Shown here in pieces: positions 1-64,000 of a stretch of DNA of 64,000 nt. The stretch's first letter is position 1, and each line of letters begins with the position of its first letter. The stretch comes from Tetradesmus obliquus (taxonomy: Eukaryota; Chlorophyta; Chlorophyceae; Sphaeropleales; Scenedesmaceae): the NCBI GenBank assembly GCA_030272155.1, contig CP126195.1:3517001-3581000 (forward strand), given 5' to 3'. The notes below the pieces were generated by a model, which was not told the DNA's origin, ran no database searches, and was given only the letters and a program-made list of their open reading frames with translations. Position numbers and translations under genes: made by a program.

Positions 1-239
1 TCCCGGGATCTCAACACTGCAATGTCAGCCCATGGCTCAAGCGCTACTGCAGCAAATGCAGCAAACGGCTGCTTCAGAAAATCCTGCCGCATACATACAG
101 ACATCAATGCACGCTTCTGAAATGCCCCTCAGGCATGCAGTTGCAAAGATAAGGCAGTGCGAAGCAATGAAGTAGACAACGTGCTCACATACACACGTTC
201 CAGAATGACAAGCTAGGCAGTGCTAACGGCTGCTGGCCA
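1..239. other. No gene seen at the left edge
   Basis: No exon with splice support was found here. It lies downstream of the stop of the first minus-strand gene and is probably its 3' untranslated region. Confidence 0.4.
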
Positions 240-336
240 TCAGCAGACATACTTGCTGCTGCCGCGCAGACAGCTGACATTGCCAGGTGCACAACCCTGC
301 ATCTGCCCCAGCTGATGCTGCTTATGCTGCTGCCGC

Positions 337-381
<45 letters not shown>

Positions 382-1470
382 GCCTGTTTGAGCCAGTGCA
401 TGCGGTTGTGCTGCAGCAGCAGATGTCTGTTGTTCCATCCAGGCCTCTGCGCGCCTACTGTGATGCTATCCCTCTCCGTTCGGGCCATAGATGCCACCTC
501 ATTTGCCCGTGCAATTGCCACAGGTCCGTTCCCCAAGCCAGCCACCGCTGCCGAATTGTGTGCGCGGTCTGTGAATGCCACAGACCCCTCGTTCACAATC
601 TTGCGGGGAGTCATCAGCAGCACGTTGGCGGACACGGTTGCGCCTTCCTCTGCCGTGTGCATGACACCTGATCCTGCTACTGCGCGTGCGCCAAGGCTGC
701 CAGTATGCGCAGCAATGGCTTGGCGGCCCAAGTTGATGTTGGCTTCCCCAGGAGTGTTGCCTGCAAGCGGCCAGCCACCCAGCCTAGATCACCGGACAGT
801 GTGTTGCCATCCACCAAAGCACGCTGCACATACTTGCCTGTGCTGCACTGCACCAGAGCTTTGCGCAAGAGTTGCGTGGCATGCATAGCAGAAAACAACC
901 ATCAGCTGTCAACGGCAGGCAGCTGCATCAGCACAAAAAAGGAGTGGCAGCTTAGCAAGTCAACCACAAGATCGTTCATCACGCAATGATGATGCTCCCG
1001 TCGCGAACTGTGCCAAGTTGGGCACAAACCTATGGGCACCAATGTAGTGCTAGCCTACCCACCTGCCCGTGTGATCACTGCTGCCGCATTCATTGGCCTG
1101 TTGCGGCCGCCAGCCCTACTCTGCACGCCCCAGCCAGTATTGGTGCTGGCTATAGGGCCTGGGTAGGTGTCCCCAGCAATGAGCACCTTGCCTGCAGCAT
1201 ACACAGCAGCAAGTACAGCGGCGTGAAATTGGATAAAGGAAACAGCTGCTCCCGTCTGCTCATTCTAAGCCAAGCATGCTGCACCGGCATTCAACGCTAT
1301 AAGTTGTATGCTGCATTGTGCAACAACGTGAGCTTGGTGGGCCTGTCACCTCCGTTGTATCGTATGCCTCTCGCAACTGGGCCTGTGTTTGCTGCTGCTC
1401 TTTCGCCAACAGAGAAAAGGCCGCCAGGGCGCTGGCCCTTGGTAGAGGTGTACGTCCATGCATCATAGCC
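240..1470 (-). CDS. Secreted-type repetitive beta-rich protein, 5' end unresolved
   Basis: Three exons join in frame: 1470-1350, 1191-1063 and 760-240. Donors are GTGACA and GTGGGT, and both junctions are phase 1, so each rebuilds a Gly codon. The middle exon reads GKVLIAGDTYPG, and a further stretch upstream (about 1640-1590) reads GTVLISGG, so the protein seems built from similar Gly-centred blocks. The last exon is Ala/Gly/Asn/Thr-rich (VANVLL-like and NEGSVAFTDRAHN stretches) and ends in a poly-Gln run and a short Cys-containing tail. I recognise no family. The 5' end is open: 2185-2140 could encode a signal peptide (MLTAAWGAVWILLVA) ending in phase 1 before a GTGTGG donor, as in the two downstream genes, but I could not trace the exons between. 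Surface or matrix location is inference. Confidence 0.5.
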
Positions 1471-1641
1471 CTGCATGATGCGAGGACGAGCACAGCACAG
1501 CAGGAGCCGTATGCAGTGAGCCAGTGTAGCGAGCAATTGAGTTCTGCTAGCTGCATGCAGTTGCATTGCTGCATGGCACATTGGGTGTCCTCCGCCACTT
1601 ATCAAAACAGTGCCCTCCCGGGTGCCAGCAATTGCCGCCGC

Positions 1642-1674
<33 letters not shown>

Positions 1675-1690
1675 AGCTAGCGCTCCCACT

Positions 1691-3806
1691 ATGATGCCAT
1701 GTAGAGTAATCTAACATGCTCATGCCATTTATTCATTCTGCTGCCCTAATCCAGGGCCCCTGAACGCTGCTGCATCTACTTAACCGGCTGACTGCTGTGC
1801 CACTGCACCTGTGCTGGCTCAAAGCGCCTGCCAGCCTGCTGCCCAGACACCCCAACAACTGCAACACCTGAAGGGAGGGTGACATACGAGCAGATCATGC
1901 AGGGAAAGTGGTTGACTCAGAAACGGTTGTTGTTGTGCAAGCGGCGCAGCGCACGCGGCTATGCTATGCACATGATGCAGCTGCTGGTGTGCCTATGATA
2001 TCAACAGGCCTCCTCCGTATCATCCATGTGCTGCTTATGTTACTATGGCATGGCGCTGCAAATGACAATGATGCCACAGGTGACATCTGATGCCATGACA
2101 TGGCATGCATACAATGCTCTGCTGCTACACCAGCCACACCTGCAACAAGCAGTATCCATACTGCACCCCATGCTGCTGTCAGCATCAGTGGCGGTTGGTC
2201 GTTGCAGGGGCTAGCGCTGCATGCAGCAGGTGCCACTTTGACCTGGGAGCAGTACAGCGCAGAAGCAGTACATGCTGGCAGGTGAAAGCCTGTGTACGTG
2301 TGACCAAGCACATGTGCTGCGTGTCGACTTCATTCAACCAATTTCTTATATTCAGCGTTTGAACCTGTCGTGCAAGGGTGTTGCATGGCAGCTTCGATCG
2401 GAACGGGCAAGCTGCATGTCAGTGGCAGCTGCCTTGATGTTTTTGTTGGGATGTGCACATGAGGTTGCGATGTAATATCAACATGCACTGTTCAGCTGCA
2501 ATGCAATCGAGATTGTGCGTACTTGTGAGCAATCTGCATCGTCCACGGGTCATGTGCTGGCGGGCTCCTAAGCAGGTGGTGCACCGTGAACCGCTGTGGC
2601 GAGCTGTGTATGTTGAAGCTTTTAGCATTTACCACCTCCTGGCAGGGCGTGTGCAGATGCTGTGCACCTTGGGTCACGATACTTGACTGATCAACTGACC
2701 AGCGGTTGAACCACATGCTCGCACGACCTTGCCTTGCCACCAGACACGATGAACTATTAAAACATTCTCCATGCAAAACACATGACAAATATAACAATAG
2801 CAAGGTTTCGTAACCACTAACCTGAGTCAGGTGTGCTGTGCAGCTCTGCATCCTGCTGGACATCTTTGACCATATGCAGGCGCTGGCACTGGCAAGCATG
2901 CATGCCATGTGCTGACTCGTGCAGCACCCACAAGCTCAATAAAGCTTCATGCATAATCAAGCTTATACCACTATAGGTCTCACATCCCGCTTGCAACAGA
3001 AAACACATGCAACTCGACATAAACTGAACATTGGAGCGGGCCAGGGCAGCAGCACACCGCAATCATTGCCAATGGTGCATGCCCTCAGGCAGTTCTAGAA
3101 CTCAGGTCAAGCTATTCAGCAGCAGTGTTGCTGATAGTTGGGAAATCATACACAGCCATCTCACGTCTTAGCTAGGCATTACTACTGCAATCAATATCTG
3201 ATCAGTCCCTGCTGACGGTCTAATGCGTCTATCTAATGCTGCATCTACCGCTCACAGCAGCTGCTGCGTGGTGCCTTGTTGAATTGTCAGCTGGTAATCC
3301 AGCTGTTGCAAGCTCCAGGTGCTGCCAGGCATCACCAGCCAAGGCACAGCCAGTGAGCATGCTGATCATCCTGCAGCACTGCTGTGTTCTGTGCAGGCCG
3401 CTCATTCACACTCGATGTCGAGGCACTGGCATCATTGGGAAGGTGTTCTGGATCTCTTCTTGCGCCTTGTTGGCCTGCCTTGCCTTGCTGTCAGATTCTT
3501 GCTCACACACTGCATTCAGCAACAGCAGCGGCATTGACAAGCAACGAAGCACACGGCCGGCAGGGGAGCTCAGCTGAGTCTGCAACAAAGGTTAAACCAT
3601 AGAAAGGGGTTGAGCAGGCGCTCAGCGGTGTTACCAGCACACAGTCAAAGTGCACTGGCTGGCAGTTGCATGCCGCATACAACCTGACAGTGTATTTACA
3701 ACAGCATACTACATTATGAGACCGGCAGTTGCTGTGCTGGTGCATACCATCTCCCACAACCCACGTGCATGCCATCTGCCACATCCGACAGCTAGCACAA
3801 GTTAAC
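1691..3806. other. Intergenic region, no gene resolved
   Basis: No supported exon chain on either strand, apart from the possible signal-peptide exon at 2185-2140. It should contain the promoter of the first gene and the 3' UTR of the next one. Open frames here are short and lack splice-site or motif support. Confidence 0.4.
3696..3700 (-). terminator. TGTAA poly(A) signal
   Basis: TTACA on the plus strand gives TGTAA about 110 bases after the stop at 3807. TGTAA is the usual polyadenylation signal in volvocine and related green algae. Confidence 0.45.
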
Positions 3807-6800
3807 TCAGTTTGCAGTGCACGTGATTTGCCAGCCCCACCTCCTGGGGTCCCAGAAGTAGCCAGGACCATAAGTGGTCTTGTATTTGAGGTTGCCATTG
3901 AAGGGATGATTCAGCTGTGGTGGCGCCACGTGGTGCACTGCAGCCACCATCTCTGCAGCCATGGCTGCATCAAATGAGGCCAGGCGGCGGCCCCTGAAGT
4001 AGGAGGATGGGCCTGCAGCGCAACAGAGCATGTTTGTAGCATGTTTTATAACAGTTATGTGACAGGGCGGCATGAACTTGCATGGCAGCAGTGGTTGTAT
4101 AACTGAGGAGTGGATTTTGGGTGCACGCGGCTTATCCCTCGCAGCTGTCTTCATAGTATACAGGTTGGCACTGGCAGACGAGTGAAATTGTGTTACCGAC
4201 AAGTTTGACTGCCTGACAAGTGACTGCTTTCTGACAGTTGGCGCTCCAGCTCTAGTCATATACTGCGGGCTGCAGTGTGCCTTGTTTGCTGCAGCACACG
4301 CAACTCACCAAACCTACCGCCACCGCCTCCAAAGCTGCCACGTGCACCTCCCCTGCCACTGCGCTCTTGGCCCTCAGCAGCGGCAGCAGCAACAGCAGCA
4401 GAACCCTGCAGCCTGCGCGCGCCACCTGAAAAGCCAGCAGCAGAGAAAGGCACATTCCAGCACAGCACATCAGTGGGCCGACACTGTTTGAGTATGCTCG
4501 GCATTCCAACAGGCACACAGGCAGTGATATGTGCCACAACCGGCAGCTCTATAGGAGGTGCTGGCAGGAGCACTGCGTGCTTCATGGGTACAACACCATT
4601 GCTGGCCCAATGCGGGAGCTGCTATCATTACTGCTGTTGTACAAACGGCGGCCATCAGTTGACACAGCTCAACGAGCACCAGTACAGCTGCCGCGGATTT
4701 CATACAAAGCAAGCTGTGCAGTGCAAGAGACCATGTGTGTAAATCAAAGCACATGTGTATGGTTTTGTGCATGCCACTTTCTGCTCACCTGCCCACATGC
4801 TGCCAAAGTCGTAGCGGCTAGGCCTGCTGCCCGCGTATATGTAAGAGCTAGGGCCGTAGCGGCCGCCGTCAGTGGCGCGCTCAAGCATGGCAGTAGCAGC
4901 AGCAGCGGTAGCGGCAGCTGATGCAGGCGTGCTAGGGCTCATGAGCTCCTCTGCTGCCAAGAGTTCTGCTGCCAGCAGTACCCTGCGTTGGCTGGGGGTG
5001 CCGGGAGCTGCATCCGCTGCAACGCAGTGTTAAGGAAGACATGATGGCAGGGGTAACAGAGCAGCGGACGTGTGTTGATGAAGTGGTTTGTGTGAGCACG
5101 CGTTGTCAATTGCGTGGGCAGATCATTCTGGTGTGTATGTCAAAGCATCAAGACACAGCTGCACGTGATATCAAAGCTATTGAAAGGCGGTGCTTGTGCA
5201 CGGCGTATCGCAACTGCTGAGCAAACTGGAGACGGCAGCACTTCTGCAGCACAATGCAAGCATGCAATAGGCTGCTTCAGCTCCCAAAGCCCCAGCCATC
5301 ACAGCTTTGCAGCTGCTGTACCCCACATTTTGCCAAGTGCGATGCTCACCTTGCAGGCGGCGGCCCCAGGAGCTAGGCCCATAGTGACCACCACTGCCAA
5401 AGCTGCCACGGCCAAAGCCACCACGGTTGGCTGCTGCTGCTGCCTCCTGCTGCTGCTCGACTGGCTTGCTGTCTGCAAGAGGCTGCTCATCACCTTGCAG
5501 GCGGCGGCCCCAGGAGCTGGGCCCATAGTGACCACCACTGCCAAAGCTGCCACGGCCAAAGCCGCCGCGGTTGGCTGCTGCTGCTGCCTCCTGCTGCTGC
5601 TCGACTGGCTTGCTGTCTGCAAGAGGCTGCTCATCACCCTGCAGGCGGCGGCCCCAGGAGCTGGGCCCATAGTGACCACCACTGCCAAAGCTGCCACGGC
5701 CAAAGCCGCCGCGGTTGGCTGCTGCTGCCGCCTCCTGCTGCTGCTCAACGGGCTTGCTGTCTGCAAGAGGCTGCTCATCAGCCTGCAGGCGGCGGCCCCA
5801 GGAGCTAGGCCCATAGTGACCACCACTGCCAAAGCTGCCACGGCCAAAGCCACCACGGTTGGCTGCTGCTGCTGCCTCCTGCTGCTGCTCGACTGGCTTG
5901 CTGTCTGCAAGAGGCTGCTCATCACCCTGCAGGCGGCGGCCCCAGGAGCTGGGCCCATAGTGACCACCACTGCCAAAGCTTCCACGGCCAAAGCCGCCGC
6001 GGTTGGCTGCTGCTGCCGCCTCCTGCTGCTGCTCAACGGGCTTGCTGTCTGCAAGAGGCTGCTCATCACCCTGCAGGCGGCGGCCCCAGGAGCTAGGCCC
6101 ATAGTGACCACCACTGCCAAAGCTGCCACGGCCAAAGCCACCACGGTTGGCTGCTGCTGCTGCCTCCTGCTGCTGCTCGACTGGCTTGCTGTCTGCAAGA
6201 GGCTGCTCATCACCCTGCAGGCGGCGGCCCCAGGAGCTGGGCCCATAGTGACCACCACTGCCAAAGCTTCCACGGCCAAAGCCGCCGCGGTTGGCTGCTG
6301 CTGCCGCCTCCTGCTGCTGCTCAACGGGCTTGCTGTCTGCAAGAGGCTGCTCATCAGCCTGCAGGCGGCGGCCCCAGGAGCTAGGCCCATAGTGACCACC
6401 ACTGCCAAAGCTTCCACGGCCAAAGCCGCCGCGGTTGGCTGCTGCTGCCGCCTCCTGCTGCTGCTCAACGGGCTTGCTGTTGGCAAGAGGCTGCTCATCA
6501 CCCTGCAGGCGGCGGCCCCAGGAGCTAGGCCCATAGTGACCACCACTGCCAAAGCTGCCACGGCCAAATCCACCACGGGCGGCTGCTGCTGCCGCCTCCT
6601 GCTGCTGCTCCACTGGCTTGCTGTCTGGGGCAGACCCAGTCACGGCACTTGCAGCGGCAGCGGCATCTTGATGGCTGTTGTCGGTTGCAGCAACCTTGGT
6701 ATCTGCAAGCAGCAGCAGCAGCAGCGACACAATGTCAACATGGCTGTCTTGTGCGCGGCTGGCTTGAAACAACATGCATTGCTGAAGCTTCCTCCTCAGG

Positions 6801-6822
6801 AGGCTCTGCTGCAGCAAAGTAT

Positions 6823-6860
<38 letters not shown>

Positions 6861-7374
6861 AGCAATAGCAGCAACAGAAGAAAAGGTTTGATGGGTGCCG
6901 CATTCTTACCAAGCAGGCTTCTGCTGGCAGTGGCAGCAGCTGCATCGGCCTTTGTATCCTTGCCGTTGAGCGGGGATGGGGCGGGCTCGCTGATGCTGTC
7001 CTGGCTGAGGTGGACGGGCTGCAGTGCATCAGCTGCAAAGTGGCAGCAGCAACAGCAGCAGCAGCAGTATCAGCGGCTTGTATGGCACGAAAGACGCAAG
7101 GCGGTAGCCAGAGCTCGCAGTGAAGCATCATACAGCGCGGCTTCCAGGGCGTGTGCGGATGCATACTGGCCTGGTAAACATGCATGACATTGGCTGAGCT
7201 TGAAAGCTTTCAGCTAGACCGACTCAAGTTTGTCAACTGTTACATATGGCTGAAGCACCCACTGCTGCATAGTGTGCATAGCTGCTGGTTCTGCTGCATT
7301 GCTTGCAAGCACTGTTGCTTACCTGCAACCAGAGCAGCAAGAAACAATGCTGCAACCACAGGAGCCTTCATCAT
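3807..7374 (-). CDS. Secreted Gly/Tyr/Trp repeat protein, 692 aa (matrix-type, novel family)
   Basis: Six exons: 7374-7323, 7032-6910, 6702-5350, 5016-4789, 4425-4309, 4012-3807. They total 2079 bases, and all five introns are phase 1, so every internal exon is symmetric. Exon 1 encodes a clear signal peptide (MMKAPVVAALFLAALVA). Exon 3 holds nine tandem 48-residue units: an SKPVEQQQ and Ala linker, then GGFGRGSFGSGGHY, then GPSSWGRRLQ. The C-terminal exons repeat the theme with Tyr or Phe in place of Trp (RYGPSSYIYAG, RFGPSSYFRGRRL) and end in a Tyr/Trp-rich tail. The intron before exon 6 cuts the Gly codon of the GPSS motif, as the repeat introns do in the gene at 9.5-12.2 kb, so the two look like diverged relatives. 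Low-complexity FG/GY/W composition suggests a self-associating extracellular protein. That is inference; I know no named family. Confidence 0.8.
5350..6622 (-). repeat. 144-bp coding tandem repeat, eight full units plus a truncated ninth
   Basis: Units of 48 codons run head to tail inside one exon. The ninth stops after RRLQ at the exon 3 donor (GTGAGC). Units differ at a few positions: CTAGGCCC or CTGGGCCC, TCGACTGG or TCAACGGG, and CTTCC or CTGCC, as read on the plus strand. Because unit length is a multiple of three and the repeat is high in GC, the opposite strand and other frames also stay open, which creates long spurious reading frames. Confidence 0.95.
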
Positions 7375-9351
7375 GCACCTACTATGCACAGCAGCAGCAG
7401 CAGCAGCAGTAGTTATGAAGTGCCTAGTGACACTAGCTGAGCATGCAGCGTGGTGTTGCTGTGGGACTGTGGCACCAGCAAGTTGCTATACATGAACAGT
7501 GTGATGAGTATAGATGCCATCGATAAATATTAGACATTTGTCAAACACAGCGTGTTTGAACTTCATGCGCGTAAGTTCGCGAAGCTACCGGCAAGCTTAC
7601 CGCCTGCTGCGCAAGGGTCCTGAGTCCCAGCACTGCTGCACGAGCTACACCTTGCCAATGGTGCAGAATGCTGCAAGAAGATATCGTAGGTGGTTAACTC
7701 AGCAGCATGTGTGCCTGTCTTTGCCCTTTATAGCGCATTGTTGCTGGAAACGGCGCGCCGAGTGACCTGCCCGGGGCGCGGGAAGTATCATCGCAAGTGA
7801 GAAACGATGCCTGACAGAGTGATTTATAGACAAGCAAAAATGATTTATTGTTGTTAATGATGACAACTTGCGTGCAGTACGCAACACCGGGTTTGATTTC
7901 GTCCTGCTGCAACGCGCACGCATGCGGACGCACTTGTGACCGTTGTCGACACCGGTGTTGGCCCATTTCAACGTCATGGCGCGCCTTGAACTATCAAGAG
8001 GTGGTTTAAAGAGTTCGCTAACGCTTGAGAGCAGCGACATCAGGGGTTCAAGTGGGATGTGTTACACAGCAAGGACTTCAAATAGCTGCCACGGTGTTGT
8101 GGCAGAGAGCTATCATGTCCTGGCAGGAGACCACAGTCGGCCACCAATCATAAAAGAGTATATTTTCTGTTGCTGTAGGGCCGCTGTGCTCTCTGCACTG
8201 CTCTCGGCTTCTGCCCAAACCAATATTTCAAGCAGTAACTCATTCCTGCTGACATGACGTCTGGGGTGCTGATTATATGATGCGCTGCCTTTGTGGCCAA
8301 AGAAGAAGGAGACTTGTGGCCAAGCTCAGCTGATATGTGTGACACTACGGCACTTGATGATCCAGGCAGCTTAGCTCCAACTTTGTCAGGTAAGGCAAGC
8401 TCAGATTATCATGCCATGACATGGCAGTACTAACATCTGACAGAGGAAGGATACCATGGAAATGTAGATTGGATCTTGTTACAAGTGCATGCAGCAGATC
8501 CTACCCACAGGACCACAAAACGTGATGCACGCGCTCATGGTGTCTTGTGCATTAGCATGGTCGCTTCACCGTGTGCGGCAGTTGACAAGACAGCACAGAT
8601 GAACCAGCATAGAAAAATCAATCAGCATATTGGCCTCAAAGGTTTAGATTTTTATGAATAAAATGGGGCACTTCTATAAGTGGCAATGGCCGATTTTCAT
8701 GCTGCTGCAGCTGAAGAGTCCACAATGAAATATATGCCAGCTGAAACATAACGTCATGTGACGTCATATGACAGCAGGCGTGCTGTGCATGCCTGCATTG
8801 CCCAAGGAATGACATGAATCGCCGTCTGCATTGCGCAGCCATATGCTGTTGCTGCCAAGCTTGCTTGAGGCAGCAACATTAGAAGCCAAGGAGGAATGCA
8901 CGGAACACAGGACACCGGGTAAAGGCAGGCATGCAGCAGCAGCAGCAGCAGCAGCAGCAGCTGTGTTGCTGGACCCGCAGGCAGCACTTTTCAGTGCTGG
9001 CCCTACAAACAGGCACTAGCTCTCAGCTCAGGATATGCGTCACAATTGAATTAAATGGAATCTTCTGCGCTAGGGATTGAGTTGGTGAGGCAGTGCCTGC
9101 ATCATGCTTGCAAAATTGATTGCAGCCACAACACGAAGCCACACATAAGGCACTCACTGGGTGCATCCAAAGTGCATGGCAGCGGTGCAAAGGCCTGCTT
9201 TAGTACATGCAGGTGATGCATTGCTGTCGAAGGAATGCGTGCATGCGTGCCATAAATATGCAAGCCATACCCCCTTGCAGGGTAATTTCTGAGCCTAACG
9301 CTGGTCAGGGCAACAGAACCATGCCGCAGTAACCGCAACTTTCAGCACAAA
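7375..9351. other. Intergenic region with promoter of the Gly/Tyr/Trp repeat gene
   Basis: No supported exons. The minus strand carries a TATAAA-like sequence near 7730, about 355 bases before the start at 7374, which would imply a long 5' UTR. There is a short CAG run at 8936-8960. Nothing else was recognised. Confidence 0.4.
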
Positions 9352-9356
9352 TTACA
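9352..9356 (-). terminator. TGTAA poly(A) signal
   Basis: TTACA on the plus strand lies about 130 bases after the stop at 9489, in the expected position for the gene on the minus strand. Confidence 0.45.
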
Positions 9357-9488
9357 CACAGACTTACGCAATGGTTGGTCAGCTTGATCTTGCTGCCTTC
9401 CAGCATCTTGGCTGGTGGAAAACGCAGCTCAACTCAAGCAACTGCAGCGTTTCACATGCTTGTTTGTTTGATGTTGGTGGTTGTTGCT

Positions 9489-11560
9489 TTATGCCTGCTT
9501 CTCGCCGAGGAAGGGTCCATCAGGGCCAAAGTTGCCTCCCTCACCACCCCTGTTGGCTGCCTGGGCAGCCTGCAGCTTGCGGGTCTGGTCCTTGGCGTCC
9601 CAGTACATCCAGCTGCCGGGGCCGTAGTTGCCGCCCTCATTGGCAGCCTCAGCAGCCATCAGCTTGCGGGTCTGCTCCTTGGGGCCCCAGTACATCCAGC
9701 TGTCGGGACCTGCAGGACAGGGCAGCAAGAGCAGCAAGTGCACAGCAACATCAGCGGTCAGGTCAAGGTTGAGCACAGCCAATGTCACCCTGCAATTGCT
9801 GCCACTGCATGCAGGTGGCGCTGGTTGCAAAGTGTTGATGCTGCTTGCAGTGATAACAAGGTGCCACATGTAGCATAGTTCTTCATTCATTGCCGTTACG
9901 AGAGGTGCACAGCCGCTGCTGTATGTTGCTGCACTCACCGGAGTTGCCACCCTCAGCAGCAGCCAGCAGCTGCCTCTGCTTCTGCCAGTACATCCAGCTG
10001 CCAGGGCCGTAGTTGCCGCCCTCGTTTGTTGCCTCAGCGCCCTGCAGCTTGCGGGTCTGGTCCTTGGCATCCCAGTACATCCAGCTGCCGGGACCTGCAG
10101 GTATGAACAGCCAGCAGAAAGCAGCAGGAAAAGCGAGTTGATGGTAGTTAAGCTACGTTTGGCAATGCCAACATGCCGTCGTTCCTGCTCTATTCAGTGC
10201 ATCATATTGACCACTGGCATCAAGATATGCCATATCTGTGTCACAAGCAACAAAACAATAGCTTTGCAACGCACCGTAGTTGCCGCCCTCGTTTGCAGCC
10301 TCAGCTGCCAGCAGCTGCCTCTGCTTCTGCCAGTACATCCAGCTGCCAGGGCCATAGTTGCCGCCCTCATTGGTTGCCTCAGCAGCCTGCAGCTTGCGGG
10401 TCTGGTCCTTGGCATCCCAGTACATCCAGCTGCCTGGGCCGTAGTTGCCGCCGTCGTTTGCAGCCTCAGCAGACATAAGCTTGCGGCCAGCAGCAGAGCC
10501 CTCAGCAGATGGCTCCTCTCCGAGCAGCTGCCTCTGCTTCTGCCAGTACATCCAGCTGCCTGGACCGTAGTTGCCACCCTCATTGGCTGCCTCAGCGCCC
10601 TGCAGCTTGCGGGTCTGGTCCTTGGCGTTCCAGTACATCCAGCTGCCGGGACCTGCAGGGAAAGGGTAGGAATTTGCAAAACGTGTTTATGTTAAGAGGT
10701 GCAGTAGGTGCGTCTGTTGAAGGGTGATTGTTCCTTTGCAATGCGTTGGAAGCCTGCAATGCTCGTGCATTGCAATATTGTTATTTTGCAGCTGTTTGCT
10801 GGCTTATTGCTGTCCAATATCAGGCTAAATGTGCAGGAGCATCTGCGTCTGCCAGCAGACAAAAGCACGGCTGGGCCGCATGTGTCACTCACCGTAGTTG
10901 CCGCCCTCATTTGCAGCCTCAGCAGCCAGCAGCTGCCTCTGCTTCTGCCAGTACATCCAGCTGCCTGGGCCGTAGTTGCCGCCCTCGTTGGTTGCCTCGG
11001 CGCCCTGCAGCTTGCGGGTCTGGTCCTTGGCGTCCCAGTACATCCAGCTGCCTGGACCTGCAAGAACATTGCAGGACAACAGCGTATGTTGGTGTCAGAC
11101 CCGTCCCTGGAATAAAATCTGGCTGCTAGACCTTGCAGATGCCGTGCTGCAATTTTGAGCTTATGCCTTACTGTTGGCTGCAGTGAAAGATCATTAGTAG
11201 AAGCTGAAGAAAGCAGGGAACTTGGCTGCTGTGTACCAGGCACTCACCGTAGTTGCCGCCCTCGTTTGCAGCCTCAGCAGCCAGCAGCTGCCTCTGCTTC
11301 TGCCAGTACATCCAGCTGCCGGGGCCGTAGTTGCCACCCTCGTTTGTTGCCTCGGCGCCCTGCAGCTTGCGGGTCTGGTCCTTGGCGTCCCAGTACATCC
11401 AGCTGCCGGGGCCGTAGTTGCCGCCCTCATTGGCAGCCTCAGCAGCCAGCAGTGCCCTGTTGGTGTTGTCGCTCCAGTATGACCAGTGGTCGGGGCCAGC
11501 AGCAGCAGCCTCAGCGGCATCTGCCTTCTCTGGCTTGGCTGCAGCCTTGGGGGCACCTGC

Positions 11561-11591
<31 letters not shown>

Positions 11592-12244
11592 CAGGGCAAG
11601 GAGCGTGAGTAAGATATCAGCAGCAGAGCGAACGTGGAGGCGGCGGCATTGGATGGGCAAAGCGCTCCACGTTGCTCAAGCTGCAGCTGCTACATGCCAG
11701 CTGAAGTGCTTAGTTTGGCTAACATGTCTAAACTGGCCATTAGCAATGATCGCAGCGACACATGTGCCAGCTGCAAGTACTCACCACGCATGACGGGCTT
11801 GCTTGCAGGAGCGGCCTTGGCTGCTGGCTTGGGGCCGCCCTCTGGTGTGGTCTTCATGAACTCCTTCATGTTCTGGTCGTTGATTGGCCTGCTGGCAGCG
11901 ACTGCAGCAACAGCAGTGTTTCACGCAGCAGCCAGGTTGAATTAGGATTGTCAGCAACTCTCAGCAAATAGACAAGCAGAAGCGTGAACACAGCAGTCAA
12001 CATGCACAGGGCGGGTGCCTGCTGGCCTTGATACATCTGATGATAAACTTCAAGGCAGCATTGCACAGACTAAAACAGCTGCTGCCTTCATCTAGAGCAA
12101 GTAGCTGCAGGAGTTCACGGCTGGGCTGATGATATCATCGATGCTGAGCGTGCTGCAGCCAGCCAGCTGGCAGCCTGATGAGGACCACAGCTCACCTGCC
12201 ACAACGGCAGCCAGCAGCAACGCTGCGATTGCCCAAGACTTCAT
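9489..12244 (-). CDS. Secreted Trp-rich repeat protein, 464 aa (matrix-type, novel family)
   Basis: Seven exons: 12244-12196, 11901-11785, 11556-11248, 11057-10893, 10652-10275, 10094-9939, 9709-9489. They total 1395 bases and all six introns are phase 1. Exon 1 is a signal peptide (MKSWAIAALLLAAVVA). A short Lys/Pro/Ala spacer follows, then 13 repeats. Two unit types alternate: GPGSWMYWDAKDQTRKLQ plus a Glu/Ala linker, and GPGSWMYWQKQRQLL plus a linker, each ending in EGGNY. Introns inside the repeat region all cut the same Gly codon (NY-G-P), so splicing rebuilds the repeat seamlessly. Donors are GTGAGT or GTGCGT, and acceptors are mostly CTGCAG or TTGCAG. The WxxW and GGNYGP motifs recall the neighbouring gene's GGHYGPSSW, which suggests common ancestry. 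No catalytic motif is visible. A structural or adhesive extracellular role is inferred. Confidence 0.85.
9530..11500 (-). repeat. 13 Trp-rich coding repeats spread over five exons
   Basis: Units of roughly 26-29 codons begin GP(G/D)(S/H)W(M/S)YW. Three are in exon 3, two in exon 4, four in exon 5, two in exon 6 and two in exon 7. A and B types alternate, which suggests duplication of an A-B pair together with its flanking intron. Confidence 0.9.
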
Positions 12245-13831
12245 GCTGTCACGATTCGCTGCAGACGTAGCGTCTTGGTTGCTCGGTCAAGGCAGTCAGC
12301 TGCATGTGAGGGGTGTGCGGAACACGAGAGGAGCAGCAGGTGCTTAGAGAGGCAGCTTTGTATGTAAACTGTATCACTGAATGGTATCAAAGTAAATCAC
12401 GCATTGCCAGCACGTTGCAATGCCTACATAGCGAGCTGTTTTGTGGCGGTATTTCGATTTGGATGATTGCTGGTCATGCATGCATTGATTTGCATCAAAA
12501 TCCATCGAAACACCGCAAGGATGGCATCAGTAACAGTGCTGTACGCACCTGATGCTCCAGCACGCAGCCCTCAAACAACGTTCGTGAGCTTCAAATATGT
12601 GTGTTGCGTCTGCAAAGTGTGTCAGCGCTGTGCTCACGACTCCAACTTATGTGTAGACTGTGTAGGAAAAACATGAGGAAACGCTCTTGACTGTGTCACA
12701 GAGAAGGTGTACACGGGCCGCGGGCATGGTACCCGCGCACTCAATGCCATACCAATCAGGCACAAGGAAACGTAGCGCTGCCCCAGTTTCATGCGAGACT
12801 GATCACTTTTACTTTTTAAAACATGTGAGCTTGTAAGGAGGGCAAACAAATGCCTGCAACCTCAGCGGTTATCGCCGCGACGTACGTCGTGTGTCAGCAG
12901 GCGAACTATGCTGGCTTCGCAGCTGAGAGACCATTGACCCAGGTGTAGTTACTGTAGACCGTGCTGTGATCCCTGGTAGCAGTGCCAGTGATACGGCGGT
13001 GCTGCTGACATGCTGCACAGCCTGTAACATGTACACTCCCCATGGCCAGCCCCATCCACCCTCTCTCTTACCCTAGTTCCCTAACCCCTACCTTCCCCGA
13101 CACAAAGAAGCTGCACCGGGTTTTTTAAATGCCCTCATACCAGGGCATGCTGCAGTCCAGCTGGTGGTGCAGCACGCCAGTGCAGCGAAGCTCAACAGTG
13201 TTCATTCTACAGAATTGCCTCGCTGCATTTGCCAATGCATGCATGTATAAAGAGGTACAGCATGTCATACTTCTGCAACACGCAAACATGACACCGTCAC
13301 TGCGCAGCATGAGGCATCGCTGCATCAGAATGAGCAGACCTACAGCAGGCCCACACCATTATGGTGTGCAGATGATCTGCATGTAGCTGGTGCTCGTACA
13401 GGTCAGCAGTTGCCCACAAACATGGCCTGATGACAGCACATAGTTGCAAGAACCATTCAGACTCACGCGCATCTGCTGTAGCGTGTTCTGCACGTGCCGT
13501 GCAATCAACGCAGCGCAGGGTGCAGAGCCATATGCACAGCAACACGCCTGCTGTTACAAGGAACACACCAAAAATCACAAACGCACAGCATAGTGGTGTA
13601 GTTGCCGCTCCATTGAAGCGCGGGGCCGATGGCGTTGATGCTATGGCTTGATGAGTAACATGATGATGATGATGATGAAACGCACAGCATGTTTCTGCTG
13701 CCCCGCGCACTCCCGGCATCAAAGTAACCAACCAACTGCTGTTGAGGTGCTAAAGCAGATTCCCGCGGCCCGCTGATGAATTTATATGTTGCAAGCAGCA
13801 GCACCCACACCCCGGTCAAGGGACCAGCGCC
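12245..13831. other. Intergenic region between two minus-strand genes
   Basis: It holds the promoter of the Trp-repeat gene and the 3' UTR of the membrane glycoprotein gene. TTACA at 13554-13558 gives TGTAA on the minus strand, about 275 bases after the stop at 13832. A short ATG-triplet run lies at 13660-13677. No exon chain was found. Confidence 0.4.
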
Positions 13832-14978
13832 TCATCGCTGCTTGCCTGCTGCTGCGCCTGCACCAGACAACGATTGCCCTCTACTGCTGCTGCGCGGCAT
13901 GCCGCCATCTGACCTCATTTGCCCCCGCAGCAGCTGCCTGCTGTCCCCAAAGTCTGTATCCTGCGATTGTGCTGCGTCCCTGCCACCCCTCCCATCGTCA
14001 GCTACATCAGCAGCAGTACCGGCAGCAGCAGCAGCAGCAGCACCCAGCTTCATGCCTGAACTGCTGCCAGGTCTGCTACCTGGCCTACTGCCAGCAGCTC
14101 TGCTGCTGATTGGCAGCTGCAGTTGCTGAGTTCCTCCAGCATCCTGCTGGCCTGCTGCTGCTGCTGCTGCTGAAGGTTGGCTGGGCCTTGCAGCAGAGCT
14201 TGGGAAGGGCCCAGTTGCAAGCTCAACAGGCGCCTCCTGTGTCTGCAGCACAGAGTAATCCTGCAAGTATAACAGGCAACAAACAGCAGTGTGGTCAGCG
14301 GAAAAGCGCATTACGTGCGTATGCGGTCGCACTTCATGCTGCTTCTATTGGTGTAGATGCAATACGGTGCAGTGCAGAGCACAAAGAAGCATCAGGCCTT
14401 GCTTGTGCCAGGCAAAAGCCGCCCAAAAGCAGCTCATGCCCATGTGTGCTCACACATGTGCAGGTGCGCTCACACGCTGTGGGCTGTGGTGCGCAGCAAA
14501 CATGCTGCCTGACACTGCGCAAGTTTGCGTCTGCCGGCTACCCCACTAGCGCAGTTCAGTGCAAACAACCCACGCCAGCACCAGCGCAGCCAGCGCAAGT
14601 GAGATACGATGCTGCAGCAGCTGTTCAAATGCAAATGCTGATGCAATGCAGCAGGCCCTTGTTCCTGAAAGCAGCTGCCCACCTGGCGCTCCCGCACCCT
14701 GACGACCAGCCTTGCGGCCATCACACACACCAGCACACCCATCACAACTGACACAGCAGTGAACACCACCCAGCTTGGCAGGTACCACCCGTGTGGCGGG
14801 CCTGCTGCTGCTGCTGCTGCTTTGGATGCAGGCCTGCTGCTATGAGCGCCAGCAGCCACCGCGCTGCTGCCTTTGCTGCTGCTGCTGCTGCTGCTGCTTA
14901 GTGATGATCCATTGGGCTGCAGCACCCCTACGTTCTTGGTCACCTGCAAAGCAAGCCACAGCAGCGTGCAGTTGCATG

Positions 14979-15048
<70 letters not shown>

Positions 15049-17663
15049 GTAGCAGCATCATGCGAGCTAGGACCACAAGCAGCTCAAACATGCAGCTGGG
15101 CACAGCAGCATGTAGCGCTGCGGCTTGTGATCCTGTGCTGCTGCCGCCTGGGTGTATCGGCTTCTCTGGCAGATGCGGCTGGCGTGCTGAACCAATAGCA
15201 GAACATGCCAGAAGCATGACAACAAAAAGGCGATTCTAAACATCACATAACACTCAAGATCGCAGAGCCGCCACTTCCTGCCCCACTTACCGCAAACTGA
15301 AATTGGCAGGAGGCATGCGTCTGCAGGATGAGGCTACTGCCCTGCCTGTACAGCTTCGCTGGCGCCTTGCCAACAGCTGCTGCTGCTGCTGCAGCCGCCG
15401 CCACATCAGCATCTGCATCAGCATCTCCATCTGCTGTATGTGTGTCATTGCAGTCCACTCCACTGCTTGCGCTATCTCCTGAGGCTCCTCCCGCAGTCTC
15501 TACAGGCCTGGGAGGTGCGGCTGCAGGCACAGCAGGATTGGTGGAGAACTTAAGCAGTGAGGCATCCATAGCTTCACTGCCCTCCGCATTCACCCTTGCT
15601 ACCGCCCCGCTGCCTTCAATGTTTACAGCTGCAGCTAGCTGCGCAGCTGGTGCTGTTTCCTCGTCCGACCCATCCTCATCGTCAGCTGATGCTAGCAGCC
15701 TGCGCAGCTGCTGTTGGTGCTGCAGCCGCCGCTGCTGCCGCAGCAACTTTCTGCGACCACCTGGCGTGGTAGCAGGACTGCTGTTGCTGCTGCTGCTGTT
15801 GCTGCTGCTGTTGCTTGGTGCAGGCGATGCTGACGCTGCATCTGCAGGCTGCGCTGGAGCTGGCGTAGGTGCAGCTGGAGCAGGGCTGCTTGCATTGGCA
15901 GCAGCGGCAGCAGCACCAGCAGCAGCAGGAGCCGGAGCAGCCGCAGCTGCGCTGCTGGCATTGCTGGCAGTGCCACCGGCTGCTGCTGCTGACTGCTGCC
16001 CTTGCTGTACTGCTGATGTGTTTGCAGCAGTGCTGTCAGCAGCAGCTGCTGCAGTTGGTGCTCCAGCAGCAGGGGCAGCAGCAGCAGCAGGAGCAGGCGA
16101 GGTGCCAGCGGGTGCAGCCACAGGCCCCGCTGCTGCTGCTGGTGCTGGTGTAGGTAGGGGAGCTGGCTTTGGTGCCGGGTGCCGCTTTGGCTGCGCGTGG
16201 TGACGCCTGCCCTGGTAATCACTGCTACTGCTGCTGCCAGCTGCTGCTTTTGTGCAGTTGCTCTTGCTGCGCAGCACTGCCCTGCCAAACAGCAGTGCAA
16301 GGTTGGAGAGCAGCTGCTGCTGCAGCTTGGTTGCGTTGCTTCCTGCAAGCTCCTCTGGGTGCTCTGCTGCATACCTGAATAACCAGCCACAAGCCACAGC
16401 AGCAGGAGCAGCAGCAGCAGCATGAGTGGAATTGCACCATTGTCCAGCGCACTGTTGGTGCATGACTGACCCTGCAAGCTGCTACAGGTCCTCTGCAGTA
16501 TGCTTGTGCAATATGCAGGCACACGATAGTCCTCTCGTGGTGGCGCCCAGCAGCTGCAGAGCCTGCTCGTGCTGCGCATGCAAGGCAGCGCACTCAGCTG
16601 CTGGAGCTGCTATGCATGCAGCAGCCGCCCAGCCTCACATGCAGATTGGCCTGTCACCCAGCTAGGCACGCATGCTTACTTGACAAGCTGTGCTTCACTG
16701 AGCACCCCCAGCAGCGTGGCATTAGAAGGACCTACAGCAGTGAGAAAGAAAAAGCATGCGTCGCCATGCGCAAGCAGCAGGATTTACAGGCTAGTTGCTG
16801 GTTGAAGTGACATCGGCAGCAGACAGCATCGATGGTACAGGAGACCTGCTGTAATGCATCTCATCGGCATGCTGCACAACAGCTGTTGACTGAATGTTGA
16901 CAGGGGCCAACACGCCCTGCTGCTGGCACCGCAGCTTGAAGCTGCTGTGCTGTTATGCTGAGAAGACTGGCATCGCAGCTGCTGCTGCCGCGCATCATCA
17001 CTAGCTGTGGTCTGCAGCAAGCAAGTACAACTCACCATTCAGTCGCCCTTGCGCATGCAGCAGCTTGCAGACAGCGGGCAGCTTGCTTGCTTTGCTCTTC
17101 GCTTTTGGCTTTATGTTCACCCTGCAGTCCTTGACTGTTACTTTGCTGGTGCGGAAGCAGTCGAGTACTGCTGCACCCATGCCGCTGTGCCCTGGCCGGC
17201 AGCCAGCAGGCAGCTGCTCTACGTTTGCAAGCCGCAAGCGGCTGGTGCCTGCAGGAAAGTGCATGATGTATGGAGTTTAACACCTGCACCATTGGTTGTG
17301 CAATGCCTGTCGTTGCTCGTAACAGACTGATCACGTGGTGATGTGGGTGTGGTATGCTTCCAAAGGTGCGCAGCGGCAAGGACAAGGTGTTGTTCAACAA
17401 ATAGCTGCTGTGCACAATTGCTTGTGGCATGGTGTTGCAGATGAGTAGTGTGGTGGTGCTGGGAGCAGTATGGTGTGCACATCACATTATTGATGACAAA
17501 ATTTAGTGTCCTTATCACCTGTGTTGCAAGTGTTGAAGGTGCTGTTGTGCTGTGCTGCTGCTTTGCTGCTGATCCTGGCTGCTGCAGGCTGTAGAGCTCC
17601 CATCAGCAAAGTAGCTGCCAGTATGTGCTTAAGCAGCAAGTACAACAACTGATTGACGGCCAT
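13832..17663 (-). CDS. Type I membrane glycoprotein with Cys-rich ectodomain, 769 aa
   Basis: Seven exons: 17663-17519, 17248-17036, 16731-16680, 16571-16438, 16366-15291, 14943-14683, 14260-13832 (2310 bases, all phases agree). Exon 1 is a signal peptide (MAVNQLLYLLLKHILAATLL...). Exons 2-4 encode a domain of about 140 residues with roughly ten Cys, including AGCRPG, LDCFR, KDCR, LCSCW, RTCSS and QSCTN. N-glycosylation sites follow (SNATL, SNATK, SNCTK). The middle is Ala/Pro/Ser-rich like hydroxyproline-rich wall proteins, with a basic RRKLLRQQRRLQ stretch and an acidic patch. Exon 6 gives one membrane helix (SWVVFTAVSVVMGVLVCVMA) and a VVRVRERQ stop-transfer. The tail of about 150 residues is Ser/Gly/Arg-rich. 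It resembles a wall-spanning receptor or anchor. I do not recognise the Cys domain and see no kinase. Confidence 0.75.
14979..15048. repeat. (ATC)n microsatellite
   Basis: About 23 uninterrupted ATC triplets lie in the intron between the fifth and sixth exons of the membrane glycoprotein gene. Confidence 0.98.
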
Positions 17664-18305
17664 GTTGCTGATGCCTGCCTTCGAATGTCTTTGCTGCAGC
17701 CCCTAGCCGATACTGCTGCTGGGCAGGGGCAGGTGCTGCATGCGCCAGCACTGTTCAGCCTACATTAGTGATTCAAGGTTCAAGTAACGACAGGAACGAT
17801 AAACACCGGCACTAACTTGCAAGGATCGTACACAGCCGAGGTGAGGGCGAACTGCCAACGTGAACTGGCAGGACCCAAGCTGCCTGAAAACCAAATGTTT
17901 TTGAACAGTGATGTGATTTGTTTTATTGTGTTGAAGCGCGCTGCTCAACGGCTCCATGTCATTGTCACCATGGCGGTTCGAAATGCAATGCATGCGCTTC
18001 TGGCCATACCTGCCCTACTCTGCCGCAATAACCTTTTGAAGACGTATGTCACATCCGTCGAGCTTTTTGACTGCCGTAGTGAACTGCTCGAGCTGGGTTA
18101 TCCACAAGCTGCAGGCAGCTTTAAGTCCAATGTAGATGTCACAAAAACCTCCGGAGGATCCAGTGACTGACATGAGTCTCACAGCAACCTAAGCCGTCGG
18201 ATAAAGAGCTTGATCGCATCAGGCTGAAGCATATTTGTCGACCTGCGACTTTTGTATATTGCCTGACGTGATTGCCTTATCTATACCGGTGATTCTCTGC
18301 CAGAC
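17664..18305. other. Bidirectional promoter region
   Basis: About 640 bases separate the divergent starts of the membrane glycoprotein (minus) and the SP-rich wall protein (plus). TATATT at 18255-18260 lies about 45 bases before the plus-strand ATG and is a fair TATA candidate. Confidence 0.5.
18255..18260 (+). promoter_or_regulatory. Candidate TATA box
   Basis: TATATT about 45 bases before the ATG at 18306. Confidence 0.35.
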
Positions 18306-20642
18306 ATGGCGGCCATGCGTGTCCTAGTTGCTGCAGCAGCTTTGCTGCTTCTTGCTACAGCCGGCTCTTGCTATGATCTGGCCAACGTCATCAGCCCTAG
18401 GCATGCCTCAATCCTATCAGGTGAGTGGGGGCAATATCAGGCTGTGGTGCAACCCCATCAGAGATCATTGACATCACTGACAGCTGGCTCCTGAAGCAGC
18501 CCCCGCGCATCACATGCATTGACACACCCTTTGCTAGCGGGGCGCAAACAGCATCATGCGCATTTTGAATCCTTAGTTCGCTCCTGATACACCCCTGCAG
18601 TCTTGTACGTTGCCAGCATCTCACAGCTGCTTGCCCTCTTCGCTGTCACACAACAGTGGCGGCTGGGTCCAGTATGCTGCCTTCATCGCTGTCCATGAAC
18701 ACCATGCATGCATCAGTGGTCGGTGCTTGCATAGTTTTACAGTACTGCTCCCTCTTCTGCTCATCGGCTGCTGACCTCTTGTGCATGCTGCTGTTGTTGC
18801 CTCGCAGGCAAGCCAACCCGCAAGCTCCTGCAGGCAACAAACGGCAACAACGTTGCAAACGTGACCACCCCAGCCACCGATGCAGCAACACCTGGCCAGC
18901 TGCCTACACTCGCTGGCCCGGCAGGCAACGCCCTCAACTCCCCTCCAGCCCCGGCAGGAAACGTTGTCATTCCTCCAAGCCCTGCAGGAAACGCTGCATC
19001 CGCTGCAAGCCCCGCAGGAAACACCGCCAGCCCTGTGCTGCGCCAGCCCTTCACTGCCCAGGCCGTCCCCGCCAACGTCCTCACCAACCCAACCGCTGTC
19101 ACATCCCCGCCAACAGCCACCAACAATGGCAACGGCAGGAACAGCAACAATCCTGCAAACCAGGCATCCCCATCACCCCCGCCAGTAGTGACACTGCCGT
19201 CACCTGCTGCCACCCCAGAGGCCAGCCCCTCTCCTTCTCCAGCACCAGTGGCAGCAGTGACACTGCCGTCACCTGCTGCCACCCCAGAGGCCAGCCCCTC
19301 TCCTTCCACAGCACCAGTGGCAGCAGTGACACTGCCGTCACCTGCCGGCAGCAGCCCTGAGGCCAGACCCTCTCCCTCGCCTGCTGCACCCGGCAGCCTC
19401 ACTGCTACCACCCCAGGAGGCACCACCACCACCACCACCTCCCCCAGCCCATCTCCTGCAGTTGTTGATCCAACTGTGGCCTCCACAGCTGCAGCATCGC
19501 CATCCCCATCCCCATCACCATCACCGTCGACCGCGCCTGGTTTCTTGTCTGCCGCAACTCCCATCAACACCACCACCACAGCCACCAGCCCCAGCCCCAG
19601 CTCCAGCCCTGCTACCTCCCCATCCCCATCACCATCACCGTCGACCGCCCCTGGTGTCTTATCTACCGCAACTCCTGCCAATACCACCACCACCGCCACC
19701 AGCCCCAGCCCCAGCCCCAGCCCCAGCCCTGCCCTCAGCAACGCAACCGGCACATCCACCAGCCCCTCCCCTGCCGCCTCTCCCAGCCCCTCACCTAATG
19801 CAACCTCCGCCTCTCCGAGTGCATCACCCAGCCTCAACACAACCTCTCCCGCAGCATCCCCATCTCCCAGCCCTGCAGTCAGCAGCAACACCACTGGTGG
19901 CACCGGCAACAGCAGCAGCGGCAGCGTCACGCTGCCTCCCCTGCCCCAAGGCGCTGACATTGCCAGCACAGTCAGCACCGCCATCGCCAGCAGCAGCGCC
20001 ACAACAGCAGCATCTGCCATCACGGCAGCATCAGCGCGGGGTGAGGCGAGTGCCGCAGCTACAAGCATTGTGCAGCAGGCAAAGGCGGGCCGCATTGATG
20101 CAATCGCAGAGTCGTTTGCGCAGGCAGCGGCGGCCAATGTAGCAGCTACTGCTGCAGTGCTGGCGAGTGCTGCAGCCACTGCAGCCAGCCAGGGCGCAGT
20201 TGAAGAGTTTGGGCGGTCACAAGCCAGGGCATTCACTGTTGCGAAGAGCAGTGGGAACCTGGAAGCCTTCACAAGGACTGCCGCGCAGGCAATCAACGAA
20301 GGCGGGGATGCATCAAACCAAGTGTTTGGTGCGGCATTTGCAGAGGCAGCTGCAGCTGGTGGGGACCAGGGCCAGGCTCTGGCACAAGCTACTGCTCTGG
20401 CTTTCTGCCAGGGCGGTAGCACTGCAACTGCATTCGCATCTGCGTACTCTGTTGCATTGTCGCGCAACAAGCAGGGATGCTTGGTGCTGACGCAGGCGCG
20501 TGCGCTGGCGTTTGCGCAGTGCAGTGGTGGGCAGTTCACTGCTTGGGCTGAGGCGTCTGCAGAGAGCCGCGTGCTGGGTGTGTGTGGGCTGCAGTTCCGC
20601 CTCCTAGAGTTCCCTGGTTTCAACATCAACATTGGCAAATAA
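18306..20642 (+). CDS. SP-rich wall protein with C-terminal Ala-rich four-Cys domain, 649 aa
   Basis: Two exons, 18306-18420 and 18808-20642, with a phase 1 intron (GTGAGT...TCGCAG). Exon 1 encodes a signal peptide (MAAMRVLVAAAALLLLATAG) and a short mature start. Exon 2 begins GKPTRKLLQ. Residues about 60-415 are Ser/Pro/Thr-rich with SPSPSPSP runs, the composition of algal hydroxyproline-rich glycoproteins. Residues about 419-649 form a different domain: Ala/Ser/Gln-rich helical-looking blocks (AESFAQAAAANVAATAAVLA), then conserved AFCQGG, KQGCLVLTQARALAFAQC and VLGVCGL segments and an FNINIG end. The same domain, intron position and RKLLQ motif occur in the gene at 29.9 kb, so the two are paralogues. 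Role in the wall is inferred. The long minus-strand frame over exon 2 is a shadow. Confidence 0.85.
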
Positions 20643-22531
20643 GTGTTCACTTTGTGCTGAACATGTCTGACAGGCTGTTTTTTGGAAATGGCAATGCAAC
20701 GCCATGATTGAGACGTGGTAACCTGAAACGATGGTGTGGTGAATGCATTTTGGCGAGTAGTGGCCTGATCGCGCACTGGCAGTTGCAGCCTGCACTGCAT
20801 GCAGGCCACTTGCTGATCATGATGGATCTGTAGCAGCATACGCTGCCAGCAACTTGCTGTTTTACTTGCTGCGCACTCCAGCACTGCCTAAACGGTATGG
20901 AATAGGGCTTGTGTGTGCAGGCACTTGTCTCTCCCTCGCTTTTGCCTTTCACCGGCAATGCCAGTGGGTGATGCTCATGTGTCACTGCATGGCGCAGTGG
21001 ATTGCTGTGCGCTGTGATGCTGCACTTGATGAGAGCACTTGACAGTTGTGGTGTTGTTTCAGGGTGTTGTATGGTGGGATGCTTGGATGGTATGTATGCT
21101 CTATCTGAACGTGCGATTCATGGTACTATCTTGATGATCAGCATGTGTACACATGTCCCTGCAATGGTGTCGCAAGTGCTGTGATTGCCGATGCAGCTGG
21201 TGGTGACCATATGTAGGTGCACTGCACTGGCAGGTCAACGTATGCGGTGGCATTGCAGTAACAGCATGTTGTGCATAACTGCACAGAGGGTTGTGTATGT
21301 ATGCCGCAGCACACACAGGCCATAGCTGTTTGATCTCTTGATGTGTGTGCCACAAGTGCAGCACCGTGCTGCATCCAGTGACTGGATGTGTCATTGCTTG
21401 TCAGGCGTTGTTGTACTGCGCACCTTGACCAAGAAGAATGTAGCACGCAGCATGCTGAATGAAGGAACAACTGGTTGAGGCCCTTTTAGCTGTTGTCATG
21501 ATGACGTGCCAGTACATAACTTGTCTTGATCAGGATTTGCGCATGCCGGGAAGCGCCTCTTTCCTGAGCGGCTCAGGTGTGTCGAACAATGCAATAGTGT
21601 GGTGTTGCAGTTGCATTGTGTTGGAGTAGGACTTGCATTCGATGATGGGCAGTAAAAATCGCGTGCAGTGTGCAGCACGGCACAGTTGGGCACTGGTGTT
21701 GCACCAGCAGGGCAGCGTATGTGCGGGCGGAGTACTCCACTAGTGGGCTGTGCCAGAGTGTGAACTGCACTGCAGTTCAACGGTTGAACGAAGCTGCACC
21801 AGCACTGGTTTTTAAGTAAAACAGCAAGGCGGACGTTTTAGAGTGTGTATAGCTCCAGACGTATTGTTTCAGTTTGTTGTTCCAGTAGCCCTGGTGTGGC
21901 GTCAGCGCTGCATGGTCTGCCAATCCTTAACGCGTTGTCACCACCTGTTCGAAATCCTTGATGAAGAAGATGCCCTTCAAGCGTGCCACTAGGTCAGCAC
22001 CACACCAGAACTCCGCCAGCTGTTGCCAACACTGCCAGTGTGCCCAGGCTACATCACAATGTCTGGATCACCAGCCTGACCTCCCCCCAGTTGCGAAAAG
22101 GGCAGTAGCTGTTTCTCCTGGCTATCAATCAATTAATGATGCAGAAAAGTGTATTTACGTATTAGGATGCTTCAACTATCTTAATGGCGTTTGGAGGTGT
22201 CACCGCCCATCATGCCAGCAGTGCAGGCAGAACACTACCACATAGGCCCATGCGGTTACAGGACCACAGGCGGCTTCAACAACGCCCATCGTAATCTTTG
22301 ATGCTGTAGAAAGTTCTTTTGCAGTCTTATCATGCGTCGCCCTGATTATCGATTCAGCGATGGCTCTGTCACCGGGTCAAGGGCTCAGCGAATCGATCCC
22401 CGTGCAGGGAAACGCTATGCAGGGACAAGAATATCTTTAAAAATGTGACTTGCACGGTAATATGGTCGTTATAATTGGGTACACCTTAGATCGGCAATAG
22501 TTGTGCAGGGAGAACAGTGTAGCACGCCACA
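20643..22531. other. Intergenic region, no gene seen
   Basis: Contains the 3' UTR of the SP-rich gene and the upstream region of the transporter fusion gene. Base composition is lower in triplet repeats than the genes. No supported exons and no repeat of note. Confidence 0.4.
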
Positions 22532-23280
22532 ATGCTCATATACGGGCTCGCAGCTATCCTATGCGGCTTGTATGCAACAGACACGATACTTGTAGCTTAC
22601 AGCTACCGCACCTGGTCAGATAACCCGCACAGCTCGCAGCTGCTGTTCCTGTCAGAGGGTCTGAAGCTGTTCTTAGCAACCTGCCTGTTCCTAGCAGAGA
22701 ATCCTGCAGGACGAAATGGATTCTCGCTTTTGCCTAAGATACACCCTACAGACAAAGAGCAGCATGCAGGCCTGCTGCCTAAGAGTCCCTTGACAAAGTG
22801 GGAGGCGCTGCTGGCCAAGCTGAAGGGAGTGATGCTTTTTGCAGTCCCAGCGCTGTGTTACTTCACCACAAACAAGTGAGTGGGGAGCTTGGCATTGTAT
22901 TGTGTGTTAAATCAGTTTGACTCAGCTGAGAGCTGGCCCTTCAGCAGCAGACAGACAGCTATGAGCGTGTGGGCTGGTTTGCAGCTGGATGAGTGTATGG
23001 TCGGGTGGTGGGTGGGGGAAAGCCATACTGCATGCGAGTTAGAGCATGAGCCGTCGCGAACAAGATTGCAACCTGCATGCCGCTGCAGCTGCACACGCAG
23101 TTGATGTTGCCTGCCAGCCCATGCTACGTTGTTTGGCAGCACGTACTTCTTGGCTGGAGCGTCCCACCAGCAAACTCCTGCTGGCACTGCAGCTTATGCA
23201 GCAGCCAGCATCCCTGCCTCTGCGCCAATATCCTCACCCCCGGCAAACAAACCGCACTCTGTCTTTGTGTGACACACTCA

Positions 23281-23352
<72 letters not shown>

Positions 23353-25401
23353 CCTGTCCTTCTACGCGCTGCGCATCATGTCAGCGCACACCTACACGCT
23401 ACTGGGCGACCTCAAGGTCATCACCACATGCGTGCTGAGCTACCTGGTGCTAGACAAGCACCTCAACAGGCAGGCAGTGCTCAGCCTTCTGCTGCTGTTT
23501 GCAGGCATCTGCATCGGGCAGTATGCAACCATGGGCGGCAGCCCGCCGCCGCCCGTCCCTGCAGCAGCAGTCACAGCAGCTAGCAATGCGTCGGCAGCAG
23601 CGGTAGAAACAGCTGCAGCGGGCCGCGGGATTACTGACTTCAGCGGTGGCGGTGCAGGCGGTACAAGTTTGTACTGCCCTCAGTGGTTGCCAGGGCTGCT
23701 GGTGATGCTGGTGGTATCCAAGCTGTCTGCAATCGCCTCAGTGTGGACCGAGTGGACCATGAACCACAGCAGCTACAAACACGAGTCCATCAACCTGCAG
23801 AACGCACGGCTGTATGTGGCCGGCACGCTACTGAATGGGCTGTACTTCCTGCAGTCTGGCGGTAGCCTGGAGGGCTTTGGCAGCAACGTGCGGCCGGTGC
23901 ACTGGGTGATTGTGCTGTCCTGCGCGCTCATGGGGCTCGTCACGGTGAGAGGAGACATTCAACATATTATGTGCTCAATTTGGAATAAAATAACTCAACC
24001 AATCAATTACTTGATATTTTGACGAATTGGTGTTGTATTTATGGCTGGTGCTGTCCAGCGCGTTGATGGGCCTGGTCACGGTGAGCGGCTGGCGACCGGT
24101 GGTAGATTAGTGACGCGCATGCGGGGGATCTATGCATGCGCGGACTTAGCACTGCCTTGGCTCAGTCATGCATGCGCGGACTCCATCGCCACTGCCATCA
24201 GCATCAGATTGTGCACACCCATCCTCACCCTTCGCTTGCGCACATGCACATGCTGTCACTCTCACATTCACCCACTCACACCTGCACGCCTTCATGCACC
24301 ACCACTTCCCCACACACGCTGTTATGCACGCAGGCCCTGCTGATCAAGCGGTACGGCAACGTGATCAAGGTGTACGCCTCATGCGTGGCAAGCCTCTTTG
24401 CAGCCGGCATCAGCCACACACTGCTCAACGATCCACCGCCAGTTCTATTCTATCTGGGCTGCGGCCTAGCCATGTTTGCAACGATCCAGCTCCAGGCAGC
24501 ACGCGCAGCAATGGCAGCACAGGACAAGGCCGCAGTAGTGGCTGGCCTGCAGAAGGCGTCTGATGCGGGAGAGGGCTCGTCCCCGAAGTCACAGCAGCAG
24601 CAAGGCTTTGCAAAGCTCGGCAAGGCTGTGGCCCTGCCTGCAGCGGCATCCCTCGCCATGCTGCTGATTGCGGCGTTGGTGTCGACGCAAGCATGCGCCG
24701 GCAGCAGCAGCAGCAGCAGCAGTGGGATGCCGGGCGGCGCGCCACAAAACCAGGTGGTATGGAACACCACGGAAGCCCCCATGCGTGTGTTTGCGCCGCA
24801 GCTACCACTGTGCTTCCCTGACCCAGTTGAGATGAACCGCATGGGTGCGCCCGTGATCAACTGCGCGCTGGATGCGCGCTGCAATGTGGGCGACCCTCGC
24901 TGCTGCGCCTATATCAACTTTGAGATGCTCAAGTTCCTGGACTCCTTCTTATCCTCGAAATGCCTGGAAGGAGAGTGGCTGGTCGTGTATGGCACAGCCC
25001 TAGGAGGAGTACGGAATGGGACGATTCTAGCCCATACACAGGATGTGGATCTGGCTCTATCACCTAGGGCTATCCAGGTGCTAGAGCAGAATGCTACAAA
25101 AGAGGAGCTATACCGCGCCGGCTATCTGTTTTGGCACCACGCGCGGCGCGGGGTGTGGAAGCTTGTGCCGCATCACAAGCACCCCTCGCCGCAGTTCCGC
25201 GCAGTCATGCTGTTCAATGAGACAGTGGGGCAGTGGGAGACGCGCACCGGCAGCTTTGTTGGCGGGTATGTGGATGGCTGGGTGATGTGGCCGGTGCCTC
25301 AAGGCACCCGATGTGATAGGCGGCTGAGGGGAGCTAACTTCACTGCAATGATTCAGGATGCATTTCCCTGGCCCCCGATGCCACAGAGCAGCGCGTGCAA
25401 G

Positions 25402-25439
<38 letters not shown>

Positions 25440-26166
25440 TACTGCGAGCGCCCAGCAGTTCTGCTTGCAGGAGTGCCACATTGCAGCGCAAGTGCAGCCT
25501 GGGCTGCGGCCGCTGCGCATTGCTGGCGTGGACTTCCCGGCTGCTTCCAACCTAGAAGAGTGAGTGGCTGCTGTTTTGTCATGTTGCTGGGGTAACTGGG
25601 GTGTTGGCATTGAGCATGCTGCGTTGTCAATGTTGTCAGCAGCCAGGGCTGGCTGTCCCAACAGTTGAGCAGCGCAGCTGACTGTGACACTGCACAAGAT
25701 GCCTGCCCAGACACAGACCATACATGCTCGTGTATGTACGTGTGTGCACGCTGTTCCTCTGCCAGAAGCTTGTGTGGGTTCCGAGAATGGCAGTCACCTG
25801 GCCTCTGGTGCGCAAATGCCCGCCAGGGCTTTTGCAGCAACGTCCTGCAGCTGCACTGCACGTTTGAGTGATACAGGTGTGCTCAACGACACACGTTCGC
25901 TCAACCCTGGGCATTGCCCATGTTAACGTCGCTGCCCCTATGTTTGCAATTGCTGCAGGCTGTTGGTGGCGACATACGGGAAGTCCTGGCGTCACCCAAA
26001 CACTAAGTACCACGGCCATAGTGGCGCCTCACCCGATGTTCGCAAGGTGGTTGGTGCATTGCTGCAGCGCCTGTCAGTGACTGCGTGGGGTGACACACCC
26101 TTCCAGCAGCGCAAGGCGCAGTGCAGAAAGCTGTGCAGGGCGAGCCACAGGAGGCAATGTGTGTGA
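22532..26166 (+). CDS. Nucleotide-sugar transporter fused to LicD/fukutin-like transferase, 789 aa
   Basis: Four exons: 22532-22875, 23353-23944, 24334-25559, 25959-26166 (2370 bases; phases 2, 0, 2 agree). Residues 1-365 match the SLC35A/CMP-sialate transporter fold: about ten helices, YFTTNNLSFYALRIM, HTYTLLGDLKV and NGLYFLQSGG, with GLVTALLIKRYGNVIKVYA across an intron. An added hydrophobic helix (residues about 410-430, LPAAASLAMLLIAALV) follows. Residues about 470-789 are LicD/fukutin-like: VYGTALGGVRNGT, then QDVDLALSP with a DxD-type acidic pair, GYVDGWVMWP, and the usual C-terminal LLVATYGKSW. NST carriers exchange nucleotide sugars across the Golgi membrane. LicD/FKTN/FKRP proteins transfer phosphocholine or ribitol phosphate from CDP donors. 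With ten helices plus one, the enzyme would face the lumen. A poly-Ser run near residue 670 comes from (CAG)n. The substrate is unknown. Confidence 0.88.
23284..23349 (+). repeat. (CTG)n tract at an intron 3' end
   Basis: 22 CTG triplets run directly into the CCAG acceptor of the second exon of the transporter fusion gene and stand where a polypyrimidine tract would be. Confidence 0.97.
24043..24087 (+). repeat. Intronic copy of the exon 2 3' end and donor site
   Basis: About 45 bases resemble 23906-23950, the end of exon 2 with its GTGAG donor. The copy still reads LSSALMGLVT before GTGAGC, against LSCALMGLVT in the exon. Most differences fall at third positions. No good acceptor precedes it in the right phase, so it is probably a relic. 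Confidence 0.7.
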
Positions 26167-29100
26167 TCTTGGCTGTGCTAAAAAATGTTATTATATTACA
26201 TGTTTGGTGTTGTTCTGCGTCACACATGCATTCATCGATCAACATGCGCATGTACAATTGTTGTGCCGGTGTGTTTGCGGTCAGCGGCAACTGACACAGA
26301 TGATGCATGATGCTTGAACATCCCGGTAACAGGCGTTGTTGATGCGCTGCTGAACACTAAGGCATTAATGATGGCGGTATGTGGGTGTATGTGCTGCTGA
26401 ACAACAGGCAGTTTCTTCTGCTGTATGTGCATGTATGTGCTGCTGAACAGCAGGCAGTAATATGGCTGTATGTGTGTGCATGTGTACGGATGGGGTGGAG
26501 GTTGATGTGGTCGGTGCTGGGGGGTGTTGTAGGGTGTCCCTAGACAGCATGAGTAGCAGTCAGCATATGGCTGCAAGCATCCACACATGCTGACAGGGTA
26601 CCCGATGTGTATTACGTTGCTGATGTTGCTGCAAGCACTTGTGTGTTACAATACTATTGTTGCGGCAAGCACTGATGGATGATGTTGTGCTTCTTGGGGC
26701 ACAGTTCTGTGTGCTTCAAAAGGGGACGAGAAGTCATGGACATAAAAAATGACAACGTTCTAACAGGTTTGTCACTGTGGCCTGTATGTGGCTGTTCCTG
26801 GCATGGACTGGTGTTAGTATGTGGCTGTGAGTGGCCACTTGTGAAGGCAAGCAGCAGCACAGCCTCATTCACTGTGCTTGCGAGCCTGAGACCTCTCCCT
26901 GTGTTTGGCTGCTTGTGAAGGCAAGCAGCAGCACAGTCTCAATCACTGTGCTTGCAAGCCTGAGACCTGCCACCGTGAGTGGCCGCTTGTGAAGGCAAGC
27001 AGCAGCATAGCCTCAACCACTGTGCTTGCGAGCCTGAGACCAGTCACCATGTTTGGCCGCTTGTGAAGGCGAAGAGCAGCACAGGCTCAATCGCTCTGCT
27101 TGCAAGCCTGAGAGACCGGTCACCGCAATTGGCCGCTTGTGAAGGCAAGCAGCAGCACAGCCTCAACCACTGTGCTTGCAAGCCTGAGGGACCGGTCACC
27201 ATGTTTGGCCGCTTGTGAAGGCAAGCAGCAGCACAGCCTCAACCACTGTGCTTGCGAGCCTGAGAGGCCCGTCCCTGCCACCTTTTTAGAGTCACTTGTA
27301 CAGCCCTGCCAGTGGGCACGTGGCGCATGGGGCTTTTCCGGCCGTTTTGTGCAGCCTGTTGGTCAGGAAGCAATGCACGCATGGCACTGCTGATAATATC
27401 TGCAGGTGCACTGCTAGTCGTGCCTTCACGAGCTGTTTTAGTAACTGTGTCCCGTGCGTGGCTGTGGCTAGGCTGAATTGGCTCTGATTTGTGGCCGTGA
27501 TCAGCCAATTGTGAAGGCGAGGAGCAGCACAGCCTCAATCACTGTGCTTGCGAGCCTGAATGTCACGCGGAACATGCGTGGTTATGCCAGACATGAATCA
27601 CGTTCTTTTGGTTCAGCTATGCAGTGCAGCATTGCACATGGTGCTGTACATGGCACACGGTGCAGCAGCAGTAGCTGTGGAGGCAGTACAAGGGTTCCAG
27701 ATGGGTGGCTTACTGCAGCAGCAGTGGTGTTGTCAGTACAGATGGGACAGCAGCATAGTTACGGTACAATGGTGTGTACGTTGCGCAGCTGATGAAAAGA
27801 ATCGCTGCGTGACGTTGTTGTATGTGTTTGCGTCTGGCAGCCTGGCGCTTGCACCACTTGGCGTCGCCATACCGTACCACGCAGTCATTTCTCTTCTTGA
27901 CAGACCGAGTGCTTGTGTCAGTAGACTGAAACTATGTGTGTTCATTGTATGTGCGTGTGTGTGAGACAGTTAGTATGTGGCAGCGCCAGCTGTAGAAGTG
28001 CTTGATCAGGGGCGCCTGCTAGTGGTGTTGAGTGCAGGTGTGCTGCTGTATGGTGTGGTAGTAGCTGACGAGCCATGGTAGGCGTACAACATCATCAGCA
28101 GTGCTTTTGTGCGCAGTGCTACCTGGTAGTTTCAAATCAGTAATATTTGACACCAGCAGTTGCTGCACCTCTTTGTCAACCTTGCAGCTGCGCTGCAAAG
28201 TTGAGGGGGGTAGTCCAGTGCATCATATGCTGTGCCTTTTTGTTGGCAGTGTTCACTTATTCACTTATTCTGCATGACAGCCGTCATGTGGAGCATAAGT
28301 GATCTTTGCTGATGTGCGTCACTTTTGAGTTCAGCTATGTGCAGTGCAGCAGTGTGTTCAACAGCAACCTAGCAGGCATGCAAAGTTCACTGTGCATTAT
28401 GCACTTGACGTGCTTTGCTGTCTTGGCAGCTTAGCTAGCCTCGTGCCTGCACACATTTGCTGCTTTGTCAATGAGCGCACGAGTCAATTTGTGCAGCTTG
28501 TCTTGTGCCGGTGATTGTCCGCATCAGCTTTACACTTGCCGGGTTTTGCTGAATGTCTGTCATTCAGCTGTCAAATGTGACCAGCAAGTTGGCAGATGAT
28601 GGTTGCTGACAGCCTTGTCATGCACTGCTGATCTGGATTTGGTATGGCTCATCTAGCTTCAGTCTAGTTAACCTTTGCCGCCTTGCAATGCAAGGGATGC
28701 TGAACAGGTGACTCCCTTGGGCTCGTGCAAGTGTGCATCATGCACTCCCATGATGGGCCTCTAGAGACCTTGCGCTGTCCAGCTAGGACTGCTTATTCTT
28801 TTGCATGCGACCACGCCCGGTTGTTGTGGCCGATTTGTCCACTCTTCAGCAAGTGGTTCGCCCGTTTGAGGGACGCAGTGTCCTGTATGAGGTCTGTCAA
28901 CCGGCGGCAGCAAAAGGCCGCCGCTTGCAGCAGCTGTGCAAAGCACAGTATGCCTCAAAGCAAGCTGCACACTCTGAGTTTAGCCAGGACATGCACCTGC
29001 TGCGGTAAGACCGTGTGACAGCAGCCTTCAAGGCACAAGTTGTGTGTTGTTGTGGTTGTTGAAATTGTGAACTGTAACTTGCGAGTAGCTGAACTGCAGT

Positions 29101-29814
29101 GCCAGCATTTGATGGTGAAGGTCCGCTTCCCACCATTCGTATGTGCAAACAGGCTGCAACGTATGCAACCACGACTAGAGACATTGCGGCAGAGATTGGG
29201 CTGAGTCAGCACGGCAGCAATGGCAGCCCACAACATCATGTTGTGCATGTCATTCTGCTGTAGTACAGTTAACAAAGTACAGCTGTACTGCATGCAGTAC
29301 GCCTGAATAGAATTGGTTTTTTGAGGCTACCTTGCCATTCACAGCAGTGAAGCTCAGGGTGAAGAGCCCCAAAGTAAGGCGTTTGCTGCACTTTCAGACT
29401 GCTTTTGCAGCTCTTCATCGGCAGCTCCATGCCTGCGATTGAGTGCTGCAGCAGCTTCAGGCCACGAAGGTGTGCATTATAGATGCAGCTGCCTTCCCAG
29501 GGGTGTGCGGTTTGATTAAATTGCAGCAATCAGTCTTATCTGCTAGCATTCATATTTTCAGCTGTGCTGTCGTGTTAGCCGTCTTCATCGTCACAAGCAG
29601 CTGCACACACATGTATACTAAGCAGTTGATCAGGTTGTTCGCCGTCTAGACGAAGCCTGCCAGACACTAAGCTATCAGCTGGTCCTTTAAATCAGATTGC
29701 AGTCCTCCAAACAAAAGGTACGACGCCAGCGACCAAATGCCTGTCCAAGGTAACGAGAACCTGCCCTCTCTCATGATCGAGTAATGCTATACCCGTCACT
29801 TCCCACGCAATACC
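26167..29814. other. Intergenic region with satellite array
   Basis: Beyond the stop of the fusion gene there is no convincing gene for 3.6 kb. It carries a short imperfect duplication at 26380-26460 (units around GTATGTGCTGCTGAACA), the 74-76 bp satellite array, and otherwise unique DNA. A 67-codon frame at 28805-29008 has no supporting features. Confidence 0.45.
26838..27285. repeat. 74-76 bp satellite, six tandem units
   Basis: Units start at about 26838, 26912, 26986, 27060, 27136 and 27212, each beginning CTTGTGAAGGCAAGCAGC. A lone diverged unit sits near 27507-27560. Within a unit, GCAAG...CACAG can pair with the later CTGTGCTTGC, so each can form a short hairpin with a 6-base bulge. 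Confidence 0.95.
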
Positions 29815-29820
29815 TATAAA
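29815..29820 (+). promoter_or_regulatory. TATA box
   Basis: A perfect TATAAA, followed by GGAGGAG, lies about 70 bases before the ATG at 29888. This is the clearest core promoter in the window. Confidence 0.6.
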
Positions 29821-29887
29821 GGAGGAGTCGAAATTAAGGTGTGAAGCGCTTCCTATGCTCTTTTCGTTCTCGACTCAGCAAACAACC

Positions 29888-30363
29888 ATGACCACCTTGA
29901 GCAAATGTCTGCTGCTGGCCGTGGCATGGCTGCTCTGTATCGTAACCTGCAGCCCTTATAGCATCGCACACAGTGAAACAGGCTATTTCAGCGGACGTTT
30001 GGAGGCGTCTTCAGGTGAGCTGCAGCAAGCTGCAGACATGCTGGGCATGCCAGCTGGCTGAAGATCGTCAGGTGGCAGATGCTCATGCATGATGCAGCCA
30101 TGCAGAAACACTGCTGCCTCCTCATAGCTACTGTTTTGCAAACTTAACTCTATCATCAAAGCAGTGGCTGCAAGAATTATGCTTTGCAGCCGTGACAGCA
30201 ATCACCATGCATGTGCAGGGTGCCGCTCTGAAACCAGCTACTATGCAAATGTGGAAGGAACACTTGACAACTACATTTTTGCAGCGTTTGCCTGAACCTT
30301 GACCCGTCAATATCAACAAACTGCTGGCGCCACTCACACATACCATTGGCCGTTGCCTGCCGC

Positions 30364-30403
<40 letters not shown>

Positions 30404-31422
30404 AATACCGCTGTTGTTTTCCCACAGGTCCACACACAAACCGCAAGCTGCTCCAGGGCCCCGGGCTGCCCCTGCCTCCCCTGCCTCCCTTCCCTCTCCC
30501 TGGCAGCACCTCTGCAGACGCACAAGCTGCTGCTGCTGCCAACTCTGGTAGGGGCAACAACGGCAATGGAAGGGGCAACAATGGCAACAATGGCAACGGC
30601 AGAGGCAACAATGCCAACAATGACAATGCCAGGGGAGCTGCCGTCAGCAATGCAAACGCAGCCAGCCAGGGCAGCAACAATGCGGTCGGTGTAGCGCCGC
30701 CTGGCCTGGATCTGGGTTTGAATATCGCCAGCACCATCACTAATGCGATCTCCGGCAACCGTGCTGATGCAGCAGCGCAGGCCATTACTGTAGCACCCTC
30801 ACGTGGTCAAGCAAGTGCAGCGGCTAGCAGCCTTGTGCAGTTGTCCAGCTCCGGGCGTAACGATGCAGTGGCAGAGTCTGTAGCACAGGCAGCAGCTACA
30901 GATATTGCTGCAACAGCGTCTGTGCTTGCGTCAGCTGCAGCAACTGCTCTGAGCCAGGGGTCCGTAGGTGCATTTGGCAGCTCTCAGGCCAAGGCATTTG
31001 GGCGGGCAAAGCAGAAGGGGAGTTTGAATGCATTCACGCGAGCTGTATCCCAGGCAATTGGCCAGGGAGGTGATTCAGCAGTGCAGGCATATGGTGTGGC
31101 GTTTGCAGAGGCTGCAGCATCTGGCGGTGAGGACCAGCAGGCACTTGCACAGGCAACAGCAACTGCATTCTGCGAGGGTGGCGGCAGCGCAACTGCATTT
31201 GCATCCGCGTACTCTGTTGCGCTGTCGCGCGACAAGCAGGGATGCTTAGTGCTGACGCAGGCTCGTGCGCTGGCTGTGGCGCAATGTGGTGGCGGGCAGT
31301 TTACTGCGTATGCTGAGGCGTCTGCGGAGAGCCGTGTGCTGGGCCTGTGTGGACTGCTGTCTGGTGGTGCTGGCGGTGCTGGTGGTGGCTTCCCTGGAAT
31401 CAACATCAACATTGGTGGCTAG
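29888..31422 (+). CDS. Secreted Asn/Gly-rich protein with Ala-rich four-Cys domain, 373 aa
   Basis: Two exons, 29888-30014 and 30428-31422, with a phase 1 intron (GTGAGC...CCACAG). The start at 29888 follows a TATA box and gives a signal peptide (MTTLSKCLLLAVAWLLCIVT). An in-frame start codon at 29855 would add 11 residues and bury the signal. Exon 2 begins GPHTNRKLLQ, as in the paralogue at 18.3 kb. The proline-rich arm is short (PLPPLPPFPLPG) and is followed by an Asn/Gly/Arg repeat (GNNGNGRGNN). Residues about 138-373 match the paralogue's C-terminal domain: QAAATDIAATASVLASAAAT, AFCEGG, KQGCLVLTQARALAVAQC, VLGLCGL, then a Gly linker and the same NINIG end. The four Cys are conserved, so disulfides are likely. 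Function is unknown; a wall or matrix role is inferred. Confidence 0.87.
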
Positions 31423-32388
31423 TGGATCTATTCTACAGATTGCTGGCGCATTGATCAGCTATGAGCCTGCAGTATACTGCTACGTAGCATAAGTTGCTCA
31501 GCATGTGCATGTTGTTGTGGTGGTGCTGCTGCCATAAAAAAAACATGTGAATGCTGTTGCAGTGCCATCACTTGTAGCGCGGTGTGTTGCATTCTGCTGG
31601 AGTGTTATCACCTAGCAGAGTGTGATGCTGCTTGCACAATAATGGTTCAGTCCGTTGGTGTGTTGTGATGCGCTGTGCACATGTGCACTGTACAATGCAT
31701 GTGGGCTTTCAGAGCCAGTGTTGCTGCTGTCACCAGCATCATGCTGACTACGAGACTTCAGCTGTGGGGTGCTGCAAAAGCACCGGGAGTGAAAGCAGCG
31801 TGCGGCATTTTCACGGCTGTCACGTGTTTTCCAGTTGCTGCCAACAGCTATTGAACACCCTACGTAAACATCGCACTGATTCACGTTGGCATAGGGCTGC
31901 CTTGGTGGCAACCACCACCTGTTTGTGAATAAACGCATTGCCAGTGCATGACATGGTGCTGCATTGCACTGCAATTCTCCTGCAAGACTACGGCCTTCAG
32001 CTTCTTCCTGCGCATGTTTGGTAAAGTGACAGGCCATGCAAGCTGCTGTTGTGCCAGCATTGATCGCAGTTGGGGCCTTGCCAGGGCCTGCGGCAGGCTG
32101 CCGCATTGTTGACATGGTCTGGAATGGCCCCAGATTGTGCATGCGTGGGTTCACTGTGCACGTTCTTCAGGGTGTACATGTACACCAGCTGTACGCTGGG
32201 CGCTTGTCATGCGAGCAGTTGAACTATGGCTAGGGCGAGGTCACCCGTGTGTAATTTGAAATGTGGCTGTGACAGCTGTCTGGCAGCTTAGCCTGTCTAT
32301 CCAGCTGTAGATGCGCCTGTTAGTTGGGTAACAGTAAGTGCAAAGCGGCCTTATGCCAAGCTTGCACACACGTACTGCCTGCATGTCT
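31423..32388. other. Intergenic region, no gene seen
   Basis: 3' flank of the Asn/Gly-rich gene. No supported exons. The nearest TGTAA is at about 32250, far from the stop. Confidence 0.4.
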
Positions 32389-32569
32389 TGTCACACGATA
32401 AGGTATGATAAGGTATCTTTTGGTGAGGGGTGGTCTACCCCTCACCAAAAGAGAGGCAATAATAGTCGTAGTTTCCGCTCCGTTCCGGGGCGCGGTTGCC
32501 GATGCCGATAAGGTATGGCTTACAAGAAGACTATTATTATTATTATTATTATTATTATTGTCACACGAT
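32389..32569 (+). mobile_element. SINE-like insertion with target duplication and (ATT)n tail
   Basis: TGTCACACGAT occurs at 32389-32399 and again at 32559-32569. The 159 bases between start AAGGTATGATAAGGTAT, include a perfect hairpin, and end in GGTATGGCTTACAAGAAG followed by an ATT microsatellite that runs into the second direct repeat. A direct repeat next to a simple-repeat tail is the usual sign of LINE-mobilised retroposition. No coding capacity. The source element is not identified. Confidence 0.6.
32417..32451. repeat. Perfect 15-bp inverted repeat
   Basis: CTTTTGGTGAGGGGT and its exact complement are separated by a GGTCT loop, inside the SINE-like insertion. Confidence 0.97.
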
Positions 32570-32913
32570 CACTCTGTGGCAACCATACCATGATCATGTC
32601 CAGGTGCGAGTGAGCGCTACGCTCATGCCCGCATTCAAGTTAGAAAGGTCAGGGTACACAACTCCAGGCAGGCCTCTGTAATGCTATTGCCGCTGCACAC
32701 GGTGCGCCACTGTACAACCACACATCCAAGCAAGGACCACCCAGGGGTCTTGCAAACTTAAACAACTGTACCTCACACTGTGCTTGCAGCAGCACACCAT
32801 AACAAACGCAAGCACTGCAAAGCGTACAAAACACGTAGGACCTGCAAGAATGCCGCAACAAGCAGCTGTGGTCACTGGTAAGTGTTGAAATCGGCAAACA
32901 ACTGTTATGACAG

Positions 32914-34022
32914 CTACTGCCCCAGCAGCGGCTCTGTCAGTGGGTCTGCCGCCCCTGCTGCTCGCGGCGCCGCTGCATGACAAGCGAGCGCACACAGCAC
33001 CTGCGCAATAGGTGACCCAGGCCGCCGCAGAGCCGTGGAGCCCTGCTGCTGGTTTCCTGCTGCCGCTGCAGCTGCGGCTGCAGCCGCAGCTGCAGCTGCA
33101 GCTGCTGTCTCAATGTTGTCACTGCTGCGCAGCTGATCATCAGGCTGCTGTGGCAGCAGCGGCTGCAGCAAGCTGCCTGCTGCACCAGGCCAGCAGCTGT
33201 TGCTGCTGCTGTGCCTCGGTAACGAGCTGCTTATGCTACTGCTGCAGCTGCTGTTGCTGCAGGTGCTGTTGCTTACATGCCCAGTGTGCAGGCCGTGAAG
33301 CTGCTGCAGCTGGTGCTGCTGCTGCTGCTGCTGCTGCTGGTGGCTACACTGTTGTCGCCTGGCAGATGCCTGCTGTGGGCATAGGCCGGGCGGCTGCGGC
33401 TGGTGCCATTGCTGCTGAAGGTGCTGCTGCGCGCCCACATGCTGCAGATCCTGGTATGGCTCCTGCTCCTGCTGCTGCTGCTGCTGCCACGCCTGCTGCC
33501 TGCCTAACTGCGCGAGGCTGAAAGCCTCAGACAGACCTTCCTGCAAGCAGCCAGGCTGCACTCCCGCTGCGGGAGATTGGCAGCACTCACTGCCCACTGC
33601 AGCTGATATGCCCTGCTGCTGCTGCTGCTGCTGTGATCCTTGTTGCATCCAGAGCATTGTACCGTCGCTGTGGCAAGTGTCACTGCAGCAATTGGCGGGC
33701 CAGACCGCCGACTTGCTGCGATGCCTCTTTCTGCTGCCAGACCCAGAACCACTATGGACAACAGCAGACAAAGTAATGCAGCAAGTTCATGTTCAGCTGT
33801 GAATCTTTGCAAACAATGCACGCCTTGACGAGAGGCTGGTTCACATGTGCAAAATGGTAGCAGATGCACAGCTGTAGCATAAGAACATGCTGACCATGGC
33901 TAGTTGGTCACAGTTGCGATGCCTTGCCTAAAACCGACAGCCCTTGCTGAATCCATGCACGATCTTCAACTTAATTGATGAACTCACCTACTGCTTGCAG
34001 CACCAGGCCCCGTGAGGCTGGC

Positions 34023-34065
<43 letters not shown>

Positions 34066-34661
34066 ACGCTCAGGCGCATGCCAACTTCAGGACACACCGC
34101 CATAGCTATCTGCAAGCACCAGGCAGTGTGCATTGCATGCATGCAGTTATGTTGCTTGTCAAACAGCCATGGCGCGGCATGTCCTAGCTAGGGTTGTGCA
34201 AATTCGAGAGAGCGGTCTGGCGTGATTGTACCACAGGCTGCAGCTGCTTCTGAAGCAGCAGCGCAGCAGTTCTGCGCTGGCAAAGCATGGCTAATGTCCC
34301 ATTGCCTGCACCGCTTTCCACCCGCACATGACACCTTCTGTCTCATTCAGTGCACTCTCAATGCACTTATTCCAGCCTTCAGGTCCTGATATGTTGGCAG
34401 ATGCCAGATTGGTGGCCGCATGCTGCGCACCTTGAGGCGCGCCGCTGCCTCCAGCTGGTTGAGCACACGCGGGGCTTCTGCTGCTGCCCTGCTGCGTGCC
34501 TCCTGCTCTGCTTCACGTAGCGCTGCACCTCGTTGTTGCACTGATAGCCGGTTGGCTGCCTGCTGTTTCAGGTAGCGTGCTAAAGCAGGTGCAGCTTGTG
34601 CTGCAGGCATTGGCAAGCTGCTGCTGATGCTGCTGGGTGGAACTCTGCTGCAGGCTGGCAT
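32914..34661 (-). CDS. Gln-rich protein with basic NLS-like motif, 421 aa
   Basis: Three exons: 34661-34356, 34109-33988, 33751-32914 (1266 bases; junction phases 0 and 2 agree). Exon 1 gives an Ala/Arg/Glu-rich helical stretch (about residues 25-80, probably coiled coil) and then RPPIWHLPTYQDLKAGI. Exon 2 has a poly-Gln run from (CAG)n. Exon 3 starts with a basic motif (GSRKRHRSKS), a small Cys/His cluster (NCCSDTCHS), long Gln and poly-Ala stretches, and ends LTEPLLGQ. No known domain was recognised. The NLS-like motif and Gln-rich tracts suggest a nuclear regulator; this is inference. It is divergent from the ePHD-SET gene with about 670 bases between starts. The ATG choice is the first in frame, and a further 5' exon is possible. 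Confidence 0.6.
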
Positions 34662-35330
34662 ACAAGTGTTTGGTGGTGGTGCATGACCAAATGTGCTACG
34701 GCTGGAGTGAAGCTTGTTGATGCAAAGTTGCTGTGTTTGAATGCTGGATTAGGCACATGCACCTCTGCTGCTTTAAAGCTTCATCTGATGCCTGCTAGCC
34801 ACCGCTTGTTCAATGCCGGACTTGATGCAGCTTTGATTGCTTGTAGCGTACACGGAACAGATTACAGACGAACAGGCCTTGGCAGACGGCAGATAGAGAG
34901 GGAGGGACACAGGTACTTGTGGCATGTTAGTACCATCAGATTAAGGTACAGAGGAGAGTGCTGTTTGTTTGATCGTATGTGTTTCTGGACATTTACAGGA
35001 TTCAGGCGTGTTTGACGTTGCATCTTGCTGCTGGTCAGACTGCATCTGCTCGTGAGCAGTGCCGAAGCCCTCTCCGCAGACGTCGTGTCCGCAACTCTCG
35101 ATTCAGCCTTGGAAAATTGGTGTTACGTAGTAGTTCAGTTTGGTGCAGAAGAATTGCGAAAAAACGATGGGCTCAAGGTGGGAACCTTGTCCCTGCGGTG
35201 TTGGCACGAGGAACACCTGCATAGCCTGCAGTCGCCACAACGAGTTCAACCAGAAGCTTTAAGATGTTGATGTGCCGCTTGTCTTCTTGCAGGCTAGTAG
35301 CATGGCCATGAGTCCCAGCAGAGCAGCAGT
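34662..35330. other. Shared upstream region of two divergent genes
   Basis: Lies between the Gln-rich gene and the ePHD-SET gene. TTGCAG at 35292 looks like an acceptor, so the plus-strand gene may have a 5' UTR intron. A stretch at 35025-35270 stays open in two frames and could be part of a 5' exon, but no donor or phase links it to the gene. Confidence 0.4.
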
Positions 35331-36707
35331 ATGGCGAATCGCAAGGCTAAGCCCATCGAGGGCGAAGTATGCTGGTTCTGCAAGCAGCCAGCTGACCACG
35401 AGTCTTGGATGGGACTAGGCTTCCTCAAGAGCACTTCACAGCCAGTGTTCGAGTGAGAACTGCTGCTGCTGCCACTGCTGCCAGCGTGCAGAGCGCTCAG
35501 CAGTCACTAGATGCAGCCTTCTTGCCGCAGTGCCTGGGAAGTGCTGTCCTGCAAGCAGCATCCGCCTTAGGTACAGGCAGACTGTGGCAAATGGCGGCAC
35601 ATGCCAATGCAGCAGTACCTGCTGGCTCTGCAGCGACAGTGCTAGCACTGGCTCTAGCACTGTCTTCAGCGCTGAAGGCGCCTCCCGCTTGCCATGCTGT
35701 TGCACAGCATGCACTTGATGGCTGCTGATGCACATGTGCCTTAATGTCTATATCCTGCAGGGGCAACTACATCTTGTACCATGAGCCCTGCGCAGTGTAT
35801 TCAAACGGCGCTGGCGACGTGCCAGCAGACGGCATGGATGATCAAACCGTGCTCAAGTTCTGGCTGCATGGCGAGAAGTGCTCAGGCATAGGCCTCAAGT
35901 GCCAGCTCTGCGGCTTGAAGTGAGTCTTCGGCTGTGCAGCGGCAGCAGCAGCAGCAGCAGCAGTGCCAGCTGGCAACCTCTGTACTGCGTTCCTGCAAGC
36001 ATGTGTGCTGGTGTTGTACATGCCATTTTTTTTTCGTAATCAGCTGGACAACACAGCGTGCTGTGCATTACAGCACACCCTTGGACAAGCCGTTGACACT
36101 CCTACCGCTGAGGCACATCAATCGCGTGTCATACTTTCTTGTTCTTTCTTTTTTGCTCCCTCTTTTTTCGCCACAGGGGTGCCACCACGGGCTGCCTGCA
36201 TGGGCCCTGCCAGCAGTTCTACCACTACCCGTGTGCACGCGTGCGCGCAGCGCAGGGCCACCTGCAGTTCTCGCTGCAGTGCCGCGCGCTGGCGTGCTCC
36301 ACACACCTGGACATGTGAGCGGGAGCAGCAGCAGGCGCAGCAACAGGCGCAGCACTGACCTTGCAGATGTTCAGGATGTAGACAGCAGCGCAAGGGGTTC
36401 TTAGGAGCAACAGCCACCGCATTCTGTAGCAACAGGAGTTGCGCGCAGTGACAGCAGTGCAGCTTGCGGCAGCAGCATCCCAGCAGTTGCCGCAGAGCAG
36501 CTTGAGCGCACCGTAATTGGTTGTGGTGCATTGTGCGCGAGCAGCATGAGCGCAAGCACATTGTTTCCACCTCCTCCTGTCAAGCATGCCTCCAGCAGCT
36601 CATCTGTCGCAGCCACCTTGCGGAAGCCTTTGTACCCTGCATACAAACACTTAGAGTGCTGCCCACCATATTCTGCTAGCTAATGCTGTTACGGCTTGTG
36701 GTTCCTG

Positions 36708-36740
<33 letters not shown>

Positions 36741-38454
36741 GCAGGCTGCCGCTGCCAGTGGAGGAGCAGTTCCTGGGCATGTGGATGGAAGGGGGCGGCT
36801 CCTGGAACGGCAGCCTGGTGGGGCCTGCAGCCTCATCATGGCTGCCACACTATGAGGCCTACCTGGCAGCCTTTAAGGCGCGCTGGCAGCACCTGCTCAC
36901 TATGACACCTGCCGAGGAGCTGCGCGCAGCAGCAGCAGCAGCGCAGCCGAAAGGCAAGGCCAAGCGGCGCAGCAAGACTGGCGCGCGCGGCAGCAATCCT
37001 GACAGGGATGACTCGGATCCGGAGTTCAGGGTGAAGAAGAGCGGGCGCGGCAGCCACCACGGTGGGAAGTCGCGGGCTTCGCAGTCGCAGCTGGCGCGCG
37101 GGACGTCGATGTCGCTGGATGGCACAGCGCAGCAGCAGCAGCAGCAGCAGCAGCGGAAGCCGCAGAAGGTTGGGGTACCGCCAGAGATTGCACAGGCAGC
37201 GGCGAGGCAAGCGGGCCAGCCTGATGCAGTGCCGCTCAAAACTGAGCCGCTGGCGGATATCCAAGGCGCAGCAGCTGCAGCAGCTGCTGCTGATGCGCAG
37301 CAGTGGCCAGAGCTGGACTGTGGGCTGCTGCTGCAGGCGGCTGGGTTTGGGGCACCTGTGCCGGGTGCTGCAGCGCAGCCAGGCGGAGCTGCGCCGCTGA
37401 GCCAGCAGGCGCTGCAGGCTGTTGCAGCAGCAGCTGTAGCAGCGGTTGGCGGCGCCACCAGCAGCCGGACAGCATCTGGCGTTGCCAGGGGCGGTGGTGC
37501 TGGCGGTGCTGCTGTATCTTCTGTGCTGCAGGGTGGCGCTTCCTCTGCTGACAGCGCTCCTGCAAGTGGCGGCAGCAGGCGGCGGGCTGCGGGGCGTGCA
37601 GCGGCAGCGCGGGAGGCTGCGGAAGCAGACACAGCAGCAGCACCTGCAGAAGCTGGCGCCAGCCCGCAGCAGCAGCAGCAGCAGCAGGGTGGCGCTGCGA
37701 GTGAGCAGCTGTCACTGGAGCTTCCAGATCGAGTAAGGGATGCTCTGCTGGCTCCAGCAGGCAAGGATAGTGGCTTGGGCACATTCCCTATCAGGCGAGC
37801 AGCGCCGGCAGTGCTGCGGCAGCAGCAACCAAAGGCAGGAGCAGCAGCAGCAGCGGCAGCAGCGCCAGCAGCAGGCGCTGCTGCAGCTGAGAGCAGCGAA
37901 GGAGGTATGAGCTTTAGCGGGGGCATGTTCCTGGGCCCTGCAGGCGCTGATGAGAGCAAGGCGCAGCAAGGCACGCCTGGCCAGCCTGCGGGCCGCAACA
38001 AGCGCAAGTACCTGGACGTCAACACCTACATGCAGTCCGGCAAGAAAGTGCTCACAAAGGAGGCCAGCACCCCGGCAGCAGCAGCAGCAGGTGCAGGAGG
38101 TGCGGCAGACGGGCCGCAGCGCACCAGCAGCAAGCAGCAGCGCACGTCGCGCTCGCAGATCAGCGACTGCCCGAGCACAGGCAGCTGGAGCAGGACGCTG
38201 CACAGCACGAGCCCTGGGGGGCTGTCTGGCGGTTTGTTAGGCATGCCGCCGCTTGCTGCTGCAGGCAATGGCAGCGCAGCGTGCATCACGCCGCCTGAGG
38301 GCTGGCCAGGCTCCTACCGCGGAGGCACTGACATGTTCAGCTGGCTGCAGCAGCAGGTGCAGCGGCAGCAGCTGCAGCCAGGCAAGGGCCACTCACCTGT
38401 GTCTGGTAGTGGAGTCCCTCTGCAGGGCTCGCCGGCAGCAGCAGGGGCTCTGCC

Positions 38455-38495
<41 letters not shown>

Positions 38496-38882
38496 GCCTG
38501 GGCTTAGATCTGTCTGCTGCAGGGTTTGACAGCAAGCAGGGCGGCGGCAGTGACGCTGCTGACAGGCAGGCATTGCAGGCGCTGGCGCAGGCCATTCAGC
38601 AGCATGTTGTGCAGGTGCCTGCACAGAGCTCCGCTGCTGCAGCAGCAGCAGCAAGCACCCTAGAGCCGCAGGGTGGGGTGGACAAGGCAGTGTCTGACGC
38701 AGGTGCCACCGCTGCTGCTGCCGTCGCTGCAGCAGCCGCAGCAGCTGGCTTGTCTGAGCAGGAGCGCGACAAGCTCGTGAATGCTGTCAGGGGGGCAGCG
38801 CAAGAAGTGATGCTGTCTGGCGGCAACGGCTCAGCTGTGGCAGGCGGCGGCCGCAGCACTGGCAACGGCAATGGCATCGCTC

Positions 38883-38917
<35 letters not shown>

Positions 38918-41346
38918 CCGGCGCTGCACTCTGCAGCTCGCGAGTCGAGCACGCAGGTGCCGCTGCTGCTGCGGCAGCCGGGCAGTGTGCCTGCTCTGCA
39001 CAGCCCTAAGGCTGCTGCTGCGGGTACGATGGGACCGCCATCACCCCAGGCATCGCTTGCCGCTGCAGTTGCAGCAGCAGCAGCCGCTGCTGCAGCGGCG
39101 CCTGCTGCCAGTGGTATCAGCCTGATCAAGCAGCAGCTGCAGCAGCTGCTGCTGCAGCAGCAGCGCGGCGACACTGAGCAGCCCCGCAGCCCGGGCAGCG
39201 CAAAGTCTGCTGCAATGCTGAGCGGCATAGCTGATGTGCTGCGGCAGGCAATGGAGCAGCCGGGAGCTTCGCGCAGGCCAGGTGCAGCAGGCAGCGGCAG
39301 TAGCAGCAGGCAGGCGCAGCCTGACTCAGCAGCAGCATCTCTGCTAATGAATCAGCTTGCGGAGGTGCTGAAGAACGTTGATAAGCTTGGGGCGGCATCA
39401 CCGCGCGCAGCAGCGCCAGGGCGCAATGCTGCGGCAGCGGCAGCAGCGGCTCGGCCAGCAGCAGCAGCAGCAGCAGCGCCGGTGCTGCCGCGCATGGTGG
39501 AGTATTTCGGCTGCGTTACTTCGGTGCCGCCGCTGTCGCCGGGCGAGGTGCGGGCGGCTGGCGTAACTGCGCACCCCAACGTGGTGTCTACGTTCCTGCG
39601 GCAGCGGGATGGCACGCCACTGCAGGCGCTGCAGCCGGTGAGTGGCACAGTTCTGAGGTGCCTTGCAGTGTTGATTTTGCACCTCTGCTATATGGAGCAC
39701 ACCACCCTTTATACTGGACACTTGTCTTCGCAGCCGATGCACCTCATCCCGTGCTGCTATTATCCAGAATGTCCAGCAGACTCGCACATTGTGTATGCTA
39801 GCCATGTACAGACAGCTTCTATAGTCTACTGCATCATCACAGGGGCGCCCTCACTCATAGTCCTTGCCTGCGTGCCTGCCTTTGTCCCCGCAGTGGTCCA
39901 TCGTGGTGCCTCCCTCCTCGCAGCAGCAGCTGGCAGCCGTCCGCGTGCAGCCCAGCCACATCAGCAGCCAGCTGCACAGCCTGCTGCAGGCCAGCAACGT
40001 GCTCAACAACCACACCACCAGCACTGCAGCGTCCGGCAGCGCTGCTGCTGCTGCTGCGCTGCTGCCGGCGCCACAGGGTGGGAAGCTGTCGGGGGGCTAT
40101 GCTGGCATGCCGCAGGATTTGCCTGTGCGGTATGTAAGGGGCGGCTTTGTGGGCCCTGAAGACCCGCGGCGGCACCTGCAGGGCGAGTTCACTCTCACGG
40201 CACTGCAGGTGCGAGGGCTGGGTTTCCATGTGCAGGCAATACTGTGTAGCTTCAGGTGCTGGGCCTTTGGCGCAGCTACTGCTCCGCAAAGCTGTGTCTC
40301 ATAAACCAATATCTTACTCATGAAGATATCCTGGTGTACGCGTGAACTAGAGCCCGGCATGGTGCTGGGCCCCTGGTGCAGCTACCACTAAGCTGTGTCA
40401 CAAACACTGTTGTCTACTCAAGTACCTTCGACAACACTTCGTTGCCCCGCAGGACTTGGACCCTGGCACGGTGCTGGGCCCATGGCGCAGCTACGTGCTG
40501 GGCCAGGAGGACTACAACGCCCTCATGAACGCGCCGCCAGCTGATTGGCAGCCGCCGCCAGGGCAGGCCCGCGACACAGCCTGGCTGGAGCTACTGCACA
40601 AGTGGGTGCTTGCGTGTCTGTGCAATGCTTTGCATGGCAGCTGTTCCTCTGCTGGCAGGTACACACTCGCAGGTACCAACCTGCCGGTACACTGCTGTCA
40701 TGCACCAGTACATGCGACAGAGATGGCGCACACTGTGAGCTGCGTGCTGCGTGCTGTGGTCAGCAGGTGCACACGCATGCTGCGCGTGCCCACCTGCCGG
40801 CACGCTGCTCTCACATACCAACACATGCGACAAAATCCTAGTACGTGTGACAAAATTGAAGGACACTGCGTGCTGTGGTGCTGCAGGTACACGCTCACGC
40901 TGCGCGTGCCCACCCTAGAGGGCCCTGACCCCTTCAGCACCGCCTGCACCCGCACACAGCACACGCTCTACTTCTGCGCACTTGGCCACGGCAACCTCAC
41001 CTGCCTGGCAAACGACCCGCTGCTTGACCCACTGGCCGCATCCCTGGCAGCAGCAGCAGCAGCAGCAGCCTCGTCTAGCAGCGCCTGGGAGGATGCAGAT
41101 CAGCCGCGCATTGGGCCGCCGAACGTGAGCGTGGTGGTGGTGCTGGCGAATGGGCTGCCGCTGCCGCTGCTGGTTGCCACGCGGGGTATAAAGGCTGGCG
41201 AGCAGGTGTGCTACAGTTACGGGGCTGGCTATTGGCACGCGTGGGCGGGGCTGCGTGCGCAGATCATGAAAGAGCAGCATCAGCAGCAGCAGGCGGGTGG
41301 GGGTGTTGGTGGGGGTGCGCCACCGGGGACGGCTGGCGGGCGGTAG
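35331..41346 (+). CDS. ePHD zinc finger plus SET domain chromatin protein, 1411 aa
   Basis: Seven exons: 35331-35452, 35761-35919, 36177-36314, 36745-39637, 39894-40208, 40453-40601, 40887-41346 (4236 bases, all phases agree). Residues about 14-139 form an extended PHD finger: CWFC, HEPCAVYSNG, LKCQLCGLKGATTGC and YHYPCAR. About 900 residues of Ala/Gln/Ser-rich sequence follow, with basic patches. The C-terminal SET region spans several exons. It contains DLDPGTVLGPW (about 1210-1220), GNLTCLANDP (1294-1303) where active enzymes have a RFINHSC-like motif, then NVSVVVV, LVATRGIKAGEQVCYSYG and GYW (to about 1376). SET proteins methylate lysines. ePHD plus SET recalls trithorax-type enzymes, but the altered NHS motif makes activity uncertain. 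Exon 4 is read through in a spurious longer frame past its donor at 39638. Confidence 0.82.
36711..36741 (+). repeat. CTG run before an acceptor
   Basis: Ten or so CTG triplets lead directly into GCGCAG at the start of the fourth ePHD-SET exon. Confidence 0.9.
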
Positions 41347-43566
41347 CAGCAGCAGCAGCAGCAAGGGATGGCGCTGCAGGCGTGCTGCTGCAGGCGCGCT
41401 GCTGCTGCAGCTGGTTGTGTATGCGGTTGGCTGCTGCTAGTGGTGAGCAGTTGGGCTGCAGAGCTGGTGCTTCGGCTGTTGCAGCAGCCGGCGCAGAGGG
41501 CTGCGCAGCATGCGGTTGGTGGGCATCCATGCGGGGAGGTGCTGTGCCTATTTCTCGCCTAGCACAACCTGGGGTGGGGTCGGCATGCTGCTGGCCTGGT
41601 GTTGGTAGGGCCTGGGGTGGTAAGGCTGATCAAGCAGTATGTGGTTTGCCGTTACTAACGACTAGTAGTGGCTGATGACGCGCGTCTCTCACAAGCTGTT
41701 GATGAGGGCTGGTGGATGCAAGTTGCTGCGGGACTGGCGCTGTGAGCGCGTTACTGCCTGGTGAGAGCCTCCTTGTGTTGCTGCAGCACGGTACCATACT
41801 CAAGTATGAAGCCGTGTACAGCCCTGAGATGAGCTCACGGATGCATGTCTCAAGGGGCAAATTCGGCTGCTTTGATCTCATAAGAGTGAATCAGCTGGCG
41901 CGTTGAATGGGGGCTTGCTGTAGTGCCTGCCAGTACCATGAGGCAATACACTAGTTTCCTTTGAGCATCATCATCTCACATGCATCATCTTGGCAGTCGC
42001 ATTGCATCTGGTGTGATATTGGTCGCCAAGGTGAATTTGATAGGTGTGTTTGGTTGCACTTGTGGATATGCGATGCGCACTGTCTAAGCTGTACAGGGTT
42101 GGTGTTATTTCAATGAAGCCGAATGCAGTGGTGGTGACGCAAGAGCATCAGCGATTGCATGGTCAGCACACTGCAGGTTTGCGTCAGGGAAAGGCGGGGA
42201 TTTGCTGTTCTGTTGTGTCTTGCAGAGTCATGCGAAGCGCTGGTGTACACTGGCTTCAACTGACTGGCCAAATCTATGATGCTGTGCGTGCTTTCCTCCT
42301 GGCGTTGGTTGCTGCGGATGCGTACGTAAGGCAGGATTCTGTCCGGGCTGACAGAAGCTTCAGTGCTTGTTTTCCATGTGTTTGCGTTGTGGCAAGAGGG
42401 CATGGGATCACGTAAAGCTTGCACGGCCAGGAAGTAAGGCTGCTATCATCAAGCACCTTGTCCTTGGTGTGGCTCTGTGCGTACGCGTACTTGCCTGGCA
42501 CGAGGGACTTCCGCTTTTCAGTCGACAGTTCTGCTGATCATCAGCCTGGCAGGCAGGCTCCTGACTTGGTTGTACAACTCTGTACAGACAGTGCATGCTC
42601 ACGTACGTTGTCAGCATCATGGGTCCCAGCAAATACGCATGACCCGGTCAGCCTGGCAGGGCCTTTGTAACAATGTTTCCTCCCACCAACAATCATCCCC
42701 CAAGCGAAATGGCATCGCTTCGGTACTGCAACTAGTTGGCAGCGATGCACCAAATTTGTGACTGGACACACCCACGTTCAGGACTTCATCGGTTACAAAT
42801 GACAGATCCACCAGCTGCTGAGTGGTGTCAGCAGCTGCGGCCGCCATACTGTAAAACAGAACGTAATTAGACACGCCCACCGAGGCCCGAGGACTACTGC
42901 GCAAGTACTGTACTGCACGGCAGTACTGCCGACTAGTCAGCGGCTGTCCAAGGATTGAAAAAGACAAGCAGCAGAACGCGTCATGCGAACGTATGATTAC
43001 CTGCGTGTGCATTATAAGCAAGCCAACCAACAGACGCTCCCCAAATAGCTGCAGCACTCGCAGAGGCAGCATTGCAGAGCATGTAACTAGCTATTGCCCG
43101 GATCATCAGCACCGGCGCAAGCACGCTGCTGCTGCACGCGCCTGATGCGATGGCATAAACCCAGGATCCCGAGCACACACCCTTCCGCGGTCCAGCAACA
43201 CCCTCCCACCGCCTCCGTCACAGTGACAGCAACCCTTCCCCATCACATGTAACATGACAGTTTTAGGCTTGGTGAATGCACACCTGCGCACCTTCGAGCA
43301 ATGCTGTTCCAAACATGTCCAACCCCGGTGCTCGGCAAGCAACATCTGCCCCCGATGATGGCATGCTTTGGCGAAAACAATCAATGTTTTTCACTAACAC
43401 TGCCGTGTGATGGCACCCCATCTGTTCTGCTCAGCGGCCAGCAAGCAAGCAGCCTGGATGACACAGCAGTCATATGAAGCTTGTCAGCTGCTCAAGAACA
43501 TACGCTTGCGAGCCTCCTGCTAAATAATGTATGGTGCATTCATGCACAAGCAGGGCGCAGGAGCCG
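41347..43566. other. Convergent intergenic region
   Basis: Between two gene 3' ends (ePHD-SET on plus, signal peptide peptidase on minus). No supported exons or repeats seen. Confidence 0.45.
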
Positions 43567-46500
43567 CTACAGCTCCTTCTTATCCTCGCCCTCCTTGCCA
43601 GCTGCTGCTGCTGCATCTGCTGCCTCTTGCTGCACAACGTGGTCTTCCTGGAAGTGCCACACCTGACCAAACTCGCCTCGCAGCGCCGCGTGCGCAGCAA
43701 CAGTCAGCAGCACGGCTGGCACAATGTACAGCAGCGCTGGCTGAGCTGCCTTGAAGTAGTTCATCACGAAAATGGTCGTGCCCAGGCCGCCCACGTAGCC
43801 CCAGAACACACTCTGGAAGTAGTTGCTCTTGAAGTTGGTTTCGGCGTCATAACGCAGCATCAGAGCCACAAACAGCCCGGGAATGACGATGTCACCAAGC
43901 CCCAGCATCGCAAAGTTGGGCTTGGCGGTTGCACCGGCTGCTGCGGCAGCCCGCATCGCCCGGAGCGACTCGCGCGGGAACAGCAGCTTGATCGGTGCCT
44001 CGAAGTTCTTCGCCACGCTGACCATGACAGGCGTGCAGAACACCCAGAAGATGTCGTAGACAAACAGTCCGCTGAGCAGGATGGCTGCGGTTTTGAAGGA
44101 GCCCAGCGAGACACTCTCAATGCCGAGCAGAGAGAATGCCAGGCCCAGGGCGTTGTTTGCCAGCCAGTTCTTGGTGTAGGCGTACCACACACCCAGCGCC
44201 AAGCTGGGGAAGCACAGCAGCAGCTCGGGCACGGTCAGCTCCAGCGGGGTGGGCTCCTTGGAGACAAAGGGGATGGCTGGGATGCTCGGCAGCTTCAGCA
44301 CCTGCGCAGCAGCAGCAGCAGCAGGGGCACAATACACCAAGCAGTAGGGGTGAGAGCGCATTTGAAAGTGATACGTGTTTGAGTGCGTCTCAAGCAGCGT
44401 GCGCGCATACGGCGTGCATGTTTGCCGCTAAGAAAATTAGTGGCAGGCCCTGCTCCTCCTGGTGATCCTTCATGACCGCAAGGTTGGCACGATGTGGTTA
44501 AAACGCATGTGGTTGCATGCAAGCCAACACACATATAACACCAGCACAGCAAAGGAACAGTGAGGCGCCGCGCGCGACAAACCGCATTGCGCAGACACAG
44601 CCGTTCCAGGTCAATCTGGCATCGTGCATACCATGCCTAGCTACATGTCTGACACTGCAGCTCTCAGTCCCTACAAACTCGTGGTGTACGTGTCTGACAC
44701 CCCACAAAACTGAAACCTAAAGCCGGGCACAGGAGAACAGAGCCCTGGAGCATATCACACAGCCGCACCTTCTGCTGCATGGCCTCGCTGACACAAATTC
44801 AAAGCACAAAAGAACCCGCAACCCTATCACCAAGCCCTGAAGCATATCACACAGCCGCACCTTCTTCTGCGTTGCCTTGCTGAACACAGATTGAAAGCAC
44901 AAAACAACCCGCAACCCCACCACCAAGCCCTGGAGCATATCACACAGCCGCACCTTCTTCTGCATGGCCTCGCTGACACAGAATCAAAGCAACAAACAAC
45001 CTGCAACCCTATCACCAAGCCCTAGAGCACATTGCGCGGCCGCAACTTCTTCTGCGTGGCCTCGCTGAACACAATGTAAAAAGCAGCAAAACAACCCGCA
45101 AACTTTTCATTAAATCTTTGCGCACATTACGCAGCCGCACCTTCTTCTGCGTAGCCTCGCTGACACAGATTCAAAGCAACAAACAACCTGAAACCCTGCC
45201 ACCAAGCCCTAGAGCACATTGCGCGGCCGCAACTTCTTCTGCGTGGCCTCGCTGAACACAATGTAAAAAGCAGCAAAACAACCCGCAAACTTTTCATTAT
45301 ATCTTTGCGCACATCACGCAGCCGCACCTTCTTCTGCGTAGCCTTGCTGAAGAGCTGGTTCACAAAAGGCAGCGCGACTGCGTTGATGGCAAAGGCGCCC
45401 AGCAGTGTGATGTAGCCCGACAGCAGCAGATTGACCAGCCACTTGGGCAGGTAGCGGAAGCACAGGAACAGCCCAAACAGCACGCAGCTGCCCACCTGCA
45501 CGGCAGCAATAACAATGTGGGGTGGTGCAGTAGGGTGGGTGAGCGTGGGATTGTGAGGCTTGAAGGGGGCGCGCAGGAGAAGAAGACTGGCACGCATAGT
45601 GCGTGGCAGATGAGCCGCTGCCGCTGCATGCTATGCGTAGCTTGTTTCCTGCGTTGCTGACTTGCGTCTTGCTTGAAGCAGTCCCTGTCATGCAGCGGTT
45701 GGCAGCAGCTGTGCACTTAACAGGAGCTCCTATGCAGCCGTCTGCCACTGGCAATGCTCCTTGCAGACAAAGGGCTCAAACCGCACAGCTGCCACGAGTT
45801 TTACAACAAACCAGTCATGCCCTAGGTGTGGGCGCGTGAACAATACTGCACCTACTGCTGCAATGGCTGCTGCCCAACCCTACTAGTGTACAGTCCTGCA
45901 GGCATGACCCTGCCTTGCTTGGCCCAGCTCTGCCACTGCTGCACGTGCTGATGCTGCAGATGTCCGTGGTTTATTGCATGACACCATGGTCAAGCTGTGG
46001 CGGTCAAACTTTGGTCAAACACAGCGGGACTCACGATGGGGAACTTCATGGCATCTTTGTGTGTCATGCTCTCCTGCGGAGGCTCAGCCTTGATGGACCT
46101 CCAGCTGCCAACATAAACTGTTAGTGCGGCATGCAGTACCACACTCACACTGCATGCAGTACAGCAGATACAGTAGACAGTGTTATTCCAGGGGGAGAGA
46201 CGGGTAGAGAGCTGCCAGCAGACAATGCTGCAGGAGCTGGGTGCCACGCAGCAGTACTGCTGATGTGAGCAGCAAGCAGGAGGAAAGCCTGGAGGCAGTT
46301 AGCTGAGATGGACTCATGTTCCTGGGGAAGAGGACCAGGACCTTTATCATCGTGATTTGCCGTGCACAAACAACGGAAGCCCAGGTGGCGATGCATGTCG
46401 CACTGCACTGCAGTGCAGCTGCTGTTGCAGGCCAACCGACAAGTGAGGTGCTTCGAGTGCAAGCAGCACACGCAGCAAGCACGAGCATGTCTACAGTCGC

Positions 46501-46578
46501 GATCAAGCCTCACCTGTAAGGGATGTAGACCACCGTCGGCAGCACCGACAGCACTAGCAGCAGCACATGTGCTTTCAT
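43567..46578 (-). CDS. SPP: Signal peptide peptidase (intramembrane aspartyl protease), 345 aa
   Basis: Four exons: 46578-46514, 46104-46035, 45495-45328, 44301-43567 (1038 bases; phases 2, 0, 0 agree). SPP cleaves leftover signal peptides within the ER membrane. The family signature is complete: FVYDIFWVF with Asp184, MLGLGDIVIPG with Asp238, and the QPALLYIVP motif (PAL at 289-291). Around nine hydrophobic helices are visible, and the KDAMKFPIVGS start is typical. Length fits the family (about 340-380). The last four residues, KKEL, fit a dilysine KKxx retrieval signal for the ER. The intron between exons 3 and 4 is about 1 kb and holds seven copies (including the real one) of the exon 3 end. 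Start chosen at the first helix (MKAHVLLLVLSVLPTVVYI). The symbol is by family, not by locus. Confidence 0.93.
44757..45351 (-). repeat. ~94-bp tandem copies of an exon end plus donor in the SPP intron
   Basis: Seven copies, at about 45351 (the real exon 3 end), 45258, 45165, 45070, 44980, 44888 and 44793. Each has a CAGCRAGGC...ACGCAGAAGAAG core followed by GTGCGG or TTGCGG. Spacers of about 60 bases are also similar (GGGCTTGGTG, GGTTGTTT). The two variants alternate, which suggests duplication of a two-unit block. Confidence 0.93.
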
Positions 46579-47679
46579 GGCTGGCGGAAGCGATTGCCCG
46601 TCCCATTTTATCAATGTCATTGCGAGGAATCAAGTAATGTCCAAGCTTCTACACGCTGTATGAGGAGACGAAGGTCAGCTGAGCAGGGACGTCTGGTTTC
46701 CAGTCCAACCGCTTCGTCTTGGATCAGGCCAGGAACCGCCAGAAAGTTGACAGCACCCTTGATGTTGCAGCAGGTTTGACTTTACAAGAAAGCACTGAGC
46801 TTCAAACCAACACTGCCTGCCACTGACAGGCAACCTGCTGAACCCTTGCCCCAGGGTGGAAGGTCTCCACAAGCTTTGATGCATTATATCAAAACGCGAG
46901 CAGTGCTTTGTCAGCCATGCTGTTACATTGTGACTACTGCAGCTGCACACCAGAGACACATGTAAGCTATGCTGTGCTACTCAGTCAGGCTGGCTGATTG
47001 CAGTCCCGCCCATAGCACCAGGCTAGAGTGCTGCTGACATAGTTATGTGTGTTTATAAACGCATGCAGGACAGTGCCTTGCTGGTGGCAGACGCATACAA
47101 CACTCTGCAACTGCGGCGAACCAAGTGCACTGGCACTGGTTCAAGGCCGGCGGCTGGACCGCTGCAAAGCCACCACAGTGTGTGCTGCTGCATCTCCAAG
47201 CGACCTGGATCTGTTCCCAACATTGATGCAACAGCAATGTGCAGAGCTCACAATGGCAGCAGCTGCCATCAACACCCGCTGCGCGCCGTGACCTTCCAGG
47301 CATGCCAAGCAGCCATGGTGTGCTGACTCAGCAGCACGGAACAGCATACTGCTGCATCACTGCAGGGATCTTCCTCACTGAAAACCTTTTTCACCAGCAG
47401 CTCAAACCAGCAGCATGTAACTGCAAAAGAACACGCAAAAAGCGCGCAATGAACACTGTCAAATGCAGAAAGGCAGCCCAAAGCAAGGGGCGGCAGCCTA
47501 GGTCAGCGTCTTGAAAACAGACCCCCACACAGCTGCTGTTAGTTGCCGCTGTTGCTGTTACTTCCATGATGCAGCAATGTGTCACGGGACAGAGGCACCA
47601 AGCGGTAGGCTGCTGCTGCCTGCGCTGTTGCTGCACGGATGCAACTCGCAGTTGAAACTACAAGCAGTTGTCAGCGCTG

Positions 47680-47721
<42 letters not shown>

Positions 47722-49712
47722 TGCCTCATCCATATCCTCCACAGCATAGCTTTGTGACGCAACACACTTGCCAGCTCTGCCCCCGTCTCCACAGCAGTTA
47801 GAACCCCACAATACCCCGTACCCCACTGAAAGTGTCCAACACAAGTGTCAAATGTTATTGCCAGGCCTTCCACAATGTGTGCAGTTATCAATCAGCGTCG
47901 CCACTCCAGCTGTATGTTGGTCTCTCTCTCGCTCCCTCACAGAATGCAGCAGTTCTGCTGGCTGCGCAGCAGTGCAAGGCAGCCTGGGCCCTGCACAGCA
48001 GGCTGCTGCTAACCTTTAGCCCCCGATCCCTGTGGCCAGACCAACATGCATGACCCCCACATGCACAGGAGCCCGCTACATTGCCGTGCACTGGTTGTAT
48101 GGCATTGGATACACCATACACACCGCCGCACTAACAACCGCTGCGAAAAGTGGAGCTGCGACAGCGACACGCACGTTGGGGCGTGGCTACAGCAGCAGCA
48201 GCTGCAGGCACGTCGGGCCATACGCAGATTCCTGACCACCGTCAAGGTGTTTGAACACACAATGCACGCAGCCATGCACCCCCTTCCCGCTGCTGCAGCT
48301 ACACAAGATCAACACCCCAACATGAGGCAGCACAATGACCCAGCACACAAACTCCGCCTGCACATCCCCTGCCCTACAGGACGTGCTTGGCTTGCAGGAT
48401 ACTGGCCGCCTTGCAGGAACCAGCTGCGCCTTGCAGGAAACAAGTGTGCCTTGCAATAAGCCTGCAGCATCCTGCAGGGGCCCCAGCACCTTGCATGCAG
48501 CATCCTGCAAAAAGCCCCAGCAAGCGCTGCAAACCCTAAACCCCAGACAACACCAATGTAGCCGGCAGATGTACTGCCAAGCGCTGCGCCACTAGCAGGG
48601 GCTGATGGCATCACCCATACCACATCTTGACAAGGTGCATGCACAGCGGCTCCCAGGCAAACAGGCAAACATGAGCACATGTACACGTAGACAGCTGATG
48701 TGAGCCAGTGCACTGGGCCTGACTGGGCCTGACTGCAAAGCTGTGCAGAGAGAGGCAGGCCAGGGGGGGAGCTGCAGACACCCACATGCACACTGATACC
48801 CCTAGACACAGACACACAACAAACGGCGGTTCAGAAGCACGTGCGCGGTCCCGGAAACTCACCAGCTGCAAGGCAAAAGATCCCGGCGCCAAACGCAGCG
48901 TATAAGAGTATAAGAGTATGCTTTGGCACAGATAGAGCCAGCAGCTGCAGCTCAACGCTGAATGCCGCAAGGGGCAGCACCACATGCACGAGCAGCATAG
49001 CATCAGCCCCGCGCCCCAGACAATCCCCCCTCCATAAACTCGTGCCACACCCTACGCATTGAAATGCACCATAAGCACAGCTGCAGCACAGGATGAAGAC
49101 ACTGACTGGTGGTGCCACATCTGCCCGGCCAATTAAGGCTGCCTGTACACCTCCCCGCTGCCACATGCACCCTGCACCTTGCCAGCAGCATATGCAGTAT
49201 ATAGCACATACTCAGCACGCAGGCGCTGTCACCTCTGCTAAAGCAACAGCAGGCTCACAGCTGCAAAGAGGCTGCTGTGGTTGTGGTTGCGGTTGAACAA
49301 TCCCTGCCTGCTACGCCACATAGCGCACAACACAGATGCAGCATCCTATCGACAAAGGGTACAGACGATAATGAAGAATAAATACACCGCCGCACCGGCT
49401 CAAGCCGCGGCCCCATGCACGCGTCGCAAAGCGGTTTGTATGGAAGTCTCCATACCTACATCCGCTTGACTAACCTTCATGCATGCAGCAGCAAACTCAC
49501 TCAGCTTGCTGCAAACTGGCACAACCTCACGCATGCACACTGGACGCCCCCTGCATGGCGCAAAGCAAGCAGTACAGCTGCCAGCCAGCCGCCAGAGCTG
49601 CCGCCAAACACCTTGCAGAGCACTGACTGCATTCAGCAGCAGAACCTGCCAGCTCCAGCGGCGCTGCTTGCCCACGCATACTGGCTTGCAGCATGCCGCA
49701 ACAGCAGCCGCT
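46579..49712. other. Intergenic region, no gene seen
   Basis: Promoter side of SPP and 3' flank of the Ala-rich gene. It has a CAG run at 47684-47720 and an imperfect series of CTTGCAGGA-type motifs at 48370-48520. No supported exon chain. Confidence 0.4.
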
Positions 49713-51052
49713 TCAAGCAGTCTCCATGGCTGCAACAGGCAGGGACTCCGGCACCAACGGAGACAGCTGCACAGCCGCAAAGTCGGGCTGTGCCTCTGCC
49801 CCAGCGTTGGCAGCTACTGCTGCAGCTGCCGCCGCCTCTGCTGCTGCTACCGCCTCAGCAGCTGCAGCTACAACTGCAGCCAGATCTGCATCAGCTGCTG
49901 CAGCACCGTCCGGGCCGGCAGCAGCAGCAGCAGCGGCTGCTGCTGCAGCCATCGCTGCTGCTGCCGCTGCGCCTGCTGGCTCCTCTACTTTCAGAGCCGC
50001 CGCCGGTGCTGCTGTTGCTGCTGCGCAGTCTGTGGGGCAGTCGACGGCAGTCTTGCAGTCGTCTGAGATGCCGCCAGTTTCTGCTGCCCTGGCAGCAGCA
50101 GCAGCAGCAGCAGCGCGCACAGCTTCAGATCCCTCTGGATACCCAGCAGCCTTACCGCTGCCCTGCTCCAGCTTGGGCTGCACTGCAGCACGGCCGCCTG
50201 TTGCAGCAGCTGCTGCTGCCGCTGCTGCCATAGCAGCCTGCATTGCCTGCAGTACTGCTGCCGGGTTCTGCTGCTGCTGCTCTGTGGCACCCTGGTCCTG
50301 GTGATCGTCTGGCAATGTGCCACTGCTGGCTAGCTGCAGTGCATCTAGGCCGGCTGGCTTGCCGCCAGCTGTCGCTGCTGCTGCTGCCATTGCTGCTGCC
50401 AATGCTGCAGCAGCTGCTGGGTTGCCGCCTCCGCATAGCAGCGACTGCAGCTGACCAGAGAATGCAAGCAGGGGGTTGGATCCAGCATCCTGCACAGCAA
50501 CACAGGGCAGTGCACATGCACCGTCACAAAACTGTTCACCAAGGGATGCAATGCCGCATATGCCAGCGCTGCCAGCATTAGTGGCTAGTGGCTAGGTTGT
50601 CTAGATATTCTAATACTACTGCTCTAGCTGGTGCTGCCCCCGACTGATGCTGCCGCCGACCCTTCCACCCAGCACATGCTGTGCACAGCTTCAAGGCTGC
50701 AAACATCCTAGTCAGCTACTTAAATGCTGAAGTGTGACTAGGCTTGCTGCTGCTGCTGCATCACTGCACCAAAGTACACTTTGCACAGAGAGCACATGCT
50801 CCCACCTGCAGCTGTCACAACAGCCGCCGGCCCATGAGAAGGCGCCCACACAGCACTAGCCAACCCAGCCCGCCCGCCCTGCTGCTGCTGCTGCTGCTGG
50901 ATATGGTGGTGGCGTCCTGCTGCCGCTGCCGCTGCCGCTGTGCCGCTGCCGCCGCAGCAGCGCGGTGAACAGCTCCGCTGCAGCCCAGCCTAAAGCGGGC
51001 TCATGCACAGCATCAGGCTGCTGCTGCTGCTGCTCGTCTGCATCGTCTGAAT

Positions 51053-51091
<39 letters not shown>

Positions 51092-54000
51092 GTACCTGTT
51101 GGTGTGCCGCGAAGCCTCCAGCCATGCCTCCAGCAGCGCCATGCTGCCCGTTGGCAGGCCGGGCAGACAGCGCGTGCTGAAGCACCTGCAGCAGCAGGAA
51201 ACAGCAGCACGCACGCACGACCCGGCAGCATCAGCACACATGCAGTCATAATGATGTGCAGCACAGTTCAGTCTTCAATTGAAGTAGACGCACCAGGCAT
51301 GTGCAGCAGCAAGGCCTGATTGGCACCAACTTGTCGCGCATGTGCAGCTGCAACTGCTGGTCAAACGTTGGTCAAACCAGGATCAAACATGACTTGACGC
51401 GCTGCGCAGCCCACCTGGTTTGCTGTGTTGCGCGTCTGAATGAGCTCCTGGTTGAGCTGCATCACCTTCTGCTCAGCGCTGCGCCTGCCCCGCAGCGCCT
51501 CAGCCAGCTGCAGCAGCGGCAGCAGTAGCAACAGCAAGAGCACAGCAGCAGCAACAGCACAGCAGCGGCAGCAGAGCAGTGAGCAGTAGAGCTGCGAGGG
51601 TGTGCGTGTAGCCATCTGCAAAGCTCAGCTGTATGCCTGCACAAGCAACAAGCACGCAGACCTGCACCATATCTCAGCCCTTTCCCAACTTCCACACAGC
51701 CAACACAACCCAGTCCCGCTTCCGTTCAGGTGCACCGACAACTATCATGTCAAAACATATCATACGATCAAACCCATGCCCACCTGCTGCCGCATCGCAG
51801 CCACCTCCCGCTCAAGCGCATACAGCCGCGCCCCAGCGCCCTCCCCCTCATCATACGCAGCCGCCGCAGCCGCCAGCGCAGCCGCCGCCGCGCCGCCGCC
51901 GCCAGCCGCCGCCTGCTGCCGCAGCGCGCGGTTCTCCGCCTGCAACGCCTCAACCTCAGCCGCCATGCGCTTTAGCTCCGCAGGGCCCACACGCGTGGCC
52001 AAGTTAATCGCGCTGCTTTGGCGCGGCACGTGCCGCACGCGGCGGGGCGCCAGCGGTCCGGGCGGTGGGCCGCAGTCCGCCGACTGCAGCCCACCGTCTC
52101 CATCATCGCCGCCGTCGTCGTCATCCATGCCGGCCGCATCGCCGTTCTGCTCCTCGCCGTCTACCTCGCCCATCTGCCCCGCACCCCCAAACCCTAAACC
52201 GCCCATGCCTAACGCCCCAGCATCAGGCGCATCTTCGTCATCCTCGTCATCAAATGCACCGCCGCTCGCTGCTGCTGCTGCTGCCGCCACTGCTGCCAGC
52301 CCATCTGCTGCATGCGGCCCGCTGCCGCCGCCGCGGCCGCTGCTCGATCTTCTGCCGCTGCCTGTCAACTGGGGCTCCGAGTCGTCTTCCTGCGACACTG
52401 CCTCTTCCAGCGAAGCATGCCGCTCCCCGCTGCGTTTAAACCCGCCGCCGCCACCGCCGCCGCCTGACGAGCCGCCGCCAGCTACAGCCGCCGGCCCGCT
52501 GCGCTGCTGCTGCTGCTGACCTGGCGGCGGCTGGCTGCCGGTGCTGCGCGCCGGGCCGGCGCTGCTGGCCCGCCGCGGCCCGCCGCCGTTGCACTCTGGC
52601 CCGCCGTTTGCCCCGCTGCTGACAACGTCGCCCGCCGGCGCTGTGTTATCGCCGCTGCGCTCCCGCAGCCCGCTTGCCAGCCCGCCTGCGCCGCGCATCA
52701 GCGTGTTGAACAGGTTTGCGTCCATGCCGGCTGCTGCCAGGGACTCGACCTGCGCGAGCATGTTGCTGCTGCTGGGGCCCCGCATGGGCTTGCGGCTGCT
52801 GCGCTTGCGGTATGATTCGCTGGTGGTGGGCCCACCGCCTGCGCTGGCGGCTGCCAGGGCATCACTGAGCCCGGGGCCGCTGGCGATCTCGTCCTCAGCC
52901 TGCAGCAGCAGCAGCAGCAGGTGGCGCGGAGCAGTTGGCGTCAGCGTTGGTACGTTATGAAAGTGTTACATCACCGTGATGCGCATCTGCAGCCTGCCAG
53001 CCGTTACGCATGCGACTGTGTACAAGCGCATGCCAAGCACTACTCGCCATGCACACATCCCCATGTTTCCTTGTTGCTACACGCCAGCCCTTTTCTTCGG
53101 CAGCTGCTGTCGCGCACATTGTCATCACATCACCCACGCGTTCACTAGCCCCTCACCCGTCACTCAACCCTACCAACCACCCCTGATCAGCCCCCACGCA
53201 GCCGCTCACCCTGAAAGCATCCAGCGCATTCTGCAAGCTGTCCACATCCCCATACGACAGCGCGCTCCACAGCCTGCTGCGCTGCCTGCTCGGCAGCTGG
53301 TGCATGTTACTGCCGCGGCCCGCCACAGCTGCCACCGCTGCAGCAGCAGCAGCAGACAGCCCAGTAGCAGCAGCGCCACCTAACGGCCCACCCAGCCGGC
53401 TCTCTACGGGTGCCTCGCCGCCTGCTGCTGCTGCTGCCGCACCCTCCGTGCCGCCTGTCGCAGCCATAACAAGCGCATCAAAAGCCAAGCTGGCTGCACT
53501 GCCGCTGCGCTTCGGGCTGCTTGCGCCTGGCTCTCCCCGGCTAGCTAAGCCAGGCATGCCGGCTGCTGCCGCTGCTGCTGCCGCCGCCGTTGCTGCTGCT
53601 GCTACGTCTGCTGGCGCGAGGCCGAGCGGCGGGATGCCGCCTCTGCTGCGCGTGGCAAACTGCTGCATGGCGTATGCTGGGTCGTGCAGCACGCCAGGGA
53701 TCTGCAATGTGCGAGAACAACAACCAAAGATGGTCGTCAGGGTGCTTTGAAGCTGTGGTGACCTCACACATGCAGGCATTGCTGCCTTCCCTCAACAGAC
53801 GCCAGCCCTGCTGCATGTGCCGGTTTCTCGTTCTTCAAACGCCAGCTACTGCAGCCGTGCGAGCTGTGCTGCTGCCTCCCCTCAACTTCTAGTCACCGCC
53901 CTGCTGCTGCTGCTGCCGCACCTTGGCGCACACGCAGGCCTCCTGCCCTGCGCTGACAAAGATGGACTGGTTGTCATTCTTCGCGTCGATGATCTCCACG

Positions 54001-54605
54001 TCAACCATGCAGGGGCACAGCCCCAGGTACTCCAGGTCATACCGGATCACTGCATGCGCAACACGTTGTAACACACGTGTAACAAGTGGGATGACGTTGA
54101 ACGACGTGTCATAAAACATCGGTGATGTTGTCAACTGCTTGCAGTGCCCAGGGACACGTACCACATCACATCTGATCACTGCACAGCACATACACGCCCT
54201 GTGTAGCTTCATGTGCTGACGGCAAACAACCATCCAGTACGCACAAAATTTCCCAAATCAGGCAGCTGTGCAAGCTTATGATTCAACGTGAACAAATGTT
54301 TTGCAAGGGGGCTCACCCGTGAACAGGTACTGGTCGTCATTGCCGTATCTGTTGCGGTCCAGGTTGGTGGAGTACTGCCCGCCCTCGCCATCACTCAGGT
54401 AGTGCTTGCGCAGCTCGTCAGGCACCCTGCAGCAAAGCCAGAACCACAGCCATGCTGTCAGTGCACAGTCAGCAGCGATGTCAAGCTGCGTATACAGGTG
54501 CTGCAGCTGAGCGGGATCACAGAAGACAGCACTCAGAGACTGCATGCACAAGCGCACGCCACTGCCATGTGCTGTCTCATGCTATTAGCAACCAGACAGT
54601 TGCTG

Positions 54606-54636
<31 letters not shown>

Positions 54637-54799
54637 AGCAAGGACAAACAGCATGACTGCACCCTGCACTGCCGCTGCTGCTGCTGCTGCTGCTGCTGTG
54701 TGCTCGTGCTACTCGTGGCTGCTGCTGCTACTGACGTGGCCTCCTCCTGCCAGTAGCAGCAGCAGCTGTTGTTGCCCTGTGGCCTGCCACCGGCCGCCA

Positions 54800-54833
<34 letters not shown>

Positions 54834-55806
54834 GTGCTGCTGACCTGTGTGTGCCTGTTGACAGCTCCACCACCTTGGTGCGGCGCGTGTTGTTGGACAG
54901 AATCTGCGCGCATGGACACATCAGCACCAGGATTAGCATTCACAGCAGCAGCGACAGGCACCATACCTCACCGCCAGCTGACAAACAGGTGGAGCACCGT
55001 GAGCATGGAAGGCGGTGTGCCACAGAGGTGTGATGCACATGTGAACCTAGCGCTAGTGTTGCCATTGCTGACACTTTCAAACGACCGTCAGCTGGAACAT
55101 GCATGTTCCAGCTGGAACATGAACATCACTGGCTGAAGCGACACACAACACATTGACATGTGTTATGTGTGCTTGCGTACCTGCAGGATGTTGCGCTGCT
55201 CTCCTGCCCTGTAGCCCTCCGCCAAGTTGAGCGTGTGCAGCACCTGCGCAAACACAGCGTCACAGCAGCATGAGCAGTGCGCCAGGGAGTGCTGGCAGGC
55301 CGATCAACTGCTGCACCTGTACTGCCATGTAACTGGCTACAGCACTGCAGCCTTGCTGTTGCGGCAAAGCACTTGCCTGCAGGAATGCTGCCGTCACACT
55401 GGGGCAGGCGTCTGTCTCTGTGGGCAGGTGGGCAGTGCCATTCCGGAGCTGGTGCCCGTAGTGGTTCCAGCGGAAGTAAGCCTTGTACCTGCGAACATGA
55501 ACTTGCAATCAGGCTGCGTGGCTGGCTGTTGGGCGCGCTTGCTTGCCGACAGTCACGCTGGTTCCTTCGAAACACTCGCAGGACACCCAGGCAGATGGTG
55601 TGGTTTCGCATACTGCTGCCCAATCCCCTTTCTAAAACTTACAGAAGCTGATTATTAGTTGGCCTGGAGCGTCCAGCTGCCCCGCGAGGCGTCTGCTGCA
55701 CCATCGTTCGGCGACTTTGCCTTGGCCCGCTGTTGCTCCTGGGTTCTCCCTCATCAGCTATGTAGTCGTCATCAGAATCTGCCTGATAGCTCTTGCCCCG
55801 CTTCAT
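49713..55806 (-). CDS. Ala-rich protein with leucine-zipper-like region, about 1144 aa, family unknown
   Basis: Eleven exons: 55806-55643, 55488-55377, 55243-55181, 54903-54845, 54426-54317, 54049-53922, 53701-53210, 52899-51784, 51507-51415, 51185-50865, 50489-49713. They total 3435 bases and junction phases agree throughout. Exon 2 ends at a CAG/GCAAGT site, a likely GC-AG intron; a normal GT 69 bases later is also in phase. The first about 210 residues look like a real domain: acidic DSDDDYIADEGE, then FRWNHYGHQL, NLAEGYRAGEQRN, DELRKHYLSDGEG and MVDVEIIDAKNDNQS. The rest is Ala/Gly/Ser-rich, with acidic blocks and heptad-like leucines in MAAEVEALQAENRALRQQ and QKVMQLNQELIQTRN. A nuclear protein with dimerising coils is plausible. 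The last intron's donor (GTTGGC) is weak, so the protein may instead end at 50856. Confidence 0.62.
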
Positions 55807-56997
55807 GAGTGCTTGTGGCACTTTAGTGGCACACTGCTCCTAAAGATGGGGCCTCCCGGCCCAATTGCCACAACACGCGACAACAATGCTGTTTGATCTA
55901 AAGCCGCTTCCAACTCAGGACGGGCTCCATGAAACCTGCGTCCACAATCGAAAGCTTGCGAGACCGTCGAAATAGTTGTGGGCTACTGATGTGGGCCATA
56001 AAACCATGCCTGAACAATTGCGCGATTTCAAAAAGGCTGTCTGTCCTAGGGTGTTCCTTGCAGGCAGCACCCTGTCACATGCATGGTAGGCATCTGCATT
56101 GCAACTCAAAGCCTGGCGCTGATGGCTTTTTCTACATTGTCTGCAATCGTAATGCAGGCTTTCCATGCCTCGGAAGCTTCTGCGTCACTGTTGTTGAACT
56201 TTGTTGTTTCCGCTGCGAAACCAGCAGCTGCTGCACTGAACTTTCCCGATCTTTGAAAATAGAATCTGTAAATAAGTATGCGTTCAAGCGTGTTACCAGT
56301 CTGCTCAGTTGGCGTTGCCTTGGCGCGCACCCGCCAACTGTCCAGTCCTGTCAGGCTGCTGGCACAGTGGCATCACATGCCAGCCTTCTGAGAGTGGTGC
56401 CGTAAAGGGACCCTGGAGAGACAATAGTCTGCGTTGGTAACCAACCAGGTGTCTGTGAAGCCATCCGGGCTGTGATGTAGCTAAGAGAGCATACCTCAGC
56501 AGCGTCACAGCATTCACGCAGCATGCGTTTTGTGCACAGCCAGACGGCATGCAGACAGGTCTTGCACAGACAGCTGGCGCTGGACAATCCCACTGCTGGG
56601 AATGCCTGTATCAGTGTCAGCATCTGTTGCAGCTGTTTGCAACAGCTTTTGACCTGCAGTGCCAGTGTGTGCAAGTGGCAGTACTGCCCCTGACAGCCTA
56701 AAAGTGTCACAGCGCTGCAGCCTGGCCACAGCTGAACAGTGCTGCGGCGCTGCTGTGCCAGCATCCTCACTATCAGGGCAGCAGCATTCTGCTGCTACGT
56801 GGATTGCCATGTCACGGTGATGGTATCACAGAGACCGCAGCCGCCACTTGAGGTCTGCAACGGTTGCAGGAGCAGTGCTGCGCTTGTCGTCAACGTGCTG
56901 CACCCATCAAGCTGTCCTGCTGACCGCACTTCGGATTACGTGCTTCTGCATGTGTCCAGCAACAGGAGCCACAGCACCTGCTTCAGACCATACACTC
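55807..56997. other. Upstream region with an unresolved possible small gene
   Basis: Minus-strand 56106-56810 stays open in three frames, with a plausible donor (GTATGC near 56487) and acceptor (TTTACAG near 56267). Several joins are possible, and no family motif picks one. I therefore do not call a CDS. Confidence 0.3.
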
Positions 56998-57586
56998 GTC
57001 TTCTGGCTCAGCATTGCTTGAAGGTGCGCAGCTGTGCATGACCAGCGTGCTTCGGCATCCTTGTCTTTGTCTAGAATTCGTCATTTTACACCTTGACTCA
57101 AGGGGACCTTCAGGTGCGCAGCTGTCCATTACCAGCGTCCTTCAGGATCCTGGCTTTGTCTGGCATTCATGAACACCTTGCATACAGGCCTGTACAACAG
57201 AGTTCGTCATATTACAACAGCAGCACATCAGCGGCTCAGCCGTCACAGGCTGTGACGCCAAATGTAAGGCATCGAATGCCGCTGCCTGAGACAAGTGACA
57301 TGGGACCAGACGTGGCAGGAGCAGAGTAAGAAGGCACGCACTTGGACAGTATCTTTGCTGCATGCGCCCCTGTGTCCTTCAAGTTGGCAATGTGTGGTGC
57401 CGGCAGACCAGCGCCCGTTGATGTGCTGCATTCCTGGAGGTGCTGCACTCCTGGAGGTGCTGCACTCCATTACAAATGGTGAATGGTCACCACTTGTAAA
57501 TTGACGAATTCTAGACAAAGCCAGGATACCGAAGTACGCTGGTCATGCACAGCTGCGCACCTTCAAGCAATGCTGAGCCAGAAGAC
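56998..57586. mobile_element. Foldback (MITE-like) element with ~90-bp inverted arms
   Basis: Left arm 56998-57090 and right arm 57495-57586 are near-perfect complements: GTCTTCTGGCTCAGCATTGC at the left end pairs with the right end, and the inner ends meet at TAGAATTCGTCA. A third, diverged direct copy of the arm lies at about 57107-57200. No transposase frame lies inside. No clear target duplication flanks it. Confidence 0.75.
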
Positions 57587-58932
57587 TCCCGCCAAAGTCT
57601 CCTGGCACTCCAAGTGGGGCTGTTCATGTAGGCCTGGCTGCCCGGCCCGGACTTGTGATGGACACTGCCGGCTGCGGGGCACCTGGTCAGTACAGAGCAA
57701 GTGCTCATGAGCATGCTCATGCTCCGGGCACCTGCTGCTACATGCATGGTGTGCACTGCCACCTCTGCACTGGCAAGCGTTGGCAACAGCAGCACTGCTT
57801 CGTGGCGACCATGGATACTCCATCCATTACGGATGCACGTGTGCATGGGTAGGACAGAGCTTGTGGGCTGATGCATGCCTTGAGTCAGGCTTGCATGCCG
57901 CATGGTGTGACAAAGTGTTGTATTCGAACTGTACTATGTATGAGCTCTGGCCAGAGTCTCCCCATGGGGAAGTATAAGACCGAATTAAGGAAGTGTTGGA
58001 CACCCTGCAACATCTCTATGGCAACAGGATCAGCGTGAGGAGCCCCACAGAGCTCTGATGCGACATATTAAAAACAGTGATTGCGTTTACAACGCAATAA
58101 AGTGAAGTGTCACCGGCATGCATGGCTGCTGGCAGAGTGCCTGGCATTTCTGGCAGGACTCCTGCCTGGGAGTTGAGCTCAGCTTGCAATCGTAGGTACC
58201 AACATCTTCCTGTGGTTCTGCCGTCGCTGACGAGCAATTAACACTCTTTGTCAGGGTTTCATGTTTAGTGACTGTGTTTCAGAACACGGATCTGCGGCTG
58301 ATGGCCAGCACAGTCCCTTGAGGTGGAACTTGCAAGCTTGAGGTGCTCTGCACATGTAGGAGCTGCATGGACAGCAGTGTAGGAAGTCTCACTGTTGAAG
58401 TTGAGCTTCTTCTTCAGGATTGCACCTGTTCAGCGACCACCACAGGCTGACAGCTCTGTTCAAGCACCTGTGCCAAAACACCGGTCACTTGTCGTTCATC
58501 GTCCCTCGTCTTCAAGGGCCCGTATCCTCGTCAGCAGCGACTACACTTCAGTTTATCGAACTACTGCTAATTGAGCAGATCCTACTGCCTTCAGACACCG
58601 TCGTGAGAGCCTCGTGATAACTTTGCCACACCAAACGCATAGGCCGTTCCGTGTTCTGTGTCATTGAACTATCAGCTTTGAAGTTCTGTTTTGCTGATCC
58701 GGCAGCTGCAAGGCTATCATACAGTGCATTCCAGAATGCAGGTCTTCCGAGCATCAACAGGTGCGCCATCAACTTCGTCGCAGCTAATATTCCACTTTGA
58801 GGGATTCTTGTATGATATGCGTACTTGCATGGGCCTCGTTCACCCCAAACTGTGCATGCAGGCTCAAGGCATCTGAAACACCAGCAGCAGTCGCTGCGGT
58901 TAGCAGGCAACCCCAGGTCGCCTACCTTGCAG
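57587..58932. other. Region holding the unresolved 5' end of the next gene
   Basis: A plus-strand open stretch at 58420-58617 and a CAACAG/GTGCGC donor at 58759 may belong to the two-helix membrane protein gene, but no start codon and phase chain could be fixed. Confidence 0.3.
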
Positions 58933-59932
58933 CCATGCCGTGCTTACCAACAGTCACAGGCCAGCAATGCCTTGCAGCAGTCAGCCCAGCTGTCACAACA
59001 GCAGCAACAGCAGGAAAGCTTGCAGGAGGCAGAGCAACAAGCATTTGATGCAGAGAGGCATCAACACATCGTGGAGGACTATGATCTCACCTACTGGTGA
59101 GCTTCATGCATGGCGCATGCCGCCAGGCATGGGCCCAGGCTCTGCTCAGCATCATCAGCCCTGCCAGGCGCGGTTGCAGGACAACTCGCAGGATCACCCA
59201 CAAGCACATGCAGCTGGTGGTGAACGTTGTGGCAGTGAATGATGGGTCTGCGACCATCTTAGGACTGGATGCAGCGAATGGCAGCAGGTGCTCTGCTGTT
59301 GGGTGCCTGCAGCTGCTGCAGCGTGTCCTGGCATCACCTGTCTGTTGCTCTGCTCTGCTGTTGTGGAACATGCTTGTCCTGCAGGCACTACCAGCCTTGG
59401 TGGCTGCAGCCGCAGATGGTGATTGGCAGCGGCATCGCCTTCCTTGTGGCGTCACTCATACTGGATGATGAGCCGACGCTGAAGACAGCAGTGCTGGCAG
59501 CAGGTGAGCGGCTGTGTAATTTGAGTGGCAGCTCAGTAGCAAGAAAGCCGCTTGCCGCATGCCACATGTCACACGCAGCAGCTGCTGTTGAGCGAGCGGC
59601 CATGCTGGTGCTACATTTGCATAGCGTGCAAGACAGGCTGTGTGGTGTATCCTCAAGCAGCTGGCATGCACACTACAGCGCTGCACATCCTAATACATGC
59701 TGCTGCTGCGTGGTGCTGTGCCACATGCTCTGTTTGCGCAGGGCCGGTGGCGCTGTACTGGGGCATCTTCCTGTTCCTGCTGCCGCGCTCATTCAAGAAG
59801 TTCGCTGTGAACTATATAGAGCAGCACCCTGAGGTGGAGGAGCCGCAGTTCCAGCAGGAGCAGCTGCAGCAGCAGCAACAACACCAACAGCAGCAGCAGG
59901 AGCAGCAGCAACAACAGCAGCAGCAGCAGTAA
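58933..59932 (+). CDS. Small two-helix membrane protein, 5' end unresolved
   Basis: Three joined exons: 58933-59096, 59385-59503, 59742-59932 (phases 2 and 1 agree; stop TAA). The visible protein is Gln-rich at first, then acidic (HIVEDYDLTYW), then HYQPWWLQPQMVIGSG and a helix (IAFLVASLILDD), then a second helix (PVALYWGIFLFLLPRSFKKF), and ends in a Gln-rich tail from (CAG)n. Two close membrane helices with a short loop and a basic stop-transfer suggest a hairpin membrane protein, perhaps in an organelle. I do not recognise the family. The 5' exons, and any targeting signal, are missing from this model. Confidence 0.6.
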
Positions 59933-62114
59933 GCTGGCGCCACACATGCTGTGCTGGCGCTGCAGGTGTGTCAGTGCGCTGTGAGACTGCGTCGGCCACA
60001 ATACAGTGCTGCTGTCTTGTGATGCTTGTGTTGGTAGTATGCAACGCAGGACTATGTGTCTGTGCCTTTCAAAAGAGTCTGTATGCATGTTTGGAAAGCA
60101 TTGTACAGTGGCAGCTTGTTATATCTGTTGTTACCATAGTATCAGCGGTAGCACAGCCGCTGCCTCGGCAGCAGGCTGACCTCACTCGCAGCCTTTGCCG
60201 CTGCTTAGGCGTTGTGTTTGCTGTTGTCAGGCGCCATTAGTTTGTCCCAGGCACGCCTCACTGCTTGTTACCACGTCCATGTTCTGAGGGAGCACCTTGT
60301 TTCTTGCAAGAGCAGCAGCACTTGTTTAGGGTCACTGCATGAAGCTGCTGGTTTAGTCCCAGCAAGAGCAACATGCAACTTAGCCGTGTTGCCGTGGATG
60401 GACCCTGTGTCGGTTGTCAGGGGCGGCATGTTGTGACGTTGCTGGGGCTTGCAGCACGTCATGGTCGTACTTGCTGTGTGTTTGTCAGTGGAACTGTTGT
60501 TGATGCATCATCTGTGCACACTTCAGAGGTATCTTTCCAGCCGCTGTTGGGACAGGGCCATGACCTACAACTGACGTGCATATATGCTGCTTTTGCTAAG
60601 TCTGCGCACCGTGCAATGTGCACTACTATTGGAAGACAGTGATGCTAGCGCTGTTGGTTTACACTGTGCCTGCTGAGCAACTGTGCACAAGCTTAACTGC
60701 TGGCTGTGTGCTGAAGCTAACTGCATGATGCATGATGCAGCGCTAGCTGCAGTGCCAGCGACACATATCTGGGTTGCGCTGCAGCGTACGACCAGCTGGT
60801 GTTACTGCATTGCTGTGCGGTTTGATTTCAGCAGCTGATGAGAGGCTGAGTCTTAGGGTGTTGCTAATGGATGGATGTAACCTGCAACTGAGGTACTTGT
60901 GCCAGTCACAGTTGGGAGTGAGTGTTTATGTTACAGGAGCACCGTTGAATTTTGCTTGGCCGCAGCCGTCACAGCCTTCGAATTCTGCATGTTGACGTTT
61001 GAATACCATGTTAAATACCAATCCACACAACAGCGGGCAGCAACGTGGCGTTGTTACAGCCACTGGCAATGATTACGCACGTGAGTACGCATCATGCTGC
61101 ATTGTGCTTGTAATGTTTGCCTGCATGCACGCTGTAACTCTTTATGACTCATGATAACGACTATTGGACTCCATACTATTTCTCTCAAACACACCCATGA
61201 GCCAAGGTCTGCCAACAAACGATGCACATCTGTCCTGTACAGGATATCCTGTGCCAACGGTTAAGTAATTCAGGCGCGCATGCAACAGCACCCTGAAGTG
61301 CAGGGTGCAGCATACAATTCAAGCAGAGCTAGTGAGCTCGAGCCTATAGGATGGTAGCTACCAACTACACTCAGACTACACACTGAGCTAGACCCGCACA
61401 CTTGCACCCAGTACGTGCATGCGACGGCCATGTCTCAGAACTGGGGCTTCCACCCAGGGTTTGGCAGCAAACCCCACCGCAACGCCCGCGTAAACGCGTC
61501 AGACGGTTTGCACAGCAATCCACAGAAAGATACCCTGTGCACAATCAAACGTCCAAGACAACCGTTGATACACATTGCTATCAGGCCATGACAGCAACCA
61601 CGCTGCAGTCATCGACTGCTGGATGACGGGGCAAGCACGACACTTGACAGTGCTAGCCAGCCAGTGCTGGCACTGACACAATTGATCCGGCTGTACACTA
61701 CAGACTGCTGGGTCAGCCCCACAAGAGCCTCAGCCTGCACAGCTGTCAACTACAAGCAAGTGGTTCGTGGCCCAGCAGTTGCTGCTTCGAGGCGTGTGCA
61801 TGCTGATGTGCGGACGCTTCTGGGCAGCAGGCTGCTGCTGCTGCAGTTGCGTGTGCCAGAGGGATGAAGTAGTTCCCACACATGGCATGTCTGCTGCACT
61901 ATCTGGAGCATACATGCTGCGCAGTGGCAACAGCCGCCAAAGTACTACTTCCAGTAGCGCCGCTGATAGCGTTGCTAGCAGCGCCGCTAGTAGCGTGGTC
62001 CTTCCTGCAGCACGCAGTGCAGCGCGTCGCCGCCCTCAGTGTGTCAGCCCTTGCTGCTGGGGCCTGCTGCTGCACGCTTGCTGGCGTTGCTGCCACTGGC
62101 TGCGCGCTGCAGCC
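59933..62114. other. Convergent intergenic region
   Basis: Lies between the ends of the two-helix protein gene and glycerol-3-phosphate dehydrogenase. No supported exons, repeats or RNA genes seen. Confidence 0.4.
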
Positions 62115-63261
62115 TCAGGCAGTTGCCTCTGCTGTTGCAAGGGGCCGCGGGCGGCGTGCAGCCAGCTCCTCATCTGACAGGTCACCGTCCTCACTGGGGA
62201 TGGGACGCGATGGCACCTGCGGCCACAAGCAAACACACGGTCACCACAGGCTATTTGGCTGAACTGATGCGTTTGCAGCCGTGCACCCTGAGCAGTGACC
62301 AGGAAGGAGAGTTGTTCCATCTTCCTTATTTGCACGCAGCAGAAGCCTGTCAGATCCCTCCAGTGCATTTCCCTGCTGGGAGAGCTGGAGTAGTTCATAC
62401 CTCCTTGAAGTTCACGATGTCTGTGGGTGGGAAGTAGCCGCTGACGATGCGGTTCACGGTGGTGAACAGCGGGTACTCCGCCTCCCAGCCGCGCTGCTTC
62501 AGGATCTCCTGCAGGCACGCCAAATCAAACGTGCATGTTATGAAGCTGGCTGCATCATCAGCAGCACTGCGGCCTGCTTGGCCGCTGCCGTGCTTATCTG
62601 GTGCTGCAGGAGATGGACAGCTGCGCCTCCTAGCTGCATCAGTCTGCTGCACCGTTTTTGAAGCATCCTGCGAGTGCAACACTGACTGATGCTATGATAG
62701 CTAAATGTACATACAGCCTATGCAGCTTCCCAGGCAGCTCAATCAAGTCACAAGCAATACCAACTGAAGACAACCCCACAGACGCGCACCTGCACCTCGT
62801 TGCTGGTGAGCACGCCCTGCAGCTTCTGGCCCTTGAGCAGCTCCGCCTCCAGCTGCTCAAAGGTCACAGGGCTGCCAGACTGCGGAATGAAAAAAGTAAC
62901 GTGTTCGTAACACGTTAGCAGCACACCTGGTTGAGACCACATGTGTGGCAGCAGCAGCAGGCTGCATGCACAGCGGACACCAGCATGCATCAGAAATACA
63001 TGCAAACTTGGCTGTGACACAGGCATGGCCGCAACATGTCAACATCAATATCACCGCACGCATGATCAGCAGCCGCCAACACACAGCACACATGCGACAT
63101 CAGCTCACCAGCGCTGCGCGCGTGTACTCTGTGGCCACCAGCCTGTTGCGCCCGCCCAGGCAGGTCGCGATGAGGTCGGCCACGCCGCAGCTCTCAAAGA
63201 ACGTCTCGTCGCGCACCGTGGGGTACAGCGCCTTGCTGAAGCCGCGCATCTCACTCAGGCC
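62115..63261 (-). CDS. NAD-dependent glycerol-3-phosphate dehydrogenase, C-terminal exons (gene runs off the window)
   Basis: Five exons, all phase 0: 63261-63109, 62879-62790, 62508-62401, 62216-62115, with earlier exons beyond 64000 (four seen here plus those outside). The enzyme reduces dihydroxyacetone phosphate to glycerol 3-phosphate for lipid and glycerol synthesis. The first exon here carries the substrate-site signature: TFFESCGVADLI, then GGRNR. The next gives ELLKGQKLQGVLTSNEV, then WEAEYPLFTTVNRIV, both typical of the C-terminal helical domain. The tail (VPSRPIPSEDGDLSDEELA) is a short acidic extension. In Chlamydomonas relatives this enzyme is fused to an N-terminal HAD phosphatase; whether that holds here cannot be seen. 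The upstream intron carries copies of the first exon's beginning. Confidence 0.92.
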
Positions 63262-63850
63262 CTGCGACCGGGTGCATGAAAGGCAGTGAGGCTCACTGGT
63301 TAGGTGAGGGGAGGTAGGTGGCACATGAGGTGCAGATGAGGTGCAGTGCATGTGGGGTACAGCGCCTTGGAGAAGCAGCGCCTCTCGCTCAGGCCCTAGG
63401 CAAAGCAGTGCGGCAAATGGCGGAGATGAAGACGGTTGAAGGGCATGTGAGGGCGGATGAGGGCAGGTGGGTGGCAGATGGAGTGCAGGTGCAGAGCAAT
63501 CCATGTGTACAGCGCCTTGCTGAAGCCGCGCATCTCGCTCAGGCCCTGAGGTGATGCGGCAATTGCATTTCAGGGGCAGGTGCAGGTGAAGGACAGGTGG
63601 AGTTGGAAGGTGAGGGCAGCCCATAGCGTGTGGTACAGCCCCTTGCTGAAGCCGCGCACCTGGCTCAAGCCCCGCGGCCAGGTGAAAGGCAGACAGGAAG
63701 GCCTACTGGTTACACGAAGCCTACTGGTTACACGAAGAAAGGAGGGTGGCAGATAAGTTTTTGTGCAGATGGGGTGCAGTGCATGCGGGGTGGAGCGCCT
63801 TGGAAAAGCCGCGCATCCCACTCAGGCCCTGAGGTGATGCGGCAGCAAGC
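63262..63850 (-). repeat. Four tandem degenerate copies of an exon start in a GPDH intron
   Basis: Copies of the acceptor and the first 45 or so bases of the exon at 63261 begin near 63397, 63548, 63672 and 63835. They read GLSERRCFSKALYPT, GLSEMRGFSKALY, GLSQVRGFSKGLYHT and GLSGMRGFSKALHPA. Spacing is 124-163 bases. An 18-bp unit (CTACTGGTTACACGAAGC) is also directly repeated at 63701-63736. Confidence 0.9.
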
Positions 63851-64000
63851 ACTAGTGCCACAAGAGCGGGTGCAGTGCACGTGGGAGTGAGCGCAGGTAG
63901 GCAGTGTCTGCCGTGGTCTGCAGCGCCTTAGGAAGACTGCGGTTTCAACACTGCCAGCTGATCTAGACAATTACATGTGTGTCACACATTACAACACGAG
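63851..64000 (-). other. Further intron of the GPDH gene
   Basis: Presumed intron between the visible exons and those outside the window. A possible fifth remnant of the exon copy lies near 63920-63950. Confidence 0.4.

Follow-up and report, generated by a model that had tools for sequence, protein, structure and literature searches.

Golgi carriers and the enzymes that they supply are generally regarded as separate proteins whose pairing has to be worked out. MprF naturally unites a membrane transporter with an enzyme of the same pathway; it serves bacterial lipid aminoacylation and flipping, and its families are unrelated to those described here. FKRP, a human muscular-dystrophy protein, is a CDP-ribitol:glycan ribitol-phosphate transferase; it has a stem domain and is a protein in its own right, not joined to any carrier. 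According to a review (PMC8587909), SLC35A1 carries CDP-ribitol, redundantly with SLC35A4. Two further papers state that carriers of this class return nucleoside monophosphate (PMC6508934) and that FKRP releases CMP (PMC6965139). Five bacterial LicD proteins that were compared are 272-280 aa long, with LicD as their sole Pfam match at E<=0.001. In contrast to FKRP, a LicD/FKRP-like domain encoded in the green alga Tetradesmus obliquus is joined to an SLC35A-type carrier in one polypeptide. The initial annotation had called such a fusion undescribed, and no description of one was found in the literature searched; nor did that search find a paper combining LicD or fukutin with algae.

The fusion gene occupies positions 22532-26166 of the window (the 64,000-nucleotide stretch of contig CP126195.1 that was analysed), and all of its features lie on the + strand. 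It runs from an ATG at 22532 to a stop codon ending at 26166, and its four exons, with GT...AG at all three introns, encode a 789-aa protein. In this gene model, whose joins recur in P0002, exon 1 (22532-22875) holds the start of the carrier with hydrophobic segments 1-3, and exon 2 (23353-23944) holds its middle. Exon 3 (24334-25559) is a single open frame: it encodes the last carrier spans, then a linker in which an extra hydrophobic span lies, and the greater part of the LicD/FKRP-like domain. Exon 4 (25959-26166) encodes the C-terminal end and the stop codon; its YGKSW (25975-25989) resembles, by eye, the C-terminal YG motif of bacterial LicD proteins. The junction between the halves falls at about 24514-24762, inside exon 3, where one frame runs without a break between the last carrier spans and the LicD-like domain, so that no guessed splice is required to join them. 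The link had initially been placed at 23.9-24.4 kb, which is intron 2 and lies within the carrier; a junction in exon 3 makes the observation of a fusion stronger. The earlier claim of one polypeptide is borne out by this exon and by P0002, the NCBI “hypothetical protein OEZ85_002878 [Tetradesmus obliquus]”, which has 99% identity to the 789-aa product and identical exon joins. The linker comprises 83 residues and appears short and of low complexity, and third-position G+C is even across the carrier (0.70), linker (0.72), and LicD half (0.70). The fusion is real. Separate products, from transcripts stopping after the carrier or from a second promoter, are unlikely because the junction sits in a single exon that is also open as one frame in the database proteins P0001 and P0003. 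The poly(A) motif TGTAA is uninformative, as it occurs nowhere in 22001-27000, including downstream of the gene.

The carrier half ends at residue 372, its last part (residues 313-372, including A313, K317, and K324) being encoded by 24334-24513. Its assignment as an SLC35A-type carrier was confirmed by Pfam Nuc_sug_transp PF04142 (E 3.7e-26, 92.4 bits against a cut-off of 27, whole protein). In the PDB, P0002 comes closest to CMP-sialic acid transporter 1 (6i1r; E 1.7e-14). Seven SLC35A1 residues are reported as critical for activity (E52, K55, K124, T128, S188, Y214, and K272), and all seven are identical in the fusion carrier: E42 and K45 in exon 1; K136, T140, S240, and Y269 in exon 2, which also encodes N265 and T312; and K324. 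To judge from these residues, the pocket resembles that of SLC35A1. Departures are Thr for Q101 and Ala for S261; Ala at the latter position, which is the state of UDP carriers, is found in P0002 and P0003, and P0004 has Ser. The region with E52 and K55 is absent from the P0003 and P0004 carriers, which keep all five remaining critical residues. Pocket residues do not single out the fusion, since the tyrosine also occurs in another T. obliquus carrier, beside which there is no LicD-half match, and since the non-fused P0005 retains six of the seven. P0005 itself (Prymnesium parvum, 925 aa) was rejected as a fusion, being a long carrier with no LicD match at E<=1. At E<=0.05 the carrier matched nothing in a second carrier region of the T. 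obliquus genome (L030), which was therefore left out of the comparisons. What sets the algal protein apart from SLC35A1 and the plant CMP-sialic acid transporter 1, its significant homologues, is that its carrier is followed by an additional span and then by an enzyme-like domain.

By hydropathy, P0002 has nine carrier segments (overlaps merged) and the extra span; a low-confidence predicted model shows a helix, at about 261-282, that would be the tenth carrier segment. The extra span (residues 410-428; 24625-24681) is the most hydrophobic segment of P0002 (2.41, hydropathy) and would leave the second half facing the lumen. A hydrophobic segment lies at the same place in P0001, P0003, and P0004 and, by eye, in a paralogue; the P0003 stretch is broader (347-388) and could accommodate one span or two.

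The LicD half contains VYGTALGGVRNGT...QDVD. Pfam LicD (PF04991) is not listed for the whole fusion protein at E<=1, nor for the LicD half at E<=10, a setting at which the HMMER filters discard the majority of matches with E above about 0.1. All fusions miss its gathering cut-off of 22.6 bits, P0003 reaching 20.7 and P0004 19.0 bits. A six-frame search of the T. obliquus genome with the same model gave no match, and as the fusion itself was also missed, absence is not implied. In profile-profile comparison, hhalign of the core profile against bacterial LicD gave 98.0% (score 81.8) over 52 core columns, against a maximum of 17.2 and 0.91% in 200 column shuffles of that profile. Further comparisons gave 97.2% and 96.8%, with 100 shuffles of a longer profile far lower; the fusion profiles are shallow (4 and 5 sequences). 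As first proposed, the second half is thus, on its sequence profile, a distant LicD/FKRP homologue. In PDB searches with the core profile nothing but FKRP appeared at E<=10 (E 0.038), and with the longer profile FKRP headed a list of three (E 0.45); single-sequence searches of exon 3, P0002, and P0004 did not list it at E<=1. A Gloeothece protein (L024) serves as a bridge, matching P0004 at E 1e-9 (single comparison) and FKRP at E 1.9e-17. For this protein 16 plasmid and 10 phage records are listed, and none of 45 stretches in genome_contigs was confirmed as a close relative. The closest NCBIfam model is the LicD-like cholinephosphotransferase NF045866 (diacylglycerol cholinephosphotransferase Mf1; E 2e-8), membership of which was rejected because the score of 34.6 bits falls far short of the cut-off, 225. 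Of the domain searches and structure predictions suggested initially, the former found PF04142 but missed the Pfam LicD cut-off, and the latter were too poor for use (mean pLDDT 36.9 for the whole fusion; mean pLDDT 42.6 and pTM 0.48 for the LicD half). Foldseek with the LicD-half model ranked four FKRP chains 1-4 among 24 matches (E 0.8-2.7), none of the 24 at E<=0.001, and was treated as weak.

A nucleotidyltransferase-type motif, YGTALGG...T-x-D-V-D, spans residues 531-551 (24988-25050). FKRP has G-x-x-L-G-x-x-R...D-V-D at equal spacing, a C4 cysteine cluster ahead of it, and a V-D-x-W matching the candidate third Asp. In contrast to FKRP and bacterial LicD, the catalytic D-x-D-x-D reads T-x-D-V-D in all four fusion proteins, Thr replacing the first Asp, and core Asp 549 and 551 are invariant in all four. 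The candidate third Asp, D626, lies in YVDGW (residues 624-628; 25267-25281), aligned by eye to FKRP HVDLW (D416); its P0003 counterpart is FVDIW, and D626 is present in three of the four fusions, the divergent C-terminus of P0004 being without it. The cysteine cluster C-x5-C-x6-CC (residues 489-503; 24862-24906) occurs in P0001-P0004 and the paralogue (5/5; 0-4 of 2000 shuffles each). It resembles the FKRP zinc finger, given as C-x6-C-x20-CC in PMC6965139, with a shorter loop (x6 vs x20).

The search for the fusion elsewhere that the initial annotation had proposed found the same order of carrier, extra hydrophobic span, and LicD-like domain in three further database proteins, P0001, P0003, and P0004 (79%, 36%, and 34% identity where aligned). 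The paralogue, at G000:C6 of the same genome, shares this order, its two parts lying in different frames. RLD replaces its DVD and Ala replaces D626; in its carrier Glu replaces T128 and Ser replaces Y214, and five of the seven critical SLC35A1 residues are kept. With the equivalents of D549 and D626 lost, it looks like an inactive copy. A search of the same genome with the carrier half at E<=0.01 found only the fusion gene itself, missing the paralogue's carrier. Nine weak own-genome matches from a separate search had E 0.0076-0.26. When relatives were sought by DNA pattern, 114 stretches in viral_contigs and 24 in genome_contigs matched, and none was confirmed; P0001 found no match among phages, and PHROGs gave nothing beyond E 0.027-0.07 to an unknown family.

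We infer, with somewhat better than even confidence, that a single Golgi/ER-membrane protein couples donor import to donor use; this covers its location, topology, activity, donor, and acceptor. The first 372 residues would act as an SLC35A-type antiporter of cytidine-nucleotide conjugates, and the eleventh membrane span would carry the C-terminal domain into the lumen. There it would move phospho-alditol, phosphoglycerol, phosphocholine, or phosphoethanolamine from a CDP donor to a glycan, and the transfer would free CMP, the counter-substrate exported by the fused carrier. Against this reading stand the Thr in place of FKRP D360, the missed Pfam LicD cut-off, the Ala for S261 in P0002 and P0003, and the presence of just one IspD-family gene. 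A self-contained vectorial phosphotransferase, which imports its own CDP donor, uses it in its own lumenal domain, and exports CMP with 1:1 coupling, is a more tentative reading, held at somewhat under even confidence; if true, some green algae would modify glycans through phosphodiester links in a way not yet described. A fusion conserved in nature would identify a carrier-enzyme pair and make substrate channelling testable, and it would suggest that glycans of green algae undergo phosphodiester modification of the FKRP type. As a covalent carrier-FKRP-like pair, it would also be relevant to the CDP-ribitol route to fukutin enzymes in human muscle.

The carrier might instead import another donor (e.g., CMP-Kdo or a UDP-sugar) and serve the LicD-like domain as an anchor or for placement beside a glycosyltransferase, leaving the two activities unchained. 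The cytidine-type Tyr shared with another carrier of the genome and the UDP-carrier-like Ala in P0002 and P0003 suit this account, which we consider unlikely, at about one chance in four, given an architecture retained at 34-36% identity and a paralogue altered in both halves, though most of its critical carrier residues are kept. It is rather less likely that the LicD-like domain has lost catalysis and now serves the carrier as a lumenal domain for binding or regulation. The Thr in every fusion invites this reading, as the matching FKRP D360 is called indispensable in PMC6965139; against it, the same paper gives His at the first position of the superfamily enzyme ANT(2'')-Ia, D549 and D551 do not vary among the four fusions, the candidate D626 is kept in three of them, and it is the paralogue that looks inactive.

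Topology was drawn from hydropathy alone, and the P0003 stretch might contain two spans; if the extra stretch were not a single span, the LicD-like domain would be cytosolic. This is improbable, as the segment is the most hydrophobic one in P0002 and has counterparts in the other fusions, and the conserved cysteines upstream of the motif accord either with a secretory compartment or with a metal site. Least probable by far, and already largely refuted, is a merger of two adjacent genes by mis-assembly or mis-annotation. The fusion is known here from gene models rather than transcripts, and the paralogue's parts differ in frame; the junction nevertheless lies inside one exon that is open in P0001 and P0003 too, the NCBI (P0002) and JGI (P0004) models are both fused, and third-position G+C is level throughout.

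For the coupled import and use favoured above, the acceptor had first been sought next door: the suggested link to adjacent wall proteins is unsupported beyond adjacency, and the neighbouring ORF matches nothing in Pfam at E<=0.01. CTP_transf_like gave no match in the T. obliquus genome, a search weakened by intron-split genes. An IspD search of the genome in six frames, a method that may miss genes, returned two stretches; these were taken for exons of the same gene, and no additional IspD relative that would make CDP-ribitol is apparent.

The fusion gene runs on the forward strand from an ATG at 22532 to the end of its stop codon at 26166, and its four exons (22532-22875, 23353-23944, 24334-25559, and 25959-26166), separated by GT...AG introns, encode 789 residues. 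An in-frame stop is found nine bases upstream of the ATG (the stop-to-stop frame begins at 22523). The initial annotation had proposed that an SLC35A-type carrier and a LicD/fukutin-like transferase are joined in one polypeptide, and the gene structure bears this out: exon 3 is a single stop-free frame that covers the last carrier spans and the linker as well as most of the LicD-like domain, with the junction inside it, and the gene model of P0002 (hypothetical protein OEZ85_002878 [Tetradesmus obliquus], NCBI, 788 residues), a protein 99% identical to that of the window, has the same exon joins. This near-identity identifies the alga as T. obliquus or a very close relative.

Three further database proteins have the same fusion order. 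P0001 (432 aa) is 79% identical to exon 3, with a frame that is continuous through the linker (identical positions: carrier 58/60, linker 54/80, LicD 214/256). P0003 (630 aa) is 36% identical over exon 3, and its open frame stops at the homologous exon end. P0004 (550 aa), named "probable UDP-sugar transporter A4" by JGI, aligns over 520 columns, the catalytic motif among them, at 34% identity and has a divergent C-terminus. The precomputed Pfam domains of P0002 and P0004 do not include LicD; P0002 is unnamed in NCBI and P0004 is named as a carrier. A carrier-directed search found four proteins among 7,995 candidates scored, three of them fusions (P0002, P0003, and P0004) and one a non-fused long carrier from Prymnesium parvum (P0005); this ratio is uninformative on fusion frequency because the candidates had about 430-1380 residues and ordinary carriers are too short for inclusion. 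The LicD-directed search found P0002 alone among 534 candidates. The initial annotation knew of no described fusion of this kind, and none was listed in searches of open-access full text on carrier-LicD fusions, LicD or fukutin in algae, LicD/fukutin architecture, and carrier-glycosyltransferase fusions. We regard the fusion as a new and conserved combination of two domain types that are each already known.

The carrier half is of the SLC35A type, as first proposed: the window protein scores 92.4 bits against Pfam Nuc_sug_transp (cut-off 27), and every solved structure that P0002 matches at E<=1 is a CMP-sialic acid transporter. All seven SLC35A1 residues reported as critical by mutagenesis in PMC8411240 (E52, K55, K124, T128, S188, Y214, and K272) are present in the aligned window carrier. 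According to PMC6508934, SLC35A2 and SLC35A3 carry Gly at the position of Tyr214; the Tyr is kept in P0002, P0003, and P0004. Among controls, a contig C2 carrier with no adjoining LicD-half match likewise has Tyr at this position, and P0005 keeps six of the seven critical residues, with Ser at Y214. Two differences count against a simple SLC35A1-like reading: at S261, P0002 and P0003 share the Ala of the UDP carriers (P0004 has Ser), and at Q101, P0002 has Thr.

The assignment of the second half to the LicD/fukutin family fared unevenly: profile homology upheld it, whereas a Pfam LicD match and the first catalytic Asp (here Thr) were not found. Pfam LicD is unmatched by the window protein (E<=1) and by its LicD half (E<=10), for which the single Pfam line is NTP_transf_8 (E 0.21, on a 103-residue piece); at the motif, the Pfam LicD scores of P0003 and P0004 (20.7 and 19.0 bits) are just under the 22.6-bit cut-off. 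The NCBIfam LicD-like cholinephosphotransferase model matches the 304-residue half (E 2e-8), P0002 (2.3e-7), P0003 (6.5e-7), P0001 (3.2e-4), exon 3 (5.1e-4), and P0004 (2.2e-3), every match being far under the model cut-off. Of the 11 plasmid records matched at E<=10 in a tblastn search with the P0003 half, six are annotated as LicD, each at E 3-10; two Vibrio proteins with a DUF6058 annotation have the lowest values (0.09 and 0.1). Five of these six LicD-annotated proteins, all exceeding the Pfam LicD cut-off, made up the comparison profile (H2 and H11 were left out). Against it the algal core profile reached 98.0% (score 81.8; maximum of 200 column shuffles, 17.2), the longer LicD-half profile 97.2% (score 80.7; maximum of 100 shuffles, 23.1), and the whole fusion 96.8%.

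FKRP was the sole PDB match of the core profile at E<=10 (177,635 distinct sequences; E 0.038) and the first of three for the longer profile (E 0.45), neither match being significant taken singly; it was unlisted at E<=1 in single-sequence PDB searches. The algal domain is tied to FKRP via an intermediate, a LicD-annotated plasmid protein of Gloeothece PCC 7822 (L024:1111-1950), since this matches the FKRP structure entries (E 1.9e-17) and, in single comparisons, P0004 (E 1e-9) and P0002 (E 2e-5). The zinc ligands of FKRP are given as Cys289, 296, 317, and 318 in PMC6965139, where D360, D362, D364, and D416 were mutated and are treated as required for activity. The C-x6-C-x20-CC pattern of FKRP recurs in the Gloeothece protein, but not in the other four plasmid LicD proteins; P0001-P0004 and a paralogue all have C-x5-C-x6-CC, a pattern that came up in 0-4 of 2000 shuffles for each sequence. 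From the last Cys the distance is 44 residues to D362 in FKRP and 46 to D549 in the window protein. FKRP D362 and D364 correspond to D549 and D551 of the window protein, and D416, placed by eye, is probably D626. The position of D360, essential in FKRP, is occupied by Thr547, and by Thr in all four fusions, which sets the algal domain clearly apart from FKRP at this site.

SLC35 carriers have cytosolic N- and C-termini. By hydropathy, an extra hydrophobic span occupies residues 410-428, with counterparts in P0001, P0003, and P0004 (the stretch in P0003 is broad, with room for one or two spans); because the carrier ends are cytosolic, one added span would put the LicD-like domain in the lumen. 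A CDP-donor would enter via the carrier half, its phospho-group would be passed to a glycan by the LicD-like domain, and CMP would then leave through the carrier half. Such a closed import-transfer-export cycle could operate in the fused pair, by analogy, because the carrier class returns nucleoside monophosphate (PMC6508934) and FKRP releases CMP (PMC6965139). CDP-ribitol is carried redundantly by SLC35A1 and SLC35A4, according to a review (PMC8587909); it is not favoured as the donor here, because the IspD search of the alga's own genome gave two stretches that are read as exons of one gene. CTP_transf_like enzymes gave no match in that genome, whose intron-split genes such a search may miss.

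When the LicD half was compared with the same genome (104.7 Mb, 17 contigs), 12 matches resulted, of which two are the gene itself, nine are weak, and one is a paralogue (G000:C6:2517468-2517752, 37% identity, E 1.8e-14). The preceding carrier frame is divergent (PF04142 E 6.9e-5, 22.5 bits, under the cut-off of 27) and is separated from the LicD-half frame by a hydrophobic stretch; the two lie in different frames, which several candidate in-frame GT-AG introns could connect. The LicD-half frame has zero matches in Pfam or NCBIfam. The cysteine cluster is kept, RLD aligns opposite DVD, and Ala lies opposite D626; in the carrier, T128 is Glu, N210 and Y214 are Ser, and five of the seven critical residues are kept, although alignment of such divergent sequences is uncertain. 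The locus (L016:2883-5973) has long open frames despite these altered catalytic and carrier residues, and the paralogue may be a non-catalytic partner.

At the splice acceptor of intron 1 of the fusion gene, three bases separate the end of a perfect (TGC)22 repeat (23284-23349) from the start of exon 2 (23353). Intron 2 contains, at 24049-24085, a near copy (5/37 mismatches) of the exon 2 end and splice donor (23913-23949), which would encode LSSALMGLVT where exon 2 has LSCALMGLVT and is possibly an alternative exon end or a duplication relic. Inside the LicD half, a CAG repeat (25404-25438) encodes poly-Ser, with one Ser fewer in P0002 from the NCBI strain. Upstream of the gene, an open frame with many Ser-Pro repeats (18735-20642) is wall-protein-like, with zero Pfam matches at E<=0.01; downstream, a minisatellite at 26832-27265 repeats a 74-base unit 5.8 times.
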